Positions 1 through 64,000 of a stretch of 64,000 bases of DNA are shown piece by piece. This stretch comes from Natrialba sp. SSL1. Its GTDB lineage: Archaea; Halobacteriota; Halobacteria; Halobacteriales; Natrialbaceae. Position 1 is the stretch's first letter. Every line of letters begins with the position of its first letter. The position numbers and the translations under genes are program-made. Location: the NCBI RefSeq assembly GCF_001861355.1, contig NZ_MASN01000041.1, positions 1-64,000 on the forward strand, in the 5' to 3' direction. The notes below the pieces were generated by a model. It made no database searches and was not told where the DNA came from. It was given only the letters and a program-made list of their open reading frames with translations.

Positions 1-728
1 TGCGCTACGCGAGTCAGCACCCGGACAAGGGCTCGTACGCGATCTCGAACGCGCAGGATATTCCACGTGGGCGCGTTCGCGGGTGGGTCGACGACGATGG
101 AATGCCGGACGCCGCTCGCGGAATCGAAACCGCTCGCGAGCTGGGCTGGTTGGATGCAACCTATCGCGACGATGCCTTTCTCGCGCTCAACACGCTCGTC
201 GCGAACGTCTTTTCTGGCGGTTCGATCGCAACCGAGACGTACACGCCTTCCTTTGCGCTGAACCATCGCGACCACCGATCCCACGTGATCGACGCGCTGG
301 AGATGGCCGGCCTCGAGCACGAGTTCTACCACGAGGAGTCCGAAGAGCGAGCAACAGAGGTCCGTCCGACCACGGGAGGGACGGTTCTCGGAAGGACGCT
401 TGCGGTCCTCGGTGCGCCAGTCGGACCGAAAACCGAAATTGACGATTTGACTCTCCCCTCGTACTTAGCGGAAGCGCCGTCTGAAGTGCGTGAATTCTTT
501 GTACTCGCCTATCTCGCGAATCGTGCAATCCATCATCGCGACAAGGAGACGGTGCAGATCCAGGAGGAGCGACCCAAATCCTACCGAGAAGAACTGGCTG
601 CGCTTATCGAAGACACTGCGAACGAATCGGTGACCGTTGGGCCGAAGCAGGTGACGATCCCGGTTGCTGCTGCACGCTCGCTTGGGCTTCAGCCGCGGTA
701 TCAACAACCACACGAATCGTCTGAATAA
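1..728 (+). CDS. LAGLIDADG-like hypothetical protein, 5' truncated by window edge
   Basis: The reading frame is open from the first bases of the window (RYASQHPDKGSYAISNAQD...), so the true start lies upstream. The visible part is about 241 residues. The pattern of a Gly/Lys-rich turn, LPSYL and then REFFVLAYLANRAI resembles the core helix and strands of LAGLIDADG homing-endonuclease folds (usual form: P-W-I then RxFLAGLFDADG). The acidic LAGLIDADG residues are replaced by LANRA, so nuclease activity is doubtful. It sits beside a phiH1-type repressor and an integrase, which fits an accessory region. The family assignment is by pattern only. Confidence 0.55.
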   Translation, partial: RYASQHPDKGSYAISNAQDIPRGRVRGWVDDDGMPDAARGIETARELGWLDATYRDDAFLALNTLVANVFSGGSIATETYTPSFALNHRDHRSHVIDALEMAGLEHEFYHEESEERATEVRPTTGGTVLGRTLAVLGAPVGPKTEIDDLTLPSYLAEAPSEVREFFVLAYLANRAIHHRDKETVQIQEERPKSYREELAALIEDTANESVTVGPKQVTIPVAAARSLGLQPRYQQPHESSE

Positions 729-743
729 ATCACGTCTCAACTG

Positions 744-1007
744 CTACGGTTCCGGCTCGAGTTCGTCGGCCTCGAGGTCTCCGTTCAGATACGCGCGCCC
801 GCGGTCGGTGATCTGGTAGAGTCCTTCGTCGACGCGATCGACGAGATCGGCGTCGTGCAATTTTCCGAGTCGCGTGCTCAGATAGTGTCGCGAGTAGTCG
901 GTGTTGACCGCCAGCACTCGCGGAGAGAGGATTAGCTCGCTATCTGAGAGGGTCTCGAGAATGCGGTCGTCTGCCTGCGTCATCCACGAAACCCTCGGTC
1001 TTCGCAT
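744..1007 (-). CDS. PhiH1 repressor-like winged-helix protein
   Basis: 87 residues. The core (TQADDRILETLSDSELILSP, then YLSTRLGKLHDADLVDRVDEGLYQITDRGRAYL) is a compact winged helix like the haloarchaeal phage phiH1 repressor family: a short MarR-like helix pair, a recognition helix, and a wing ending in the LY-x-I-T-x-x-G-R-x-Y-L signature. It probably binds DNA as a dimer. A TATA-like stretch about 27 bases upstream of ATG 1007 supports that start as leaderless; an in-frame ATG at residue 9 (position 983) is the alternative. The integrase downstream suggests a provirus-derived regulator, but the family is also common in ordinary chromosome regions. Confidence 0.8.
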   Translation of the reverse strand: MRRPRVSWMTQADDRILETLSDSELILSPRVLAVNTDYSRHYLSTRLGKLHDADLVDRVDEGLYQITDRGRAYLNGDLEADELEPEP

Positions 1008-1029
1008 ACAGGAAGGTGCGAGACAACCA

Positions 1030-1042
1030 TTTTATCAATACT
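1030..1042 (-). promoter_or_regulatory. TATA-like box for the repressor-like gene
   Basis: On the minus strand the sequence reads CAGTATTGATAAAATGG. Its TATA-like core is centred roughly 28 bases from ATG 1007, the spacing expected for a haloarchaeal leaderless transcript. Confidence 0.45.
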
Positions 1043-1092
1043 GGTTACTGTGATCGGTAGCAACATTCGATTCACTGTAGATTAACGTACGG

Positions 1093-1240
1093 TCGGTTAA
1101 TTATAAGTAGGTACGATGTTTCGGTGTCGGTGACGGAAGCCAGACGGACCCGCCGCTGCCCGGTCGGGTCCCTGGAAGAACGCGGACCCGGTGTTAGGGG
1201 CACCGGCCCGCCTGGCCTCCGTACCTAAACTACGGAAGCA
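1093..1240 (+). other. Candidate structured RNA or regulatory leader with three hairpins
   Basis: The whole stretch 1008-1631 has no convincing gene. Within it, AATTATAAG at about 1099-1107 looks like a promoter. It is followed by three consecutive perfect hairpins: GGACCCG 1146-1152 with CGGGTCC 1165-1171; CCGGTG 1188-1193 with CACCGG 1201-1206; and TCCGTA 1218-1223 with TACGGA 1231-1236. It does not match tRNA, 5S, RNase P or SRP landmarks that I know. It could be a small RNA, a leader of the integrase gene or part of an attachment site. An open frame at 1240-1650 is basic in composition and was not accepted. Confidence 0.35.
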
Positions 1241-1646
1241 TGCAATCGCTCGACGTAACGGGGGATAAACTCCCCGATCGACAGTATCGATTAGACTCCG
1301 GCCCACAGCCCACGGCCTGGTCAATCCGGACCCGAACCACTTCCGGAAACGGAATCGGAAAGTATCGGAAATCGGAAGACGTACGCGAGAGGCTTCAACA
1401 GCCACGAATTTCACGAAACCCCGATTTATCGGAAGAATCGGAAACGGCCCTGCAACGGCTAAGTATCAGTGGTCCTTTCGATCAGATCTACCGACGGACA
1501 GCGACCGTGCGCGCCCCCAGGTACCAACTAACGGCGCGCACGGTGAGTCCGCGGTCCCACAGACGTGAGACCATGACAAACCAGACACCCGATCACGGTA
1601 AGCGTATCGCATTTTCAGATCACAGCGGCGCGTGCGGAGTGCGTCG

Positions 1647-2714
1647 ATGAGTCGGCGACGCCGCCGTCCGGACCCGGAAGACTTCACTCCTCGAGAAGCG
1701 GTTCGCCGGTACCTCCGTCGACGCGAAGCGGACTCCACCGAAGGGAGCCTCCACGGCTGGGAGTACCGACTGAAGCTGTGGGTCGAGTGGTGTGAGTCGG
1801 TCGGCATCGAGACCGTTGGCGATCTTCGTCCGTACGATATGGACGAATACTACGAGATTCGTGCATCCGATGTCGCCCCGGCCACGCTCGAGGGCGAGAT
1901 GTGGACGCTACGGAAAGTCGCCGAGTTCCTGGAAGACATCGGTGCCGGCCAAGATGGGCTCGCTGACGCGGTCCGTATCCCCGATCTCGACCCGGAAGAC
2001 CGATCGAACGATACGAAACTGCACACCGACGATGCGGCTGCACTGCTCCGGTTCTACCGGAACAGCGAGACAAAGTACGGAACGCGTGCGCACGCGTTTC
2101 TGGAACTCGCGTGGTACACCGGTGCACGACAGGGCGGGCTCCGTGCGCTCGATCTCCGCGATGTCGAGCTGGGCGACGATCCGTACGTTGACTTTCGCCA
2201 CCGGCCCGATACCGGAACGCCGCTGAAGAACAAACTCGGCGGTGAACGGCCGGTCGCGCTCACTCGAGAGACCGCGCACGTCGTCAAAGAGTACCTGCGG
2301 AATCACCGGTACGACGTTCACGACGATCATGGCAGGCAACCGCTGCTCGCGAGTGCGCAAGGCCGTCCGGGAAAGAACACGCTCCGCGTCTGGAGCTATC
2401 TCGCGACGCTGCCGTGCCGATACGGCCCCTGTCCGCACGGAAAGGAGCAGGAGGCCTGTGAGTACACCGACTACGCGCACGCGAGCAAGTGTCCCTCGAG
2501 CCGGTCACCGCACCAGATCCGAACCGGGACGGTCACCTGGCTGTTGAACCGCGGCTGGCCGCCCGAGGACGTTGCAGAGCGAGTCAACGCGACGGTGAAG
2601 ACGATCGAACAGCACTACGACAAAGCCGATCCCGAGGAGCGACGGCGACGCCTTCGCGAGCGCATGGAGAAGCGGCGTCGATCGCTCGTCGAGCAGCTGG
2701 ATTTCCACCAATGA
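1647..2714 (+). CDS. Tyrosine-type site-specific recombinase/integrase
   Basis: 355 residues from ATG 1647; a GTG at 1632 in the same frame is an alternative. Residues about 10-110 form the N-terminal SAM-like core-binding domain. The catalytic domain follows with the first Arg in TGARQGGLRAL, the box II pair in PHQIRTGTVTWLL (H-x-x-R) and the Tyr nucleophile in IEQHYDKAD. Between them, a Cys cluster (PCRYGPCPHGKEQEACEY ... SKCPSS) matches the zinc-binding insertion typical of haloarchaeal integrases. The usual LGH is VNA here, a common variation in this group. No cargo genes or clear attachment repeats could be delimited by eye, so it may be a solitary or remnant integrase. Confidence 0.88.
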   Translation: MSRRRRRPDPEDFTPREAVRRYLRRREADSTEGSLHGWEYRLKLWVEWCESVGIETVGDLRPYDMDEYYEIRASDVAPATLEGEMWTLRKVAEFLEDIGAGQDGLADAVRIPDLDPEDRSNDTKLHTDDAAALLRFYRNSETKYGTRAHAFLELAWYTGARQGGLRALDLRDVELGDDPYVDFRHRPDTGTPLKNKLGGERPVALTRETAHVVKEYLRNHRYDVHDDHGRQPLLASAQGRPGKNTLRVWSYLATLPCRYGPCPHGKEQEACEYTDYAHASKCPSSRSPHQIRTGTVTWLLNRGWPPEDVAERVNATVKTIEQHYDKADPEERRRRLRERMEKRRRSLVEQLDFHQ

Positions 2715-3201
2715 GACAGAGCAACACAGTTACGACGATTTCGCACAGTGAGCAACCCAAGGGTACGCAGTTTGCGGGTAGTTCCCCGCTGCGCCGGCCC
2801 ATCTCCCCCACCAAACAACGACGGCGAGCGAAGCGAGCCGTTCGGACCGAGGCAAAAGAAACCAAGCAGACCCGAGCAGACGAGGCGCGCACAACGGAGC
2901 GCGCACGTCTCGGCAAGTTCGCAATCTGTGCCCATCCCCTGGATATCTCCTCGCTCCCTGCGTCCTCTGACAGGTAGCGGCCGCTTCGGAGAGTCGTCTG
3001 CTGACGGTCGCACCGTGGCTGTCCGTCGCCACTCAATCCGCGACTCCTGTCGAGCCACGTCACCGATCGGTTCCGCCGCGTCTTCGGTAGAAATCGTGAT
3101 TCCAAGCGCGCAGGGTACTCGAGTACCACGTCCAAGTACCACACAGCCACAACGAGGAATCTCGACACACGAGCTATCGACGCAGACCGTATCCGGGTGG
3201 C
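2715..3201. other. Gene-poor stretch after the integrase
   Basis: About 490 bases without a frame of haloarchaeal (acidic) composition. All open frames here encode Arg/Ser-rich products and look like GC-driven shadows. It lies directly 3' of the integrase, where an attachment site would be plausible, but no repeat or tRNA fragment is recognisable by eye. Confidence 0.4.
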
Positions 3202-3489
3202 CTATTCTGCGGTCGTCCGATCCGGTGAGGGATCATCGTCGCCGTCGCTCTCTCTGCCAGGTTCGGTTTCGATCGCTGCTTGGTCGCCGTCGCCGTCCGC
3301 ATCATTGACCGCTGCTCGGTCGCCGTCATCATCCCCATCATCGACCAGCACGAAGTCGGTCGATCCACACGGGCAGCCATCACTGCCGATCATTTGAATA
3401 TCGCCGTCCGGCCACCGTCGGGCCGCATAGACGGAGTCACAGTTCGCACATTTAGCTAACTCTCTGGAAACATCGTCTCGATTCGCCAT
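3202..3489 (-). CDS. Small zinc-ribbon protein with acidic tail
   Basis: 95 residues. The N-terminal half has a C-x2-C (CANCDSVY) and a C-x-C (GCPCGSTDF) pair about 25 residues apart, which fits a single zinc ribbon. The C-terminal half is a disordered Asp-rich tail (DDGDDDGDRAAVNDADGDGD). Haloarchaeal genomes carry many such one-ribbon proteins of unknown role, possibly in nucleic-acid or protein contacts. It stands alone between a gene-poor stretch and the DUF2270 gene. I see no specific partner. Confidence 0.7.
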   Translation of the reverse strand: MANRDDVSRELAKCANCDSVYAARRWPDGDIQMIGSDGCPCGSTDFVLVDDGDDDGDRAAVNDADGDGDQAAIETEPGRESDGDDDPSPDRTTAE

Positions 3490-3704
3490 CGGTTTCGACC
3501 GTGTAGTAGCAATATCTCCCGAATTAGCGTTTCTATTTCCAAATCTGTCGTCCCACTGGAAGAACCGCCCCTATCCGATTCGGTGTGGGCTGCTCTCTGG
3601 GACGAGACGGTGTCACCAACCGCTGCGAGACCGGGAAACCGCCACCCCTCATAGCGGGTGTGACACAGCTGCGACACAAGCCGTACTCGAGTTCACCCTC
3701 GGAG

Positions 3705-4418
3705 TTACCGCTTGCTTGTCTCCTTCCAGTCGCCGGTTTCGACGCCGTGAATCTCGCCTTTTGCACGCCGCTCTGCCGGCCAGGCTGCGATGAGCACCAC
3801 GGCGAGGTAGAACAGCGCCAGCCCGGTTGCGACGGCGATTCCGGGAACGCCCGGCAACTCCGCGGCTTCGGTCCACTGTGCTTCGGGCGTAAAGAGTGTC
3901 ACCTTGCTGAGCCAGGCGACGCCAACGATGGCGAACAGGAGCGCATATACCCGCCGAACCCGTCGCGAGAGCGCTTCGAAGAACGACACCTTGAACGTCG
4001 GTCGTCGGAGGTCCTCGCCGACTGCCTCGCGCCAGCGGGGGTGTTCCGCACCGGCGGGATCGAACGCGTTCGCGAAGACGTTCTCCTGCAGTAGCCGCAC
4101 GCGAGCGCGCCACACGTCGTAGAATCTGTAGCGACGCACCTCGAAGAAGAGGAACATCGAGAGCAAGAGCAGGCCGACGAGCAGCAGGTACGCTGGCATG
4201 TCCGCACTCGAGAAGACCAGCGAGAGCAGCGCGGCGATCAGGGTGATCGCCCAGTCAGTGGTGCGGTCGAGTCGGTCCTGTGCGCTGCTGGCCTGGCTGA
4301 CCTCGCCGCGGTAGAAGTGGGGGACCATCGCGAGGAAGTCGTCGGGATCGGTGGCAGCGGCCGCGCCGATCTCTTCGTCCTCGGTGTCGAGTGTGTCGTT
4401 GTGTCTGTGCCGGTCCAT
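3705..4418 (-). CDS. DUF2270 family integral membrane protein
   Basis: 237 residues. The N-terminal region with FLAMVPHFYRGEVSQASSAQDRLDRTTDWA is the hallmark of DUF2270 proteins. Hydrophobic segments are visible at about 56-72 and 77-92 (paired helices split by SSADMPAY), about 165-185 (ALLFAIVGVAWLSKVTLF) and about 200-220 (GIAVATGLALFYLAVVLIAAW). Between them is a basic loop with RYRFYDVWRARVRLLQENVF, another conserved family element. Function is unknown. It is the last gene on the minus strand below the transducer operon, separated by about 120 bases, so probably its own unit. Confidence 0.85.
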   Translation of the reverse strand: MDRHRHNDTLDTEDEEIGAAAATDPDDFLAMVPHFYRGEVSQASSAQDRLDRTTDWAITLIAALLSLVFSSADMPAYLLLVGLLLLSMFLFFEVRRYRFYDVWRARVRLLQENVFANAFDPAGAEHPRWREAVGEDLRRPTFKVSFFEALSRRVRRVYALLFAIVGVAWLSKVTLFTPEAQWTEAAELPGVPGIAVATGLALFYLAVVLIAAWPAERRAKGEIHGVETGDWKETSKR

Positions 4419-4541
4419 GCTGGTCGTACGTCACCGACGGCTATAGCCTCGCAGCCGTCGAGAGCCAGAAAATCGCCTGATCGGACAGTTCTGGTCCGGG
4501 AACGCTCGTTGGCCCCGGAACAGACAACAGAAGCGATGTGG

Positions 4542-7115
4542 TCAGCGGTTCGGCGGCGAGCCGGACAGCGGGTCAATGGTGTCGTCATCGCGTTCCGACC
4601 TGTTGCGCTCGCTGCTGGTTCGTGCCGAGTCGCGTGTTCGTTCCCGGTCGCTGTTCGGCTCTTGTCCATCTCGCTCGTCTCGGCCATCTCGCTCGTCTCG
4701 TCCGTCGTAATCGACAGCCGTCTCGAACCGATCGAGCGTCTGCGAGAGCGCGGCGGCCTGGTCTGCAAGCGAGTCGACGCTGTCGGTAACCTCGGTGAGC
4801 GAGGCCGTCTGCTCTTCCGCCGCGGCCGAGACGTTGCTGGCCTCTGCGGCCGACTCCTCGCTGCTGGTCGCAACTTCGTCGACGGCAGTGACGACCTCCT
4901 CGGTCGAGGACGCCTGGGCGTCCGTCGCCGCGGAAATCTCCGTGACGCCGTCGTTGGTGTCCTCGGCGAACGAAGCGATCTCAGTGAGCGACTCGACCGC
5001 TGGCTGTACTGCCTCGGTCCCCTCCTCGACTCGTTCGCTCGTCTCCTCGACGACGCTGACCGATTCGTCGGTCTTCTCGCGGATCTCTTCGATCCGGTCG
5101 TCGATCTCGGCGGCTGCCTCCTTCGCGTCCCCAGAGAGCGCCTTGATCTCCTGGGCGACCATATCGAAGCCACCCGCCTCACCACCCTCACCCGCTCTCG
5201 TCGCCTCGATACTCGCGTTCAGCGCGAGCAGGTTCGTCTGATCCGCAACACCCGAAATGGCGTCGACGAGTTCGGTGATCTCCTCGACCTCGTTCTCGAG
5301 TGACCGGATCGTTTCGACGGCGTGGTCCGCCTTCGTCTCGACCGCGGCCATCTCCTCAATCGCGGCAGTTGCGGCCTCACGGCCCTCGCGACTGGACTCG
5401 ACGGTGCGCTCGGCGACGGTCGAAACCTCCGTCGCGGTGGAGGCGATCTCCTCGGTCGTCGCCGAGAGATCGGACATTTCGGCATCGACCGTCTGCAACT
5501 GGTCGCTCTGGCGCGCGGAGGCGTCCGAAATCTCCTGGACGGAGTCGGCGACCTGCTCGCTCGCGCGCTGGACCTCCGTACTCGAGGCGCTGACCTGCTC
5601 GCTCGCCGCGGCGACGTCCGTCGCGAACTGCTTGACGTCATCGACGGTGGACTCGAGTTCCTCGAGCATCGCGTTGAACTCGGCACCGATCTCTTGCATC
5701 TGCTCGTTGTCGGTGTCGACGTCGGCGCGGACGGTGAGGTCGCCGTCTGCGGCGGCGCGCATGGTCTGGCTGTACTGGTCTGCGGCCCACTGGAGTTCGT
5801 CGGTTACCTCGGCCAGCCGCTCGCGTTCGGCTTCGGCGTCCTCCTGTGCCGCTTCGGCGTCGGCTTTCGCCGCCTCGGCGGCCTCCTGTGCGGCTTCCGC
5901 ATCAGCCTGTGCCTCGCGGGCTTCGGTGATCCGCGTCTCGAGTGCGCCGCTCATCTCGTCGAACGACTGGTAGAGCTGGCCGACCTCATCGATACGGCTC
6001 GTCGAGAGGTCGACGTCGAGGTCGCCGGCCTCCATGCGTTCGGCGCGGTTGCGGAGGTCCTCGAGCGGGGTAACGGTCTGGCGGGCGAGGAAGAAGCCGC
6101 CGACCAGCAGGGACAGAAGCCCGGTACCGATCACGGAGAGCAGGGTCCAGCCGACAGCATTGCTCGCGGCAAAGGCCTGTGCTGCTGGAACGGTGGTCAC
6201 CGCGACCCAGTCGTTGTCGGCGGTTGCGCCGTAGCCGATGACGAGGCCGGCGTCGTCGTCACGTTCGAACGCGGTGCCCTCGCGGACGAGACCGAGTGAT
6301 TCGACGATTTCATCGTCCGGCTCGCCGGCGAGTTCGTCGCTTGCGAGCACGGTGTCGCCGTCGGTGTTGAGGATCATCGTCTCCTGGTCTTCGTGGAGCT
6401 GTCTGAGCCCGTCCACGCGGTAGTCGATCGTCCCGACGACGACGGCGATTCGCGCTTCGTCGCCCTCGATCGGGCTGGCGAACGCGATCACCTGGTCGTC
6501 GAGCGACGTGGACTCGTAGGCTGTTGGCGAGTACCAGACGTCGTTTGCGGCCGTCAGGTCGACGCCGGGTTCGATCTCGGTCCACGGTTCGTCGACGGCA
6601 CCGAGCGATTCGCCGCGCAGTTCGCCGTTGGTGCTGGTCAGGACTGCGTCGTCGTTCGTATCGACGACGTGCACTGCCCGAACGTCGACCGGGAGTTTCG
6701 CCTGTTCTTCGACGACGTACGCCTCGGCGGTCTCTGCGTCGGTACCCGCGAGAGCCGACGCCGAGGAGAGCGATCGCGTATGCGATTCCATCGCGATCGT
6801 CCACTCGTTGATCGAGTCCGCGTGCATGTCGACCGTCGCAGTGAGTTGCTGCTCGGCGTCGGATTCGACGGTCCGCTCGGCGTCGACGTAGCCGATCGCC
6901 CCGACGGCCGAGATAATCACGAGGATGAGGAGGATCGAGATGATGAACTTTGCACGGTAGCTCCCCCGAATCATCGTGGGAACCGCTGACCGAATTCGCT
7001 GTCTGACGCCACCGCTGTCGGCTGTTACTGGTGGCTCGTTTGCGGGGGCCGTCCCGTTCTCGCCCGCTGCTTCGTTGCTCGTCGGCGTCTCGTCAGCCGA
7101 CGTATCAGCCGTCAT
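4542..7115 (-). CDS. Methyl-accepting chemotaxis transducer (Htr) with periplasmic-type sensor
   Basis: 857 residues. A first membrane helix at about 57-79 (FIISILLILVIISAVGAIGY) precedes a Cache-like extracellular sensor (about 80-320). A second helix (WTLLSVIGTGLLSLLVGGFF, about 325-348) leads to HAMP and an Ala/Glu-rich coiled coil (about 405-450). A second HAMP-like unit and the signalling domain follow, with the CheA/CheW-contacting tip ADQTNLLALNASIEATRAGE. The tail has DGRDERDG repeats. The start overlaps the stop of the binding-protein gene upstream (ATGA, 7112-7115), so they are co-translated. This arrangement matches the BasB-BasT and CosB-CosT pairs of Halobacterium, where a binding lipoprotein presents ligand to its transducer. 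Confidence 0.93.
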   Translation of the reverse strand: MTADTSADETPTSNEAAGENGTAPANEPPVTADSGGVRQRIRSAVPTMIRGSYRAKFIISILLILVIISAVGAIGYVDAERTVESDAEQQLTATVDMHADSINEWTIAMESHTRSLSSASALAGTDAETAEAYVVEEQAKLPVDVRAVHVVDTNDDAVLTSTNGELRGESLGAVDEPWTEIEPGVDLTAANDVWYSPTAYESTSLDDQVIAFASPIEGDEARIAVVVGTIDYRVDGLRQLHEDQETMILNTDGDTVLASDELAGEPDDEIVESLGLVREGTAFERDDDAGLVIGYGATADNDWVAVTTVPAAQAFAASNAVGWTLLSVIGTGLLSLLVGGFFLARQTVTPLEDLRNRAERMEAGDLDVDLSTSRIDEVGQLYQSFDEMSGALETRITEAREAQADAEAAQEAAEAAKADAEAAQEDAEAERERLAEVTDELQWAADQYSQTMRAAADGDLTVRADVDTDNEQMQEIGAEFNAMLEELESTVDDVKQFATDVAAASEQVSASSTEVQRASEQVADSVQEISDASARQSDQLQTVDAEMSDLSATTEEIASTATEVSTVAERTVESSREGREAATAAIEEMAAVETKADHAVETIRSLENEVEEITELVDAISGVADQTNLLALNASIEATRAGEGGEAGGFDMVAQEIKALSGDAKEAAAEIDDRIEEIREKTDESVSVVEETSERVEEGTEAVQPAVESLTEIASFAEDTNDGVTEISAATDAQASSTEEVVTAVDEVATSSEESAAEASNVSAAAEEQTASLTEVTDSVDSLADQAAALSQTLDRFETAVDYDGRDERDGRDERDGQEPNSDRERTRDSARTSSERNRSERDDDTIDPLSGSPPNR

Positions 7116-8380
7116 TGTGCCACCCCCTCTGGCTCGTGTTCCGACAGGGGGTTGACGCTGTCCTCGCCGAACGTGAAGTACTCGTAGGTGATCGACCCAC
7201 CATCGCCGCTCTCGTCGAACTCGATTTCACCGGACGCACCGCGGTATCGGATCGGCTCACCGGCAGCGGCGAGTTCGAGCCCGTCGGCGAGTTCGCCCGG
7301 CTGGATCTCTGTGCCGTCGCCGGTCGTCACCTCGATCATCTGCGATCGAATCGCCGCACCGTCGTTCTCACCTGCAGCGGCGTTCGCGAGCAAGATCGTC
7401 GCGGCCGCATCGTAGGAGTTCGCCGTGAATATCGCCGGATCTGCCCCGAACTCATCCCGATACATCCGAGCGAACGTCCCCTGCCCAGGCCCCGATGAAA
7501 CCGGTGCAGTGCCGTAAATATCGGAGAACGAGGCGTCCACACCCTGTGGAATCGAGTCCTCCTGCAGTCCGTCGCTGACGAAGACAATCTCGTCGCCGGC
7601 ATGCCCGTCATAGTAGTCCGAAAGCAGGCCGACTCCGTCCTCCATGTAGGAGACGAGAAACAGGATATCCGGCTCGCCCGAGAGCGCTTCAGCGATCGGC
7701 TCGTCGAAGGACTCGCTCCCCTCGTCGAACGACACCTGTCGTTGAATCTCGCCGTCGAACGACGCCGAGAACGCACCAGAGAGCTGCCGTCCGTAGTCAC
7801 CCGCGGTATACAGCGTTGCTGCCGTCTCCGCATCGTGTTCGGCGACTGCAAGCTGTGCTGCGACGACCGCCTGCATCGAGTCATCCGGTGCGGTCCGGAA
7901 CGAAAAGCCGCGGTCGTTGAGAATACCGACCGTCGGCGACGTACTCGCTGGCGAACAGGAGACGACCTCCGCTGGAATCGTCGCCTGCTGTGTCATCTGC
8001 AGCGTCACGTCCGACCCCGCTGCGCCGACGACTGCCGGATAGCCGTCCTCGATCAGGTCAGCGACCGCGTCGACGGCTGCCGTTGGCGTCGTTTCCGAGT
8101 CGACACCCTCGTACTCGATTGTCACATCGAGTTCCGACTCTTCGAGTTCAGCGATCGGTAGTGTCGTCGCGTTCTCGAGTGCCCCACCGACTGCACCGAG
8201 GCCGCCCGACTGTGGGAGCACGCCGCCGTAACGCAGCGTTCGCTCGGACAGTGCAGGCCGGCCATCGCCGTCGGTGTCGCCGATGAGTCCGTCTGACAGA
8301 CAGCCGGCGGTTGCGACCAGTGTCGCTCCCGCCGCTGTCGACAACAGGTCTCGTCGTCCAATTCGCTGCCGTTCACGCAT
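7112..8380 (-). CDS. Substrate-binding lipoprotein (type 1 periplasmic-binding fold) for the adjacent transducer
   Basis: 422 residues. The start RRDLLSTAAGATLVATAGCL is a Tat signal with a lipobox (TAGC), so the mature protein should be anchored outside the cell by its Cys. The body resembles Leu/Ile/Val-type binding proteins of ABC systems (RYGGVLPQSGGLGAVGGALE at the start of the domain, later SYDAATILLANAAA). No ABC permease or ATPase genes are nearby; the next gene downstream, overlapping by four bases, is a chemotaxis transducer. The likely role is chemotactic sensing of an amino-acid-like ligand rather than uptake. The ligand cannot be read from the sequence. Confidence 0.88.
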   Translation of the reverse strand: MRERQRIGRRDLLSTAAGATLVATAGCLSDGLIGDTDGDGRPALSERTLRYGGVLPQSGGLGAVGGALENATTLPIAELEESELDVTIEYEGVDSETTPTAAVDAVADLIEDGYPAVVGAAGSDVTLQMTQQATIPAEVVSCSPASTSPTVGILNDRGFSFRTAPDDSMQAVVAAQLAVAEHDAETAATLYTAGDYGRQLSGAFSASFDGEIQRQVSFDEGSESFDEPIAEALSGEPDILFLVSYMEDGVGLLSDYYDGHAGDEIVFVSDGLQEDSIPQGVDASFSDIYGTAPVSSGPGQGTFARMYRDEFGADPAIFTANSYDAAATILLANAAAGENDGAAIRSQMIEVTTGDGTEIQPGELADGLELAAAGEPIRYRGASGEIEFDESGDGGSITYEYFTFGEDSVNPLSEHEPEGVAQ

Positions 8381-8558
8381 CGATATCCCCCGGAAGCACC
8401 CGATTGCCCCTTGCCATCCAATCCATGGCTATGTGTCCAATTTTCAGAGTTTCAACGTTGTGGCCATCTTCTGATTCGTTGACGGCTCTGTCGACACACC
8501 ATCTGTCGAGGGCCACTGGCTGTCAATACGCGCCTGAAAATCGGGTGTCTTCCCTTCC

Positions 8559-8945
8559 TCAGAGATCGCGAAGTCGAATCCCGTCGTCGACGAGTCGTGC
8601 GTTTCGCTCCCGGTCGATATGATCCGCGAGGTCATCGTGTTCGTACAACTGGGCAACGACATCCGCGTACAGCGTCCGCCAGGCAATCGCGTAGATCGGT
8701 GACTGGCCCCACGCGCGAAGCTCCGGTACCAGGTCGTCGTAGGTCTCATAGCGCGCTTCGAACCGGTCGATCACGTCGAGCAGTTGGGCGGCCGCCGCCC
8801 GGTCGTCTTCGGCGGATTCGATTATCTCGTTTACTTGCTGTTCCCAACCGCCGACAGCCCGCTGCATATCGGATGCAGCAACGTCGTCGTCGGCCGGTAA
8901 TCGCTCGAGCAACGGTTTCGGAACACCCAGTTCGATCTCCTCCAT
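8559..8945 (-). CDS. Conserved haloarchaeal hypothetical protein
   Basis: 128 residues from ATG 8945 (MEEIELGVPKPLLERLPADD). A longer open frame to 9143 would run into the acetyltransferase gene and was rejected. The product is acidic, helical by composition, with Trp-containing stretches (GWEQQVNEIIESAEDD, ELRAWGQSPIYAIAWRTLYADVVAQLYEH) and no Cys or membrane segment. I do not recognise the family. It lies 23 bases downstream of the GNAT gene on the same strand and is probably co-transcribed with it. Confidence 0.7.
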   Translation of the reverse strand: MEEIELGVPKPLLERLPADDDVAASDMQRAVGGWEQQVNEIIESAEDDRAAAAQLLDVIDRFEARYETYDDLVPELRAWGQSPIYAIAWRTLYADVVAQLYEHDDLADHIDRERNARLVDDGIRLRDL

Positions 8946-8968
8946 ACCTCGGTGTCTGTCAGCAACCC

Positions 8969-9898
8969 TCAAGAAACTGTAGGCCACGCCGCGAACAGCA
9001 CCTCGTCGACGTACTCTCCGTCGATCCGATAGTGCTCCGCCCGCTCGCCCTCTCGATCCCACTCCGAGAGGAACGCAATCGCCTCCGTACTCGTCGCTGG
9101 CACCCCCTGTACCAGCTTTCGGTACCCCGCCTCGCCCGCCCACTCGAGTCCGTACTCGAGGAGCGCCTGGCCGATGCCCTGTCGTCGGTGGTCTGGGTCG
9201 ACGCCGACGGTTACCTCGGCTGTGTGCGAGCGGGACTCGAGTGCGGGGGTGTCGAGGTGGAGCCAGCCGACGAGTTGGTGGTCATCGTGACTGGTGGCGG
9301 GGGTGTCGGTGTCGGTGTCGATGTCATCACTGCCGGTGTCTGCGTCGATGTCGTCACTGTCGGCGTCTCCGTTACTATCGTCACCAGTGGCCGCTGCATC
9401 GGTGTCGAGCACGGCAACAAAACAGATCCGAGACGCTGCGCCGTCTTCGGTGCCGTTCACGCGAACCAGCGCTGGCGCACGTTCGAGTCGCGTCGCAAGG
9501 TCGGCAGCGACCACATAACTGCCATCGGCTGCGACAGTGCGCATCATCTCGAAGAGAGCCGTCCGATCGCGTTCCCGTGCGCGCCGGATTCGAAGTCGCC
9601 CCGCGTCGGTCTCTCGTTCCGTCGGTGCACCGGGGAGTGAGACCCGAAGGGTTCCCTCGCGCTCGGTGAGCCACCCTTCGGCTACCAGGTTGTCGAGACA
9701 CGTCGCCAGTTCGGTCGGCGACAACGCCGCCTCCTGCGTGTATCGACCGGAGCGCGCCGGCTTCGAGTGGGTCGGTCCTGCATCGATCCGAACCGATCGC
9801 AGCACCTCCGTACGTGTTGCCGTTCCGTGTCGCTCGACGAACTCGTAGACCGCACGTTGACGGTCGTCGTCGAACGATGGGGTCGCGTCGCTTTGCAT
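8969..9898 (-). CDS. GNAT N-acetyltransferase with N-terminal winged-helix-like region
   Basis: 309 residues from ATG 9898 (MQSDATPSFDDDRQRAVYEF). A frame extending to 9994 adds 32 basic residues that look spurious. The N-terminal 85 residues look like a winged helix (VERHGTATRTEVLRS ... LATCLDNLVAEGWLTEREGTLRV). The GNAT domain follows with the acetyl-CoA motif A RRQGIGQALLEYG and later YRKLVQGVPATSTEAIAFL. An Asp/Thr-rich low-complexity insertion (GDADSDDIDADTGSDDIDTD) sits between two GNAT beta strands, encoded by a hexanucleotide-repeat tract, and probably forms a surface loop. Substrate is unknown; haloarchaeal relatives are simply called GNAT acetyltransferases. Confidence 0.85.
   Translation of the reverse strand: MQSDATPSFDDDRQRAVYEFVERHGTATRTEVLRSVRIDAGPTHSKPARSGRYTQEAALSPTELATCLDNLVAEGWLTEREGTLRVSLPGAPTERETDAGRLRIRRARERDRTALFEMMRTVAADGSYVVAADLATRLERAPALVRVNGTEDGAASRICFVAVLDTDAAATGDDSNGDADSDDIDADTGSDDIDTDTDTPATSHDDHQLVGWLHLDTPALESRSHTAEVTVGVDPDHRRQGIGQALLEYGLEWAGEAGYRKLVQGVPATSTEAIAFLSEWDREGERAEHYRIDGEYVDEVLFAAWPTVS
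9296..9420. repeat. GTGTCG-type low-complexity tract inside the acetyltransferase gene
   Basis: Short direct repeats of GTGTCGGTGTCGATGTC type cover about 125 bases in frame, encoding the Asp/Thr-rich insertion on the minus strand. Slippage is a likely origin. Confidence 0.6.
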
Positions 9899-11293
9899 AC
9901 CTGCTGGCCCACCGAGCGGGCGTATGAGTGTGCGGGTTGCAGACGAAACCTGCGCGTCTCGGTTCGTGAGTAGTACCTCCTGATCGCTACTCACCAGGTG
10001 CTCGTCCAGAGACGCCGGTACCGCTTCGTTGACCGATCCTCCCCGAGATCAGCGCAGGTACTCGAGTTACCGAGCAGCTAATCGCCACTATTGGGTTCTA
10101 TATACCGGCATATGATTCATTGGAACGGTTTCGCTTGCGCACACCCAAAAGACACCCTTCTGTCGGTAGTCGTCAGCCACGCTCCGAGAGCACGCTCTGC
10201 CCGCACGTGCCTGAAATCGAACCTCGAGTTCGTGGCTACCAAAGAGCCGGTACTCGAGTCCCAACCTACTGCAGCTGTCGATATCGGTCCTGCCGGTGGG
10301 TGACTCGTGAATGGTAGGCCCGGTCCCGTTTCTAACACCCCAAAACGATATTTGATCACTGGTTGCCCGGTTCAGGGCCGTGTCGGCCCAGTCTGTTGTG
10401 ACGGTGTGACGCGACCTTCGGATCGTGGCAGATACCAGCGTCTGTTTGTAAACCGGGTATTGTGGGGACCCATTTGACACCGAAATACGGGGGGTTTCAG
10501 GCTTCGAACTGGGTATCGAATCAGCTCGATCAGGGGGGTGCTTCGTTTGCACCCGATTTCGTGCGTGGCTGTGGAGAACGTGTTCGGGTATCGAGTGTGG
10601 ATGGTCTGGGCGAGGGTTCCCACTATCGGTAACACAGAATTGTATTGCTGACCGAGATTGTTTCCACTGTGGTAACGACCGCGACCAGTGCACACTCATC
10701 GCACGCTCGCTTGCGGGTCACTTCGGTCTCCCCCTTATCTGGCCCCACTCATTTCGCTCACGACCCACACGCTGTTGCTCGTTCGCTTTTCTGCGGCTCG
10801 GAACGAACGAAGTGAGTGAGGAACCACACTCGTCTCGAACTGTACCACTCCGAAATCGCTCGTTCGTCGTCCGACCGGCGTGCAGTGACTCCCACTGTCT
10901 CCTCTGCACTGGGGTCACGGCTTGCGTTGTTTGAGGGTGCGACCGTACGATGTGTACGCCGACCTGCCTGCTCATCGTCGGATTCATTGTGAACTCTGCG
11001 AACGAGTCGCGCCAGGGATGACCGCTGCGTGGTGTCTGGTCGGTAACCAGTGGCCAGTGTCTCGCCACCGCGAGATCACCACGAACTGATTGACTAACTG
11101 GCAGTCTATTCTGATTCTTGCTCGACGAGCGCCGGCAGGCTGTCCGGTTGTAGCCACGTCCTGCACGACACCGGTGTAACGTTCTCCGGCTACCGAACAG
11201 CGGACCTTTATACCACATAACGATATACAGAATCGGGTTGAGACAGTCATCTGCACCGACCACTTATTGTGATTGGTAAGCAACCCTGTCTGT
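9899..11293. other. 1.4 kb gene-free region upstream of orc1/cdc6; possible replication-origin or plasmid-like remnant
   Basis: No frame with acidic haloarchaeal composition is present; the open frames at 10088-10699 and 10718-11263 encode basic, Ser/Arg/Thr-rich products. The region is visibly less GC-rich than its neighbours, with G-runs at about 10464, 10490 and 10533. TTGTTTCCACTG at 10658-10669, followed by TGGTAACGA, resembles the haloarchaeal origin recognition box (a GTTTCCACTGGAAAC-type core) for one half only. A related CACTATCGGTAACA lies at 10621. Placement next to an Orc1/Cdc6 gene makes an origin conceivable, but no array of paired boxes is seen. Confidence 0.35.
10793..10825 (+). 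repeat. Left arm of an inverted repeat flanking orc1/cdc6
   Basis: The 33-base stretch with core CGGAACGAACGAAGTGAGTG recurs in inverted orientation at 12419-12450 with one mismatch and one indel. The two arms enclose the Orc1/Cdc6 gene. Confidence 0.6.
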
Positions 11294-12334
11294 GTGATCG
11301 TCGACGACCGTGTGCTGCGCGAGGACTTCGTTCCCAGCGAAGTCGTTCACCGCCACGACGAGGTCAACCTCCTCTCCGAGTCCCTGGAACCGCTGCTTGC
11401 CGGTCACCGAACCGACCCGGCGTTCCTGTTCGGACCCACCGGCGTCGGCAAGACCTGTCTCGCTCGCTATACGCTCGCTCAACTGCAAGCACAGGACCCC
11501 GACGTGCGCGTTGCCTACGTCAACTGTTGGCAGGAGTACACGCGCTTTCGGGTACTGTACAGCCTTCTCGAGGCAATCGACCAGACGACGTCGATCCATC
11601 GGTCGACGCCGAAGGACGAACTGTTCGGCCGCCTCGACGACGCAGGCGACCGACCGCTCGTCGCCGTCCTCGATGAGGTCGACCAACTTGAGGAGACCGC
11701 TGTTCTCTACGACCTCCACCGGCTCCCACACGTCTCGCTCGTGCTGATCGCTAACCGGGAGGAGGAACTGTTTGCGAGTTTCGACGACCGGGTCCGATCG
11801 CGGCTCCACGCCGGGACCCGCGTTCAGTTCGATCGGTACGGAACGGACGAACTCGTTGCTATCCTTCGCGAGCGCGCGATACAGGGACTGGAGCCAAACG
11901 CGGTCCGGACCGAGCAGTTGCGGACGATTGCTGAGGCGGCCTCGGGGGACGCTCGCGTCGGCATTGGTATCCTGCGCTCAGCAGCGCGACGTGCCGAACA
12001 GGCTGGCGACGAGCAGGTAACCACCGCGATGATCGACGCTGCGATTCCGGATGCGCGGACGGCGATCCGACAAAAGACGGTCGAAGGGCTGCTCGAACAC
12101 CAGCGGGTGCTGTACGACGTGATCAACGATGCCGGTGAAATCGAGCCAGGGACGCTCTACGAACGGTACGAACAGCGAGTCGAGGAGCCAAAGACGACTC
12201 GGACACTGCGGAATCATCTAACGAAGATGGTCCATTACGACCTGATCGAATCGGTCGGGAAACACCGAGGGCGGCGGTATCGATTGGTTGCCGACGAATC
12301 CAACGAGTCCGACCAGTCTGGCGAGAACTCGTAA
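11294..12334 (+). CDS. Orc1/Cdc6-type replication initiator AAA+ ATPase
   Basis: 346 residues from GTG 11294 (IVDDRVLREDFVPSEVVHRH, the usual start of haloarchaeal Orc proteins). A TTG-initiated extension to 11273 is possible, but a TTATTG box at 11264-11269 lies about 28 bases before GTG 11294 and favours a leaderless start there. Walker A is GPTGVGKTCLARY, Walker B VAVLDEVDQL, followed by sensor and lid segments (SGDARVGIGILRSAAR) and a C-terminal winged helix (ITDA-like ALYERYEQRV ... LTKMVHYDLIESVGKHRGRRY). It binds origin DNA and loads the MCM helicase. At about 346 residues it is shorter than main-origin Orc1 proteins and resembles accessory or plasmid-type paralogues. Confidence 0.88.
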   Translation: MIVDDRVLREDFVPSEVVHRHDEVNLLSESLEPLLAGHRTDPAFLFGPTGVGKTCLARYTLAQLQAQDPDVRVAYVNCWQEYTRFRVLYSLLEAIDQTTSIHRSTPKDELFGRLDDAGDRPLVAVLDEVDQLEETAVLYDLHRLPHVSLVLIANREEELFASFDDRVRSRLHAGTRVQFDRYGTDELVAILRERAIQGLEPNAVRTEQLRTIAEAASGDARVGIGILRSAARRAEQAGDEQVTTAMIDAAIPDARTAIRQKTVEGLLEHQRVLYDVINDAGEIEPGTLYERYEQRVEEPKTTRTLRNHLTKMVHYDLIESVGKHRGRRYRLVADESNESDQSGENS

Positions 12335-12901
12335 GCTATCGGAGCCGCTGCAAGTCATTGTACTCCTGATCGTGCGACGGCAGCGCGGTTCGACGAGAGT
12401 GCGGTTTGGAGCGAGCGCGGTTCTCACTCACTTCGTTCGTTCCGAACCGCGGACGTGCGATCAGTGTGTAACTGGTGCAGTCGTTCCTCTAGCCCGGTAC
12501 ACTGACCGCTTCAGAACTCCCGTTTCTGTCTCTTTTGACGAATAGTGGCTCAAAACTATCTGACATTCAGAAGAGTCAGCCGATACGAGGTGTGAACACT
12601 ACATTTATCCCTTCTAGTCGACTTTGCGGTAGTACGAGATGGCCGCTTTTCCCTGGCCGTGGTCGAACGACGATACACGCGTCCGTCCCGGTCACACTTC
12701 AGCGCTGCCTCCTAGTCCCTACTGTCGTCGAACATCCGTCTTTGACCCGACTACAGTCTGCCGTTCTCCCGTCTGGTTCCAATCGGCCGGGCACCACCGT
12801 TCCTGCTTTCCACTCTCTCTTACTTGCGAATCCCTCCAGATGTCGTCACCGGCCCGTACCACAACTCCGCGATGCGACCCCACTGACACACCCACCCAGC
12901 A
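12335..12901. other. Intergenic stretch between orc1/cdc6 and the response-regulator operon
   Basis: No supported gene in about 570 bases. It holds the right arm of the inverted repeat (12419-12450). Upstream of the regulator operon there is only pyrimidine-rich sequence with no clear TATA box close to ATG 12902. Confidence 0.45.
12419..12450 (-). repeat. Right arm of the inverted repeat flanking orc1/cdc6
   Basis: Reverse complement of the 10793-10825 stretch apart from one mismatch and one single-base indel. The ACTCACTTCGTTCGTT core is a sequence type that recurs in haloarchaeal spacers, so chance sharing is possible. Confidence 0.6.
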
Positions 12902-13366
12902 ATGACCACCAGACGCCCATCATCACCCACAACAGCACAGATACTCCTCGTCGAGGACAACCCCGGCGACGTCCGCCTCACCAAGGAAGCGTTCAAACAG
13001 GGTCGCATCGAGAACGACCTGCACGTCGTCTCCGACGGCACGGAGGCACTCGAGTTCCTCCATCAGCAAAACGAGTACGGGGATGCGCCGCGACCGGATC
13101 TGATCCTGCTCGATCTTAACCTCCCGCGGACCGACGGCGAGGAGGTACTCGAGGAGCTCAAGGGAGATTCGGAACTGCGCTCGATTCCGGTGATCGTGCT
13201 GACGAGTTCGCGAGCAGAAGAGGACGTTGCGAAGTCCTACGAGCTGCACGCGAACGCGTATCTGACGAAGCCGGTGGACCCGGACGAGTTCATCGAGACG
13301 GTCCGAGCGTTCGAGAAGTTCTGGTTTTCCGTCGTTCGGCTACCTCCAGAGGGTGATCAGCCGTGA
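12902..13366 (+). CDS. Stand-alone response regulator receiver protein (Rcp1-like)
   Basis: 154 residues, essentially one REC domain. [18 protein letters not shown] supplies the acidic pocket, [17 protein letters not shown] the phospho-acceptor Asp, VIVLTSS the conserved Thr, and AYLTKPVD the conserved Lys. The NPGDVRL element is typical of Rcp1-type regulators paired with phytochrome-like or PAS histidine kinases. There is no output domain, so it acts by protein contact. Its TGA overlaps the GTG of the next gene (13363-13366), so the two regulators are translationally coupled. No cognate kinase gene is in the window. Confidence 0.92.
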
Positions 13367-15264
13367 GCGGTGGTCAGCGCGGGAGTGGTGGTGACGGCGA
13401 CGCAGAAACTGGGGCTAAACCGGAAGCGGAAACCGAAGCCGAATCCAAATCCGGACGAACGGATATCGAATCCGAGCGAACGGACTCCAAAACTGGGCAA
13501 ACGGATACGGTAATCGAGCGAGAGTTCCGAGGCGTCAAACGCACCGACGGCGGCGAATCCACCGGCACTGGCGTTGCAGAGTCATCAGAGGAAGAGACCA
13601 CACCGAGCCTTCGGATCCTCCTCATCGAGGACAACCCCGGCGACGCGCGCTTAATCGAGGAGATGTTACGCGGGACCGAGGAGCTCGCACAGCGGGTAAG
13701 CTCCGACGAGACAGCCGGTCGAACGCCCGAGATAACCCGTGCCAACCGACTCGAGGAGGGACTCGAGTTGTTCGAGCAGCGCTCGATCGACGTCGTTTTG
13801 CTCGACCTGAACCTCCCCGACAGCCAGGGACTCGAGACACTCGAGACGGTCTCCGATGCGAGCACCGCAACGCCGATCGTCGTCCTGACCGGGCTCCGCG
13901 ACCAGCAGGTCGGCATTCAGGCGATCCAGCAGGGTGCCCAGGACTTCCTCGTCAAGGACGAGGTAACCAGCGAACTGCTCGTCAGAACGATCCACCACGC
14001 GATCGAACGTGCACGCCAGGAGCACGAACGCCGACGCCAGCGCGAGCAACTCGAGACGGTCAACCGGTTGAACGATATCGGGCACGACATCATCAATTCG
14101 GTGATCACGACCGAGACCCGCGCCGAGCTCGAACAGGCAGTCTGTGACCGCTTTACCGCGTCGGACGGTTACCGATTCGCCTGGGTCGGCGAAGTTAATC
14201 CGGGTCGCGACGATGTCGTCCCGAAGGCCGCCGCTGGCATCGAGGAGGGCTACCTCGAGGACGTCGAGATTAGCGTCGACGAGACCGACGCCGCCGGACA
14301 GGGGCCGTCCGGAACCGCGATCCGAACCGGCGAGGTACAGGTCGCAAACAGCATCGACTCCGATCCCGACTTCGAGCCGTGGCGCGAGGAAGCCACGACG
14401 CGAGGCTATCACTCCTCAGCCGCGGTTCCGATCATCCACGAGGACCTCATCTACGGCGTGTTGAACATCTACTCGAGTTCAACACGGGCGTTCACCTCGC
14501 CGGAAACCCAGATTCTTGCTCGGATTGGTGACACCGTCGCACACGCGATCACGGCGATCGAGCGCCGTGATGCACTCGTCAGTGACGCCGTCATCGAACT
14601 CGAGTTCAGACTCGAGGAGATGGTGCCCGAGCTGGTGGGCCTCTCCGAACGCGAGTCCGGCCACATTTCGATCAATCAGCTCGTCCGCGGCGATGAAACC
14701 CTGCTCGCCTACGGCTCGGCGACGGACATTGCACAGGAGGAGTTCGAAGAGACGGTCGAACGAATCGACGGCGTTAGCGATACCCGGTTCCTCTCGGCGC
14801 GACGAGACGAGTTCGAGTTCGAGTTCGTGATGCCCGCCGCGGCCTCGCTGTTCGAGGCGATCGCAACCCACGGCGGCCGTGTCGCCTCGGCGACGATCGC
14901 AGACGGCGAGTTCCGGTTCGTCGTCGAGCTTCCACGTGGCCGTGACACCCGCCAGATGATCGAACTCATCAAGGAACAGCGCCCGGACGCCACCTATCTC
15001 GCCCAGCGGACGACCGAGCGAAGCGATCGCAGCGGCTCGAGTCGTGGCTCGAGCGCAACGGCCGTCCTCGAACAGGACCTGACCGAGAAACAGCGAGCGG
15101 CACTCGAGACGGCCTACTTCGCGGGCTACTTCGAGTGGCCCCGGGAGAGCACTGGCGAGGATATCGCAGACCGGCTGGGGATCGCACCGGCGACGTTCAA
15201 CCAGCACCTGCGGACGGCAGAACGGAAGTTCTTCGATTCGGTACTCGACGACCAGGAGCAGTGA
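13363..15264 (+). CDS. REC-GAF-HTH-10 transcriptional regulator (Bat family)
   Basis: 633 residues from GTG 13363. Residues 1-80 are a disordered Glu/Thr/Ser-rich leader. The REC domain follows ([18 protein letters not shown], phospho-acceptor in [17 protein letters not shown], Lys in FLVKDEV). A helix and a GAF domain come next (about 230-400, ending [20 protein letters not shown]), then the bacterio-opsin-activator middle region. At the C-terminus is the HTH-10 domain ([21 protein letters not shown], then [19 protein letters not shown]). The Bat family couples light, redox or ligand signals to transcription in haloarchaea. The upstream REC protein may share the same kinase. Confidence 0.92.
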
Positions 15265-15280
15265 GCAAGGCAGCCGCCGC

Positions 15281-16309
15281 TCAGTGGTCGGCCAGTCCGA
15301 CCGCGTCGGCGAGTAGTTCGTGCGACCGACATACGTCGTCGTGATCTGCGATAAGATTCTGGACGATTACGTCGTCGACACCGACGCGGTCCGTCAGCGT
15401 CTCGAGGAGCGTGCCGACTGTTTCCGGGCTGCCGGAGAGCGCACGGGGCCACTCTCCAGACGGGATCGACTGCGGCGTCGGCTCCGGGACGCCGCCGAGT
15501 TCGTCGATCGCTTCCTCGACCGACGGCAGGGAGCCGACGACGCCGCGTTGCATGCGCTTGTACGATGCTTCGGCGCTCGCACGGAGCCGTGCAGCGTCCT
15601 CGTCGGTCTCGTCGCAGGCGACGTTCACCGCGAGCATTCCCTCCGGTTCGTCCAAGCCAGCGTCTGAGTCAGTTGGCTCGAAGTGCTCGTGGTAGGTCTC
15701 GAACGCTCGTTCGGCGAGGTTTGGACGGATGAACGCAGCAAAGCAGTATCGAAGCCCGAGTTCGCCCGCGATCTTCGCGCTGGAGGGACTCGAGCCGAGC
15801 ACCCAGATCTCCGGTACGTCGCTTTCGGAGCGCGCGAGGGAGAGCTTCGAGTAGGGATGGTCTGCGCCGAACTCGTCGTAGAGGTGGGCGGCAGCCTCCT
15901 CGATCTTCTCGGCGTGGTCTTCGTCGGGGTTACGTTTCCGGCGCTCGGTACGGAGCGCGCGGTCGGCGGCGGGCATACCGGTGGCACGACCGAGGCCCAG
16001 GTCGATGCGGCCGGGGGCGAGGGCGTCGAGCGTGCTGAACGACTCGGCGACCTTGAACGGGCTGTAGTGGTTAAGCAGGACGGTGCCCGAGCCGACGCGG
16101 ATCTCGTCGGTGTTCGCGGCCAAGTGGGCGATCAGGACTTCGGGCGTCGTGCTCGCGATCGAGTCGGCCATGCCGTGGTGTTCGGCGACCCAGAACCGCG
16201 AGTAGCCCAGTTCCTCGGCCAGTTGGGCGAGTTCGACCGTGTTCTCGTACGCTTCGGTTGCGCTCGCGCCGTCGGGGACGGGCGCGAGATCGACGATCGA
16301 GAGGTTCAC
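15281..16309 (-). CDS. LLM-class flavin-dependent monooxygenase (luciferase-like)
   Basis: 342 residues. SIVDLAPVPDGASATEAYEN at the start, YSRFWVAEHHGM, IRVGSGTVLLNHYSPFKVAE, and LDALAPGRIDLGLGRATGMP are the landmark segments of the bacterial-luciferase TIM-barrel family, group MsnO8-like. It uses FMN or F420 as reducible cofactor; the substrate is unknown. It converges with the Bat-like gene with only 16 bases between stop codons, and is a separate transcription unit. Confidence 0.9.
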   Translation of the reverse strand: MNLSIVDLAPVPDGASATEAYENTVELAQLAEELGYSRFWVAEHHGMADSIASTTPEVLIAHLAANTDEIRVGSGTVLLNHYSPFKVAESFSTLDALAPGRIDLGLGRATGMPAADRALRTERRKRNPDEDHAEKIEEAAAHLYDEFGADHPYSKLSLARSESDVPEIWVLGSSPSSAKIAGELGLRYCFAAFIRPNLAERAFETYHEHFEPTDSDAGLDEPEGMLAVNVACDETDEDAARLRASAEASYKRMQRGVVGSLPSVEEAIDELGGVPEPTPQSIPSGEWPRALSGSPETVGTLLETLTDRVGVDDVIVQNLIADHDDVCRSHELLADAVGLADH

Positions 16310-16524
16310 GCAGTGTGCTCGGGACCGAAGGCCGAATAACGGCTCGCTTTGTGGACGTACGTGAGGTAGTTGCTGTTTTGCTGTCTGCTGTTGGTTGGTT
16401 AGGGGGCTCCGTTGCTGTCTGCTTTGGTAGTGGTAGGGTGCTCCGTGACAGGGCGTTCGCTCACCGGTCGAGTACTGACATCGTCAAAAGAGGTCGAAAA
16501 CGTTGGTAGGCGCGCGTCACGCGC

Positions 16525-17124
16525 TTACGCGGCCCGTGGCTCGCCCGCCGTGGTCGTTTCTTCCATGTTGCGGCCGGTGATAGCCACGATGCCCATCGAG
16601 AGGCCGGTCATGAAGAGGCTGATACCGACGAGCAGGCCGATTGCCCAGGCTGCGTCCGCCGGGAAACCGACCCAGAGCAGACCGGCCAGAACGAGCGAGA
16701 GAACGCCGCTCGCGGCGACGGACATTCGGCCGGGCTGGTCGGCCATCCGCATCGACAGCCAGAGTTCAGCCACGCCATCGGCCAGCAGGTAGGCAATCGC
16801 GAGCAGCGTGAGGGTCACGAGCCCGATGACGGGGTTCGCGAGTACGAGCACACCCGCGACGACCGAGATGACGCCGAGTGCGAGTTGCCACATCGAGCCG
16901 CTCCACCCGCGTGCGGTGAAGGCGTGTGCGCCGTGGACGATCCCGCTCAGGACGAGCAGTGCGCCGATTACGAGGGTAACAGAAATGCCCGTCGCGAGCG
17001 GGAACGCGATCGCTAGCAGGCCGATGAGCCCGACGACAGCGCCGGCGATGGCCAGTGTTCGCCATCCGCGCTTGAGTGAGTAGCCGTGCGATTCGTGGTC
17101 AGCAGTTGCTGTGTTTGAGGACAT
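16525..17124 (-). CDS. HdeD-like DUF308 membrane protein
   Basis: 199 residues from ATG 17124 (MSSNTATADHESHGYSLKRG); the longer frame to 17223 adds unsupported residues. Six hydrophobic helices in three hairpins are visible, including LAIAGAVVGLIGLLAIAFPL, SVTLVIGALLVLSGIVHGAH, VISVVAGVLVLANPVIGLVT and GVLSLVLAGLLWVGFPADAA, each pair following the repeated gly-rich DUF308 pattern. Bacterial HdeD is linked to acid stress; the archaeal role is unknown. A GC-poor regulatory region of about 400 bases lies upstream. Confidence 0.85.
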   Translation of the reverse strand: MSSNTATADHESHGYSLKRGWRTLAIAGAVVGLIGLLAIAFPLATGISVTLVIGALLVLSGIVHGAHAFTARGWSGSMWQLALGVISVVAGVLVLANPVIGLVTLTLLAIAYLLADGVAELWLSMRMADQPGRMSVAASGVLSLVLAGLLWVGFPADAAWAIGLLVGISLFMTGLSMGIVAITGRNMEETTTAGEPRAA

Positions 17125-17525
17125 AATCGTCTCCACAGAGACGTACGCAGTGTACGGAGATAACACATTTTCACAGTTTGACAGTAGGTCGCGGATATGG
17201 ACCGGTCCGAAAGTCGGATACACTCAGGTTCTGGGGCCTCGAAGGCGCGCTGCGTGGTCTCAGACGGCACCATACTGTCTGTTCGGACATATCTCCCGTC
17301 GAATCACTTCAATTGTCATATCACCCTTCACAGACGATCCAGCGTGTGTTCGCACACACCTCGAAGTCACCCTGTTCTCCCGGCTCAGTCCGAACCACAT
17401 AGCTGTGGCTCAGAGATGAACTCGAGTCGGTCGATCACAGCGACACAGTCAGGGCAGCAGGTGGCGTGCGTGTGAGCCTGTTGCGAATACTCACGGATTC
17501 GACCGCGCTGTGGAAGGGAGTGTCA
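17125..17525. other. Intergenic stretch with a gene remnant
   Basis: About 400 bases between the HdeD-like and HNH genes. The only recognisable content is the fragment at 17405-17480 described separately. Confidence 0.45.
17405..17480 (-). pseudogene. C-terminal remnant of a paralogue of the 20176-20472 zinc protein
   Basis: On the minus strand this reads ATCCPDCVAVIDRLEFISEP. The intact protein at 20176-20472 has VWCPDCVAAIGLLEFAADP at the same place, and the DNA is also similar (GAACTCGAGT...CACACAGTCAGG versus CGACACAGTCAGG). No start codon or N-terminal CYRC half is present, and stops lie just upstream. It looks like a decayed tail of a duplicated copy. Confidence 0.5.
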
Positions 17526-18482
17526 CTACGTTCGGAACGTGACGTTGCCCCGTTCCAACCGTTTGATATCGCTTGTCGTTACCGCAACCTGGTCGACGAA
17601 TTGGCTGTTGAAATGACCCTCATTTCTTCTCGACACAATAGTTGAAATTTCTCCATGGAGGCTTCTCAGGTCATTAATGTCTTTGTCAGGAACATCCCCA
17701 TTCTGCTCGATCATGTTGTTTATCTCCCGTTTCTTTTTCTCATATGGTCCAATAAGTTCGTTAATCCTGTTCAGATCCTCTGAAACGGGTTTGTTGTGTA
17801 TGTAGAGGAAGGGATACGCAATGGCTGCCAGAGCAAGGGTAAGTAGTGCTGAACTGATGATTGACTGACTCAGTAGTGAGAATACGACAACGCCCGGAAT
17901 GCCAAGAATGAGCAAGATAGAGACGGTGAGTCCATGTGGCGTGTAGTCTTCTGCCGGAAGGGGATCATTCTGACCCAGTGTACTGAGTTGAAGCGTTGTC
18001 GTTACTGTGGGATCGGTACTTCGATCTACCGTTACACCAGCGTTGTCGGCGACTGCAGAACCAGACCGAGACCGCTGGCGTGTCGTGGTCTCGTGACTAG
18101 AGCCATAGATGTCGTCCGCAATCCGCTGGAGGTTTTCATCAGCCGGACCGTCACTGATCTTCCACGTCTGCTTGGCTGTATTCGATGACGCGGAGGAGCG
18201 TGTTGACACGGCTGGTCGATCTGTGCGTGCCTTCTCTGTCATCGGCTGGACAAAATGATCATGGGCCTCGTTGTGGCATCGCCAACAGAGAGTTACTAAG
18301 TTCGAGGGATCATCACTGCCACCTTCACTTTTGTGATGTATGTGGTGTGAATGCAGTTCAGCGGGCCCGTATTGGCGTCCCCTCACCCCACACGATTGGC
18401 AGGTATAGTTGTCGCGATCTTTGACATACTCTGAGATATCGTCCCAATTATCGGCGTATTTTGCTCCCCACTCCTGACCCAT
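17526..18482 (-). CDS. HNH nuclease domain fused to a two-helix membrane segment and coiled coil
   Basis: 318 residues. The N-terminal 80 residues are a classical HNH nuclease: YTCQSCGVRG gives the first zinc Cys pair, LHSHHIHHKSEGG the active-site His pair, DDPSNLVTLCWRCHNEAH the Asn, the second Cys pair and the final His. A polar linker follows, then two hydrophobic helices at about 185-230 (LTVSILLILGIPGVVVFSLL and IISSALLTLALAAIAYPFLY), then a charged helical tail (EDLNRINELIGPYEKKKREI). The gene is lower in GC than its neighbours. A membrane-tethered nuclease is unusual; a role in DNA defence or uptake control is inference only. Confidence 0.85.
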   Translation of the reverse strand: MGQEWGAKYADNWDDISEYVKDRDNYTCQSCGVRGRQYGPAELHSHHIHHKSEGGSDDPSNLVTLCWRCHNEAHDHFVQPMTEKARTDRPAVSTRSSASSNTAKQTWKISDGPADENLQRIADDIYGSSHETTTRQRSRSGSAVADNAGVTVDRSTDPTVTTTLQLSTLGQNDPLPAEDYTPHGLTVSILLILGIPGVVVFSLLSQSIISSALLTLALAAIAYPFLYIHNKPVSEDLNRINELIGPYEKKKREINNMIEQNGDVPDKDINDLRSLHGEISTIVSRRNEGHFNSQFVDQVAVTTSDIKRLERGNVTFRT

Positions 18483-18697
18483 CTCCCCAAGATACTATAC
18501 AAATTCTCTTAAAGCCATCTTTGTTGATACCCCACTAGATGCGCTGGTAACTTCTCGGGCTCTACTCGCCGCTCATCTGGCAGTACTGGGGAATACGCGA
18601 ACTGTTCGCTGCCTTTTTATGAATAAATCGAACCTATGATTAGCGTCATATTCAGCAAATATTTACTGTAGGCGAGTGAGCAGCGACTGTACTCACT

Positions 18698-19876
18698 ATG
18701 CGTCGTCGCCCGTTCCTCGTGGCCGCATCGGCTACGACCGTTGGCCTCGCTGGCTGTACCTCCGCTCAGGAACGCCTCGGGGACGTACGCCGCAGTGCTC
18801 CAGAGCGTCGCGTTGAGGCGGACTGGCAACCCGGACCGGGCACGTGGGCTGAGGACGACTACGGCCCCGCAAACCGCCGGTACAACCCACACGCAACACC
18901 GCCACGGACCGAACCCGAAATCGACTGGCGATACGACCTCGAGGACCCGCTCGGTGATGGTTCACTCGTCGTCGCCAACGGAACAGTGTACGTCACGACG
19001 CAAGATCGACTAGTGGCGCTCGACGCCGCCGACGGGACGCGCCAGTGGGACTACGACCTCGACAGCGCTGCCAGGCTGAAATACGTCGATGGACGCCTCT
19101 ACCAACTGCACTGGGGGCTTCAGGAATCGACCCTGGTAGCACGTTCGCCCACCGGAGACGAGCAATGGCGGGCTACCGTCCCGGACCAACTCACGGGCGT
19201 CCACGAACAGCGCGGCTACGTCTTCGTCGCCGGTCGAAACCGGTACTGGACGCTCCACGCAGACACTGGCGACATCGTCCGCGAACGCGAGCTATGGGTC
19301 CGAAATCTGGCGTCCGCCAACGGCATACTGTACGCGGCCTTCTCGGACCTGCTCGCCAGCTACGAGGCAGACGGTCGCACGCTCACAGAGCGGTGGCGCG
19401 TCCAGACCAAGCCCGCGGCCGAAGCAGGCCCGCCAACGATCGCGGACGAACAGCTCTACGTCCCCCAGTATCACCCTCCCGCCGATGCTGCTACCATCAT
19501 CGTCTCCACCGTCGACGGCGAAACACAGCACAGCATCGAACTCGAGTACGGGTCGGTCGCGATCACTGCTGCCGAGAGCGGGCCGATCGTGTCGCCGGTC
19601 GCGACGAGCGGTGCTGCCCTCCTTGCACTGGAGCCTGACGGGAGCCGCCGGTGGAGCGCCGAGGTGAGTGGGGCTGCCGGCGCGATCGTCGCCGACGGGA
19701 CAGTGTACGCTGGCTACCCGCTGACCGCGATGGATGCCGATTCCGGCGACCGTCTCTGGGAGTGGGGCGGAGGGAGGGATGGGGACGACGCGGTCGGAAC
19801 TGCCCGATTTGCCGTTGCGGACTCGACACTGTACGCGTCGACGGCGGACAATCACATCGTCGCCTTGCGCGAGTGA
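18698..19876 (+). CDS. PQQ-type beta-propeller lipoprotein
   Basis: 392 residues. MRRRPFLVAASATTVGLAGC has an Arg-rich start and a lipobox (LAGC), so it is an exported lipoprotein. The body holds repeated propeller blades: VANGTVYVTTQDRLVALDAA, DGTRQWDYDLDSAA, GYVFVAGRNRYWTLHADTGD, DGTVYAGYPLTAMDADSGDR and DSTLYASTADNHIVAL. These match the PQQ-like / BamB-type eight-blade fold used as a scaffold in haloarchaea. No PQQ-dehydrogenase catalytic motif is visible, so a binding or structural role is more likely. It is monocistronic. Confidence 0.9.
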   Translation: MRRRPFLVAASATTVGLAGCTSAQERLGDVRRSAPERRVEADWQPGPGTWAEDDYGPANRRYNPHATPPRTEPEIDWRYDLEDPLGDGSLVVANGTVYVTTQDRLVALDAADGTRQWDYDLDSAARLKYVDGRLYQLHWGLQESTLVARSPTGDEQWRATVPDQLTGVHEQRGYVFVAGRNRYWTLHADTGDIVRERELWVRNLASANGILYAAFSDLLASYEADGRTLTERWRVQTKPAAEAGPPTIADEQLYVPQYHPPADAATIIVSTVDGETQHSIELEYGSVAITAAESGPIVSPVATSGAALLALEPDGSRRWSAEVSGAAGAIVADGTVYAGYPLTAMDADSGDRLWEWGGGRDGDDAVGTARFAVADSTLYASTADNHIVALRE

Positions 19877-20175
19877 GCAACCTCGGTCGACGGGGATCGC
19901 CACGGCAAATCGGGTGATTCGGGGCCTCAACGGAACCGAACTGTGCACTTGTTCATGAACTCCACTGCTGTTCGGTCTGATGAGGTGGTTGGCAGAATTC
20001 GCGGTTGTCTTTCGCTCGCCGGCACCGATCGCTATCCGGCAGCTAGCGGTTTGTCAAAACGGGCTACTCGAAGTGCGTCTACCCCTCACAGGCTATCGTG
20101 CGAGAGCCGAGTCACTTCTCCTTGATGACGACCTCGTCAGCGAAGGGGCCATCGAACCGACTATCGACTACTGAT

Positions 20176-20472
20176 TCAGCCCGAACCGGTCGACCCCGAT
20201 CCCGATCCCGATCTCGATCCCGGATCGGCAGCGAACTCGAGTAGCCCGATGGCAGCCACACAGTCAGGACACCAGACCCGGCTCGTGGCTTCGTAGTGGG
20301 CCGTCGCGTCGGGACCCGGACGCGTGGTGAGGCAAATCCAGTGATCGGTTTTGAGGATGCGGTCACAGCGGTAGCAGCGCGTCTCGGTTCGCACGTCGAG
20401 GTCGGCTGGCTCGTGGGAGGCCGACTCGAGTGGCGTCGACTCGTCGGCGTGCTCGTCGAACCGTGCAGTCAT
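20176..20472 (-). CDS. Small zinc-binding protein with CxxC pairs
   Basis: 98 residues from ATG 20472; the longer frame to 20748 encodes a His/Arg-rich shadow and was rejected. A first pair in TETRCYRCDRIL and a second in VWCPDCVAAIGLLEF, about 36 residues apart, should bind one zinc. The C-terminus ends in SRSGSGSGSTGSG from a repetitive tract. No function is known. A decayed paralogous fragment lies at 17405-17480. Confidence 0.7.
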   Translation of the reverse strand: MTARFDEHADESTPLESASHEPADLDVRTETRCYRCDRILKTDHWICLTTRPGPDATAHYEATSRVWCPDCVAAIGLLEFAADPGSRSGSGSGSTGSG

Positions 20473-20590
20473 CGAGACCACCGTCGACGATCGGGGAGGA
20501 GACGGTCCGGAGTGGGTTCCTGCTCGGAACCGCACGGTTCTGTGCGCTGGCCGTGAGTCCGCTGGTCGTGAGTGCGCTGCTTGGGAGCGA

Positions 20591-20624
20591 TACCTGTGTC
20601 TGTGTCTGTGTCTATACCTGTGCG
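20591..20624. repeat. TGTGTC hexanucleotide tract
   Basis: TACCTGTG then TCTGTG units, closed by a second TACCTGTG; a short simple repeat upstream of the small zinc-protein gene. Confidence 0.6.
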
Positions 20625-20688
20625 TCGTGCGAGACCTTTTTGTCTCGGTAGGAGTAACGGAAACATGGCAACCATTGCGTGCCGCGAT

Positions 20689-20765
20689 GGAAGCCACGTC
20701 TCGGGTGTTACAGCACCCGGGGCATTTCGTACGCATGCCCCCGCGCATTCGTTTTGGTGGCTTCC
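20689..20765. other. Branched inverted-repeat structure (three-way junction)
   Basis: An outer 9-bp stem GGAAGCCAC 20689-20697 with GTGGCTTCC 20757-20765 encloses two perfect inner hairpins: CGGGTG 20702-20707 with CACCCG 20714-20719, and GGGCAT 20720-20725 with ATGCCC 20735-20740. The total is 77 bases, close to tRNA size, but arm lengths and the missing GTTCRA loop exclude a tRNA. It may be a small RNA, a leader element or a non-autonomous mobile-element fold-back. Confidence 0.5.
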
Positions 20766-20939
20766 GTTGTGACAGTTAGTTAAGGATAGTAATATAATTA
20801 CTGGAATTTCCGTGAAGAAAGAGGGTCGAACGTCACCGTACTCCTCTGTGGGCCGGGTTAGTTCGTCAGTTGTAGTGGTTAGTATCGGATACGGGGGAGA
20901 GCATTAGTATTATGATATAACGGTTGTTGAAAGATGGCC

Positions 20940-22447
20940 TGCTGAATACAGAGACTAAATTCAGCAGCGAAAATCTCTCTTTTGCGTGTTTATCGAAGGC
21001 TGTTCAGTGTCGTTAGAGCAGCCACTGCTGAGAGGGCCGTGTTGTGATAGCGCCATCAGTCGTGATTTAGTGCTCGGCTCATATATTCTGCATATGGCTC
21101 AGCAGACGGATATCCAGGAGACGATTGCGATGGCTTCGGAGCCGTCGGATCCGTTCACAGACTTGCCACTGAGAAAGTGGCGTGATGTGTTCTTCACACT
21201 CCCGGAAGAGGTACAAGAACACCTCATCGGAGACATGCATCGGTCTGCATTGGAGATGTTTATCGACGGTCTCGATCCGGACGAGGTGACGGACGTTCTC
21301 GGGTACACTGACGAGGAAACACGTGAGGCGCTACTCACGACGCTCGATAGTGAACGCCGCGAGAAAATCGACTTCCTACTCTCGTTTGACCCTGAAAGTG
21401 CAGCCGGGGTAATGAGCCTCGATTACGTCACCGTTGATGAAACGCGGGACTTCCCAGAAGTGACCGAACGCGTTTGTCGGTTCGAAGAGAGAAGGGGACG
21501 TGTTCCGACGATTTTCGTTACTGACGATGGGGAATTACAAGGCGAACTCCCTGGTGCAGCACTGTCCGTGGCCGATCCTGAAACCGAGACGATCAGCGAC
21601 TACGTTCAAGAGACACCGCATGTCCGGTACGACCGCGACGACGAAGAGGTCCTCGAGGTATTCAGGCAAAACCGCGAGCGTTCCGTTGCCGTCCTCGATG
21701 AAGAAGAAGACATCCTCGGAGTGATTCATGCCGAGGACTTGTTGCGGCTACTCGAAGACGCGCGGGGGCAAACGCTCTACGAGTTCACCGGGGTCGCTGA
21801 AGAAGAGAGTGTTCTCGATGGTCCAGGTACCAAGGTACGGCGACGATACAAGTGGTTAATTCTCAACCTCGGAACGGCGTTTATGGCTGCAGCGGTGGTT
21901 GGGTTGTTCGAGTCAACCATCGCTGCTGTCGCCATCTTGGCAGCATACATGCCGGTCGTCGCCGGGATGGGCGGAAATGCTGGCACACAGGCGATGGCGG
22001 TCACGGTTCGTGGAATTTCACTCGATGAGGTGTCACTCAACACCGGCAAGCGTGTCATCTTCAACGAAGTCGTTGCCGGTGCCGTCAATGGAATTATTAC
22101 CGGTGTGCTTGTCGCCGTTATCGCTATCGCCTTTTCATTCGGCGAATTTGGTCTCTTACTCGGGGCCGTTATTGGCATCTCAATGGTCGCAAATCTCGTG
22201 ATTGCAGGCTTTTTCGGCGCTATTACGCCGCTGTTACTCGATCGGGTGGGATTCGATCCAGCCACGTCTGCGACGATCTTCATCACTACGGCGACCGACG
22301 TGCTAGGCTTTTTCGTCTTCCTCGGATTGGCCCAGGCGATCCTGTTGTAAGTGCCACCGGTACACTTCTGTCGCTAGATGTGCTTGACTACGCTGGTAAC
22401 ACCAATCTGACTGCCCTCTATGCGAGATCTGCTCCCTGTATTCAGCA
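20940..22447. mobile_element. IS-like inverted ends enclosing mgtE
   Basis: TGCTGAATACAG at 20940-20951 is repeated as its exact reverse complement CTGTATTCAGCA at 22436-22447, and similarity continues inward for a few bases (AGA versus GGA). The 1.5 kb between them contains only mgtE, and no transposase frame is visible. The left end also forms a 9-bp hairpin (CTGCTGAAT 20939-20947 with ATTCAGCAG 20959-20967). No target-site duplication is obvious. Either the transposase was replaced by a passenger gene or two IS remnants flank mgtE. Confidence 0.45.
21094..22350 (+). CDS. mgtE: MgtE-type magnesium transporter
   Basis: 418 residues from ATG 21094. An alternative start at 21130 has a good GGAG ribosome site nine bases ahead and follows the CATATATTC box at 21080. 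The N-terminal superhelical MgtE domain (FFTLPEEVQEHLIGDMHRS, LSFDPESAAGVMSLDYVTVD) leads into CBS-type regions (ISDYVQETPHVRYDRDDEEV, DILGVIHAEDLL). The C-terminal pore domain of five helices has the family motif PVVAGMGGNAGTQAMAV, an acidic pore entrance, and DVLGFFVFLGLAQAILL at the end. It carries out Mg2+ uptake gated by cytosolic Mg2+ bound to the N and CBS domains. The gene is lower in GC than its neighbours and lies between IS-like ends, suggesting transfer. Confidence 0.92.
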   Translation: MAQQTDIQETIAMASEPSDPFTDLPLRKWRDVFFTLPEEVQEHLIGDMHRSALEMFIDGLDPDEVTDVLGYTDEETREALLTTLDSERREKIDFLLSFDPESAAGVMSLDYVTVDETRDFPEVTERVCRFEERRGRVPTIFVTDDGELQGELPGAALSVADPETETISDYVQETPHVRYDRDDEEVLEVFRQNRERSVAVLDEEEDILGVIHAEDLLRLLEDARGQTLYEFTGVAEEESVLDGPGTKVRRRYKWLILNLGTAFMAAAVVGLFESTIAAVAILAAYMPVVAGMGGNAGTQAMAVTVRGISLDEVSLNTGKRVIFNEVVAGAVNGIITGVLVAVIAIAFSFGEFGLLLGAVIGISMVANLVIAGFFGAITPLLLDRVGFDPATSATIFITTATDVLGFFVFLGLAQAILL

Positions 22448-22610
22448 CGCTTCCAGGAACAGTACGTGGAACTCACAGAAATGGCGTTGCTCGAGAAGCA
22501 CACGTTGTGCACGACAACTCACAGAAACAACTACCCGATGAATCGAGCTGCAACAGAACCGTCCGTTCGAGAGAGGTTCAGCCCCCTGCCTACCAGACGA
22601 ACACCACGGA

Positions 22611-24431
22611 CTACTTCTCTTCGACGTGGCGAATCTCAGCCGCAATCCCGCGCGAACTCTCCGCCATCTCGCGGCCGAACATCTCGGCGCGGCCGACGCC
22701 GAACGCCTTCGGCCCCTCGACGACGACCTCGTCTCCCACGCGAATCTCCTCGTCGGCCTCGACCACCCCCGGCGCGAGCACGCTCCCGTGGGGAACGAAG
22801 CCGTCGATTTCGACACGCTTGACCGGTGCGTCGCTGTCGACCCAGCGGCGTGCGCCTGCGAGTGTGAACGAGAGCGTGCCGTACTGGGGCACCATCGTCG
22901 CCAGTTGCGTGTCCTCGCGGTCGCGGACCTGAATCTTCGGGTAGCGGCTGGTCGTCTGGATATCCTCGAAGAGGTCGTCGCCGGCACCGTCGCCGAGCAG
23001 GTAGTCCGCGATAGCGCGGACGGTGTTGTGCTCGCGCTCGCGTTTGGAGTACTTGAGTTCGCCCGACAGCGCCTCGCTCAGGTTCGCGAGGGACTCGTCG
23101 TCGGTCGGGTGCTCGTCGACGGTGTAGGTGATGTCGAGATCCAGCTCCTCTTCGACGCGGCCGACGATGTCGCGGTACCCCTCGTTGGGGACGTGGGCGA
23201 TGATCTTCGGGTACTCGTTGCGCTCGAGATACCGCCTGAGTACCTCGCTCACGAACTGCTTTTCGTCCTCGGACCAGCGACCCGTGACCACGGTGTCGTA
23301 GTGCTGGGCTGGGTAGGTCGTCTCGAGTTCCTGCGGGACGACGCCGATGGGGCTCGTCATCGAGACGAGGTGGGCGCGCCACTGGATGGCGTCGTGGAAC
23401 TGGCGGTGGCTCTGGGACTCGCTGTAGGGTTTGGCCGCCGAGCAGGGGACAAGCACAAGCGGGTTCTTGAATCGGTTTTGGTACCGCGTCGTAACCCGGT
23501 CGGCGTAGCGCTGGATCTCGACGCGGCGGAGGGTGTCCTCGGTCGCGGCGTCGATCTGTGCGTCTCGGAGGATCGGCGTCCGTTCCGCCAGGTAGCCCCA
23601 CTGCGAGTCGAGTTCGCGCATTGCGGCGGTGAGCCACTGATCCTGTCGGGCCTGGCCCTCGACGTAGTCACGCAGGCGGCCATCACGAATCCGTCGGCGG
23701 ACGATGCCGAGTTCCGCCTCCAGGGCGTTGACGTTGTGGTCGACGCAGTCTTCGCGGGTGAACGCCTCGCGGGGCTGCTGGCAGGCCGGACAGGAGCACG
23801 GCAACTCTTCCAGATCTTCGAGGAAATAGGCCTCGTCGGTGGTCAGGTACCGGCCCTCAGTTCCCTTCACGATGGCCGCGGTTCGGTCGAACAGGTCGAC
23901 GCCGGCGTATGCTAACAGCGCGACGTTTCGCGGCGTCGCGACACCCGAAAAGAACAGCGCGGTGTCGGTCGGAATCTCCTCGCGAACGTTGACGACGGCC
24001 TCGACGAGTCCCGCACCGTGGCCGGTGAACGACTGCACGTCAGACACTGCGTAGGCATCCGTCCCGTGGTCGTCGACATGGTCACTCGAGACGACTGCCA
24101 CACTGGGAAACTCGACGTCCGGATAGTCGACGGCGAACGATTCCTGCACCTCGTCGGCCGTCCCGCCCGGGAACGACCGGTGCGGGAGCACCGTCAGTGC
24201 GGAGTCGTCGCCGTCCGGGAACTCGCGCTCTGCCGACCAGAGTGAGCCCGCGTCCTCGAGTACGTCGTCGACGAGCGCGGGTGTCGTTTGGGGTGGGGTT
24301 CGGTCGGGAGCAGCGTCGGGGTTCGAATCGGTGTCCGAATCAGCATCGCCAGCGACGGCCTCGAAATCGAGGCGCAGCTCGCCCACGCGCGCGGCCCCGT
24401 CGCGCTCGTGGACTTCGAAGTACTCGGTCAT
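22611..24431 (-). CDS. arcS: Archaeosine synthase subunit alpha (ArcS, TGT paralogue)
   Basis: 606 residues. The N-terminal half is TGT-like but lacks the transglycosylase nucleophile pattern. The zinc site is LPCSCPACQQ ... CVDH. ArcS is marked by VLVPCSAAKPYSESQSHRQF in the middle, and by the C-terminal PUA domain (RVEIDGFVPHGSVLAPGVVE, IRVGDEVVVEGPKAFGVGRA). ArcS acts on preQ0 at position 15 of tRNA, attaching lysine that the radical-SAM partner RaSEA then cleaves to give archaeosine. Both TgtA (30589-32064) and RaSEA (48008-49108) are in this window. A low-complexity DADSDTDSNPDAAPDRTPP insertion lies near residue 33. Confidence 0.93.
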   Translation of the reverse strand: MTEYFEVHERDGAARVGELRLDFEAVAGDADSDTDSNPDAAPDRTPPQTTPALVDDVLEDAGSLWSAEREFPDGDDSALTVLPHRSFPGGTADEVQESFAVDYPDVEFPSVAVVSSDHVDDHGTDAYAVSDVQSFTGHGAGLVEAVVNVREEIPTDTALFFSGVATPRNVALLAYAGVDLFDRTAAIVKGTEGRYLTTDEAYFLEDLEELPCSCPACQQPREAFTREDCVDHNVNALEAELGIVRRRIRDGRLRDYVEGQARQDQWLTAAMRELDSQWGYLAERTPILRDAQIDAATEDTLRRVEIQRYADRVTTRYQNRFKNPLVLVPCSAAKPYSESQSHRQFHDAIQWRAHLVSMTSPIGVVPQELETTYPAQHYDTVVTGRWSEDEKQFVSEVLRRYLERNEYPKIIAHVPNEGYRDIVGRVEEELDLDITYTVDEHPTDDESLANLSEALSGELKYSKREREHNTVRAIADYLLGDGAGDDLFEDIQTTSRYPKIQVRDREDTQLATMVPQYGTLSFTLAGARRWVDSDAPVKRVEIDGFVPHGSVLAPGVVEADEEIRVGDEVVVEGPKAFGVGRAEMFGREMAESSRGIAAEIRHVEEK

Positions 24432-24543
24432 ACCAGAACTGGGTGGGGGAGCGCGAAAGAGGCTGTCGGTGTGGATCGCAGCGTCCGTGTCGTGTTCGCG
24501 TGCCGGACAGAGTCATTATCACAGTTCGCTCGAAAGGAGGGTC

Positions 24544-25461
24544 ATGGTACTCGAACTCTCCGAGTCAGCGCTCGGAGTGGCGCTCGCAGTCGTCGGCGCG
24601 CTGGCGTTTGCTGGCCAGTTCCTTTGCGTGCGCCTGGGCGTCGACGACGGCGATGTCACCGACGCGGTGCTCGTCGTCTTGCTGTGTAACGTCGTCCTCG
24701 TCGGTCTCCCCATGCTTGTTCTCTACCCGCCGCCGTACACGGGGCTGTACACCCCAACCTCGCTCGCGTCGTTTGCTGGGGCCGGCCTCGTCGGGATGTT
24801 CGTCGCGCGACTGCTCATGTTCAAGAGCACGGACGAGATCGGTGCGAGCCTGACCTCGCCGATCGTGGCCTCAAACGTGCTTTTCGCGACGGTGTTCGCC
24901 ATCGTGCTACTCGATGAACGACTCACGCTGATTCACCTCCTCGGCATCGTGCTGGTCGTCGTCGGCCTGGCCGTCGTCTCCTGGGAAACCGCCGCGACGA
25001 CGGCACGCGAGCGGTCGCTCCGGGAAACCGGTATCACCCTCCTGTTGCCACTCGGAGCCGCGGTCTGTATCGGACTCGAGCCGATCTTCGTCTCCGTCGG
25101 CCTGTCTGAGGGGACGGCGATCCTCCCGGGTTTGGTCGCCATGGCTGGTTCGGCGACAGTCGGATTCGTGAGCTACCAGCTCTGGACCGGCTCACTTCGC
25201 CGAATCCCGATTCGCGAACGGGCTACGTTCTGGTACGTTGCCGCCGGCGTCTCGACGACTATCGCCTTCGTCGCGTACTTCGCGGCACTCGAGATCGCGC
25301 CCGTCGTGGTAGTCATGCCACTGTTGCAGCTCACGCCGTTGTTCGTCGTCGTGCTCTCTGCACTCTTCTTGCCGACGCGACTCGAGCACGTCAGCTGGCG
25401 CGTCGGTGTGGCTGCAGTAATCGTCGTGCTGGGGGCGTCGTTCGTGTCTATTTCGGGCTAA
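24544..25461 (+). CDS. EamA-family (DMT) membrane transporter
   Basis: 305 residues from ATG 24544 (MVLELSESALGVALAVVGAL). The frame opens earlier, but that part overlaps the divergent arcS start. About ten hydrophobic helices form two five-helix repeats, with the EamA signature segments SPIVASNVLFATVFAIVLLD, ERLTLIHLLGIVLVVVGLAV and in the second half LEIAPVVVVMPLLQLTPLFV, VVLSALFLPTRLEHVSWRVG. Members export or import small metabolites; substrate unknown. It diverges from arcS with about 110 bases between starts. Confidence 0.9.
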   Translation: MVLELSESALGVALAVVGALAFAGQFLCVRLGVDDGDVTDAVLVVLLCNVVLVGLPMLVLYPPPYTGLYTPTSLASFAGAGLVGMFVARLLMFKSTDEIGASLTSPIVASNVLFATVFAIVLLDERLTLIHLLGIVLVVVGLAVVSWETAATTARERSLRETGITLLLPLGAAVCIGLEPIFVSVGLSEGTAILPGLVAMAGSATVGFVSYQLWTGSLRRIPIRERATFWYVAAGVSTTIAFVAYFAALEIAPVVVVMPLLQLTPLFVVVLSALFLPTRLEHVSWRVGVAAVIVVLGASFVSISG

Positions 25462-25491
25462 CGGCGAGAGTGCAGGCCGGAGAGACCGCGA

Positions 25492-25848
25492 TCAGCTCAC
25501 GTAGGTTGCCGTCGCCGACGTGTGTCCGCGGTTGAACGAGAGAATAGAGATCCGGATCACGTCCGTCGGTTCGTAGTGACTCGGCACGTCCTCGACGAAG
25601 ATTACGAAGCCTTCGACCTTGCAGACGGCCTGGCGCTCGCCCGTGTGGTGTTCGGTGAACTCCTGAATTGCGACCTCGTGTTCCTCGCCGACGTCGACCG
25701 GTGGGTCGCGCCCCTGGGCCTCTTGGTGGCTTTCCAGAGACTCGCGCTGCTCATCGGAGAGCGGTGAGCCGCGCACACGGCGGATAAGCCACGACGCGAA
25801 CAGTATCATCACGAATACCCCGAGGACGAGCGACGCTGGTCCGAGCAT
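25492..25848 (-). CDS. TRAM-domain protein with N-terminal membrane helix
   Basis: 118 residues. One hydrophobic helix at residues 4-21 (PASLVLGVFVMILFASWLIR) is followed by an acidic linker and a C-terminal TRAM-like OB fold (EHEVAIQEFTEHHTGERQAV, CKVEGFVIFVEDVPSHYEPT, then RGHTSATATYV). TRAM domains bind RNA; in archaea some are cold-shock-like RNA chaperones. A membrane anchor would place it at the inner face of the membrane. It converges with the EamA gene. Confidence 0.85.
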   Translation of the reverse strand: MLGPASLVLGVFVMILFASWLIRRVRGSPLSDEQRESLESHQEAQGRDPPVDVGEEHEVAIQEFTEHHTGERQAVCKVEGFVIFVEDVPSHYEPTDVIRISILSFNRGHTSATATYVS

Positions 25849-25882
25849 ACTGCCTACTGGCTCGCGCTCACACCTTTGTTGT

Positions 25883-25936
25883 TTCTGATGACGATGGTGA
25901 TTCTGCTGACGATGGTCATTCTGCTCTCGATGGTGG
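25883..25936. repeat. Three 18-base tandem repeats in an intergenic gap
   Basis: TTCTGATGACGATGGTGA, TTCTGCTGACGATGGTCA and TTCTGCTCTCGATGGTGG follow each other exactly, between the TRAM gene and the NosL-like gene. Confidence 0.65.
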
Positions 25937-26059
25937 GATGGCCAGGACGGCAGCTATCGCGTGCTGGCTACAACAGCAGCCATCGCGTGCAGTGTGTCAC
26001 TCACGCCCTTTCGTGAATCATACCAGACCGGATTTACAGTACTGCTGCTAACTTCGCGT

Positions 26060-26665
26060 ATGAACGGATGGAATCGGTCAGCAGGCACCGACCGACGGAC
26101 GACACGCCGAACGGTCCTCGCAGGGGCGACGACGGCCGCTCTCGGTCTGGCAGCCGGCTGTCTCAGCGACGACGACGCAGAACCAGCGCCCGATCCAGTC
26201 AGTATCGACAGCGAACAGAGCTGTGACAACTGTACGATGGGGATCGGAAACCAGCCGGGGCCCGCAGGCCAGCTCCACTACGAGGATCCCACCACGGTGC
26301 TCGATGGGGACGACCGACCGGCCCACTTCTGTAGCTCGCTGTGCACGTACACCTTTGCGTTCGACCACGAAGACACCGCAACGCCCGAGGTGACGTACCT
26401 GACTGACTACGCCGCCGTCGACTACGAGGTCGACGAGAGCAGCGACAGCGACAACTACGTCCTCAATCGTCACCTCGACGCCGACGCGTTCGCAGCGGCG
26501 ACCGGACTCGAGTTGGTCGTCGACAGCGATGTCGAGGGCGCGATGGGTGGGTCGATCGTTGCGTTTAGCGATGGTGACGACGCGACTGCGTTCAGCGACG
26601 AGTACGGCGGCGAGCAGTACGAGCACGAGGACGTGACCCAGGAGCTCGTCATGTCTTTGATGTGA
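26060..26665 (+). CDS. nosL: NosL-like copper-binding lipoprotein
   Basis: 201 residues from ATG 26060. A Tat-type signal with TRRTVLAGATTAALGLAAGC supplies twin-Arg context and a lipobox. After it, SCDNCTMGIGNQPGPAGQLH carries the C-x2-C-x-M copper site of NosL, then PAHFCSSLCTYTF. The second half (GGSIVAFSDGDDATAFSDEYG) is the second NosL lobe. NosL delivers Cu(I) during maturation of nitrous oxide reductase, with NosDFY. It faces the nosDFY operon tail to tail, with 31 bases between stop codons. Confidence 0.88.
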   Translation: MNGWNRSAGTDRRTTRRTVLAGATTAALGLAAGCLSDDDAEPAPDPVSIDSEQSCDNCTMGIGNQPGPAGQLHYEDPTTVLDGDDRPAHFCSSLCTYTFAFDHEDTATPEVTYLTDYAAVDYEVDESSDSDNYVLNRHLDADAFAAATGLELVVDSDVEGAMGGSIVAFSDGDDATAFSDEYGGEQYEHEDVTQELVMSLM

Positions 26666-26696
26666 AAGGTCGAAACAGAGGCCGACACGACAGTTC

Positions 26697-27620
26697 TCAG
26701 CGGTTTAGTACCCAACTCGCGAGCGCAAGCGAGCCGACAGTCCAGCCGACCAATCCGAGCACACTCGCCAGCGGTGAGGCGACTGCCGGACCGGTGCCGG
26801 CCGCGACGACCACTACAGTATCGAAAACCAGCCCACGAAAGGCGCTGAGCGGACTGAGCGCGAGCGAGTGGACGAGCGCGCCATCGCCGATCAACCCGGA
26901 CGTAAAGCCGTAGACGAGCAGCAAGTCGAGACCGACCAGCAGTACGACGAGTGCGACGACCGCAAGTGCGAGCGCACTCCGCGTAGCGCTTACCGCCGCC
27001 GAAATCGCAATCGCAACGGCGAGCACCGCCATCGCGAACAGCGCCGTCAGCACGACGAACCTGACGAACAGGAGCGGCGAGTCGACACCCGCGTGGCTAG
27101 CATAGATCAGTATCCGATCCTCTTCGGCCACGGCGACAGCCACCGCGACGAGCACCAGCGGGACGACGATCGCCACGAGGAGTCCGATCAGCCGTCCCAC
27201 GTAAACGCCGAGGACGATCGACCGGTTCGAGACAGGGTACGTCTCGAGAACGTCGAGTTCACCGCGCTGTTCGTCGGCGAGCACGGCACGGTAGCCGAAC
27301 GCGACGGCGACGACGGGAACGAGTAACTCGAGTGGCGTCAGGAGATCGACGGCGGTTGGGACGAACCCGGCCCGGATTCCGCCGCCGGTCCAGGCGACGC
27401 CGAGGACGACGGCGGTGAGTGCGAGGGCGAGGACGTAGAACGTTCGTGTTCGGGCGACCGTTCGGAGTTCGCGCGCGATGATGGTTTTGAGGATGTGTTT
27501 CGTTTGGGGGTGGGTGGTGGTGTTGGTGCTGGTGTTGGTGTTGGTACTGTCGGTGCTGGAACTGGTGGTTTCTCGGCTCTGTGCTTGCGTTTGTGCCTGC
27601 GTCCGATTCTCGTCGCTCAT
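26697..27620 (-). CDS. nosY: ABC transporter permease (NosY-like)
   Basis: 307 residues. A Thr/Asn/Gln-rich N-terminal leader (QAQTQAQSRETTSSSTDSTN) precedes ILKTIIARELRTVARTRTFY, then six hydrophobic helices typical of ABC-2 permeases (VLALALTAVVLGVAWTGGGI, LLVPVVAVAFGYRAVLADEQ, RGELDVLETYPVSNRSIVLG). Its start overlaps the stop of nosF by four bases (ATGA, 27617-27620), so they are coupled. It should form the membrane part of the NosFY transporter serving copper-site assembly. Confidence 0.88.
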   Translation of the reverse strand: MSDENRTQAQTQAQSRETTSSSTDSTNTNTSTNTTTHPQTKHILKTIIARELRTVARTRTFYVLALALTAVVLGVAWTGGGIRAGFVPTAVDLLTPLELLVPVVAVAFGYRAVLADEQRGELDVLETYPVSNRSIVLGVYVGRLIGLLVAIVVPLVLVAVAVAVAEEDRILIYASHAGVDSPLLFVRFVVLTALFAMAVLAVAIAISAAVSATRSALALAVVALVVLLVGLDLLLVYGFTSGLIGDGALVHSLALSPLSAFRGLVFDTVVVVAAGTGPAVASPLASVLGLVGWTVGSLALASWVLNR

Positions 27621-28546
27621 GTCGACTCACCCTGGACGGTAACCGTGTCAGTGTCGCCGCCGGTCGCGTTCCGGTAGACATCCCACAGCGAGTCTGCGTC
27701 TAGGCGGCGCTGCAGGTCGACAGTCGAGCCGCGCTGGATAATCTGTCCGTCGTCTAAGAGCAACACGTCGTCGGCGACCCGTTCGACCAGTTCGAGATCG
27801 TGCGAACTCAGGAGGACTGCCATCCCGTCTGCGGCGAGCTCCGCCGCAACGTCGAACACGTGCATACTCATTCCCGGATCGAGCCCGCTTCCGGGTTCGT
27901 CGAGGATGACGACGGGCGGATCACCGATGGTTGCCTGTGCGATGCCGAGCAGGCGCGTCATCCCGCCCGAGAGCGCGTCGACCGGTCGCGAGGCCGCGTC
28001 GGCGAGGCCGACTCGGTCGAGGTGTGCTTGCGCCGTTGGCACCGGGTTGGGTGCACCGACGAGCGACGCATAGAACCGGACCGTCTCGATGACGGTGAAC
28101 CCGGGCCGGAACGACGGCTGCTGGGGAAGGTAGCCAATCTGGCGCGCCGTATCAGGGCCGTGGTAGGCGACCGTTCCCGCGGTCGGCTCGTGAAGACCCG
28201 CTAACGCGCGGATCAGCGTCGTCTTTCCCGAGCCGTTCGGTCCGATCAGCGCCGTGACCGTCCCCGGCCGGAGCGAGACTGAGACATCCTCGAGAACGGA
28301 GACCGCTCCGTACTCGTGGTCGAGTCCCGTCGCCTCGAGGATGGGTGTCTGTGTTGACTCGGATTCACAACCCGAACCCGATGCCGTCTCCCGTTCGGTG
28401 TGCAGTTCAGTGGCCGGCTCTTCGTTCGGGGCCGGCCCTGATTCTGGTTCTGACTTTGATTCTGATTCAGGCACCGATTCTGCTGGCGATACCGAAGCGT
28501 GCGGCGATGATCGCGACGGTGTCGAGTGCGATGAGTCGTCAGTCAT
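27617..28546 (-). CDS. nosF: ABC transporter ATP-binding protein (NosF-like)
   Basis: 309 residues from ATG 28546 (MTDDSSHSTPSRSSPHASVS). The first 70 residues are a low-complexity Ser/Glu/Pro leader absent from ordinary NosF. The ATPase has Walker A GPNGSGKTTLIRAL, the Q-loop in YLPQQPSF, signature LSGGMTRLLGIAQA, Walker B VVILDEPGSGLDP and the switch His in SSHDLELVERV. It overlaps nosD by eight bases upstream and nosY by four downstream. Energises NosY; the exported substrate of NosFY in Nos systems is thought to be a sulfur species or to drive NosD conformations. Confidence 0.9.
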   Translation of the reverse strand: MTDDSSHSTPSRSSPHASVSPAESVPESESKSEPESGPAPNEEPATELHTERETASGSGCESESTQTPILEATGLDHEYGAVSVLEDVSVSLRPGTVTALIGPNGSGKTTLIRALAGLHEPTAGTVAYHGPDTARQIGYLPQQPSFRPGFTVIETVRFYASLVGAPNPVPTAQAHLDRVGLADAASRPVDALSGGMTRLLGIAQATIGDPPVVILDEPGSGLDPGMSMHVFDVAAELAADGMAVLLSSHDLELVERVADDVLLLDDGQIIQRGSTVDLQRRLDADSLWDVYRNATGGDTDTVTVQGEST

Positions 28547-30494
28547 TGGTCGAAGTGGGTGCGTCAACGCACGACCAGGCGGAATCGGCCCAGTCGGTTC
28601 GGTCGAGTAATTCCGGATTGTTCGGCTCACAGGTCGGCGTTTGATCGACGATGCTCCCCGTCCGCATGCCCGGAACCGAGCCCTCGAGTCCGGCAAGCGC
28701 CTGCAGTGCCGGCGCTCGGACGAGCGTCTGTGTGCCGTCGGTGCGGTGGAGTCGTTCGTCGACTGCATCGGTCGGCGTGTACGAGCGGTCTGCGTGGGTG
28801 CCGTCGGCATCGCCCGCGATTGCTGCCCCACCCTGCCAGTAGTTGCCGCTCTCGCCGTCGCTCCAGAGACGAAGCGGGCCGGACGTGGTCGTCGCGTGCT
28901 CGTCGTTCTCCACGAAGTCGTTGCCGACGACACGGTTCGTCGGGAGCATCGACGTCACGTCCGCACCAACGGCGTTGCCGGCGAGGACGTTGCCCTCGTA
29001 GAACGAGGTGGTCGTCTCTACGTGGAGGCCGCGTTCGTTGTCGGCGGCAACGTTCGATGCGACGTACGTCTCGCTGCCGCCGATACTGAACCCGGTGTCG
29101 CTGTCGCGAACGTCGTTTTCGACGATCGCGTTCCGTTCGGGGCCGGTCATCACGTCGACGCCAGCGACAAGATGGTCGCGGAGTTCGTTCCCGTGGATCA
29201 GCGTGTCACTCGTGTGCATCAGGTGGACGCCGATTTCGTTGCCGCCAACCTCGTTCGACCGGAGAATCGTGTCCGGTGAGCGATAGAGATAGATGCCGTT
29301 TTTCCCGCCTAGCACGGTCGAGTCCTCGACGACGCTCGACGACTGAAACAGCAAGATACCGGCGAGACCATCAGACGCGTCTTCGGGACCCGTAACCGAG
29401 ACGTTCCGGACGACAGCATCCGTGCTGTCGTAGCCGATTACCCCGCTCGCCGGCGTCTCAACTTCGACATCCTCGACGAGGAGGTTGTCAGCACCGTAGG
29501 CACCGATTCCGGCGTCCGTACCGGCGTAGTACGTCGTAAATGTCGCGTCCCACTCGTCCTCGTCGATGTCGACGGGGAGGTCCTCACCACCCTGCGTCTG
29601 ATTGCCGACGCCAGTAATCGCGAGGTTCTGGATTCCGATGTTCCCCTCCGTGACAGTGATAACAGTGCTGTTGTCGTCACCGCGAATCGTCACCTCACCC
29701 TCGCCGGCCAACGTGATCGGCCGGTCGATTTCGAGTGTCTCCTCGTAGCTCCCTTCCGCAACAACGACGGTCGTGTTCGCCGGTGCCTGGTCGATCGCCT
29801 CCTGAATCGTCTCCGTCTCCTCGCCCGCGACGATCGACGGCGGCCGGTCGGCGAACGAATCAACCGCCTCGAGTCGGTCGTCGGCCAGCTGGTGCTGGCC
29901 GTCGACACGATCGCGAGCGACCGTCGCATCGTCTCGGTCGAACGACTGCTCGAGTACCGACTCCCAGTCGGAGACGCTGCCGCCGTGGTCGCCAGCGAAC
30001 GCCTCGGCATCTTCGCGCTCGCTGAACGGGACAACGGTGTCGCCGGCCGGCGTCTGCGCGTCGCTGTCGACGACGAACCACGCGGTCTCGGCGTCGGTCC
30101 AGCCGGGTGACTGCTCGAGAATCGGGTAGTCCTCATCGCTCAGCTCGAGTGCGGTGTCGCTGTAGTCGGAGACGTACACCGTCAGCGGGTGGCCGAACTG
30201 CTGTTCGTGGCCGGCCTGCTGGCGCTCGCTGACGAAGGTCTCGACGCCGTAGTAGCCGACGACGTACTGGTATTGCGAGTAGAACACCTGTGCTTGCGGG
30301 AGGGCGACAGCGTCATCGAGACCGCGCTCGTCCTCGAGCGTGAGTCCAACGGGGACGGTGTCATCGAACTCCGCGGATGGTGGTGTCGTCGAGCCGGCGT
30401 CGACGACGAAGAGGCCGGCGAGGCCGATGAGGAGCACGGCTCCGACGACGAGCAGTAGCCCAAAGCGTAGCCTGTTCCGGGAACGGGCGCGCAC
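28539..30494 (-). CDS. nosD: NosD-like right-handed beta-helix protein with a NosL-type insert
   Basis: 651 residues if started at GTG 30494, chosen because a TATATTT box at 30517-30523 lies 23-29 bases before it, fitting a leaderless transcript; the ATG at 30584 lies upstream of that box. One N-terminal helix (FGLLLVVGAVLLIGLAGLFV) anchors it outside. Residues about 60-190 contain a NosL-like lobe (GHPLTVYVSDYSDTALELSD, WTDAETAWFVVDSDAQTPAG, VVPFSEREDAEAFAGDHGG). The rest is parallel beta-helix repeats of NosD/CASH type (QNLAITGVGNQTQG, GNEIGVHLMHTSDTLIHGNE). First gene of nosDFY; no nosZ is present in the window. Confidence 0.9.
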   Translation of the reverse strand: MRARSRNRLRFGLLLVVGAVLLIGLAGLFVVDAGSTTPPSAEFDDTVPVGLTLEDERGLDDAVALPQAQVFYSQYQYVVGYYGVETFVSERQQAGHEQQFGHPLTVYVSDYSDTALELSDEDYPILEQSPGWTDAETAWFVVDSDAQTPAGDTVVPFSEREDAEAFAGDHGGSVSDWESVLEQSFDRDDATVARDRVDGQHQLADDRLEAVDSFADRPPSIVAGEETETIQEAIDQAPANTTVVVAEGSYEETLEIDRPITLAGEGEVTIRGDDNSTVITVTEGNIGIQNLAITGVGNQTQGGEDLPVDIDEDEWDATFTTYYAGTDAGIGAYGADNLLVEDVEVETPASGVIGYDSTDAVVRNVSVTGPEDASDGLAGILLFQSSSVVEDSTVLGGKNGIYLYRSPDTILRSNEVGGNEIGVHLMHTSDTLIHGNELRDHLVAGVDVMTGPERNAIVENDVRDSDTGFSIGGSETYVASNVAADNERGLHVETTTSFYEGNVLAGNAVGADVTSMLPTNRVVGNDFVENDEHATTTSGPLRLWSDGESGNYWQGGAAIAGDADGTHADRSYTPTDAVDERLHRTDGTQTLVRAPALQALAGLEGSVPGMRTGSIVDQTPTCEPNNPELLDRTDWADSAWSCVDAPTSTND

Positions 30495-30516
30495 AGCGGA
30501 CGTTTGTACCTCGATG

Positions 30517-30523
30517 AAATATA
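30517..30523 (-). promoter_or_regulatory. TATA box of the nosDFY operon
   Basis: TATATTT on the minus strand. Twenty-six bases downstream of its centre is GTG 30494, the predicted leaderless start of nosD. The next gene upstream, tgtA, reads in the same direction and stops at 30589. Confidence 0.6.
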
Positions 30524-30588
30524 CGGTCTGGTCTGGCCGTCGAAGAGCAGTACGTCGGGCCGTTGAAACCCACCGGCTCGACAACCGA

Positions 30589-32064
30589 CTACTCGGCGTC
30601 GAGATTCACCAGTTCGACCGCCGCGGGCACCGACTCGAGTACCGCCGCGGGCCAGCCCCGGTGTGCCAGCGTGAACTCGGTGTCCGGATTCGTCTCGACC
30701 AGCCGCGTCACACCGTCTGCAGCGGCCTCGAGTGCCGCACGATCAGTCCGATCCGGCACCTCGGCCGTGAGCGGGTAGCTCTTCGAGAGCGCCCGCGGGA
30801 ACGGGCCGAACGGTGGCTCGACGCGCCAGGAGTCGTCGAACTCGTCGCCGCGCGGCGAATCACCTTCCGTCAGGAGCAGCGAGTTCGGCACCGAGAGCCG
30901 GTCGAGTCGCTGGTGGTGTCGCAGCACCTCGGGTCGGCGCGCGCTCTCGTGGGATGTGTAGAAGAACGCTCCCTTCGAGACCGGATCCGTCTGCTCGAGT
31001 GCCCCAGCGTGATCGAGCAGTGCCCGGTAGCCGTCGAGCATCGTCGGGTGGGCGCGAGCGCGCTGCTCGACGAGTTCGAGCAGGGTGCCGGCGCGGATGG
31101 CCTGCTTGATCCGGCGGATTTCGGCGAACGTGACGTGGAGGTTGTGAGCGGCGAGTTCTTTTTCGCGCTCCTTGTCGGGAAGTTCACGGATGTCAGCCGG
31201 CGAGTTGGCGGCACAGACGGGACAGGAACACGGGAAGTACTCGAGGTCCTCGAGATTCCGAGTGCCGCGAACGGTGAGGTAGCGGTCGTCGCGCGCGTAG
31301 AGTGCATAGGCCGCGGAATCAAAGAGGTCACAGCCCATCGCAGCGGCGAGTGCGAACATCATGGGGTGGCCGGCACCGAAGAGGTGAACCGGTGCGTCGG
31401 CACCCAGGCCGCGCTTTGCGGCGGCGACGGCGTCGATTACGTCGTCGTAGCGGTAGTCGTTCATCAGCGGGACGACCGCGCCAACGGGGAAGACATCGAG
31501 GTCGGTCGCGTCGGCGTGACGGCCCGCCTCCTCCCGGAGATCCGGGTAGGTCGAGCCCTGAACGGGTGCGGTAACGAGCATCTCGCCCGTGTCGACGCCT
31601 TCGGCAGCGTCGAGGCGTTCCTGTGTCGTCGCGAGTTCCTCCTCGGCCCGCTCGCGAGGAACGTCCGGCGGCGTCGGAATGTCGACCGGCGTGCCGATAT
31701 CCGAGCCGATCGCGTGCTGGAACTCCAGAATCTCCTCCGTCGTAACGTCGATATCGCCGTACTCGGCGAGCTGGAACGAGCCCGAGTCGGTCATGATCGC
31801 CCCCGGGAAATCGAGCAGGTCGTGGAGCCCCTTCTCGAGTGCCTCCTCGCGGACATCGTCGGTGCCGTGGATGATGTAGGAGTTCGTGATGAGAATTTCA
31901 GCGCCGAACTCGTCGGCGAGCCGACGGGGGCTGATCGTGTCCAGATTCGGGTTGATCACCGGCAGGAGGGCGGGCGTTTCGACGGTGGTGTCGGCTCGCG
32001 GAACGGTCAGTTCGCCGAGCCGGCCGCCAGCGTCGGTCTCCCGGATTTCGAAGCACTCGCGCAT
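30589..32064 (-). CDS. tgtA: tRNA-guanine(15) transglycosylase (archaeosine, TgtA)
   Basis: 491 residues. [20 protein letters not shown] contains the catalytic-site Asp of archaeal TGT, and [20 protein letters not shown] the nucleophile region. The zinc site is [14 protein letters not shown] followed by a His in LAAHNLHV. It swaps guanine 15 in the D-loop of tRNA for preQ0, the first step toward archaeosine. The length fits the haloarchaeal form, in which the PUA-type C-terminal part is shorter than in Pyrococcus. It is upstream of nosDFY on the same strand but has its own promoter region. Confidence 0.94.
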
Positions 32065-32258
32065 CGACAGTGTGTTGACGAGCGAACCGGTAAACGTTCC
32101 GTTCTCCGGGCGTTTGCTGGCAGCGGGTCGACGGGAAGCAAGTCGGTGGCTGGTGAACAGCCAGCTTCTGGTGTGTCCGTTCTCGAGCCCGGGCTGACTC
32201 GTCTCGGGCTACGACATTCGCAGCCGATGACAGTCACACAATCAGTAATGAATGGGCC

Positions 32259-32330
32259 ATTAGCGACGATTGCAGGGCTTCTAACTGCCATTTCCATCCT
32301 GACATGACTGAAACAGTCAGCTTGTTTTAG
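32259..32330 (+). promoter_or_regulatory. Promoter block of the first Asp-rich protein gene (duplicated)
   Basis: ATTAGCGACGATTGCA, TTCTAACTG, AACAGTC and GTTTTAGCC occur here and again before the second Asp-rich gene (35233-35304) with identical spacing: 66 bases from ATTAGC to TTTTAG, and 33 bases from TTTTAG to the ATG. The TTTTAG box sits where a TATA element of a leaderless transcript would be. Confidence 0.65.
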
Positions 32331-32357
32331 CCGCTCGCGTGGGGAAGCCCCGAGCGC

Positions 32358-34703
32358 ATGGTTTCACGATCACAGCAACTCGGTGTCGTTTTCGTGGCAC
32401 TCCTGGTCGCGCTGTCGGGGGGTCCTGCCCTCGCCGGCGGATCGGGACCAGCCGCGGACGACACTGAGGACGGAGACATGGGCGCGACGGTCGAGAACGC
32501 ACAGGTAGGGACACTCGAGTTAGACGAAGTCACGATCGAAGAGGCGACGATCGAGGAGTTAACTGTCGAACAGCTCGACGTTGACCACGAACAGCTTCAT
32601 GCGTTGCTTGGTGACGAGCACGAGGAGGCTGACGAGCCCGGTGTTGACGACGACGGGCTCGACGATGAGAACGGTATCGACGACGCTGACGACGAGTACG
32701 ACGACAACGGCGTCGATGATGCCGATGACGAGTACGAGGATGATGGCCTCGACGAGAACGGTGTCGAGGATGACGGTGTCGAAGACGACGAATACGACGA
32801 CAATGGCGTCGAGGATAACGGCATCGAGGATGACGAATACGACGACAATGGCGTCGATGACGACGGCCTCGACGAGAACGGCGTTGACGACAACGGTATC
32901 GACGACGCCGACGAGATGGATCACGTCACCATCTCCGATATCCAGATCGACCAGCTCGTTCTGACCGACATCTCCATCGAGGATGTCGAGTTCGAGCACG
33001 AGGACGAGCTGATGGATGAGGATGTCGAGGATGAGGCAGACGAGGACATCGTGGTCGACGAGGATGAGGCCGTCGACGATGACGGCGTCGACGACGATGA
33101 ACTCGACGACAACGGCGTTGACGAGAACGGTGTCGACGATGCCGACGAGTACGAGGACGACGAATACGATGAGAACGGTGTCGACGACGCTGATGATGAG
33201 TACGACGACAACGGCGTTGATGACGAATACAACGACAACGGCGTCGAAGACAACGGCGTGGAGGACGACGAATACGATGACAACGGTCTCGAGGAGAACG
33301 GCGTCGATGACACCGACGACCACGACCGCTTCGACGAGGACGCTGACGAACTCGTCGTCCAGGAGCTCACCATCGAGTCGATGACCGTTGCACAGCTCAC
33401 CATCGACGAACTCGTCGTCGAAGACGAGATTGCCGATGACGAGCTGGATAACGGTGTCGACGAGGAGGATGACGTCGAAACTGATGACGACCTCGTGGAT
33501 GACGAAGACGACGAACTGGTCGATGAGGACGACGATGAGCTGACAGACGATGACGAAATGACGGACGACGACGAGGCTGCTGTCGACACGGATGACGAGA
33601 TGGTCGACGAGGACGACGAGTTGGCCGACGATGACGAAGCTACTGACGACGACGATCACACCGGCGCCTGCTGCGGTGCAGCAGATGACGAGAACGGCGT
33701 CGATGACGATGACTACGACGAGAACGGCGTTGAGGACAACGGCATCGACGACACCGACGACGAGTACGAGGATGATGAACTCGACGAGAACGGTGTCGAC
33801 GACGCTGACGACGAGTACGACGACAACGGTGTCGAGGAGAACGGCGTTGACGATACCGACGACACCGAACTCGACGACAATGGCGTCGACGACACCGAGG
33901 AAGCCGTCCACGAAATCAGCCACCTCACGATCCAGCAGTTCACCGTCGACGAACTCACCGTCGAATCGATGACCGTCAGCGCCATCGACGACGAGATGGA
34001 CGACGGCGTCGAAACCGACGACGAACTCGAGGAGCCTGACGAGGAAGCAGCACCTGATGAGAACGACGACGAGTACGAAACTGACGAGACCGATGCTGCT
34101 GTCGACGACGATGACGAGGCAGTAACCGAGTGCAACGTCGAGGAGACTGACGAGCACGCGGAGTACGATGACGGCGCGGACCACGACGAGAAAACAGATG
34201 ACAAAGACGCTCACGATGACGAATACGACGACAAAGACGCTCACGACGACGAGTACGACGACAAGAATGCGGTAGATGAGACACACGACGACAAACACGA
34301 CGAGCACGCGGACGACGATCACACCGTGGAGAACGACTACGAGGAGAACGGCGTTGACGATGCCGACGAGGTCGATGCGAACGGTGTCGACGCTGACGAC
34401 GACTATGACGACAACGGCGTCGACGACAACGGTGTCGACGATACCGACGACACTGAACTAGACGACAACGGCATCGAGGACGATGAAACCGACGTTGACG
34501 ACATGGACGACGTGACCATCGAATCGCTCTCCGTCTCGTCGATCACCGTCGGTGACGCGACTGCTGACAGCTTCTCGGTCGGCGAAGCGACCGGGATCGA
34601 CGACTACGATGACGAACTTGACGACGGACTCGACGATGACGACGAGTACGACGATGATGCCGACTACGACGACAACGACGAAGAGTACGCACTCGCCGTC
34701 TAA
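32358..34703 (+). CDS. Secreted Asp-rich repeat protein with five pentapeptide-like blocks (paralogue 1)
   Basis: 781 residues. A Sec-type signal (GVVFVALLVALSGGPALAG, cleavage after ALA) is followed by five short blocks with a hydrophobic residue every fifth position: about 43-77 (LELDEVTIEEATIEELTVEQ), 187-217 (HVTISDIQIDQLVLTDISIE), 330-358 (LTIESMTVAQLTIDELVVED), 517-545 (LTIQQFTVDELTVESMTVSA) and 718-745 (VTIESLSVSSITVGDATADS). The blocks are separated by long DDNGVDD/DENGVDD repeats, like calcium-binding thrombospondin type 3 motifs (DxDxDGxxD). One CC pair (TGACCGAADDENG) is the only Cys. There is no membrane anchor at the end. I know no named family; Ca2+ binding at the cell surface is inference. 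Confidence 0.85.
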   Translation: MVSRSQQLGVVFVALLVALSGGPALAGGSGPAADDTEDGDMGATVENAQVGTLELDEVTIEEATIEELTVEQLDVDHEQLHALLGDEHEEADEPGVDDDGLDDENGIDDADDEYDDNGVDDADDEYEDDGLDENGVEDDGVEDDEYDDNGVEDNGIEDDEYDDNGVDDDGLDENGVDDNGIDDADEMDHVTISDIQIDQLVLTDISIEDVEFEHEDELMDEDVEDEADEDIVVDEDEAVDDDGVDDDELDDNGVDENGVDDADEYEDDEYDENGVDDADDEYDDNGVDDEYNDNGVEDNGVEDDEYDDNGLEENGVDDTDDHDRFDEDADELVVQELTIESMTVAQLTIDELVVEDEIADDELDNGVDEEDDVETDDDLVDDEDDELVDEDDDELTDDDEMTDDDEAAVDTDDEMVDEDDELADDDEATDDDDHTGACCGAADDENGVDDDDYDENGVEDNGIDDTDDEYEDDELDENGVDDADDEYDDNGVEENGVDDTDDTELDDNGVDDTEEAVHEISHLTIQQFTVDELTVESMTVSAIDDEMDDGVETDDELEEPDEEAAPDENDDEYETDETDAAVDDDDEAVTECNVEETDEHAEYDDGADHDEKTDDKDAHDDEYDDKDAHDDEYDDKNAVDETHDDKHDEHADDDHTVENDYEENGVDDADEVDANGVDADDDYDDNGVDDNGVDDTDDTELDDNGIEDDETDVDDMDDVTIESLSVSSITVGDATADSFSVGEATGIDDYDDELDDGLDDDDEYDDDADYDDNDEEYALAV

Positions 34704-34779
34704 CGCGAAAGAGGAGACGAAAGCGAAAGCGAAACCAAAACCGGAACCGAGACGAGAAACAACCAGCTAGACGAACGGC

Positions 34780-34800
34780 ACCGACCGCCTCTCGGTCGGT
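34780..34800 (+). terminator. Hairpin with downstream T-run
   Basis: ACCGACCG 34780-34787 pairs with CGGTCGGT 34793-34800 around a five-base loop, 77 bases after the stop codon of the first Asp-rich gene. CTATTTTTGACC follows about 20 bases later. Possible transcript end. Confidence 0.4.
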
Positions 34801-35232
34801 TCGCTGGTCAGTTATCGGCTATTTTTGACCACCAATCCGCAGCCAGTGTCCGTTCCTCTCTTAGCAGCTCGTCCGTGCGATAGCCCAACTGTACCCGCAT
34901 ACAGTAACTGTACCGCACACAGTATCCACACTGGTCGCACGACAGCTGTGCGATCTGTGTGGAACTAGTTGCAGTTGTTACTATATCCGTCCGCGAGTCA
35001 GGCCAACTGGCTCACGCTACTCGAGTACCATACCACCACCACTCATCACTGGAACAATCCGTGCTCGTGTCGGTCATCGATTGAGTACAGTCACCGGAGA
35101 GGTACTGACCGGCGGTAAATGAGTGGTTCCAATAATCAAGTGGCAGCCGCAGGCACAAACGCAATTCAGTTCAAACGGGTGGGCGAAATAGCCGCCGAAG
35201 ACGTAAACGAAATATGATATGATGAACGAGTG

Positions 35233-35304
35233 ATTAGCGACGATTGCACGAGTTCTAACTGGACTTTTCGGTACGATAAGCCTGTAACAGTCGGCTCGTT
35301 TTAG
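35233..35304 (+). promoter_or_regulatory. Promoter block of the second Asp-rich protein gene (duplicated)
   Basis: Same ordered elements and spacing as at 32259-32330, including TTTTAG exactly 33 bases before the ATG at 35332. This also decides the start: ATG 35332 rather than the in-frame ATG at 35320. Confidence 0.65.
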
Positions 35305-35331
35305 CCAATAGTAGGCGGTATGTCAGTCCGC

Positions 35332-36897
35332 ATGGTTTCACGACCACAACAGATCGGAGTCGTCTTCGTTGCACTGCTGGTCGCACTGTCGGGGGGTCCT
35401 GCCCTCGCCGGCGCGACAGCACCTGCCGCGCAGGACGACACCGGAGACATGAGCGCAACACTCGAGAACGTACAGGTTGGCACACTCGACCTCGATGACG
35501 TCACGATCGAGGATGCCACCATCGAGGAGCTAAACGTCGAGCAGTTCGACGTTGATGCTGAAGAACTCGAAGAGGAACTGGACGAGAACGACGAAGCAGA
35601 TGACGAAGAGAACGGAGTCGATGACAACGACGACGCTGCTGACGACGACAACGGCGTCGACGAGAACGATGAGAACGACAACGACGTCGCTGACGACAAT
35701 GGCGTCGATGACGAGGACAACGGCGTTGACGACGCTGACGATGACGCCGAGTCCGTAATGATCTCTGACATCGAGATCGAGCAGCTCGAACTCGAGGACG
35801 TCTCGATCGAGGACCTCGAACTCGATGAAGATGAGATGGAAGACGAGATGGACGACGAGGAAATGGACGAGGATGACGACGCTGACGCCGACGACGAGAA
35901 CGGTGTCGACGATGAAGACAACGGCGTCGATGATGAAGACGACAACGGCGTTGACGACAACGACGACACCAACGCGGACGACGAGGACAATGGTGTCGAC
36001 GATGAGGACAACGGCGTTGACGACAACGACGACGCTGACGACGAAGCGACTGACGACGAGTTCGATCTCTTCGACGAGGACGCTGACGAGCTGACCGTCA
36101 ACGAACTCACCATCGAAACCATGGATGTCGATCAGATGACGATCGACAACCTGGAGATCGAGGATGACGACGGTGTCCTCGACCAGATCGGTGACTTCTT
36201 CGACGGTATCTTCAACGATGACGACGAGAACGACGAGGCAGATGACGAGGACAACGGCGTCGATGACAACGACGACGCCGCCGACGATGACGCCACTGAC
36301 GACGACAACGGCGTCGACGACGAAAACGATGAGAACGACAACGGCGTCGCTGACGACGAAGACGACGCAAACGGTGAGGAACTCGAGCACCTGACCATCG
36401 AGCAGTTCGACGTTGACGAGGTCACCATCGACTCGATGACGATCGAGTCACTCGAGGAGGCCGACGAGGATGACACCGACGACACCGAGGCAGATGACGA
36501 AGACAACGGTGTCGACGATGAGGACAACGGTGTCGACGATGACGAGAACGGCGTCGATGACGAGAACGACGACATGGCCGACGAGGATAACGGCGCTGTC
36601 GACGACGAGAACGGCGAGGATGACGCAGATGACGAGAACGGTGTCGCTGACGACGAAAACGACATGAACGACGAGGAGACCGTCTCGCACGCGAGCGCAT
36701 CCTCAATCTCGATCGGCGACGCGACGGCAGAGACCGTCACGCTCGGTGACGCGTCCGACCTCGAAGACCTGACCGAGGAAGAGGACGAGATGGATGACGA
36801 CGATGAGATGGACGACGATGACGACACCGACGAGGACAACGGTCTCGACGACGACAACGACAACGACGACCAGAACTCCATCGCAATCCTGGGCTAA
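35332..36897 (+). CDS. Secreted Asp-rich repeat protein with five pentapeptide-like blocks (paralogue 2)
   Basis: 521 residues from ATG 35332. The signal peptide (IGVVFVALLVALSGGPALAG) is nearly identical to that of the upstream paralogue. Five blocks occur in the same order: about 40-71 (LDLDDVTIEDATIEELNVEQ), 142-170 (ISDIEIEQLELEDVSIEDLE), 253-280 (LTIETMDVDQMTIDNLEIED), 352-380 (LTIEQFDVDEVTIDSMTIES) and 452-476 (SASSISIGDATAETVTLGDA). The acidic spacers (EDNGVDDEDNGVDD) are shorter than in paralogue 1 and there is no Cys. The pair arose by tandem duplication including the promoter, with later change in spacer repeat number. Function unknown. Confidence 0.85.
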   Translation: MVSRPQQIGVVFVALLVALSGGPALAGATAPAAQDDTGDMSATLENVQVGTLDLDDVTIEDATIEELNVEQFDVDAEELEEELDENDEADDEENGVDDNDDAADDDNGVDENDENDNDVADDNGVDDEDNGVDDADDDAESVMISDIEIEQLELEDVSIEDLELDEDEMEDEMDDEEMDEDDDADADDENGVDDEDNGVDDEDDNGVDDNDDTNADDEDNGVDDEDNGVDDNDDADDEATDDEFDLFDEDADELTVNELTIETMDVDQMTIDNLEIEDDDGVLDQIGDFFDGIFNDDDENDEADDEDNGVDDNDDAADDDATDDDNGVDDENDENDNGVADDEDDANGEELEHLTIEQFDVDEVTIDSMTIESLEEADEDDTDDTEADDEDNGVDDEDNGVDDDENGVDDENDDMADEDNGAVDDENGEDDADDENGVADDENDMNDEETVSHASASSISIGDATAETVTLGDASDLEDLTEEEDEMDDDDEMDDDDDTDEDNGLDDDNDNDDQNSIAILG

Positions 36898-36909
36898 GCT
36901 GACGCCAGC

Positions 36910-36925
36910 GCTCCCGCCCGGGAGC
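36910..36925 (+). terminator. GC-rich hairpin after the second Asp-rich gene
   Basis: GCTCCC 36910-36915 and GGGAGC 36920-36925 form a perfect stem with a GCCC loop, 13 bases after the stop codon, between convergent genes. Confidence 0.45.
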
Positions 36926-37193
36926 CGTTGAACGCAACCGTACCGACACAGACACGTTCCAGACACCCACTCGGCCCCGGCGTGCCATCGGCGCGCCCGG
37001 GCCTGGGGTCGCATTTTTCGTACACCAGACGCCATACCGACATCGCATACCGACATCGCGTCCCCGCGACTGTCTCCTCACTCAACCAGACAGACAAACA
37101 GCCAGCCAGACCCGGTCTCGAGTACAGTAGCGACAGCGACAGTCGGACGGGAGGCCTCACACGAGGTGTACAGGGTACCACCTGTTGCGCTCG

Positions 37194-37748
37194 CTACTCG
37201 GCACCCTCCTGCAGCTGATAGTACGACACCGCAAGCGCCAACCGCCCATCGCGAACGTCGCCAGCCAGCAGGGATTCGAGTACCGTCTCGAAGGCAACGG
37301 GTTCGACGCGGATGCTCTCGTTGTGGTCGAGTTCCTGTTCAGCCGTTGGCTGACAGTCCTCGGCGACGAAGACGTGCAGGACGGAGTCGGCGATGCCGTT
37401 TGCGGGTTCGACGGTGACGAGTGGCTCCATGCGGTCGGCTTCGTAGCCGGTTTCCTCGCGGAGTTCCCGGCGGGCGGCGGCTTCGAGGTCGGTGTCGTCG
37501 GGTTCGGTACCGCCGACGGGGAGGCTACGATTGACGCGGGAGACGGCCTGTCGCCACTCGTCGATGCAGACGACGTCGCCGTCGGCTGTGAACGGGAGGA
37601 TGCAGACGCTTGGCGGTTCGGAGAGGTAATCGAAGTCGGTCTCGGTGCCGTCGGGCAGGCGAACGGACTCGTTAACGATATCGAAGCCCGGACAGGTGTA
37701 CGCTACCTCTCGGTCGGTGGTTTCCCAGGCGAGCGGATCGGTCGGCAT
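37194..37748 (-). CDS. NUDIX hydrolase (ADP-ribose pyrophosphatase type)
   Basis: 184 residues from ATG 37748 (MPTDPLAWETTDREVAYTCP); the frame to 37808 adds a doubtful leader. The NUDIX box spans about residues 95-117 with its core AARRELREETGY, preceded by the usual LPVGG. WRQAVSRVNRSLPVGG and the later ANGIADSVLHVFVAEDC resemble ADP-sugar pyrophosphatases, which hydrolyse ADP-ribose or related dinucleotides. It converges with the second Asp-rich gene. Confidence 0.9.
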   Translation of the reverse strand: MPTDPLAWETTDREVAYTCPGFDIVNESVRLPDGTETDFDYLSEPPSVCILPFTADGDVVCIDEWRQAVSRVNRSLPVGGTEPDDTDLEAAARRELREETGYEADRMEPLVTVEPANGIADSVLHVFVAEDCQPTAEQELDHNESIRVEPVAFETVLESLLAGDVRDGRLALAVSYYQLQEGAE

Positions 37749-37934
37749 ACCGACCGGTACGGCGCAGTCTGGCAAAAACGCGGCGTCACGGAGCGAGCGA
37801 TGAGGCACTCGAATCTATCGGGGGCTAAATCGGCGGACAGCAGGCTATGCAGTCCGTTCTCTGGCCTGCAGTGGTCGTACAGGCTCTATAACAAAGCCAC
37901 GAATGGATGAAGGTTGCAATTCAGAGGATGATCC

Positions 37935-38210
37935 ATGGATCAGTTAACCGGATTCCAGCGTGATTTGCTGTACGTAATCGCAGGGAAGGATCGACCGTCC
38001 GGCCAAGAGATTCTCGACGATATCAATCGGTATATCGACCAGCCGGTCACTCACGGACGGCTGTATCCGAATCTCGATACACTCGTCGAGAAAGAACTCG
38101 TCGAGAAGGGGCAACTCGACCGCCGGACGAACTACTACGCACTGACACCGAAAGGACGACGGATCTTACAACGCCGTCAGGAGTGGGTCAACCAGTACGT
38201 CGACGTCTAA
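37935..38210 (+). CDS. PadR-family winged-helix regulator
   Basis: 91 residues. LTGFQRDLLYVIAGKDRPSG, then LYPNLDTLVEKELVEKGQLD and NYYALTPKGRRIL are the PadR winged-helix landmarks. The C-terminal dimerisation helix is short, giving a minimal PadR like many in haloarchaea. A CTATAAC element about 50 bases upstream and a GAGG near the start give a normal expression signal. Its target is unknown; the 22-base tandem repeats just downstream (38281-38382) are a possible but untested site. Confidence 0.88.
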   Translation: MDQLTGFQRDLLYVIAGKDRPSGQEILDDINRYIDQPVTHGRLYPNLDTLVEKELVEKGQLDRRTNYYALTPKGRRILQRRQEWVNQYVDV

Positions 38211-38280
38211 GCACTCCTGACGAGTTTCGTGCGACTTCTCGCATACGGATACTGCTGCCACTCACTGTGTAGACGTACCA

Positions 38281-38382
38281 CTGTCGCCGTTCAGACATCA
38301 CACTGTCACCGTTCTGCCTCGTCGCTGTCACCGTTCTGCCCTATCGCTGTCACCGTTCTGCCCTATCGCTGGCACCGTTCGG
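38281..38382. repeat. 22-base tandem repeats downstream of the PadR gene
   Basis: Units start at 38281 (diverged), 38303, 38325, 38347 and 38369 (partial). The consensus is CTGTCACCGTTCTGCCCTAT plus CG. Units 3 and 4 are identical. The period is not a multiple of three and no gene covers it. Confidence 0.75.
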
Positions 38383-38471
38383 ATACACCGCAGTCTGTCG
38401 CGTCGAATCTGTGACCTGCACCCCTCTCCCCGTACCTACTTGTGCGTCTGGCCCACTCGTTAAACCGCTCA

Positions 38472-39398
38472 ATGACGGACCAGAGCCGTGACGTACTCTC
38501 CCGGTGGCTACTCCTGACAGGGAACCGTCTCCTCGTCGCCGTCGTCGTGCTGGCTCTCCTCTCGATAATCGCCGGCATCGCCGGATTTGGACCCGTTCGG
38601 GAGAACCACTCGCCGCTGTACTACCTGCTCGGCAGTCTGGTCGCCGGCAACATCACGCTTATCACCGTCGTCGTCTCGATCAACCAACTTGTCATCTCGC
38701 GTGACTTCGGCACACCGGGCGAACTCCAGCGCGAAATCCGCGAGACACTTGCCTTCCACCGCAGCGCGACGAACGGCTCGGCCGCTTCGCTCACACCCGC
38801 CGGCTTCCTCCGAGCGGCGATCGCTGACCTCGATAGGACGACCGCGGAACTCGGCACCGACGCACCCGAGGAGACACCGCTTCAGGAGTCATTACTCGCC
38901 GTTCGGGAACGCCTACAGGCACACACCGACCGTGTTTCAGCACGTCTCGGCTCCGATGACGACAGTCTCCGCACCGTCGTCCTCGCCATCTACCCCGTCC
39001 GCTATCTCGACTATGTACAGGACCTCTACTCAATTCAGGCGACCCATACTGCGAGGAGTTCCGCTCACACCGACGACCGACTTGCCCAGACCGTGGTTGC
39101 ACTCGAGTCCCTCGACATCGCGCGGTACTACTTTCTCTCGATGTACATTCAGCAGGAACTCTCGCGGCTGTCGCGGCTGCTGGTCTATGCGGGGCTGCCG
39201 GCGATTGCGCTGGCTGGCGGTTCGCTCGTTCATCTCAGCGGGTACGATGGTGGTGCAACGCTCTCTGGAGCGTCGACGACGATCGTGACGGCAACGCTGC
39301 TGTTCGGTCTGTTCCCGATTGCGTTGCTCGCGGCTGCCGTGCTTCGGATTTCGACGATCGCACAGTCGATTTCGATTACGCCGTTCGATCCGAACTGA
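38472..39398 (+). CDS. Haloarchaeal integral membrane protein of unknown function
   Basis: 308 residues from ATG 38472 (MTDQSRDVLSRWLLLTGNRL). Two hydrophobic helices near the N-terminus (LLVAVVVLALLSIIAGIAGF and YYLLGSLVAGNITLITVVVS) are followed by a helical soluble middle (DFGTPGELQREIRETLAFHR, RYLDYVQDLYSIQATH), and two more near the C-terminus (LLVYAGLPAIALAGGSLVHL and TATLLFGLFPIALLAAAVLR). The arrangement recalls bestrophin-like or stress-related membrane proteins only in outline. I do not recognise the family. The 22-base tandem repeats lie upstream. Confidence 0.8.
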   Translation: MTDQSRDVLSRWLLLTGNRLLVAVVVLALLSIIAGIAGFGPVRENHSPLYYLLGSLVAGNITLITVVVSINQLVISRDFGTPGELQREIRETLAFHRSATNGSAASLTPAGFLRAAIADLDRTTAELGTDAPEETPLQESLLAVRERLQAHTDRVSARLGSDDDSLRTVVLAIYPVRYLDYVQDLYSIQATHTARSSAHTDDRLAQTVVALESLDIARYYFLSMYIQQELSRLSRLLVYAGLPAIALAGGSLVHLSGYDGGATLSGASTTIVTATLLFGLFPIALLAAAVLRISTIAQSISITPFDPN

Positions 39399-39479
39399 GA
39401 AAGTGACTGCCGGACTGTGATGCGCGTCTGCGGTCGGTGCTGGTCAGTTCCCGTTTTCGTTTTCGTCTCCGTCTCCGTC

Positions 39480-39803
39480 TCAGTCTTCGTCTTCGCCGTT
39501 TTCGCCACCGTTGTCTGCTGTGTCTTCGTCCTCGTCGCCCTCGTCTTCGTCCGCACCGTTCTCATCCGCTCCATTCTCGTCGTCCGTCACATCGGTTCCG
39601 GCCTCTTCGTCTCCGTCCTCATCCTCGTCGTCTTCGTCTTCGTCTTCGATATCCTGCCCGTTTCCAGTCCCCTCTTCAGCTTCTGGTTCGCCATCCTCGT
39701 CTTCCGGTGCAGTGTCCCCACAGCCCGCGATGAGCATCGCCGAAATCGTCGCGCCAGCCGTTCCGAGTAGCCGCCGCCGCGTTTGGTCACGTTTGGTTGT
39801 CAT
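39480..39803 (-). CDS. Small Tat lipoprotein with Asp/Glu-rich tail
   Basis: 107 residues. KRDQTRRRLLGTAGATISAM followed by LIAGCGD gives an Arg-rich signal and lipobox, so the mature protein is about 80 residues on a lipid anchor. The rest is almost entirely Asp, Glu, Gly and Asn (DENGADENGADEDEGDED) and should be disordered. The NGAD units echo the NGVDD repeats of the Asp-rich proteins at 32.4-36.9 kb. It may be a surface cation-binding or spacer protein. Confidence 0.65.
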   Translation of the reverse strand: MTTKRDQTRRRLLGTAGATISAMLIAGCGDTAPEDEDGEPEAEEGTGNGQDIEDEDEDDEDEDGDEEAGTDVTDDENGADENGADEDEGDEDEDTADNGGENGEDED

Positions 39804-40021
39804 ACTTCCGTTTCCCTACGGACGCGAATAAGCGCTGAGCCGACACCTGCGTGCACGTTCCACACCGTGCCGGTCTCTGTACTGTGCCTCTGTCACTGTC
39901 CGAATACAATACTCATCGCTCGTAGCCGTTCCCATCACAGCAATGACCAGATCGGCAGTCCTCTCGCCACACGCGCCGCTCCGACGCCCGAACTTATGTC
40001 GAATCCGCTCAATTAGCGCGT

Positions 40022-40315
40022 ATGGAACTCACACTCCGCTTCTTTGCGACGTACCGCGAGGCAGTCGGCGAGAAAGAACGCAACCGAACCGTCGACGACG
40101 ACGCAACCGTCGGCGACGTCCTCGCCGACCTCGAGTCACAGTACGACGGCCTCGACGGACAGCTACTCGAGTCCGGTGCGATTCGCCCGCAGTTGAGCGT
40201 GCTCAAGAACGGACGGGACGTGACGCACATGGCGGGTGCGGAGACGGAACTCGAAGACGGCGACGTTGTGTCTGTGTTCCCGCCGGTTGCGGGCGGTGGA
40301 CGGCCGCAGTTGTGA
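40022..40315 (+). CDS. MoaD/SAMP-type ubiquitin-like protein with extended C-terminus
   Basis: 97 residues. MELTLRFFATYREAVGEKER opens a beta-grasp fold; VSVFPPVAGG is the SAMP/MoaD tail. In haloarchaeal SAMP proteins the di-glycine is the last residue pair and is adenylated by the E1-like UbaA for protein modification or sulfur transfer. Here the frame continues with GRPQL after AGG, so the GG is internal. The start has a TATA-less upstream but a good position. Either it must be processed first or it does not conjugate. The molybdo/tungstopterin link suits the AOR gene at 45-47 kb. Confidence 0.88.
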   Translation: MELTLRFFATYREAVGEKERNRTVDDDATVGDVLADLESQYDGLDGQLLESGAIRPQLSVLKNGRDVTHMAGAETELEDGDVVSVFPPVAGGGRPQL

Positions 40316-40473
40316 GCAGCGCCAAGTCGTGTTGCTGGCGGTGAGTCAGTGGGTCGACCACAGCAATTTCTTGCAGCCTGTTTTCAATGCCCGAATGGAT
40401 ACGGCCGCGCCGGCCGGCGATTCCGAGAACGCTTTACGCATCGGTCCGCCGAGAGATAGCGAAGAGTGATCGA

Positions 40474-41433
40474 ATGGAGAGGAACCCAGAGACCGACGTG
40501 TATCCCACGCAGGAGCGATCTGACCGAGAAATCGAGGATGGGACAGCGGGTGCGGACGAGTCGGAGACCGTAACTGGAACGGAGTCGGCGGCAGAGTCTG
40601 GTACCAGGGTGTCCGAACTGGAGTACGACTCCGACTCTGACCCCGACTCTGGTTCTGACTCGGACTTGAACCCTGGTGCTGACTCTGACCCCGATTCGAG
40701 CCCCGGCGCTCCCTCCGACACGGGCCAGAATCCGTCCCCGGATCCCGAAACCGTCACGTTCGGTTGGGAAGGCGTTCGAACCGGCTTTCTCACCTGTCTC
40801 CCCGTCGCACTCGGCGTCGGTGGCTACGGCATCGCCTTCGGCGTACTCGCCAACCAGGCCGGCCTGAGCGTCGCCGAGGCCGCGCTGATGAGCGCGACCG
40901 TCGTTGCTGGGGCCTCACAGATCGTCGCCGTCGAACTCTGGGCTGATCCGATTCCGATCGCTGCGGTGCTCGTCACGACGTTCGCGATCAATCTCCGATA
41001 CTCGCTGATGGGCGCAGCGCTCCAGCCGTGGTTCAAACACCTCTCGCCGGCGAAGGTGTATGGGAGTCTCTTCGTCATGGCCGACGAGAACTGGGCGCTG
41101 ACGATGCGAAACCTCCGATCGGGAGCCGGCTACGGCGCGTTCTTGCTCGGCAGCGGCTTCGCCGTCTGGCTCTTCTGGGTCGGCGCGACCGTCATCGGTG
41201 CCGTCGCCGGCGGTGTCGTCGGCGATCCGACCGAGTACGGCTTCGACTTCATTCTCGCAGCCGTTTTCCTCGCGCTTGCCGCCGAACTCTGGGAGGGAAA
41301 ATCCTCGCTCGTCCCGTGGACCGTCGCGCTCGCAGTCGCTATCGTCGCCGCAGAACTCGTCCCGGGTCGGTGGTACATTCTACTCGGCGGCCTCGCAGCG
41401 GCCGCTGTCGAGGTGGTCCGTTATGATCAGTGA
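40474..41433 (+). CDS. azlC: AzlC-family branched-chain amino acid exporter subunit
   Basis: 319 residues from ATG 40474 (MERNPETDVYPTQERSDREI). The first 95 residues are a low-complexity acidic leader (DSDSDPDSGSDSDLNPGADS) not normal for AzlC. Then GFLTCLPVALGVGGYGIAFG, AALMSATVVAGASQIVAVEL, TTFAINLRYSLMGAALQPWF and KVYGSLFVMADENWALTMRN are the family segments, with about six membrane helices. With AzlD it forms a two-component exporter of branched-chain amino acids or their analogues. It overlaps azlD by 11 bases. Confidence 0.9.
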   Translation: MERNPETDVYPTQERSDREIEDGTAGADESETVTGTESAAESGTRVSELEYDSDSDPDSGSDSDLNPGADSDPDSSPGAPSDTGQNPSPDPETVTFGWEGVRTGFLTCLPVALGVGGYGIAFGVLANQAGLSVAEAALMSATVVAGASQIVAVELWADPIPIAAVLVTTFAINLRYSLMGAALQPWFKHLSPAKVYGSLFVMADENWALTMRNLRSGAGYGAFLLGSGFAVWLFWVGATVIGAVAGGVVGDPTEYGFDFILAAVFLALAAELWEGKSSLVPWTVALAVAIVAAELVPGRWYILLGGLAAAAVEVVRYDQ

Positions 41434-41740
41434 CGCGCTGTCGCTCGACCCGCTCGTCGTCGGTGTCGTTCTCGCGATGGCCGCCGTCACGGTTCTCACG
41501 AAGGTCGGCGGCATCTGGATCGTCCGCCGCTTCGAACTCAGCGAGCGACTCGAGGCCGGCCTGAACGTCCTCCCGGGTGCGATCGTGATCGCCGTGCTCG
41601 GTCCGGAACTCGTGAACGGCGGGCCGGCAGAGTGGGGCGCTGCAGCCGTTGTCCTGGTCGTCATGTGGCGTACCGAGAGCATTTTGCTCGCGCTCTGTGC
41701 GGGTGTGCTCTCGGTCGTGGGATTCAGAGCGTTACTCTAG
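41423..41740 (+). CDS. azlD: AzlD-family transporter subunit
   Basis: 105 residues from ATG 41423, which lies inside the end of azlC. Four hydrophobic helices: DPLVVGVVLAMAAVTVLTKV, LNVLPGAIVIAVLGPELVNG, GAAAVVLVVMWRTESILLAL and LCAGVLSVVGFRALL. The short four-helix size and the 11-base overlap with azlC are typical of AzlD. It acts only together with AzlC. Confidence 0.9.
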   Translation: MISDALSLDPLVVGVVLAMAAVTVLTKVGGIWIVRRFELSERLEAGLNVLPGAIVIAVLGPELVNGGPAEWGAAAVVLVVMWRTESILLALCAGVLSVVGFRALL

Positions 41741-41806
41741 TGCGACAGCGGCGTGGACAGCGGATCGCCGACGCGCCTTTATCATCTCTGCGAATAAATG
41801 ATCCGT

Positions 41807-42178
41807 ATGACCCGCCGTATCGAACGCTCCTTTCGGGGAATCTCCGAGCGGCTCGCGATTCGGTACCTGACAAACCTCGGCGGCGAGCGCGTTGAGTCGG
41901 CAGCCGAGCACATATCCGCATCTGATTCCAACGGTGTGGACACCGGTTACGAACACGACGACCATGACGACCACCACGACCACGATACACCCAGCGACGG
42001 CACACCGCCAACCGTCGTGGGTGACACCTGGCAAGCGACACTCTCCTCAGAGTCCGTCCAGATCGGGCCGACGCTCACGCTAACCGAGGTCACCGTCGTC
42101 TTCGAAGGCCAGGAATCTGCCCCACTCGAGACGCTCGTCGAAGACTTCGCTCAGAAAGCCATGCGGGCGGGGGGATAG
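41807..42178 (+). CDS. Unrecognised protein with His/Asp-rich segment
   Basis: 123 residues from ATG 41807 (MTRRIERSFRGISERLAIRY); an ATG at 41798 is an alternative. The middle has EHDDHDDHHDHDTPSDG, a possible metal-binding stretch. The C-terminal part (GDTWQATLSSESVQIGPTLT, LTEVTVVFEGQESAPLETLV) looks like a small beta domain ending in a helix. Its stop codon abuts the next start with no gap, so the two are coupled. I do not recognise a family. Confidence 0.65.
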   Translation: MTRRIERSFRGISERLAIRYLTNLGGERVESAAEHISASDSNGVDTGYEHDDHDDHHDHDTPSDGTPPTVVGDTWQATLSSESVQIGPTLTLTEVTVVFEGQESAPLETLVEDFAQKAMRAGG

Positions 42179-42541
42179 ATGACCGAACCCGGCGATCCAA
42201 TAGAGGGGCAGATCCTCCTGCTCACGGCCGCCAAAGCGAGCGTCCCGCCGGAGCGCCTGCCCGACCTCGTCGATCGGGCGCAGACACTCCTTGCACCCCG
42301 GCGTGACCGCTACCGCCGCGAGTTCGAGCGCGTCTACACCGATGCCGACCGCGAGGTGTTCCTCGTCGACTGGGGTCACTGGGACGACCTCGGCGAGGAA
42401 CTCGAGTTGACCGAGCGGGAGACGGCAGCGGTACGGCGGGCACACGAGGAACAGGTGCGTCGAATCGGCCGTCGACAGGACCGTGAGGGGGAGTTCGAGA
42501 CGGCGTTCGAGATTCGGGAGCCGGTGCTTATTGCGCGGTGA
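42179..42541 (+). CDS. Conserved haloarchaeal hypothetical protein
   Basis: 120 residues, starting directly after the TAG of the upstream gene. MTEPGDPIEGQILLLTAAKA, PERLPDLVDRAQTLLAPRRD, then YRREFERVYTDADREVFLVD followed by WGHWDDLGEELELTERETAA. It is mainly helical, charged, without Cys or membrane segments. It resembles a haloarchaeal domain of unknown function. The frame of a GTG at 42538 overlaps its stop codon (GTGA) and may be the start of a decayed third gene. Confidence 0.7.
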   Translation: MTEPGDPIEGQILLLTAAKASVPPERLPDLVDRAQTLLAPRRDRYRREFERVYTDADREVFLVDWGHWDDLGEELELTERETAAVRRAHEEQVRRIGRRQDREGEFETAFEIREPVLIAR

Positions 42542-42662
42542 CTGGTTCTGGTCCCGTTTCGCTCTTCGACGAATTTGCTGGCGACGACAGGGACGGGCCG
42601 CCGCCAGTTGAATCGGGTCGCACTCGAGTTGCCTTACTCGCGAAACGCATCACCGTGTCGAC

Positions 42663-43067
42663 TCAGTCGGCACCGGCCGCCGCTGCCTCTTGTTCCTTGA
42701 GATGGTCAACGATTTCGTCGGTCTCGGCGACGAACTCGTCCATGTCGACCTCGTTGCCGTGCAGGGTCGTCGAGAAGTACCGGGTCGAACTGGCGAGTGA
42801 GACTGCCTCCTCGAGTTCGGCCTCGCTCACGTCGGCCAGCCGGGCTTCCTCGCGGTGGAAGTGTTCGCAGTACGGACACGCGATGGCGGCGGCGACGCCG
42901 ACGCCGATAAGGCCCTTTTCGCGCGCCGAGAGCTCTGTTTCGCCGAGGGTAAGGTCTCGAAAGAGTCCCCAGCTGTGGTCGCCTGCGGGGGCTGCGATGT
43001 GTTCCATCCAGCTCGGTACCTGGCCGAGTGTCTGTTCGATTTCTTCCTGGGTGTCTGGTGTTGTCAT
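42663..43067 (-). CDS. Carboxymuconolactone decarboxylase / AhpD-like protein
   Basis: 134 residues from ATG 43067, with GGAGG eight bases upstream; the frame extends to 43115. The AhpD-like fold is shown by ELSAREKGLIGVGVAAAIAC followed by PYCEHFHREEARLADVSEAE, giving a C-x2-C redox pair plus a His three residues on, as in AhpD peroxidase partners. SLASSTRYFSTTLHGNEVDM ends the helix bundle. A peroxidase or disulfide-reductase role is likely; no AhpC gene is in view. Confidence 0.85.
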   Translation of the reverse strand: MTTPDTQEEIEQTLGQVPSWMEHIAAPAGDHSWGLFRDLTLGETELSAREKGLIGVGVAAAIACPYCEHFHREEARLADVSEAELEEAVSLASSTRYFSTTLHGNEVDMDEFVAETDEIVDHLKEQEAAAAGAD

Positions 43068-43215
43068 GGTCGCGACCTCCATTGAAGCGTACAGGTTCCT
43101 ATCGTAGATAGGCATCCGTTAGAAGTAATGCAGTGGCTGCCCGGCGTGCATGGGATGCACTCGAGCCGCTTGGTGCGTTCGGGTCACTGTCTGCGAGTCG
43201 ATGGAGGGGTCGTAG

Positions 43216-43884
43216 CTACTGTTCCCGTCGGTGCTGGTCCGGCCGTTGTTGTTGTTCCGACCGTCGCTGCTCGCCCGCCGACGCGATCCACTCCGGCACC
43301 ATCGCGACGACGGGCGCTGGGAGCCGCTCTAGCAGCCACTCACCCAGTCGAGCCAGCGGGTGCCTGAGTGCGGCGTACCCGATCGAAACCAGGAGCAACA
43401 TCACAACCGCCGTCTCGATCGTGGCGTTCGCGTCGAAGACGAACAGGGCGGGAAACGCGAGCATCGCCGCCAGTGCGAGATCCGACGGCGCGCCGTCGTA
43501 GCGAATCCAGCGCCGCGGCGCGAGCCACCGGCCGTGATAGTGGCTGTAGACCGCCCGGTCCGAGGTGCCGAGCCAGGGTTTGAACTCGAGTCCGCAGCCG
43601 AAGAGATCCATGACAGAGTGCAGGCCGGCGGCGACGAGGAAGATGGCGAGCGCGACGGTAAGGTCACTCGGTGCGAGAACGGCGGCGAGCGACGCGGGTA
43701 TGGCGAGCACCCAGTAGTAGACGGGAAAATGAAGCGTGCGACGATGGCCTGCGACGAGGTCGACATCGGGAAAGAGGCCGCCGAGAATCGCAGCGACGGC
43801 GGCGACGGTGCCGAAGGCGGGGGAGACGGTCGCGATGGCGGCGGCGAGCGCGAGCCCGGCGAGGGCGTGGGTCGTGGCCATCAT
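43216..43884 (-). CDS. YdjM-like (DUF457) membrane-bound metal-dependent hydrolase
   Basis: 222 residues; start at ATG 43884 or the adjacent ATG 43881. ATTHALAGLALAAAIATVSP opens the family, with a His and GGLFPDVDLVAGHRRTLHFP giving the DxD and His metal ligands, then LHSVMDLFGCGLEF. Several hydrophobic helices span the rest (ALAIFLVAAGLHSVMD, VVMLLLVSIGYAALRH). The C-terminal tail is Gln/Arg-rich. Bacterial YdjM is LexA-regulated; the archaeal function is unknown. Confidence 0.85.
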   Translation of the reverse strand: MMATTHALAGLALAAAIATVSPAFGTVAAVAAILGGLFPDVDLVAGHRRTLHFPVYYWVLAIPASLAAVLAPSDLTVALAIFLVAAGLHSVMDLFGCGLEFKPWLGTSDRAVYSHYHGRWLAPRRWIRYDGAPSDLALAAMLAFPALFVFDANATIETAVVMLLLVSIGYAALRHPLARLGEWLLERLPAPVVAMVPEWIASAGEQRRSEQQQRPDQHRREQ

Positions 43885-44020
43885 CGTGCGTCTATCCGTG
43901 ATTGGGATGGGGCTGGTATAGCAGCATCGGGTCTGAAGTGGTCGGAACCTGGGCGGGTATGCGTCGACTCGTTTCCCATTCGACCCTCGACATTCCCGAC
44001 ATTTCCGACACTCCCGCCAC

Positions 44021-45085
44021 TCACGAAAGGGCCGCGATCAGCGGGAGCGCGATACCGGTGAGCGTGAGCACGAGCCCGATGCCAGCGAGTGCGACGCCGC
44101 GGGTGTACTGCGTTCGCGAGGCCGCCGATTCGCTTCCTGTTGTGAGCAGGTACTGTTCCTGTTCCCGTTTTCGTTCTCGGTCCCCGGTTTCCGGTCCCCC
44201 CACGACGATATCTATCGTCTCTCCCCACTCGTCGGGCCGGTCAATAATTCGTCCACCGAAGACGTGCACGTCGTCGCCGGGCTCGAGTCGCCGGTACTGC
44301 AGTCGATACCGAGTATCCGACCCGGCTGACGGGTGATGGCGTCGCTGGTGGTCACTCCGGTGTGCGCGCCAACTGCGGGTGCTCTCCGTTGTCTCTGACT
44401 CGCCGGACTCGAGTAGCGCCTGCAGTTCGGGTCCAGAATCGTGGCCGACGAGGGTGGTGTCGAAGTCGGGGTCGCCGTGCGTCGTCTCCACGGTCTCCCA
44501 CTCGTCGAACTCGGTCGTCGCGCCGGTCGGGTCGACCTTGGCATGAACGGGGCCGTCGACGACGAACGGGCGTGCGTACTCGCCGTCCTCGCTCTGGCCG
44601 ATCGTCACCCATCGCCCGCCGCGCCGGTCGTCCGACTGGCTGGCTTCGTAGCGCTGGATTCGGACCGAGGCACACAGCGCCGGCGTGACTGGGGTTTCTG
44701 GGTCCTGATTCTGGACTTGGTCCTGGTCCGGCTGTGACGACCGCTGAGTGCTGGAGCGCGGCGGCTGCTGGGTCAACGGCTGTGACGATTGCTGGGACGA
44801 AAGTTGTGACGGCTGTTGGGAGGGTGACTCGAGTACCGTGTCATCTGTCTCGGTCTCGGTCTCGGTCCCGGTCCCAGTCTCGATTCCGGCCCTATTCCCG
44901 CCCACGCTCTCTTCGAGCGGTCGTGCAGTACCCACGAGTTCTACCGGTTTTGCTGCGCTCGAGAGGGTTTTCGGTGTGAGCGGATCGCCAGTCGTGATTC
45001 GGTAGGCTCGTCGCAGGTAGCGACTCCCGTGGAGGACCAGTACGAGGCCAATCGTTGCAAGGGCGAGACCAAGCAGGAGGGGCAT
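44021..45085 (-). CDS. GIDE-like two-helix membrane protein
   Basis: 354 residues. An N-terminal helix (LLLGLALATIGLVLVLHGSR) and a C-terminal helix (VALAGIGLVLTLTGIALPLI) enclose a soluble region with PVELVGTARPLEESVG, the SVRIQRYEASQSDDRRGGRW segment, FVVDGPVHAKVDPTGA and YRLQYRRLEPGDDVHVFGGR. These match the GIDE domain seen next to RING in mitochondrial MUL1-type E3 ligases and alone in many prokaryotic proteins. A Gln/Ser/Thr-rich insert (SPSQQPSQLSSQQSSQP) lies at about 90-140. There is no RING, so ligase activity is not expected. Confidence 0.75.
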   Translation of the reverse strand: MPLLLGLALATIGLVLVLHGSRYLRRAYRITTGDPLTPKTLSSAAKPVELVGTARPLEESVGGNRAGIETGTGTETETETDDTVLESPSQQPSQLSSQQSSQPLTQQPPRSSTQRSSQPDQDQVQNQDPETPVTPALCASVRIQRYEASQSDDRRGGRWVTIGQSEDGEYARPFVVDGPVHAKVDPTGATTEFDEWETVETTHGDPDFDTTLVGHDSGPELQALLESGESETTESTRSWRAHRSDHQRRHHPSAGSDTRYRLQYRRLEPGDDVHVFGGRIIDRPDEWGETIDIVVGGPETGDRERKREQEQYLLTTGSESAASRTQYTRGVALAGIGLVLTLTGIALPLIAALS

Positions 45086-45164
45086 GCGTGGCTGGTATGG
45101 ACGCGAGTTACAAAATAGTGGGTTTCACTGTCACGGGACGGTCGTCAAGGAGCACGACCCGTGG

Positions 45165-47090
45165 TCAGTCGTCTGCCGGTGCCGGCGAATCACCGGCGGA
45201 GACGCCCGTTCCCGGACCGATTTCGATCTCGAGGGCTTCGAGTTTCTCGTCGGGCACGACGCCGTCGACCCAGCCGCGGTGGTCGTAGTACTCCTCTTTC
45301 ATCTCCTCGAGTTCGCAGAACTCGCCCTCGCTCGCACCCTGGCCGGGGATGCCGTCCTCGCCGTCGAGGAAGCGCGCCGGGAGCGAGTCGTCAGCGCCGT
45401 CGAAGCCGACGAGGTTGTTGTAGTAGCGCTCCAAGTTGTAGATGCGTTCGCCGGCTTCGAGCAGTTCGTCCTCGGTGACGTCGAGACCGGTCATGCCGTT
45501 GTACTGGAGCACGTATTCCTCGATGCCCTCCGCGAAGGCGTTGAACTTGCAGATGTCGAACGAATCGCTGATGGCATGCAGATCCTGGAAGGCGGCGGTG
45601 AGTTCGCCTTTCCCCTCGTACTCGTACGGGTCCACCTTTTCCGGAATGCCCAGAATCTCGGCGGCGGGCGTGTACCCGCGCAGGTGGCAGGCTCCACGAT
45701 TCGAGGTGGCGTAGCCGATACCCATTCCCTTCATACAGCGCGGATCGTAGGCCGCGATCGTCTGGCCCTTCACCGCGAGGGAGTTGTCGTGGGCCTCCTT
45801 GCGATCCGCAACGCGGCGTGGCCCCTCCGCGAGCAGATCCGCAAGGTCGTCCTCGCGACGGGCGATCCGCTCGATCATGTCGATCATGGTCTCGGTGTCG
45901 CCCCACTCGAGTTCTCCTTCGTCGAGTTTGCCTTCCTCGGTCATCTCCATGGCCATCGCCATCATATTGCCCGTTTCGATGGTGTCGACGCCCATGTCGT
46001 TACAGCGGTCGAGCATGAGCGCGACGGCGTCGCGGTCTGTGTGACCCGAGTTCGGGCCGAGCGCGTAGGCGGATTCGTACTCGTAGGATTCGGTGCGGAC
46101 GTTCATCTCCTCGCCCTTGTGCATCGCCTGCACTTCGACTTCCTTTTTGCAGGCGACCGGACAGGAGTGGCAGGTGGGTTCGTCGACGAGGATGTTCTCG
46201 CGGACGTTCTCTCCGGAGACGCGTTCGGCGTCGATGTCGACGCCCTCTGCGTCGCGCATGGCCTCAGTCGAGGTATAGCGTCCGTTTTTCGTTGGCAGGC
46301 CGTCCATCTCCTCGCCGATGTTCATCAGGACGTTCGTCCCGTACATCGAGAGGCCGCCCTCGTTCGGCGCGGTGACTTCGGATTCGGTGATCGCCTGCAT
46401 CGCCTGCTGGTGGCCCTCGCGGAACGTCTCCTGATCGGCGGGCTGGGGCATCTTCGTCGTCGACTTGATGACGATCGCCTTGAGGTTCTTCGACCCCATG
46501 ACACAGCCCGTGCCGCCGCGGCCCGAGGCGCGGTCGTCCTCGTTCATGATACAGGCGTACTTGACCTCGTTCTCACCGCCGGGGCCGATCGCCATCAGCG
46601 AGAGGTTCTTCCCGTAGCTGCCGTCGACCTCCTTCTCGAGTTGGTCGCGCGTTTCGTGGACGCCCGCTCCCCAGAGGTCGCTGGCGTCGCGGAGTTCGAC
46701 CTCACCGTCCTCGATGTGGGCGTAGACCGGGCTGTCGGCTTCGCCTTCGAAGAGGAGGCCGTCGAAGCCGGCCCACTTCAGGCGTGCACCGGACCAGCCG
46801 CCGTGGTGGCTGTCAGTGACGGTGCCGGTCAGGGGTGACTTCGTACAGACGGCGATACGGCCGCTCATCGTCACTTGTGTCCCCGAGAGCGGGCCATTCA
46901 TGAACGCGAGCAGGTTGTCCGGCCCGAGGGGGTCGACGTCTGGACCCTGTTCGAAGACGTACTTCACCCCGAGGCCGCGTGCGCCGATATACTTGCGAGC
47001 GTCGTCCTCGTCGATCGACTCGTATGCTACTGACTCCTCAGACAGATCGACTCGAGCGACTCGATCCTGAAAACCGCCAATTTCGGTCAT
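45165..47090 (-). CDS. Aldehyde ferredoxin oxidoreductase family protein
   Basis: 641 residues from ATG 47090 (MTEIGGFQDRVARVDLSEES). The pterin-binding N-domain has YIGARGLGVKYVFEQGPDVD and GPLSGTQVTMSGRIAVCTKS. The [4Fe-4S] site uses CHSCPVACKK and a later Cys near CKFNAF. GPGGENEVKYACIMNEDDRA, ASGRGGTGCVMGSKNLKAIV and GCH-type elements (SNRGACHLRGYTPAAEILGI) follow the tungsten AOR pattern. It oxidises aldehydes to acids with ferredoxin, using a bis-pterin tungsten centre. It stands alone; the nearby MoaD-like gene at 40 kb could serve pterin synthesis. Confidence 0.93.
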   Translation of the reverse strand: MTEIGGFQDRVARVDLSEESVAYESIDEDDARKYIGARGLGVKYVFEQGPDVDPLGPDNLLAFMNGPLSGTQVTMSGRIAVCTKSPLTGTVTDSHHGGWSGARLKWAGFDGLLFEGEADSPVYAHIEDGEVELRDASDLWGAGVHETRDQLEKEVDGSYGKNLSLMAIGPGGENEVKYACIMNEDDRASGRGGTGCVMGSKNLKAIVIKSTTKMPQPADQETFREGHQQAMQAITESEVTAPNEGGLSMYGTNVLMNIGEEMDGLPTKNGRYTSTEAMRDAEGVDIDAERVSGENVRENILVDEPTCHSCPVACKKEVEVQAMHKGEEMNVRTESYEYESAYALGPNSGHTDRDAVALMLDRCNDMGVDTIETGNMMAMAMEMTEEGKLDEGELEWGDTETMIDMIERIARREDDLADLLAEGPRRVADRKEAHDNSLAVKGQTIAAYDPRCMKGMGIGYATSNRGACHLRGYTPAAEILGIPEKVDPYEYEGKGELTAAFQDLHAISDSFDICKFNAFAEGIEEYVLQYNGMTGLDVTEDELLEAGERIYNLERYYNNLVGFDGADDSLPARFLDGEDGIPGQGASEGEFCELEEMKEEYYDHRGWVDGVVPDEKLEALEIEIGPGTGVSAGDSPAPADD

Positions 47091-47250
47091 GATAATCCTT
47101 CCCAAATTACTTGGACGGCTATCCTGTTAGTTGTTCACACTCATACGAAACTAATTTCGGTTACGTGGCGCTCGGACCACGGTCTGGTCCTCGACAGTCT
47201 CTGCGCTGTGGCAGCCGTCGTCCCGCCAGTGGAGCAACCAGGACGGCGCG

Positions 47251-47439
47251 CTACAGGAGGAGCGCGACGATCGCCAGCACGATGAACACCAGCACGAAGA
47301 TCCGTGCGATTTCCATCGAGATGCCGGCGACACCCCTGGCACCGACCGCAGCCGCGATGATTGCGAGGACGAAGAAGACGATTGCCCAGTACAGGAATCC
47401 ATCACCGGCGAGCTGAAGCGGTGGCGCGAACTCGAGCAT
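47251..47439 (-). CDS. DUF1328 small membrane protein
   Basis: 62 residues from ATG 47439 (MLEFAPPLQLAGDGFLYWAI). Two helices, FLYWAIVFFVLAIIAAAVGA and EIARIFVLVFIVLAIVALLL, with the conserved GVAGISMEIA between them, are the complete DUF1328/YtjA pattern. Function unknown; bacterial members are stress-linked membrane peptides. The frame opens at 47466, but the family start is at the second Met. Confidence 0.85.
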   Translation of the reverse strand: MLEFAPPLQLAGDGFLYWAIVFFVLAIIAAAVGARGVAGISMEIARIFVLVFIVLAIVALLL

Positions 47440-47704
47440 GGAGCCGGCTATCACCCCGCCCCACATAAACGCCGAGGACCGTCAACCAGAGTTTGGGACG
47501 CTAACTACGGGCTACAGCCGAGTAAGGGCTGGTTCCGTGGGTCGTTTCAAACCGATGGAGTCGGTTTCGTATTGCTACATACGATTGATCAACGTATGTT
47601 GTGTCCACATCTCCGTCACCCGTATTATCCGCTAGAGCCCCGATTTCAACCGTTCTAACCAGTCTCGCCGCTAACCAGTGACCCCAACGGTTAAGAGATT
47701 ACGT

Positions 47705-47719
47705 GTGCTATGATAGCAC
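47705..47719. promoter_or_regulatory. Perfect palindrome ending at the start codon
   Basis: GTGCTA TGA TAGCAC, directly followed by the ATG at 47720. A dimeric regulator or a hairpin here would block initiation of the zinc-finger gene. A site of this kind suits autoregulation but nothing identifies the binder. Confidence 0.45.
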
Positions 47720-47908
47720 ATGTCTACCTACCGCTCCCCCTTCGACCGACTTCGGGCGAAGTTCGACGAGGCCGAACTCGAGTGCCGGAAGTGTGGGTTC
47801 CACGACGAGAGCGGCGGGTGGCAGGTCAATTCGTCGGGTAGCCGCGTCCAGTACCGATTCGTCTGTCCGTCCTGCGACGCGGTGGAGACGCGGGAGATGC
47901 GGCTCTGA
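47720..47908 (+). CDS. Small zinc-finger protein (HVO_0649-like)
   Basis: 62 residues. Two Cys pairs, LECRKCGFHDESGGWQV and FVCPSCDAVETREMRL, make a single two-CxxC zinc ribbon resembling the Haloferax HVO_0649 family of micro-proteins. Such proteins are thought to act through nucleic-acid or protein contacts; no target is known. The 15-base palindrome before the start codon suggests tight control. Confidence 0.85.
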   Translation: MSTYRSPFDRLRAKFDEAELECRKCGFHDESGGWQVNSSGSRVQYRFVCPSCDAVETREMRL

Positions 47909-48007
47909 GTCGCTCTGCATCGTCGCGCGGTCGGCTCTGTTTTACGGCGTGTGTGGCCCCAGGTCCAGACGAAGGCGCTTTAGGCGCTGGCCCGCTTTGT
48001 CCTCCCA

Positions 48008-49108
48008 ATGAGTCAACCCACGCCCGAGGTCTACGAGCAGGGCAAGGGCATGGACGCCCACAATCAAGTGATGCGGGAGATCCGCTCGCGCAAGGAGGCG
48101 AGCTACGACCCCCACGAGCCGACCCGCGTCTGGCTGGACGAGGACAACACCCCCACTGGCGTCAAGCAGAGCCTGACGATCATCCTGAACACCGGCGGCT
48201 GTCGCTGGGCACGCGCCGGCGGCTGTACGATGTGCGGCTACGTCGCCGAGAGTGTCGACGGCGGCAGCGTCAGCCACGAAGCACTGATGAATCAGATCGA
48301 CGTCTGTCTCGAGCACGAGGCGGAAAATGGCGACGAACCCGCCGATCTCATCAAGATCTACACCTCCGGTTCCTTTCTCGACGAGCGCGAGGTCGGCGCA
48401 GAAACCCGACGCGCGATCGCCGACACCTTCGCCGACCGCGAGCGCATGGTCGTCGAATCCCTGCCGGACTTCGTCGACCGCGAGAAGATTGGCGACTTCA
48501 CCCAGCACGGCGTCGACACCGACGTCGCGATCGGACTCGAGACGGCCACGGATCGCGTGCGCCACGACTGCGTGAACAAGTACTTCGACTTCGCGGATTT
48601 CGAGGACGCCTGCGCCGAGGCTGCCGCCGCCGACGAGGAAGCCGACGATACAGCAGACGCCGGCATCAAGGCCTACCTGCTGATGAAGCCGCCGTTCCTC
48701 ACGGAGTCCGAAGCCGTCGAGGACATGATCTCCTCTGTCGAACGCTGTGCCGCCGTCGAGGGCTGTCACACCGTCTCGATGAACCCGTGTAACGTCCAGC
48801 GCTACACGATGGTCGACGACCTCTACTTCAATGACGGCTACCGCCCGCCGTGGCTCTGGTCTGTCGCACACGTACTCGAGGAGACCGCCGATGTCGACGC
48901 CATCGTCGTCTCGGACCCGGTCGGTCACGGCTCCGACCGCGGGCCGCACAACTGCCAGGAGTGCGACGACCTCGTCCAGAAGGCGATCAAGGATTTCGAC
49001 CTGCGACAGGACCCGTCGGTCTTCGAGCAGGTCTCGTGTGAGTGCGAGCGGACGTGGGAGGTCGTGATGGAGCGCGAGCGGAGTTTTAACCAGCCGCTGA
49101 CTCGATAG
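48008..49108 (+). CDS. raSEA: Archaeosine synthase radical-SAM subunit RaSEA
   Basis: 366 residues. LTIILNTGGCRWARAGGCTM followed by CGY gives the unusual C-x7-C-x2-C cluster motif of RaSEA (most radical-SAM proteins have C-x3-C-x2-C). IKIYTSGSFLDEREVGAETR, VVESLPDFVDREKIG, VAIGLETATDRVRHDCVNKY and IKAYLLMKPPFLTESEAVED follow the TIM-barrel. A C-terminal Cys cluster (HNCQECDD, VSCECERTWEVV) is present. It forms a complex with ArcS and converts the lysine adduct on preQ0-15 of tRNA to archaeosine. Confidence 0.93.
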   Translation: MSQPTPEVYEQGKGMDAHNQVMREIRSRKEASYDPHEPTRVWLDEDNTPTGVKQSLTIILNTGGCRWARAGGCTMCGYVAESVDGGSVSHEALMNQIDVCLEHEAENGDEPADLIKIYTSGSFLDEREVGAETRRAIADTFADRERMVVESLPDFVDREKIGDFTQHGVDTDVAIGLETATDRVRHDCVNKYFDFADFEDACAEAAAADEEADDTADAGIKAYLLMKPPFLTESEAVEDMISSVERCAAVEGCHTVSMNPCNVQRYTMVDDLYFNDGYRPPWLWSVAHVLEETADVDAIVVSDPVGHGSDRGPHNCQECDDLVQKAIKDFDLRQDPSVFEQVSCECERTWEVVMERERSFNQPLTR

Positions 49109-49139
49109 CGGCTCGTTCTTCTCGAAAATAGGTCTTGTA

Positions 49140-49541
49140 TCACTCCGCAGTGAGCGGCGGATACGCGACTTCCCAGAGGTGTTCATCGGGGTCCGCAAAA
49201 TAACCCGAATAGCCGCCCCAGAAGACCTCTTGTGCTAACTTCACCACCTGTCCACCGGCGTCTTCCGCTCGTTCCAGAATCGTATCTACGTCCGTCTTCG
49301 AGGAGACGTTGTGTGCCAGCGTAACGCCGGAAAACCCGTTCCCATCGTCCGAAACGGTGGCATCTTCGGCGAGACGATCGCGCGGGTAGATGGCCAACCA
49401 CGTTCCCTCGAGTGGGAAGAACGCAATATCGTCGTCCGGGTCGCGCTCGCGAATCGGGAACCCGAGTCCGTCCCGGTAAAACTGGATCGAGTCCTCGATA
49501 TTCGAGACTCCGAGCGTAACGAGCGTGATTTTCGGGCCCAT
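49140..49541 (-). CDS. VOC-family (glyoxalase/dioxygenase-fold) protein
   Basis: 133 residues. ITLVTLGVSNIEDSIQFYRD opens the first beta-alpha-beta module (FYRDGLGFPI) and GYFADPDEHLWEVAYP is the usual last strand with the metal-ligand Glu. The fold binds a divalent metal; the substrate is unknown and annotated relatives are mostly glyoxalase-like proteins of uncertain function. It converges with raSEA, with 31 bases between stop codons. Confidence 0.88.
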   Translation of the reverse strand: MGPKITLVTLGVSNIEDSIQFYRDGLGFPIRERDPDDDIAFFPLEGTWLAIYPRDRLAEDATVSDDGNGFSGVTLAHNVSSKTDVDTILERAEDAGGQVVKLAQEVFWGGYSGYFADPDEHLWEVAYPPLTAE

Positions 49542-49586
49542 ACGGACGGCCCAACGTCGTCCGCGGTGATAATGGTACCTCGTCTG

Positions 49587-50267
49587 TCAGGCCGATTCGA
49601 AGCCGCGCAGCACGCCCTGCCCGTCCGTCGGCCCGACGTCCGGGAGCGTCGCGCGCTCGGGGTGGGGCATCAACACGGCGACGGTCTCGCGGTCGCCGAG
49701 AATACCCGCGACGTTGTGCTTCGAGCCGTTCGGGTTCGCCTCGGCGCTCGGTTTACCGTCCTCGTCGCAGTACCGAAAGAGCACGCGGTCGTCGTCCTCG
49801 AGTTCGGCGAGTCGGTCCTCGCTGATCTCGTAGCGCCCTTCGCCGTGGGCAATCGGGATCTCGATGACGTCGCCCTCGTCGTAGGCAGCGGTCCAGAGTG
49901 TGTCGTCTCGTTCGACGCGGAGATAGACGTGCTCACACTGGAAACGCGCGCTCTCGTTGGTCGTGAACGCGCCGTCGGTGAGGCCGGACTCGCAGCCGAC
50001 CTGCGCGCCGTTGCAGACGCCGAGGACGGGCGTGCCGTCGGCAGCGGCTTCCCGGACCTCTGCCATGATCGGTGAGCGAGCCGCCATCGCGCCGGCGCGG
50101 AGGTAGTCGCCGTAGGAGAAGCCGCCGGGGAGGACGATGCCCGACGTGTCTGCCGGGAGACCGTCCTCGTGCCAGACGATTTCGGCGTCGATGTCGAGGT
50201 GAGCGAGCGCGCGCTCGGCGTCGCGGTCGCAGTTCGAGCCGCCGAATCTGATGATCGAAACCGTCAC
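49587..50267 (-). CDS. purQ: Phosphoribosylformylglycinamidine synthase subunit PurQ
   Basis: 226 residues from GTG 50267, giving the family start TVSIIRFGGSNCDRD. The frame opens far upstream, but that part is not PurQ-like. The glutaminase triad is seen in VLGVCNGAQVGCESG (Cys) and MPHPERATLP (His, Glu); IVLPGGFSYGDYLRAGA is the oxyanion-region segment. It supplies ammonia from glutamine to PurL for FGAM formation, in a complex with PurS, which lies 59 bases upstream on the same strand. PurL is not in the window. Confidence 0.94.
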   Translation of the reverse strand: MTVSIIRFGGSNCDRDAERALAHLDIDAEIVWHEDGLPADTSGIVLPGGFSYGDYLRAGAMAARSPIMAEVREAAADGTPVLGVCNGAQVGCESGLTDGAFTTNESARFQCEHVYLRVERDDTLWTAAYDEGDVIEIPIAHGEGRYEISEDRLAELEDDDRVLFRYCDEDGKPSAEANPNGSKHNVAGILGDRETVAVLMPHPERATLPDVGPTDGQGVLRGFESA

Positions 50268-50326
50268 AGTCGACACCCCTCGGTGGTGTGACCGGCGGTT
50301 TCGATCAGTGTGATTGAAACGGTCAT

Positions 50327-50578
50327 CTACCGTTCGTCGACCTCCACGTCGTAATCGTGGATAGTCGGATTCGCGAGCAGTCGCTCTGCCATCTCGTCTG
50401 CACGCTCGCGCGCAGCCTCGCTCGAGTCCGCCTCGAGATCGATCTCGAAGCGGTCGGCCGAGCGCAGCGAGTCGAGTTCGAAGCCGAGCCGTTCGAGGGC
50501 CTGTTTCGTGGTTTCGGCCTCGGGATCGAGGACGCCGTGTTTGAGTCGAACCGTCACCGTCGCGGTGTAGGCGGTCAT
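50327..50578 (-). CDS. purS: Phosphoribosylformylglycinamidine synthase subunit PurS
   Basis: 83 residues from ATG 50578 (MTAYTATVTVRLKHGVLDPE). The LKHGVLDPEAETTKQALERL segment is diagnostic, and the short beta-alpha-beta fold fits. PurS dimers bridge PurQ and PurL in the three-subunit archaeal/Bacillus FGAM synthase. It is upstream of purQ, so purS-purQ is an operon. Confidence 0.94.
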   Translation of the reverse strand: MTAYTATVTVRLKHGVLDPEAETTKQALERLGFELDSLRSADRFEIDLEADSSEAARERADEMAERLLANPTIHDYDVEVDER

Positions 50579-50677
50579 CACCTGAAACCCCGTAACCGTG
50601 CTCAAAAACGCTTTCGGCTTTGGTCCGTGATACACATTCGTGCATAGGGTCCGCCAGAGAGCCAGCCGACGGGATGG

Positions 50678-51049
50678 TCACGGAAGCGCGCGCCGGACGA
50701 ACGAGGCGAGACGATACCCGAGCGATCCGTTCTGGTAGCCGCTCCAGCGTCGCATCCCGCCGGCGAGCGTGACTGCCTCGTAGCCCTCCTCCTCGAGTAC
50801 GGTTGTCGCCTTCCGTGCGACGACGCCGGCTTTGCAGACCGTGACGACGGGTTCGTCTGCCGGAATCTGTGACAGCGACTGGCGGAGTTCGGCGTCGTCC
50901 CCGCGGCGCAGGTCGTTGTAGACAGGAACGTTCTGGCTGCCGTCGATGTGGCTGCGCTGGTACGATTTTCGAGGTCGAATATCGAGGATGTATGGTGATG
51001 CTCCGGTAGAGAGTCGGTCGTCCAACTCCGGTGGACCGATCTTGTTCAT
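50678..51049 (-). CDS. Rhodanese-like sulfurtransferase
   Basis: 123 residues from ATG 51049. PYILDIRPRKSYQRSHIDGS is the rhodanese entrance and VVTVCKAGVVARKATTVLEE carries the active-site Cys with the KAGVVARKA loop; VTLAGGMRRWSGYQ ends the fold. It moves sulfane sulfur to a thiol acceptor. It lies 24 bases downstream of the FAD protein gene on the same strand, and the two are probably co-transcribed. Gene pair and function suggest sulfur-oxidation or detoxification. Confidence 0.88.
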   Translation of the reverse strand: MNKIGPPELDDRLSTGASPYILDIRPRKSYQRSHIDGSQNVPVYNDLRRGDDAELRQSLSQIPADEPVVTVCKAGVVARKATTVLEEEGYEAVTLAGGMRRWSGYQNGSLGYRLASFVRRALP

Positions 51050-51073
51050 AAAACACAATACTATGTGGGCGTA

Positions 51074-52369
51074 CTAAACGGTGTGGATCGCAGCTTCCGT
51101 ATGTGCCCCGCTGCTGGCGCTCTCGGCAGCTGACGGTACCGACGCGGTCAACCGGTCTGCCGCCCGTCGGGCACCGGCGATGTTCGCTGCGAACGAGCCA
51201 ACGGTTCCCGCCGCCAGCGCGCCGGTGGCGAAAAGTGCGGATTTGGAGCCATCAGTTTGCATCCAGGCGAGCGTTTCGTCGTCCAGGACCGGGAGGCCGC
51301 GGTGACCGCACTCGAGTTCGAGTTCCCGTGCAAGCCGGTCGACGAAGGGGTGGTCGAACACCGGTTCGAAGCCGGTTGCGAGCACGACGCGGTCGCCGGT
51401 GAGACAGCCACCGTCGGCCAGCAACAGCCGTACGCGTCCCTCGGCTGTTCGAGCGGAGCGAACTGTTCCCTGTCGGCGTTGCAGCGAGCCCGCATCGACG
51501 GCCGACTCGAGTTGGTCGGCTACCGTTGGTGGGACTGTTCCGTCGTTTCGCGCGGCCTGAATCGTGTCGTATCGCGCCTTCGAGCCGGGTGGATGGCGGT
51601 GGAGCTGACGTTCGATGTGGTTCCAGTTGATCCAGTGTGGGTCGGCTTCGATGGCGGCCGTCTCGAGGTCGTGTCGCGAAAGGAGTGTGGTATCGGCGCT
51701 CTCGGTGGTCCTGGAAGCAGGTTCACCATCGTGCTCGGCGAGACAGCGCGCGAGCTGGGCTGCGGTGACGCCACCGCCGACCACGATTGTCTTCCCCTGT
51801 TCGTCTCTGGCTCGAGCGGGGTCGAAGTCGTCGTCCCAGACGTGCGTTATCGATTCGACGCCGTCGGCCCACGACGGCCGCCGATAGCGGTCGCCGGGAC
51901 CGATCGCGAGGACGCACGTTCTGGTGCGGATCGAACTGGTTCGGCCCGCCCGATCAGTGGTCTCGACAACGAGCGGTCCGCTCGAGCCGTCGCGGCGGAT
52001 CGACGTGACGGTCGCCTGTTGGTGGAGGTCGTCGATCCCTGTCCGATCGATGACGAATTCGGCGTAGTCGAGGAAGAGCGACAGCGACGGCCGGCGCGGA
52101 TAGCTCGGCCGCGGGAGGAGTTCGTCTTCCCGGTCGCGCGCCTCCGCAAAACTCTCCAGGCCGAACGGATCGGTCCCGACGTGGTGGACGAACGTCGATC
52201 GCAGTGCCTCCATGTCACAAGCCCGAGCCTTCTGTCGGAACGACTCGAGTAGCTGCTCGTGTGGATCGACGATACAGAGATCATCGCGCGTGAGGTCGGT
52301 ATCGTCGAGGAGCCGCTGGCAGCAGTAGGTGCCGTGGATACCGCCGCCGACGATGACGCACTTGTTCAT
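51074..52369 (-). CDS. FAD/NAD(P)-binding oxidoreductase
   Basis: 431 residues. CVIVGGGIHGTYCCQRLLDD is the Rossmann GxGxxG start, and TIVVGGGVTAAQLARCLAEH a second nucleotide-binding site; VLATGFEPVFDHPFVDRLAR and TGALAAGTVGSFAANIAGAR are the usual closing segments. It resembles N-hydroxylating or lycopene-like flavoproteins only in outline. An AT-rich TTTAAAATAATAAC at about 52390-52403 is a TATA box for a leaderless transcript, and a TTGTTAACT motif (52410-52418) lies just upstream of it. Confidence 0.82.
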   Translation of the reverse strand: MNKCVIVGGGIHGTYCCQRLLDDTDLTRDDLCIVDPHEQLLESFRQKARACDMEALRSTFVHHVGTDPFGLESFAEARDREDELLPRPSYPRRPSLSLFLDYAEFVIDRTGIDDLHQQATVTSIRRDGSSGPLVVETTDRAGRTSSIRTRTCVLAIGPGDRYRRPSWADGVESITHVWDDDFDPARARDEQGKTIVVGGGVTAAQLARCLAEHDGEPASRTTESADTTLLSRHDLETAAIEADPHWINWNHIERQLHRHPPGSKARYDTIQAARNDGTVPPTVADQLESAVDAGSLQRRQGTVRSARTAEGRVRLLLADGGCLTGDRVVLATGFEPVFDHPFVDRLARELELECGHRGLPVLDDETLAWMQTDGSKSALFATGALAAGTVGSFAANIAGARRAADRLTASVPSAAESASSGAHTEAAIHTV

Positions 52370-52539
52370 GGACCGCTGCTACGCGATGTTATTATTTTAA
52401 ACCAATGGGTTGTTAACTCCTGGTATAGTATGGTGACTTGGTTGCTAATCATCTACAGAAAACTGTGCCGTTGTCCAGGGTGGACGGAGCCGCCACGCGA
52501 ACGGTGGGAATTTTACTATTGGATTGCGAACAGGAATAC

Positions 52540-53046
52540 ATGAGCGAACCGCAGGCTACGGGCCGGTCGTCACAGATAGCAGTTGCGTTCCTTCTCGTTG
52601 CACTGCTTGCGGCGTTCGTCGCGCTCGTGGTGATCGACTCGTCGGTCGCAGTCGTTCTCGGGATTATGGTTCTCATCTTCGGCGGTGACCTGCTCCGTGA
52701 CCTCACATCGTCACTCACTGCACCCGCACCCGCGTCCGAGTCGGGCACTTCCAGTGATGACGAGACCGATGTCTCCGACGAACCCGAAGACGCCCTCGAA
52801 CGGCTCCGGGTCAGGTACGCTGACGGCGACCTCTCCGACGCCGAGTTCGAGCGTCGACTCGAGTTACTCCTCGAAACCGGTTCTCTCAGCGACGCCGAGC
52901 GATACCTCGCGGGCGACGATGCCGGCGAACCGTTTGAGGACGATAGTGGACGTGGACATGGGAATGGCCGTGCACGCGGACACGATAATAGGCGCTCGAA
53001 CATCGAGGATCACTCGAGTTCCGAACTCGAGCGGTCGACCGAGTGA
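52540..53046 (+). CDS. SHOCT-domain membrane protein
   Basis: 168 residues from ATG 52540. TTTTACTATT about 25-30 bases upstream supports a leaderless start there. Two adjacent hydrophobic helices (IAVAFLLVALLAAFVALVVI and SVAVVLGIMVLIFGGDLLRD) are followed by an acidic linker and a SHOCT motif (DALERLRVRYADGDLSDAEF), which mediates oligomerisation in many short membrane proteins. A Gly/Arg/Asn-rich tail follows. Function unknown. Confidence 0.85.
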   Translation: MSEPQATGRSSQIAVAFLLVALLAAFVALVVIDSSVAVVLGIMVLIFGGDLLRDLTSSLTAPAPASESGTSSDDETDVSDEPEDALERLRVRYADGDLSDAEFERRLELLLETGSLSDAERYLAGDDAGEPFEDDSGRGHGNGRARGHDNRRSNIEDHSSSELERSTE

Positions 53047-53066
53047 GGAACGTACAACGATCCGCT

Positions 53067-54377
53067 TCAGTAGACGTACTCGTCGGCCATCTCCGCGGGC
53101 GTAATCACGTCCAGCTCGCCCGCCGCCGCGTGCGCCTCGATCCGGGAGAGCGCCGCTTCGAACCCTGCCCGTGCGTCCCGACTCGAGAGTCGGTGGAACG
53201 CGAACGTCGTGATCCCGTTCCACCGGACCGTTCGTTCGAGCGCCGCCGTCGCCTCCTCGGGGGTCGGGTTGGCGAGCACCGAGCACCGGTGTGGGTTCCT
53301 CGCGAATCCCTGGGCGGACGAGCGCCCCGCGAACGCGAGATCGTAGTTCTCCCGGACGAGTTCGGACGCGGCCTCGGAGTACTGGGAGTAGGGATACGCA
53401 AAGAAGCGGCCCACGTCGTCGTACCCTTCGTCGGCGAGCCAGTCAACGGGGTCGACGACGGCCGCTTCCACACGGTCCGCGTCGGCGGCCTCGAGGTGCC
53501 GGCCAGCGGCGGACTGAACGCCGATCGTCCACCCTTCGTCGGCGAGTTCGCCGACCTGTTCGCGCGTGAGGCGGTCCTCCTCGGCTGACTCCCCGCCGCG
53601 GAGTCGCTCGGGCGGGACGAACGCGGCCGCCGGGATATCGGCCGAGGAGACGCGCGACAGCGCGTCGGTGTAGTGTTCCTCGTAGCCGCCGTGCAACTGG
53701 AGCAGCACTTTCCCCCGCTCCGGTTTGGGAACGAAGTGGAAGTCGTCGACCCACTGTCGGCCCTCGGCGTCGCCGCCGAACCAGCGGATGACCTGGAGGA
53801 CGACGACCTCGCTCAGGTCGGGATCGCCGCGCACGCGGGTGACCCCGAAGTTGTCGTGCGTGAGCGACGTCCCGCCCGGAAACTGCGTGCTGTACTCGAG
53901 GTAGTGGGCGTCCTCGTCCTGCAACTGGATGCGTACCACTCCCTGGTCCGTGTCGGTGGCCAGAGCGAGTCCAGGGGCGACATTCCGGACGTCGATAGGT
54001 TCGTCCAGTCGGCGGCGGATCCGGACTTGGCCTTCCGACTCCGGCGATGATGTCAGGAGCGCACACTGCGTTCCGTCGTACGAACGGCTCCTGTCAGCCT
54101 CGAGAAAGCCGATATCCTGCCACTCCCACCACTCGTCGAGATCCTCGAAATCGTCGAACGACCCGGCCAACTCCGGGTAGTCGTCCTGCTGGTCAGATCC
54201 GTCGGGGTCGTCGGTAGTGCCGTCGGTTGATCCGTCGTCGTCGGTCGATTCACCGCCATCGGTCGATTCGCTGCCGTCGCGGTCACCGCTGGCGTCCGGT
54301 TCGTCTGCTCCGCTGAGTTCCGTACACCCGGCAAAAACGGTCGCTGCACTCGTTGCGAGATACGCTCGTCGGTCCAT
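53067..54377 (-). CDS. Polysaccharide-deacetylase-fold lipoprotein lacking catalytic residues
   Basis: 436 residues. A signal with lipobox (LATSAATVFAGC) is followed by a Thr/Asp/Ser-rich linker. Residues about 70-205 form a beta-sandwich carbohydrate-binding-like domain; then the NodB-fold begins with VLLQLHGGYEEHYTDALSRV. Active members read TFDDGY here, so the metal-site Asp pair has become HG, and the later H-x3-H motif is SAAGRH-like (GWTIGVQSAAGRHLEAADAD). RFFAYPYSQYSEAASELVRE and GITTFAFHRLSSRDARAGFE retain the fold. It probably binds rather than deacetylates a glycan. Confidence 0.8.
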   Translation of the reverse strand: MDRRAYLATSAATVFAGCTELSGADEPDASGDRDGSESTDGGESTDDDGSTDGTTDDPDGSDQQDDYPELAGSFDDFEDLDEWWEWQDIGFLEADRSRSYDGTQCALLTSSPESEGQVRIRRRLDEPIDVRNVAPGLALATDTDQGVVRIQLQDEDAHYLEYSTQFPGGTSLTHDNFGVTRVRGDPDLSEVVVLQVIRWFGGDAEGRQWVDDFHFVPKPERGKVLLQLHGGYEEHYTDALSRVSSADIPAAAFVPPERLRGGESAEEDRLTREQVGELADEGWTIGVQSAAGRHLEAADADRVEAAVVDPVDWLADEGYDDVGRFFAYPYSQYSEAASELVRENYDLAFAGRSSAQGFARNPHRCSVLANPTPEEATAALERTVRWNGITTFAFHRLSSRDARAGFEAALSRIEAHAAAGELDVITPAEMADEYVY

Positions 54378-54769
54378 CGGTTCATCGAACGTACATCCTG
54401 GGTCGGTCGATTGTTATGTGCGACGTATCCCGACCGTGCACGGCTGTATCCCGGCGGTGCGCACCAGTAACCGGGTCGAGCGAGGAGGGCGCGACGACCG
54501 ATGTTCAGATGTCGGTCCTGCGGCCGCTATCGCCGTCTCGTTCCCTCTCCACGGGGAACGTACTCGAGTAGCAGCGAACTCGGAGCATCGTCGCCGTTCG
54601 CGTGACGAACGTTCACTAGTCACCACCTATCGCTCTCGCCGGCCGAACTGGTTCGGCCGGCTGCCGTGCAGTGGCAGTGGTCACTGACCCGGACTACCTG
54701 CAACAATGTTAATAATACAGAGTCCTAAGATAATAACTACTATTGGTGTCCATATAATGTTGTTAACTG
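54378..54769. other. Intergenic region upstream of the CobW-like gene
   Basis: About 390 bases, no supported gene. It has a 24-base perfect inverted repeat (54638-54661) and an A+T-rich end from about 54705 with AACAATGTTAATAAT and ATAATGTTGTTAACTG just before ATG 54770. The latter repeats look like an operator for a metal regulator. Confidence 0.5.
54638..54661. repeat. 24-base perfect inverted repeat
   Basis: GCCGGCCGAAC 54638-54648 pairs with GTTCGGCCGGC 54651-54661 over a two-base spacer. It lies between divergent genes (deacetylase-like and CobW-like), so a terminator is unlikely; an operator or fold-back element is possible. Confidence 0.6.
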
Positions 54770-56155
54770 ATGGACGATTCGATCCCCGTCACGGTACTGT
54801 CCGGAACGCTCGGCGCGGGCAAGACGACCGTGCTGAACCACCTCTTACACGAGAGCGACCGGGACCTCGCCGTGCTCGTCAACGACATGGGCGAGGTCAA
54901 CGTCGACGCCGAACAGGTCGCCGAATCCTCGGACATCGCGGACGAGGACGAGGAACTCGTCGAACTCTCGAACGGCTGTATCTGCTGTGAGTTGCGCGGC
55001 GACTTGCTCGATGCTGTCGGCGAACTCACTCGCAACTCGCAGGGCCGCAAGTTCGACGCGCTCGTCGTCGAGTCGACCGGCGTCGCCGAACCGCTGCCGG
55101 TCGCCCAGACCCTGACGCTCGGCTTCGACCAGTCGGATCTCGATCCGACCGAGTTCTACGAGGAAACCGGCATCGAGCCGCTCGAGAACTGCCACCTCGA
55201 TACGACCGTTACGGTCGTCGACGCCCACCAGTTCCAGACCGCGATGGAGTCGGACGAGCGCCTCGACGACGATGGCACCGAGAAACACCTCGGCGATCTC
55301 CTCATCGAGCAGGTCGAGTTCTGTGACGTGCTCGTACTCAACAAGTGCGACCTCGTAGACGATGAGACGCTCTCCCAGATCGAGCAGACGCTCGGCGTAC
55401 TCCAGCCGCGCGCGAAACTCATCCGAGCGGAACACGGCCGCATCGAGCCCGACGACCTCGTCGAGACCGACCGGTTCGACTTCGAGGCGGCCCGTCACTC
55501 CGCAGGGTGGATTCAGGAGCTCCAGGAACCCCACCAGTCCGCCGAGGAAGAACACGGCATCACCTCGTTCGTTTTCGAGGCACGCCGGCCGTTCCATCCC
55601 GAACGGTTCGCCGACCTGCTCGATCGGTTCCCCGATTCGGTCGTTCGGGCGAAGGGGCACTTCTGGCTCGCCAGCGGCGAGGATGACCAAAGCGGAGCCT
55701 CGACGACGGAAACGGGAGCGAAGCGACAGGTGAGCCGCGAGGACGAGGCCCTCACGGTCAACGTCGCCGGACAGTCTATTCGGGTCGCTCCTGGTGGACA
55801 GTGGATCGACTCCCTCCCAGCGGCCGAGCGCCAGGAACGGCTCGAATCGAATCCGGAACTCGAGTCCACGTGGCACGAGCGATGGGGTGACCGACACACC
55901 CGGCTGGTGTTGATCGGCGCAGAGATGGATCACGAGGCGGTTCGTGCGGATCTCGAGGACTGTCTGCTCACGGACGTGGAACTGGCTGCTGACAATCCAA
56001 CGTACGAGGATCGCTTCCCGACGTTCGAGGTGCCGGCGGAAGACGGGGCGTCACCGGACGACGCTCCAGCGGACGAACAGGAGGCCGAGCGAGCCGAAGA
56101 TGAGTCGGTGTCGAGCGCTGCCGGAGATGCAGAGGAGATTGGCATTGCGGATTGA
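54770..56155 (+). CDS. CobW/COG0523-family GTPase (metal chaperone)
   Basis: 461 residues. Walker A VLSGTLGAGKTTVLNHLLHE, the COG0523 metal motif ELSNGCICCELRGDLLDAVG (C-x-C-C), ESTGVAEPLPVAQTL and the G4 motif LVLNKCDLVDDETL are all intact. The C-terminal domain has HGITSFVFEARRPFHPERFA and WHERWGDRHTRLVLIG, plus an acidic disordered tail. Such GTPases insert zinc or other metals into client proteins. The A+T-rich region upstream holds possible metal-responsive operator repeats. Confidence 0.9.
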   Translation: MDDSIPVTVLSGTLGAGKTTVLNHLLHESDRDLAVLVNDMGEVNVDAEQVAESSDIADEDEELVELSNGCICCELRGDLLDAVGELTRNSQGRKFDALVVESTGVAEPLPVAQTLTLGFDQSDLDPTEFYEETGIEPLENCHLDTTVTVVDAHQFQTAMESDERLDDDGTEKHLGDLLIEQVEFCDVLVLNKCDLVDDETLSQIEQTLGVLQPRAKLIRAEHGRIEPDDLVETDRFDFEAARHSAGWIQELQEPHQSAEEEHGITSFVFEARRPFHPERFADLLDRFPDSVVRAKGHFWLASGEDDQSGASTTETGAKRQVSREDEALTVNVAGQSIRVAPGGQWIDSLPAAERQERLESNPELESTWHERWGDRHTRLVLIGAEMDHEAVRADLEDCLLTDVELAADNPTYEDRFPTFEVPAEDGASPDDAPADEQEAERAEDESVSSAAGDAEEIGIAD

Positions 56156-56185
56156 CGAAGTGCGAACTGAACGAGGGTACACCCA

Positions 56186-56539
56186 GTGACAGATCACGAT
56201 TCAGAGAGACAGGCTGACGCACAGTCGTCGTCATCATCGCCATCGTCGTCACCGCCGTCGCCACCGACCTCGTCACCGACGCAATCGCCGTCCGCTGCCG
56301 GCGGGAGCGCAGGTGGAGAGCACGGCTCCGGCCGGGATGAACTACGCGAGGCGAAACGCTGCGAGGAACAACTACACGAGGAGACCGATGTCTCCCCGTG
56401 TTATCAGGCATACGTCGACCAAACCGACCAGGGTCGTGCCGTCTGCACCATCTACTCCGAATTCAATGCGAGTACGGCCCGGGACACCTGGATCAGGGCT
56501 GTCGGCGACGCCTTCGTCTCACGCGAGGAGTGTCGGTAG
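56186..56539 (+). CDS. Conserved haloarchaeal hypothetical protein with Ser/Pro-rich N-terminus
   Basis: 117 residues from GTG 56186, 31 bases after the CobW stop. Residues 13-47 are Ser/Pro-rich and disordered (SSSSPSSSPPSPPTSSPTQS). The conserved part is DVSPCYQAYVDQTDQGRAVC then TIYSEFNASTARDTWIRAVG and DAFVSREECR, which resembles a short haloarchaeal domain of unknown function (DUF7511-like, uncertain). Three Cys residues are present. It may share the CobW transcript. Confidence 0.6.
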   Translation: MTDHDSERQADAQSSSSSPSSSPPSPPTSSPTQSPSAAGGSAGGEHGSGRDELREAKRCEEQLHEETDVSPCYQAYVDQTDQGRAVCTIYSEFNASTARDTWIRAVGDAFVSREECR

Positions 56540-56688
56540 CGAACCAGATCGTTGCAGCCGTGACGCTCACCGAACGTGCCTACTATCGGCTCACACTCAC
56601 TCGCATCCACCACCCGCCTCATCATGACTCACACGACAACTGGCAACGAGAACACCATCACACTCAAACCAACACCAACACTATCACC

Positions 56689-56946
56689 ATGTCCACTCAC
56701 TTCCAAACCGTAATGAAAACCGCCGTCAGCGACCAGCAGCGATACGACGCACTCGCCGAACTCGCCGCCAGCGACGACCGAACCGCCCTCGGCGTCATCG
56801 TCCGCACCGGCGGCCTCCGGGGCGAGTTCCGCCGGCAGGCACTCGAGTACCTGGCTGACTGTCACGCGACGACCGAACTCGAGTCGCTCGCCGAGGAGAC
56901 GACGATCGAGCGGTCGTTGCGGCGGCGAGCGGCTGTGTTGGCGTAG
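56689..56946 (+). CDS. Small HEAT-like helical protein
   Basis: 85 residues from ATG 56689 (MSTHFQTVMKTAVSDQQRYD), within a longer frame. DALAELAASDDRTALGVIVR, GGLRGEFRRQALEYLADCHA and ELESLAEETTIERSLRRRAA look like two or three helix pairs with HEAT/adaptor spacing. I do not know a function. The frame ends in the GTT-rich tract before purU. Confidence 0.6.
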   Translation: MSTHFQTVMKTAVSDQQRYDALAELAASDDRTALGVIVRTGGLRGEFRRQALEYLADCHATTELESLAEETTIERSLRRRAAVLA

Positions 56947-56948
56947 GT

Positions 56949-57006
56949 GCTGTTGTTGCGGTTGCGATTGCGGTTGTGGTTGCTGTTGTGGCTGCTGCTG
57001 CCGCCG
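56949..57006. repeat. GTTGYG-type hexanucleotide tract upstream of purU
   Basis: GTTGTTGCGGTTGCGATTGC and GGTTGTGGTTGCTGTTGTGG repeat in six-base steps. It lies between the small helical protein gene and purU and does not belong to either product. Confidence 0.6.
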
Positions 57007-57162
57007 AGGGGGCCACGTTCGGACAGCAGTGGTATCGATTCACTCTCAGTGGCGGCGCGGAAAGCAGGACTTTTAGCCGCCCATAGACTGAGGTGCGTAC
57101 TGATACTTGATGCTACTGCAGATGTTGACGACCCGACGAACGCTCGAGCGGAGGTGGCCACG

Positions 57163-58113
57163 ATGACGACAGACGTGACTGAAATTACGGTGATCGGAGA
57201 CGACGACACCGGGCTCGTTGCCCGTGTAACGAGCCTCCTGTTCGAGCGCGGGATCAACATCGAAGACCTCGATCAGGCGGTTCGCGACGGCGTCTTCCGG
57301 ATGTACCTCGCCGTCGACACCTCGGAAATGGTCTGTACCGAGGAGACACTTCGCGAGGATCTGCACGAACTCGGCGAGGATCTCAGCCTCGACGTGCAGG
57401 TTCGGTTCCCGGCTGACCGGGAGACCCAGCAGATCGCCGTCCTCGGAACGAAGGAGAGCCACTGTCTCGAGGCGCTGTTCGAGGCCTGGGCGAACGACGA
57501 ACTCGGTGCCGACATCGGCGTCGTCATCGGCAACCACGACGACCTCCAGCCGTTGGCCGAACACTACGGCGTCCCGTTCCACGACATCGGCGACGAGAAG
57601 GGCCAACAGAACGAGGAACGCCTGCTCGAAGTCCTGGCGGAGTACGACGCCGACCTCATCGTGCTCGCCCGCTACATGCGCATCCTGAGTCCGAACGTCG
57701 TCTTCCGCTACGAGGACCGCATCATCAACGTCCACCCGTCGCTGCTGCCGGCGTTCCCCGGTGCCGAAGCGTACCGACAGGCCGTCGAGGAAGGCGTTCG
57801 CGTCGCCGGCGTGACCGCCCACTACGTGACGACCGACCTCGACCAGGGGCCGATCATCACCCAGCGCGCGTTCGACGTGCCGGACGACGCCGACGTCGAC
57901 GACATGAAACGCCGAGGCCAGCCACTCGAGGCGGACGCGCTCCTCGAGGCGGTCAAGCTCCACCTCAACGGCGACGTCTCCGTCCACCGCGGCCGAACGA
58001 CGGTTCGGGAAAACGGCACCGGCTACCAGCTCGGCCTCCCCACGGAAATCGACGAGGTGTCGCCCGACCGGCCGGTCGACGGCATTGGAAGCGTCGTCGC
58101 AGACGACGGCTGA
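57163..58113 (+). CDS. purU: Formyltetrahydrofolate deformylase PurU
   Basis: 316 residues from ATG 57163, with GGAGGTGGCCACG upstream as ribosome site; the frame is open further 5'. An N-terminal ACT domain (ITVIGDDDTGLVARVTSLLF, GINIEDLDQAVRDGVFRMYL) is followed by a formyltransferase-type catalytic domain: VIGNHDDLQPLAEHYGVPFH, LIVLARYMRILSPNVVFRYE and HPSLLPAFPGAEAYRQAVEE (active-site His), VTAHYVTTDLDQGPIITQ (Asp). It releases formate from 10-formyl-THF, balancing one-carbon units for purine synthesis. Confidence 0.94.
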   Translation: MTTDVTEITVIGDDDTGLVARVTSLLFERGINIEDLDQAVRDGVFRMYLAVDTSEMVCTEETLREDLHELGEDLSLDVQVRFPADRETQQIAVLGTKESHCLEALFEAWANDELGADIGVVIGNHDDLQPLAEHYGVPFHDIGDEKGQQNEERLLEVLAEYDADLIVLARYMRILSPNVVFRYEDRIINVHPSLLPAFPGAEAYRQAVEEGVRVAGVTAHYVTTDLDQGPIITQRAFDVPDDADVDDMKRRGQPLEADALLEAVKLHLNGDVSVHRGRTTVRENGTGYQLGLPTEIDEVSPDRPVDGIGSVVADDG

Positions 58114-58322
58114 TATCGAACCCACTTCGGCCTCCGTACTCGAGTACTAGCAGGTGAACGGACGCGGTCTGTGGGTCGCGTATCACTGGCACGGATGCCA
58201 CTGTTTCGGAACCGAGTGAATTAGTTCTCAATTGTCGCACGATCGTCGCATATCGTTTTCGAACGGGTAGTTATTCGTCTATATCCGAAACGTTCATCAC
58301 CCGCACGGAAAGATATACAAAC

Positions 58323-58496
58323 ATGACTCCCAGAACGGAGCCACTCGATCGGCAGATGGGAACTGACTCCGACGTGGTCGCCGCGGTTGACGAAATCGAC
58401 GGCGAGACGCAGTTCATCGTCGCCGATATCGCTCGTGACGACGCGTGGCTTTCGGCGACACCGTCGAGCGCCGCCGAACTCGAGCGGTGGCGATAA
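58323..58496 (+). CDS. 57-residue haloarchaeal micro-protein (DUF7556-like)
   Basis: MTPRTEPLDRQMGTDSDVVA, then AAVDEIDGETQFIVADIARD followed by DAWLSATPSSAAELERWR and a TAA stop. The acidic composition and the FIVADIARDDAWLS motif match small conserved haloarchaeal proteins (DUF7556-like, from memory). AAAGATATACAAAC precedes the ATG. Function unknown. Confidence 0.75.
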   Translation: MTPRTEPLDRQMGTDSDVVAAVDEIDGETQFIVADIARDDAWLSATPSSAAELERWR

Positions 58497-58575
58497 TCCG
58501 TTGGGAACCAATTGTGCCGCCGCGATGCAGTCGTGCTGCTGGTAGTACTGGAGCCGGTTGGCGGTAGTTTTCACG

Positions 58576-58989
58576 TCACTGCTCCCGCTCGTCGTGATCG
58601 ACAGTGACGCCTTCGAACAACGGCTGGAGCTCCGCGTCCAACTGTGCGGTCAGATTCTCTCGTTCGCCCATCGTGAGCGAGGCCGCGATTGCGTCCGTTA
58701 CGGCCTCGATATAGCGCGCTACGTCGTCGGACTCGGGGTCATCCTCTTGGAGTCGCTCGCTGACCCGGTTCGTGAAGTCGTCCCGGTCGTAGCCTGCACC
58801 GTCGTGGGTTGCGTCTGCCAGGCGGTCGCCGAGTTCAGGCGGGAGTTGGCGGGCGACATCTTCGGCTTGCCCCTGGGTCAGGGTTTCGCCGAGGGTGTCG
58901 AGGACGGCCGCGGTTGCGGTTTCGGTTCGGTCTCTGGTGTCGAGGTGGCTGCGTTCCTGAACGTGGCCGTAGAACTCATCGAGTTGCAT
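58576..58989 (-). CDS. DUF2267 domain protein
   Basis: 137 residues from ATG 58989 (MQLDEFYGHVQERSHLDTRD). DTRDRTETATAAVLDTLGET, LTQGQAEDVARQLPPELGDR and VARYIEAVTDAIAASLTMGE are the helical repeat landmarks of DUF2267, common in bacteria and archaea without known function. The frame to 59097 adds a non-conserved leader. Confidence 0.88.
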   Translation of the reverse strand: MQLDEFYGHVQERSHLDTRDRTETATAAVLDTLGETLTQGQAEDVARQLPPELGDRLADATHDGAGYDRDDFTNRVSERLQEDDPESDDVARYIEAVTDAIAASLTMGERENLTAQLDAELQPLFEGVTVDHDEREQ

Positions 58990-59153
58990 GGCTGGGCGTT
59001 CACGAGACAGGAGTATCTGGGTTGGGCACTCAGGTGCAAGGCGCTCTGGGGTCGTGTTAGTGGCGTTCATCCGATGTGAGACACACCGCGTGTGCACCTG
59101 GGAACATGTGCTACTGTACGTTTATCGTCGGTACTCTCGTACTATGGGTTGGT

Positions 59154-60467
59154 ATGGCACAACACGAAGTGAGAGAGACGATTGTCGTGGATCAGTACAC
59201 GCGCGGCCTCGTTGGGCCGGACCAGGAGTGGGCGGGCACTGTCGCCGACGGCGGAACGATCGAGACGTACACGCCGCCGGCGTGCTGGGGGCCGATGATC
59301 ACGCCCGAGTTCCGCGGCGGGCACGAGGTCACACGACCGATCCGCGTCGAGAACGCCGAAGTCGGTGACGCCGTCGCACTAACCATCCGGGACATCGAGG
59401 TGACGAGTCTCGCGACGAGCACGGGGACAATGCGCGAGCGCGAGGGTGCGTTCGGGGACGACCCGTTCGTCGACCACCGCTGTCCCGAGTGTGGCACCGA
59501 GTGGCCCGAGTCGGTCGTCGAGGGGACCGGCGAGGACGCGATTCGCTGTGCGGAGTGCGGCGCGAACGCCTCCGCGTTCGGGTTCGAGTACGGCTACACC
59601 GTCGTCTTCGACGAGGACCGTACTGTCGGCGTCACTATGGACGAGGCCGGTGCTCACGAACTCGCCACAGACGCCGAGGACGTGATGGACATCCCCGAGA
59701 ACTCGCGTCAGCACCCAATCTTGCTGTACGAACCCTCGGAGATGCCCGGCACACTCGGCCGTCTGCGCCCCTTCATCGGCAACGTCGGGACCACGCCGCC
59801 GGTCGAACTCCCCGACTCGCACAACGCCGGCGACTTCGGCCAGTTCCTGCTCGGTGCCGACCACGACTGGGGACTCGAGAGCGAGGCCGAACTCGAGAAG
59901 CGGACCGATGGCCACATGGATATCTCCGACGTGCGCGCCGGTGCGACGCTCATCTGTCCCGTGAAAGTCGACGGCGCGGGCGTCTACGTCGGTGATCTGC
60001 ACGCGAACCAGGGCGACGGCGAACTCTCACTGCATACGACCGACGTGAGCGGGACTGTGACGATGGACATCGAGGTCATCAAGGGACTCGACATCGACGG
60101 GCCGATCCTCCTGCCGAACGAGGAAGATCTGCCGTTCATCAGCAAACCCTACAGCGACGACGAACTGGCGACCGGTCGCGAACTCGCCGCCGCCCACGGC
60201 GTCGATCTCGCGGACGATATGGGTCCGATCCAGGTCATCGGAAGCGGCGCGACGATCAACGACGCAACCGAGAACGCGTTCGACCGAGCCGGCACGCTGC
60301 TCGACATGACCGAGGGCGAAGTCCGCGGGCGGTGTACGTTCACCGGCGGCGTTCAGATCGGACGGCTGCCGGGTGTCGTCCAGCTCGACATGCTCGCTCC
60401 GATGGATCGGCTCGAAGAACAGGGGCTCGCACCGCTGGTGCGTGAACAGTACGATCTGGATGGCTGA
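59154..60467 (+). CDS. Acetamidase/formamidase family protein with zinc-ribbon insert
   Basis: 437 residues from ATG 59154 (MAQHEVRETIVVDQYTRGLV). The FmdA/AmdA family is shown by ACWGPMITPEFRGGHEVTRP, RPFIGNVGTTPPVELPDSHN and VYVGDLHANQGDGELSLHTT. Between residues about 104 and 142 are DHRCPECGTEWPES and IRCAECGANASAFGF, giving a two-CxxC zinc ribbon absent from typical bacterial enzymes. It should hydrolyse formamide or small amides to ammonia. It stands alone. Confidence 0.9.
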   Translation: MAQHEVRETIVVDQYTRGLVGPDQEWAGTVADGGTIETYTPPACWGPMITPEFRGGHEVTRPIRVENAEVGDAVALTIRDIEVTSLATSTGTMREREGAFGDDPFVDHRCPECGTEWPESVVEGTGEDAIRCAECGANASAFGFEYGYTVVFDEDRTVGVTMDEAGAHELATDAEDVMDIPENSRQHPILLYEPSEMPGTLGRLRPFIGNVGTTPPVELPDSHNAGDFGQFLLGADHDWGLESEAELEKRTDGHMDISDVRAGATLICPVKVDGAGVYVGDLHANQGDGELSLHTTDVSGTVTMDIEVIKGLDIDGPILLPNEEDLPFISKPYSDDELATGRELAAAHGVDLADDMGPIQVIGSGATINDATENAFDRAGTLLDMTEGEVRGRCTFTGGVQIGRLPGVVQLDMLAPMDRLEEQGLAPLVREQYDLDG

Positions 60468-60550
60468 TACCGGATCGGTTCCGCTCTTGGCTCTGGAACC
60501 GGGCCGGACCGAGAAATCGGCGAGAAGACGACCAAGTCGGCGACAGTGTG

Positions 60551-60754
60551 TTAGTCGGCTTCGTTGGCGTTCGTCTCGAGTGCGGGGCCACCGTGTGGGG
60601 CAGTTTCCGACGAGTCACCGGAGACGACCGGGGCGAGTGCGAGGGACACCATCGCGACGACGAAGACGGCGAGCATCACGCTCGCGACGATAGTGATACC
60701 GTACATTGGGTCAAACGGGGCGATACTTGATGCGACGCTCGTGGCAAACGTCAT
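60551..60754 (-). CDS. Small membrane protein
   Basis: 67 residues with one strong helix at about 18-42 (YGITIVASVMLAVFVVAMVS) and an acidic C-terminus (SGDSSETAPHGGPALETNAN). The other strand has an open frame of similar length, but this one has a membrane segment and acidic ending expected of a haloarchaeal protein. No family recognised. Confidence 0.5.
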   Translation of the reverse strand: MTFATSVASSIAPFDPMYGITIVASVMLAVFVVAMVSLALAPVVSGDSSETAPHGGPALETNANEAD

Positions 60755-60901
60755 GTGCGCTCAGTAACTCCTCGTTACTCGGCGCATATGAGGATTACTG
60801 TCTGCATCGAGTCGGGAATCGAACCAGTTCGGGTGACCGTCGGTGCACAGCAAAACAACTCCGCAACGTGCGTCCGGGAACGATCTGAAACGTGGCTGTG
60901 C

Positions 60902-61930
60902 TTACAGGCGCTGAACAGCGCCGATCGCCGACGAGAGCGGCGGCGCGTCGAACAGTTCCTGGCCGGTGTAGGCGTTGGCCCCCGCACAGTACATGTTCCG
61001 GGCAGTAGTTAGCACGTCCTCGTCGAGCGGCTGTGGATCGCGATCACACAGCGACTTCCAGTTCGCGACGTTCTCCTGTTTCGCCTCGGCCTTCGCGGCC
61101 TTGACCGCCTGCACCCACTCCGGCTGCGTGCGCTTGTGGTGCTGGCGCAGGACTTCCTTCGAGAGCTGTGTTCCCTCGTAGCTGAAGCGATTCTCGTCGA
61201 ACGTACCGACGACGTCTGCAACACGGACCTCGCCGTCGTAGTAGAGACACTCGATCTTGCCGTCCTGGTGAGTCAGTCCGGCCGACTCGGCCTGTTCCGT
61301 GATGATCCGGTTGACCTCTCGGGCGAGGTCCGCGAGCACGTCGATATCGGCTCGACCGGCGATCGAATCCGCTTCCTCCCGATCGAGGTAGCGATCTCCC
61401 TCCTCGTACTTCGTGGAGAACTCGACGATCGGCTCGTCGAGATCGACCGCTCCCTCCGGCCAGCTTTCGAAGTCGAGTCCGTGGTCTTCGGGATCGGTTC
61501 GGCTGCGTAGACTCGACCCAATCGGCACCTCGTTGCGGAAGATGATCTCGAGCGGGATCAGATAATTGTGGCCGGCAACCTCGTGGTAGTGGTCGTAGTC
61601 GTAGTCTCGCCCCTCGTTTGGGAGGTCGGGAACCTGCGTCAGGTCGATCGCCATCTGCCAGGGTGGGCGGGAGGCGTCCGCGAGTCGGATGACTTCACCG
61701 TCCTCGATGACGCCGCGGTAGTGGGTCGCGACGCCTTCGGACTCGAGTAGCTCGAAGTTGTACGCGCCCATGGTACAGAGACTTGCGCCCTTTTCGGCGA
61801 TCTGGTCGGGCATCTTCCCCCAGTCGAAGACGGAGTAGTCGTCGGTGAAGACGAAGAGGCCGCGACCGAGGTCGGTTTCGGTCGCTTCCTCGTCGATCTG
61901 GAACTCCTTGACGCTCGTCACGTTCGCCAC
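60902..61930 (-). CDS. purC: SAICAR synthetase PurC
   Basis: 342 residues. [20 protein letters not shown] opens the fold; [20 protein letters not shown] is the ATP-side motif; [20 protein letters not shown] and the later [20 protein letters not shown] with [20 protein letters not shown] are the catalytic segments. [20 protein letters not shown] precedes the C-terminus. It joins CAIR and aspartate to give SAICAR in purine synthesis. It is slightly longer than bacterial PurC, as in haloarchaea. Confidence 0.93.
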
Positions 61931-62149
61931 CTCACGCTGGTACGGAACCGGTCACCGTCGTCCATACCTCAGATGCCGCGGGCGTGGGTCAAGAAGGTTT
62001 CAGTATCGGTTGGCCAGTGAGCGCCCCAGCGCCAACCTGTTCGCTTGTCGCTGCATCCTGCACCTTGTCTCTGCGTGTCATTAACTCGTGGTACTGTTGC
62101 GCATGATGGGCCACAAACACTTTTCCGTGGTAGCAGCCACGTTCAGGAA

Positions 62150-64000
62150 ATGAAATCAGTGCGGACGGAGAACCTATCGGAACCGATTGTGAATCTGATC
62201 CCGGATCGGATTCGTCGGAGCTACGTCGCGAAGTTCAGCGTGGTCGTCCTTGCGGTCTTCTTCCTGACTGTCGCCGTTGCCGTCTTCTTCCACGCCGGCA
62301 TCTCAAACGAGATGACGAGCGACGTCATGTCGGACATCGAGCAGTCGGCTGACGACCAGGCGGCGGAGGTCAGCACCTGGATCGGACAGAACGAACAGCA
62401 GGTCCGGATGCTCTCTGCATACCCGGCCATCGCCGCCGGTGATGACGACGAGATCTCGGCCGTACTCGAGTCCGAACTCGAGCACGCCTCGGACGACGTC
62501 CACTCGGTGAGTTACGTCGAAGACGATACGATTCAACAGAGTACGGACGAGAGCGCCGTCGGCACGGATCTGACGACGCTCGATCTGGAGACGAACGTGC
62601 GCCAGGAGCGACGCAGCGGCGGGAGCAGTATTTCTGAACTCAGCTACGAACGGCTGGTCGACCAGGAGTTCGACTCGAGCTATACGGACACGTACGAGCA
62701 AGATGGCGTGCCCGTCATCTCCTTCTTGAGTCCGGTCGCGGAGCCGAGCGACGCGGCGGGCGAGGACGACGCGCACGCGGACGACACGACACGGCTCGTG
62801 ATGATCACCGCCGAAGTCTCCGTGCTCGCAAACGACTTCTCGACGCCGGTCGACGGCGGCTACACGCAGGCGATAGATTCGGAGGGCGGTGTCGTTCTCG
62901 CACCGGATGAAACGGCGATGTTTTCGGAGTATCGCGACGGTGAAGGCGAGGCGATCATCACCGAGATTACGACCTACCGGGCCGGCGTCACCGAGGACGA
63001 CGAGTACGACGAAGTCATCGGGTACGCACAGATTCCGAACACCGACTGGGCGCTCGTCACACACGCGCCGGCGTCAGAGGCCTACGACGTCGCCGACACC
63101 GTCGCGAACTCGTTGATCATCCTCATCGCAATCGCGTTGAGCGGCTTCCTCGTCATCGGGGCGACCATCGGCCGCTCGACCGCGAATGCACTCGAGGATC
63201 TGGACGAACGAGCCACCGCCCTGTCGAACGGCGACACCGACGTTACGGTCAGCGACAACGGCCGGATCGACGAAGTCGGTCGCGTCAGGAACTCGTTCGA
63301 GGACATTCGCCAGTACCTCGAGACGGCGGCCGCGCAGTCGACCGCCGTCGCCGACCAGGAGTTCGACGACCCGGTACTCGAGACGGACGTGCCCGGCGAA
63401 CTGGGTGACTCACTCGAGGCGATGCGCCACGATCTGGAGACGTACATCGAGGACATCGAGGACTCCCGCGCGGCAGCCGAGGCGTCGAAGGAGGAGGCCG
63501 CCGAGGCCCAGCGCCAGGCCGAGGAGATGGCCGACCGACTCGAGCAGAAGGCAGTCGAGTTCGGCAGCATCATGACCGCAGCAGCGGACGGCGACTTCAC
63601 GCAGCGCCTCGACGAGGACGTGGACAACGAGGCGCTCGCAGAGATTGCAACCTCGTTCAACGAGATGCTCGATCAACTCGAACGGACGATCGTCGACATT
63701 CAGGAGTTGGCCGAGGAGGTCGACGACGTAAGTGCGGACGTAACCACGCGCGTCGAGGAAATCGAACGCGCGAGCGGCGAGGTGAGTCGCTCCTCGGAGG
63801 AGATTGCAACTGCCGCGGCGGACCAGAGCGAGCGCTTCCAGGATGTCTACGGCGAGATGAACGAGCTCTCGGCGACGGTCGAGGAAATTGCTTCGACGGC
63901 CGACGACGTCGCAAACGTCTCCAATCAGGCGGCAGACAGCGCCACGGAGGCGAGCGAGGCGACCGACGAGATCCAGTCGGAGATGGCCGAACTCGAGCGC
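62150..64000 (+). CDS. Methyl-accepting chemotaxis transducer, 3' truncated by window edge
   Basis: 617 residues visible from ATG 62150 (MKSVRTENLSEPIVNLIPDR). The first helix FSVVVLAVFFLTVAVAVFFH precedes an extracellular double-Cache-like sensor (about 55-310: WIGQNEQQVRMLSAYPAIAA, TDWALVTHAPASEAYDVADT). A second helix (SLIILIAIALSGFLVIGATI) precedes HAMP, then a coiled coil (EAAEAQRQAEEMADRLEQKA). The start of the MCP domain (SEEIATAAADQSERFQDVYG, ATVEEIASTADDVANVSNQA) is reached at the edge. The Htr family senses small molecules; the ligand is unknown. No binding-protein gene lies next to it. Confidence 0.92.
   Translation, partial: MKSVRTENLSEPIVNLIPDRIRRSYVAKFSVVVLAVFFLTVAVAVFFHAGISNEMTSDVMSDIEQSADDQAAEVSTWIGQNEQQVRMLSAYPAIAAGDDDEISAVLESELEHASDDVHSVSYVEDDTIQQSTDESAVGTDLTTLDLETNVRQERRSGGSSISELSYERLVDQEFDSSYTDTYEQDGVPVISFLSPVAEPSDAAGEDDAHADDTTRLVMITAEVSVLANDFSTPVDGGYTQAIDSEGGVVLAPDETAMFSEYRDGEGEAIITEITTYRAGVTEDDEYDEVIGYAQIPNTDWALVTHAPASEAYDVADTVANSLIILIAIALSGFLVIGATIGRSTANALEDLDERATALSNGDTDVTVSDNGRIDEVGRVRNSFEDIRQYLETAAAQSTAVADQEFDDPVLETDVPGELGDSLEAMRHDLETYIEDIEDSRAAAEASKEEAAEAQRQAEEMADRLEQKAVEFGSIMTAAADGDFTQRLDEDVDNEALAEIATSFNEMLDQLERTIVDIQELAEEVDDVSADVTTRVEEIERASGEVSRSSEEIATAAADQSERFQDVYGEMNELSATVEEIASTADDVANVSNQAADSATEASEATDEIQSEMAELER

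Follow-up and report, generated by a model that had tools for sequence, protein, structure and literature searches.

Two tandem genes for predicted secreted polyanionic proteins lie in the window, the 64,000-nucleotide stretch of Natrialba sp. SSL1 DNA analyzed here. The upstream, tgtA-proximal gene (U; 32358..34703, forward strand) encodes a protein of 781 aa, and the downstream, NUDIX-proximal gene (D; 35332..36897, forward strand) encodes one of 521 aa. Both open reading frames were found where the original prediction had placed them and are backed by relatives, which for U have the same block order, and by a tree of positional orthologues; for D the start codon is taken at 35332, with an alternative, longer ATG at 35320 that would add 4 residues. 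The signal peptide that the prediction described as common to both proteins is indeed recognizable in the sequences (MVSRSQQLGVVFVALLVALSGGPALAG and MVSRPQQIGVVFVALLVALSGGPALAG), spanning about 27 aa in U (32358..32438, forward strand) and about 27 aa in D (35332..35412, forward strand); in U it is Sec-type by sequence and has neither a lipobox Cys nor a twin Arg. An N-terminal hydrophobic signal is conserved across relatives, and secretion fits with this conservation and with the existence of sequon-rich relatives. Once mature, the 521-aa protein contains no Lys or Arg; its net charge is near -246 and that of the 781-aa protein near -367. Lys and Arg are absent from block 1 through the C-terminus in 57 of 93 relatives. 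D ends in a hydrophobic C-terminal tip, NSIAILG (36874..36894, forward strand), and a similar tip occurs in most relatives. The family is predicted to be secreted, is highly acidic, and is sequon-rich in some members, a likeness to the haloarchaeal S-layer glycoprotein and, presumably, to halomucin. Unlike haloarchaeal surface and matrix proteins, the window proteins show no membrane or cell-wall anchor (lipobox, PGF-CTERM, or transmembrane helix) in their sequences and, searched whole, match no Pfam or NCBIfam model, in agreement with the earlier statement that no described family combines these features.

Of 125 Natrialbaceae genomes, 100 carry the family, and 26 of the 29 genera are represented. 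More distant relatives occur in other Halobacteria, with C-terminal ends that resemble CARDB/NEW3-like domains at sub-threshold scores. Conserved neighbors are the archaeosine tRNA-guanine transglycosylase gene tgtA (30589..32064, reverse strand; 42 of 46 loci), a NUDIX hydrolase gene (37194..37808, reverse strand; 35 of 46 loci), and a gene for a PadR/RosR-like winged-helix regulator (37935..38210, forward strand; 33 of 46 loci). In a tree, the tandem U and D copies sort as orthologues by position, flanked by tgtA on one side and the NUDIX-PadR genes on the other, and the two paralogues are retained as a pair in many genomes. A tblastn search of a plasmid collection gave no match, and no relative was found among viral contigs. 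Our literature search retrieved no paper on a secreted five-block family; the accessible part of the Natrialba magadii genome paper refers to proteins with repeats, though to none of this family.

Each window protein contains five blocks, and each block is a run of four to seven pentapeptides of the form (hydrophobic-x-hydrophobic-x-x)n. Block HMMs place blocks 1 to 5 of U at 32484..32588, 32925..33005, 33324..33428, 33909..33995, and 34506..34598, and those of D at 35452..35559, 35755..35832, 36064..36174, 36376..36462, and 36670..36762, all on the forward strand, confirming that the same five blocks follow each other in the same order in both proteins. In the 521-aa protein the contiguous pentapeptides number 7, 5, 5, 4-5, and 4-5 (maximum 7), with spacers between the blocks. 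The reported five-residue hydrophobic periodicity also holds up: the motif PhixPhixxPhixPhi occurs 20 and 22 times in the window proteins versus about 2 times in shuffled sequences (maximum of 10 in 2000 shuffles), and the lag-5 autocorrelation in the 521-aa protein is 0.76 in blocks versus -0.11 in spacers. Among relatives from different genera, the blocks are conserved with invariant hydrophobic positions, and 88% of 2522 family pentapeptides match the block register. The order 1-2-3-4-5 is kept in 93 distinct relatives, none of which has it shuffled, and the sequences differ block by block in these 93 proteins. One might regard such chains as ordinary low-complexity acidic secreted proteins that drift under halophilic composition bias and have no specific architecture. 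The acidity of haloarchaeal proteomes (PMC3403918) and the free drift of spacer length and composition would suit that explanation, but the invariant block positions across genera, the fixed order, the synteny, the orthology of the paralogues, and the dedicated upstream element do not; because blocks and promoter element are conserved, it is already contradicted, and we consider it very improbable.

One of the closest comparisons is with pentapeptide repeat proteins (PF00805/PF13599), which form a right-handed quadrilateral beta-helix and include secreted examples such as Rfr32 and YjbI-type proteins. The family shares with them a five-residue period, two hydrophobic positions per repeat, blocks of about 4-5 repeats that correspond to the size of one coil, and a weak similarity to the Pfam model Pentapeptide_4 that appears after spacer removal. 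With spacers excised, the blocks of a remote relative matched this model at an E value of 3e-6 (27.6 bits, below the gathering cut-off of 38) and those of the window proteins at 0.04, versus no match for a shuffled control. The center of the family repeat is Ile/Val, unlike the Leu/Phe center of pentapeptide repeat proteins, and only 231 of 2522 family pentapeptides (9%) strictly fit the published consensus (A/C/S/V/T/L/I)(D/N/S/K/E/I/R)(L/F)(S/T/R/E/Q/K/V/D)(G/D/E/N/R/Q/K), position 3 being mostly Ile/Val. The family also differs in having runs of about 4-7 contiguous repeats broken by spacers of 11-182 aa; loops in known pentapeptide repeat proteins measure about 6-13 residues (PMC8145042).

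AlphaFold2 (AF2) models of two family members, built from 9-10 sequences that comprised window proteins and related loci, confine strands to the blocks, where they run continuously with pLDDT of about 60-77, versus below 50 in spacers; mean pLDDT is 43.6 and 46.9 and pTM is 0.25 and 0.34. In D, strands are predicted at residues 254-276 (block 3), 349-376 (block 4), and 449-471 (block 5), and a helix of the conserved LDQIGDFFDGIF type is predicted after block 3 (36178..36216, forward strand; residues 283-295). The original prediction expected a short beta-solenoid; the models do place beta strands in blocks, at low to moderate confidence, but neither assigns any to block 2, and one of them assigns none to block 1. 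A Foldseek search with both models gave no meaningful PDB match, and neither did a profile search of PDB sequences (best E value, 0.17). Block covariation (MI-APC, Neff 59) assigned 23 of 3598 adjacent pairs and 26 of 5850 non-adjacent pairs to the top 60.

These data can also be read as blocks that act as independent interaction motifs, for example as intermolecular edge strands, and the protein would therefore be a beads-on-a-string linker that polymerizes with copies of itself or with surface partners rather than one folded core. Blocks lie up to 182 aa apart, a lone coil would be unstable and might associate with those of neighboring molecules, the hydrophobic C-terminal tip is conserved, and the U/D pair kept in many genomes could co-assemble. 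The strict order and block-specific sequences of the 93 proteins, however, better fit an ordered intramolecular stack than interchangeable stickers, and we regard the linker as unlikely, though it is the strongest of the rival explanations.

Spacers vary freely among relatives in length and composition, a single spacer measuring from 11 to 182 aa across 93 relatives. The original prediction had cited 781 versus 521 residues as a difference in spacer length; the variation is real, but these figures are the lengths of the proteins. It had also described NGVDD repeats in the spacers, and each window protein has many more of them than expected by chance ([DE]NGV[DE]D, 13 versus 0.02 expected in the 521-aa protein; NG[VIL][DE]D, 24 versus 0.06 expected in the 781-aa protein). 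From them it had drawn a comparison with calcium-binding thrombospondin type 3 motifs and tentatively suggested a surface cation-binding or cell-to-cell matrix role. On such a reading the spacers would fold around Ca2+ and the protein would form a cation-bridged surface matrix. The likeness to these motifs and to similar Asp-rich calcium-binding repeats extends to Asp/Asn/Gly-rich stretches in an extracellular protein, and Asp-rich secreted chains generally bind divalent cations. The specific comparison is nevertheless unsupported because the DxDxDG calcium signature is absent from both window proteins, D.[DN].[DN]G in spacers is not enriched over composition (3 and 2 versus 2.5 and 3.0 expected), and 52 of 113 family members have no NGx in their spacers. 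NGVDD is restricted to part of the family, and a member from the same genus has SNETNET-type spacers. AF2, which models no ions, also left the spacers without structure. We therefore judge a calcium-dependent fold improbable.

Less acidic spacers are instead arrays of N-glycosylation sequons. Acid and sequon densities are inversely related (rho = -0.82, kinship ignored), and spacers of the low-acid group contain 283 sequons versus 54 in shuffles. As a sequence pattern, spacer chemistry is thus interchangeable between lineages, being Asp/Glu-rich with NGVDD in some and sequon-bearing in others, and selection is therefore likely to act on overall charge and hydration, not on a dedicated Ca2+ site. 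The extreme negative charge and near absence of Lys/Arg would also suit a secreted decoy or scavenger that captures heavy metals, cationic antimicrobial peptides, or further cationic molecules, or else a precursor from which proteases release secreted peptides. Haloarchaea do secrete precursor proteins that halolysin cleaves into antagonistic peptides (PMC12893001), but the published precursor acts through an N-terminal alpha-helical peptide, whereas the five-block family has strand-type blocks, and no partner protease or immunity gene was recognized in the conserved neighborhood; this explanation appears slightly less probable still than the calcium-dependent one. The halolysin-activated precursor HFX_0892 is itself described as N-terminal alpha-helical, and no link between it and the family was found.

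Of 91 family upstream regions, 86 contain an element of the form AACAGTC-N5-GTTTTAGC at a distance of 45-47 bp from the start codon; it is nearly absent elsewhere in the 125 genomes. In the window this family-specific, promoter-like element stands 46 bp before each start codon, as AACAGTCAGCTTGTTTTAGCC for U (32312..32332) and as AACAGTCGGCTCGTTTTAGCC for D (35286..35306), both on the forward strand. A second upstream box (ATTAGCGACGATTGCA-N4-TTCTAACTG) is found 99 bp before the start of U (32259..32287, forward strand) and, with identical sequence, upstream of D (35233..35261, forward strand); it is less conserved between genera than the promoter-like element. Given the conservation of the promoter-like element, transcription of each gene probably begins at a separate copy of this putative promoter, and a near-leaderless transcript start is predicted. 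RosR is a poor candidate for its binder, as the published motif, TCGnCGACGAGnTCGnCGAC (PMC4287449), is unlike the element. An RNA leader was also considered and rejected; upstream folding z scores were about 0, and Rfam matches were sub-threshold only.

We propose, with a little less than even confidence, that these proteins are secreted structural polyelectrolytes with a solenoid core of five blocks, a brush of charged or N-glycosylated loops, and a promoter element of their own for each gene. Each block would supply roughly a single coil of a beta-solenoid of the pentapeptide type, all five would pile up in their fixed order to make one small solenoid, and each spacer would leave it between coils as a long disordered loop. 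If the spacers are such loops, the compact core would therefore carry a brush of strongly hydrated, negative or N-glycosylated loops, which may lie on the surface of the cell or within its extracellular matrix. More tentative is the stricter proposal of a "looped-out" beta-solenoid, whose coils lie far apart in the chain, whose joints extrude long loops in which carboxylates and N-glycans replace one another, and whose genes share a private promoter element kept throughout the taxonomic family.

A predicted secreted family is thus conserved in most of Natrialbaceae yet is covered by no Pfam or NCBIfam model. The conserved element of about 20 bp before one gene family points to a possible dedicated regulator. 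If the proposed architecture is right, a solenoid can tolerate very long insertions at every coil. The swap between acidic residues and N-glycosylation sites in the same spacers is a natural experiment, and it therefore makes surface-protein hydration at molar salt directly testable.

The two family genes of the window (upstream ORF, 32358–34703, 781 aa; downstream ORF, 35332–36897, 521 aa; both forward strand) encode proteins with the features originally stated: a predicted signal peptide, five blocks, and spacers rich in Asp. Neither protein matched a model in Pfam or NCBIfam, in agreement with the original statement that no described family is known to have this combination. The PhixPhixxPhixPhi pattern, in which hydrophobic residues recur every five positions, was counted 20 and 22 times in the two proteins versus ∼2 in shuffled sequences (highest count in 2000 shuffles, 10), and NG[VIL][DE]D occurs 13 (521-aa protein) and 24 (781-aa protein) times in the spacers versus <0.1 expected, so that both repeat types lie far above control counts. 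Lag-5 hydrophobicity autocorrelation in the 521-aa protein is 0.76 for blocks and −0.11 for spacers; its mature form contains no Lys or Arg and has a net charge of about −246. A short hydrophobic tip (S-I/V-A/G-x-L; window 36874–36894) following the acidic tail forms the C terminus of most members. Near-identical genes are present in Natrialba hulunbeirensis and N. chahannaoensis, which makes a Natrialba the probable source of the DNA. A whole-genome search with the 521-aa protein found no copies other than these two in the haloarchaeal source genome (4.58 Mb in 61 contigs), of which the window covers 64 kb.

A single-sequence search of 125 Natrialbaceae genomes found relatives in 100, representing 26 of the 29 genera. 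Class-wide, family profile A1 (33 rows) matches 107 of 391 genomes, 25 of them outside Natrialbaceae; profile A4, built from remote members, matches 176 of 391, a figure on which we do not rely because many of the additional matches are of low significance (1e-4 to 1e-6) and could involve other domains. Remote members retain block-like segments, and several have CARDB/NEW3-like C-terminal domains with subthreshold scores. An M24 peptidase gene adjoins or lies very near the family gene in 11 of 17 remote loci, a conserved location other than that in Natrialbaceae. The remote relatives at loci L153 to L168, often beside this methionine aminopeptidase-like gene, have TTEE- or NET/NES-rich spacers, and some carry an extra helical-looking segment plus a CARDB-like C-terminal domain.

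In Natrialbaceae, one or two family copies lie between tgtA (at least 42 of 46 loci) and a NUDIX gene (at least 35 of 46). A small PadR/RosR-like regulator (window 37935–38210, forward strand) is also kept beside the family genes (at least 33 of 46 loci); it matches hsRosR structures (E = 1.5e-17) and shares 82 to 100% identity, mostly >90%, among compared genera. In the block tree, tgtA-side and NUDIX-side copies form mostly separate groups across genera, which suggests that the paralogue pair is old. At two loci (L217 and L218) the second copy lies elsewhere, together with NUDIX and PadR genes.

A highly conserved ∼20-bp element precedes each of the two window genes (32312–32332 and 35286–35306, forward strand) and is almost unique to family genes in 125 genomes. 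The best match to AACAGTC-N5-GTTTTAGCC falls 45 to 47 bp before the start in 86 of 91 distinct upstream regions, with the AAC, TC, and TTTA positions invariant in 86/86, and a degenerate 20-mer (≤2 mismatches) occurs at the same place in 80 of the 91. The source genome contains the element only at these two window positions; one further site has two mismatches. Among the sites listed for the 125 genomes, nearly all directly precede family genes by coordinates; three inspected sites do not (G011, G022, and G044 contig 20), and a reversed-pattern control gave one match in total. The element was not found upstream of three remote-lineage genes examined, and the upstream region showed no RNA structure. 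If the transcript is near-leaderless, TTTTAG, located roughly −33 to −28 relative to the start codon, may serve as its TATA box.

Block order was read with block HMMs from A1, run on all collected ORFs, wherever at least three blocks were found. It is 1-2-3-4-5 in 93 proteins and 2-3-4-5 in ten, some of them cut by locus ends; the upstream copy of L023 (6663–9107, reverse strand) reads 1-2-3-4-4-5, with block 4 and its spacer added. The few remaining orders come mostly from divergent remote members, in which block assignment is less sure. Individual spacers are between 11 and 182 aa long, and the pentapeptide register fits 2225 of 2522 family pentapeptides. Because one coil of a pentapeptide-repeat beta-helix comprises four pentapeptides (PMC8145042) and each block of the 521-aa protein has 4 to 7, one block may correspond to roughly one solenoid coil.

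The expected beta structure was recovered in part. AlphaFold2 placed strands in the 521-aa protein (10 sequences) at blocks 3, 4, and 5 only (254–276, 349–376, and 449–471; pLDDT ∼64 to 77) and a helix at 283–295, with low confidence elsewhere; in L053, a divergent, shorter relative (9 sequences, in an overlapping and thus not fully independent alignment), strands fell at blocks 1, 3, 4, and 5. Block 2 formed no strand in either model, overall confidence was low (pTM, 0.25 and 0.34), and Foldseek found no meaningful match to either model in the PDB. Spacer-excised blocks matched Pentapeptide_4 at E = 3e-6 in a remote relative, below the gathering score, and at E = 0.04 for the window; a shuffled control gave no match. 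These strands and weak matches suggest that the blocks resemble pentapeptide repeats, although, unlike strict members of that group, the family has fewer than eight contiguous repeats and Ile/Val as the repeat centre.

The likening of the spacers to calcium-binding thrombospondin type 3 motifs is not supported: DxDxDG is absent, and 52 of 113 members lack NGx in their spacers, making NGVDD lineage specific. Spacer acid content ranges from 13 to 72% across members and is strongly inverse to N-x-S/T sequon density (Spearman −0.82; 93 proteins, relatedness ignored); the 16 least acidic members contain 283 sequons versus 54 when shuffled, and a member in the same genus (L020) has sequon-type spacers. 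This inverse relation and the restriction of NGVDD to some lineages indicate that the conserved property is probably a long hydrophilic loop, carboxylate rich or potentially glycan bearing, and not a specific Ca2+ loop. Elsewhere in the window, a predicted 107-aa lipoprotein (39480–39803, reverse strand; RRRLLGTAG...IAGC start) has a spacer-like acidic tail (DDENGADENGADEDE), and a similar gene occurs in L023 (82%).

The original observation holds and extends beyond its first description: these genes represent a widespread haloarchaeal family of predicted secreted proteins without a model, in which block order is fixed, spacer chemistry can be exchanged, the tandem paralogues are apparently old, and the upstream element is private to the family. 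The preferred mechanism would be a small solenoid of pentapeptide-like type or an assembly of blocks, an architecture with moderate support. It would bear loops, either polyanionic or glycosylated, at the cell surface or within the matrix, where the proteins may act as a surface brush.
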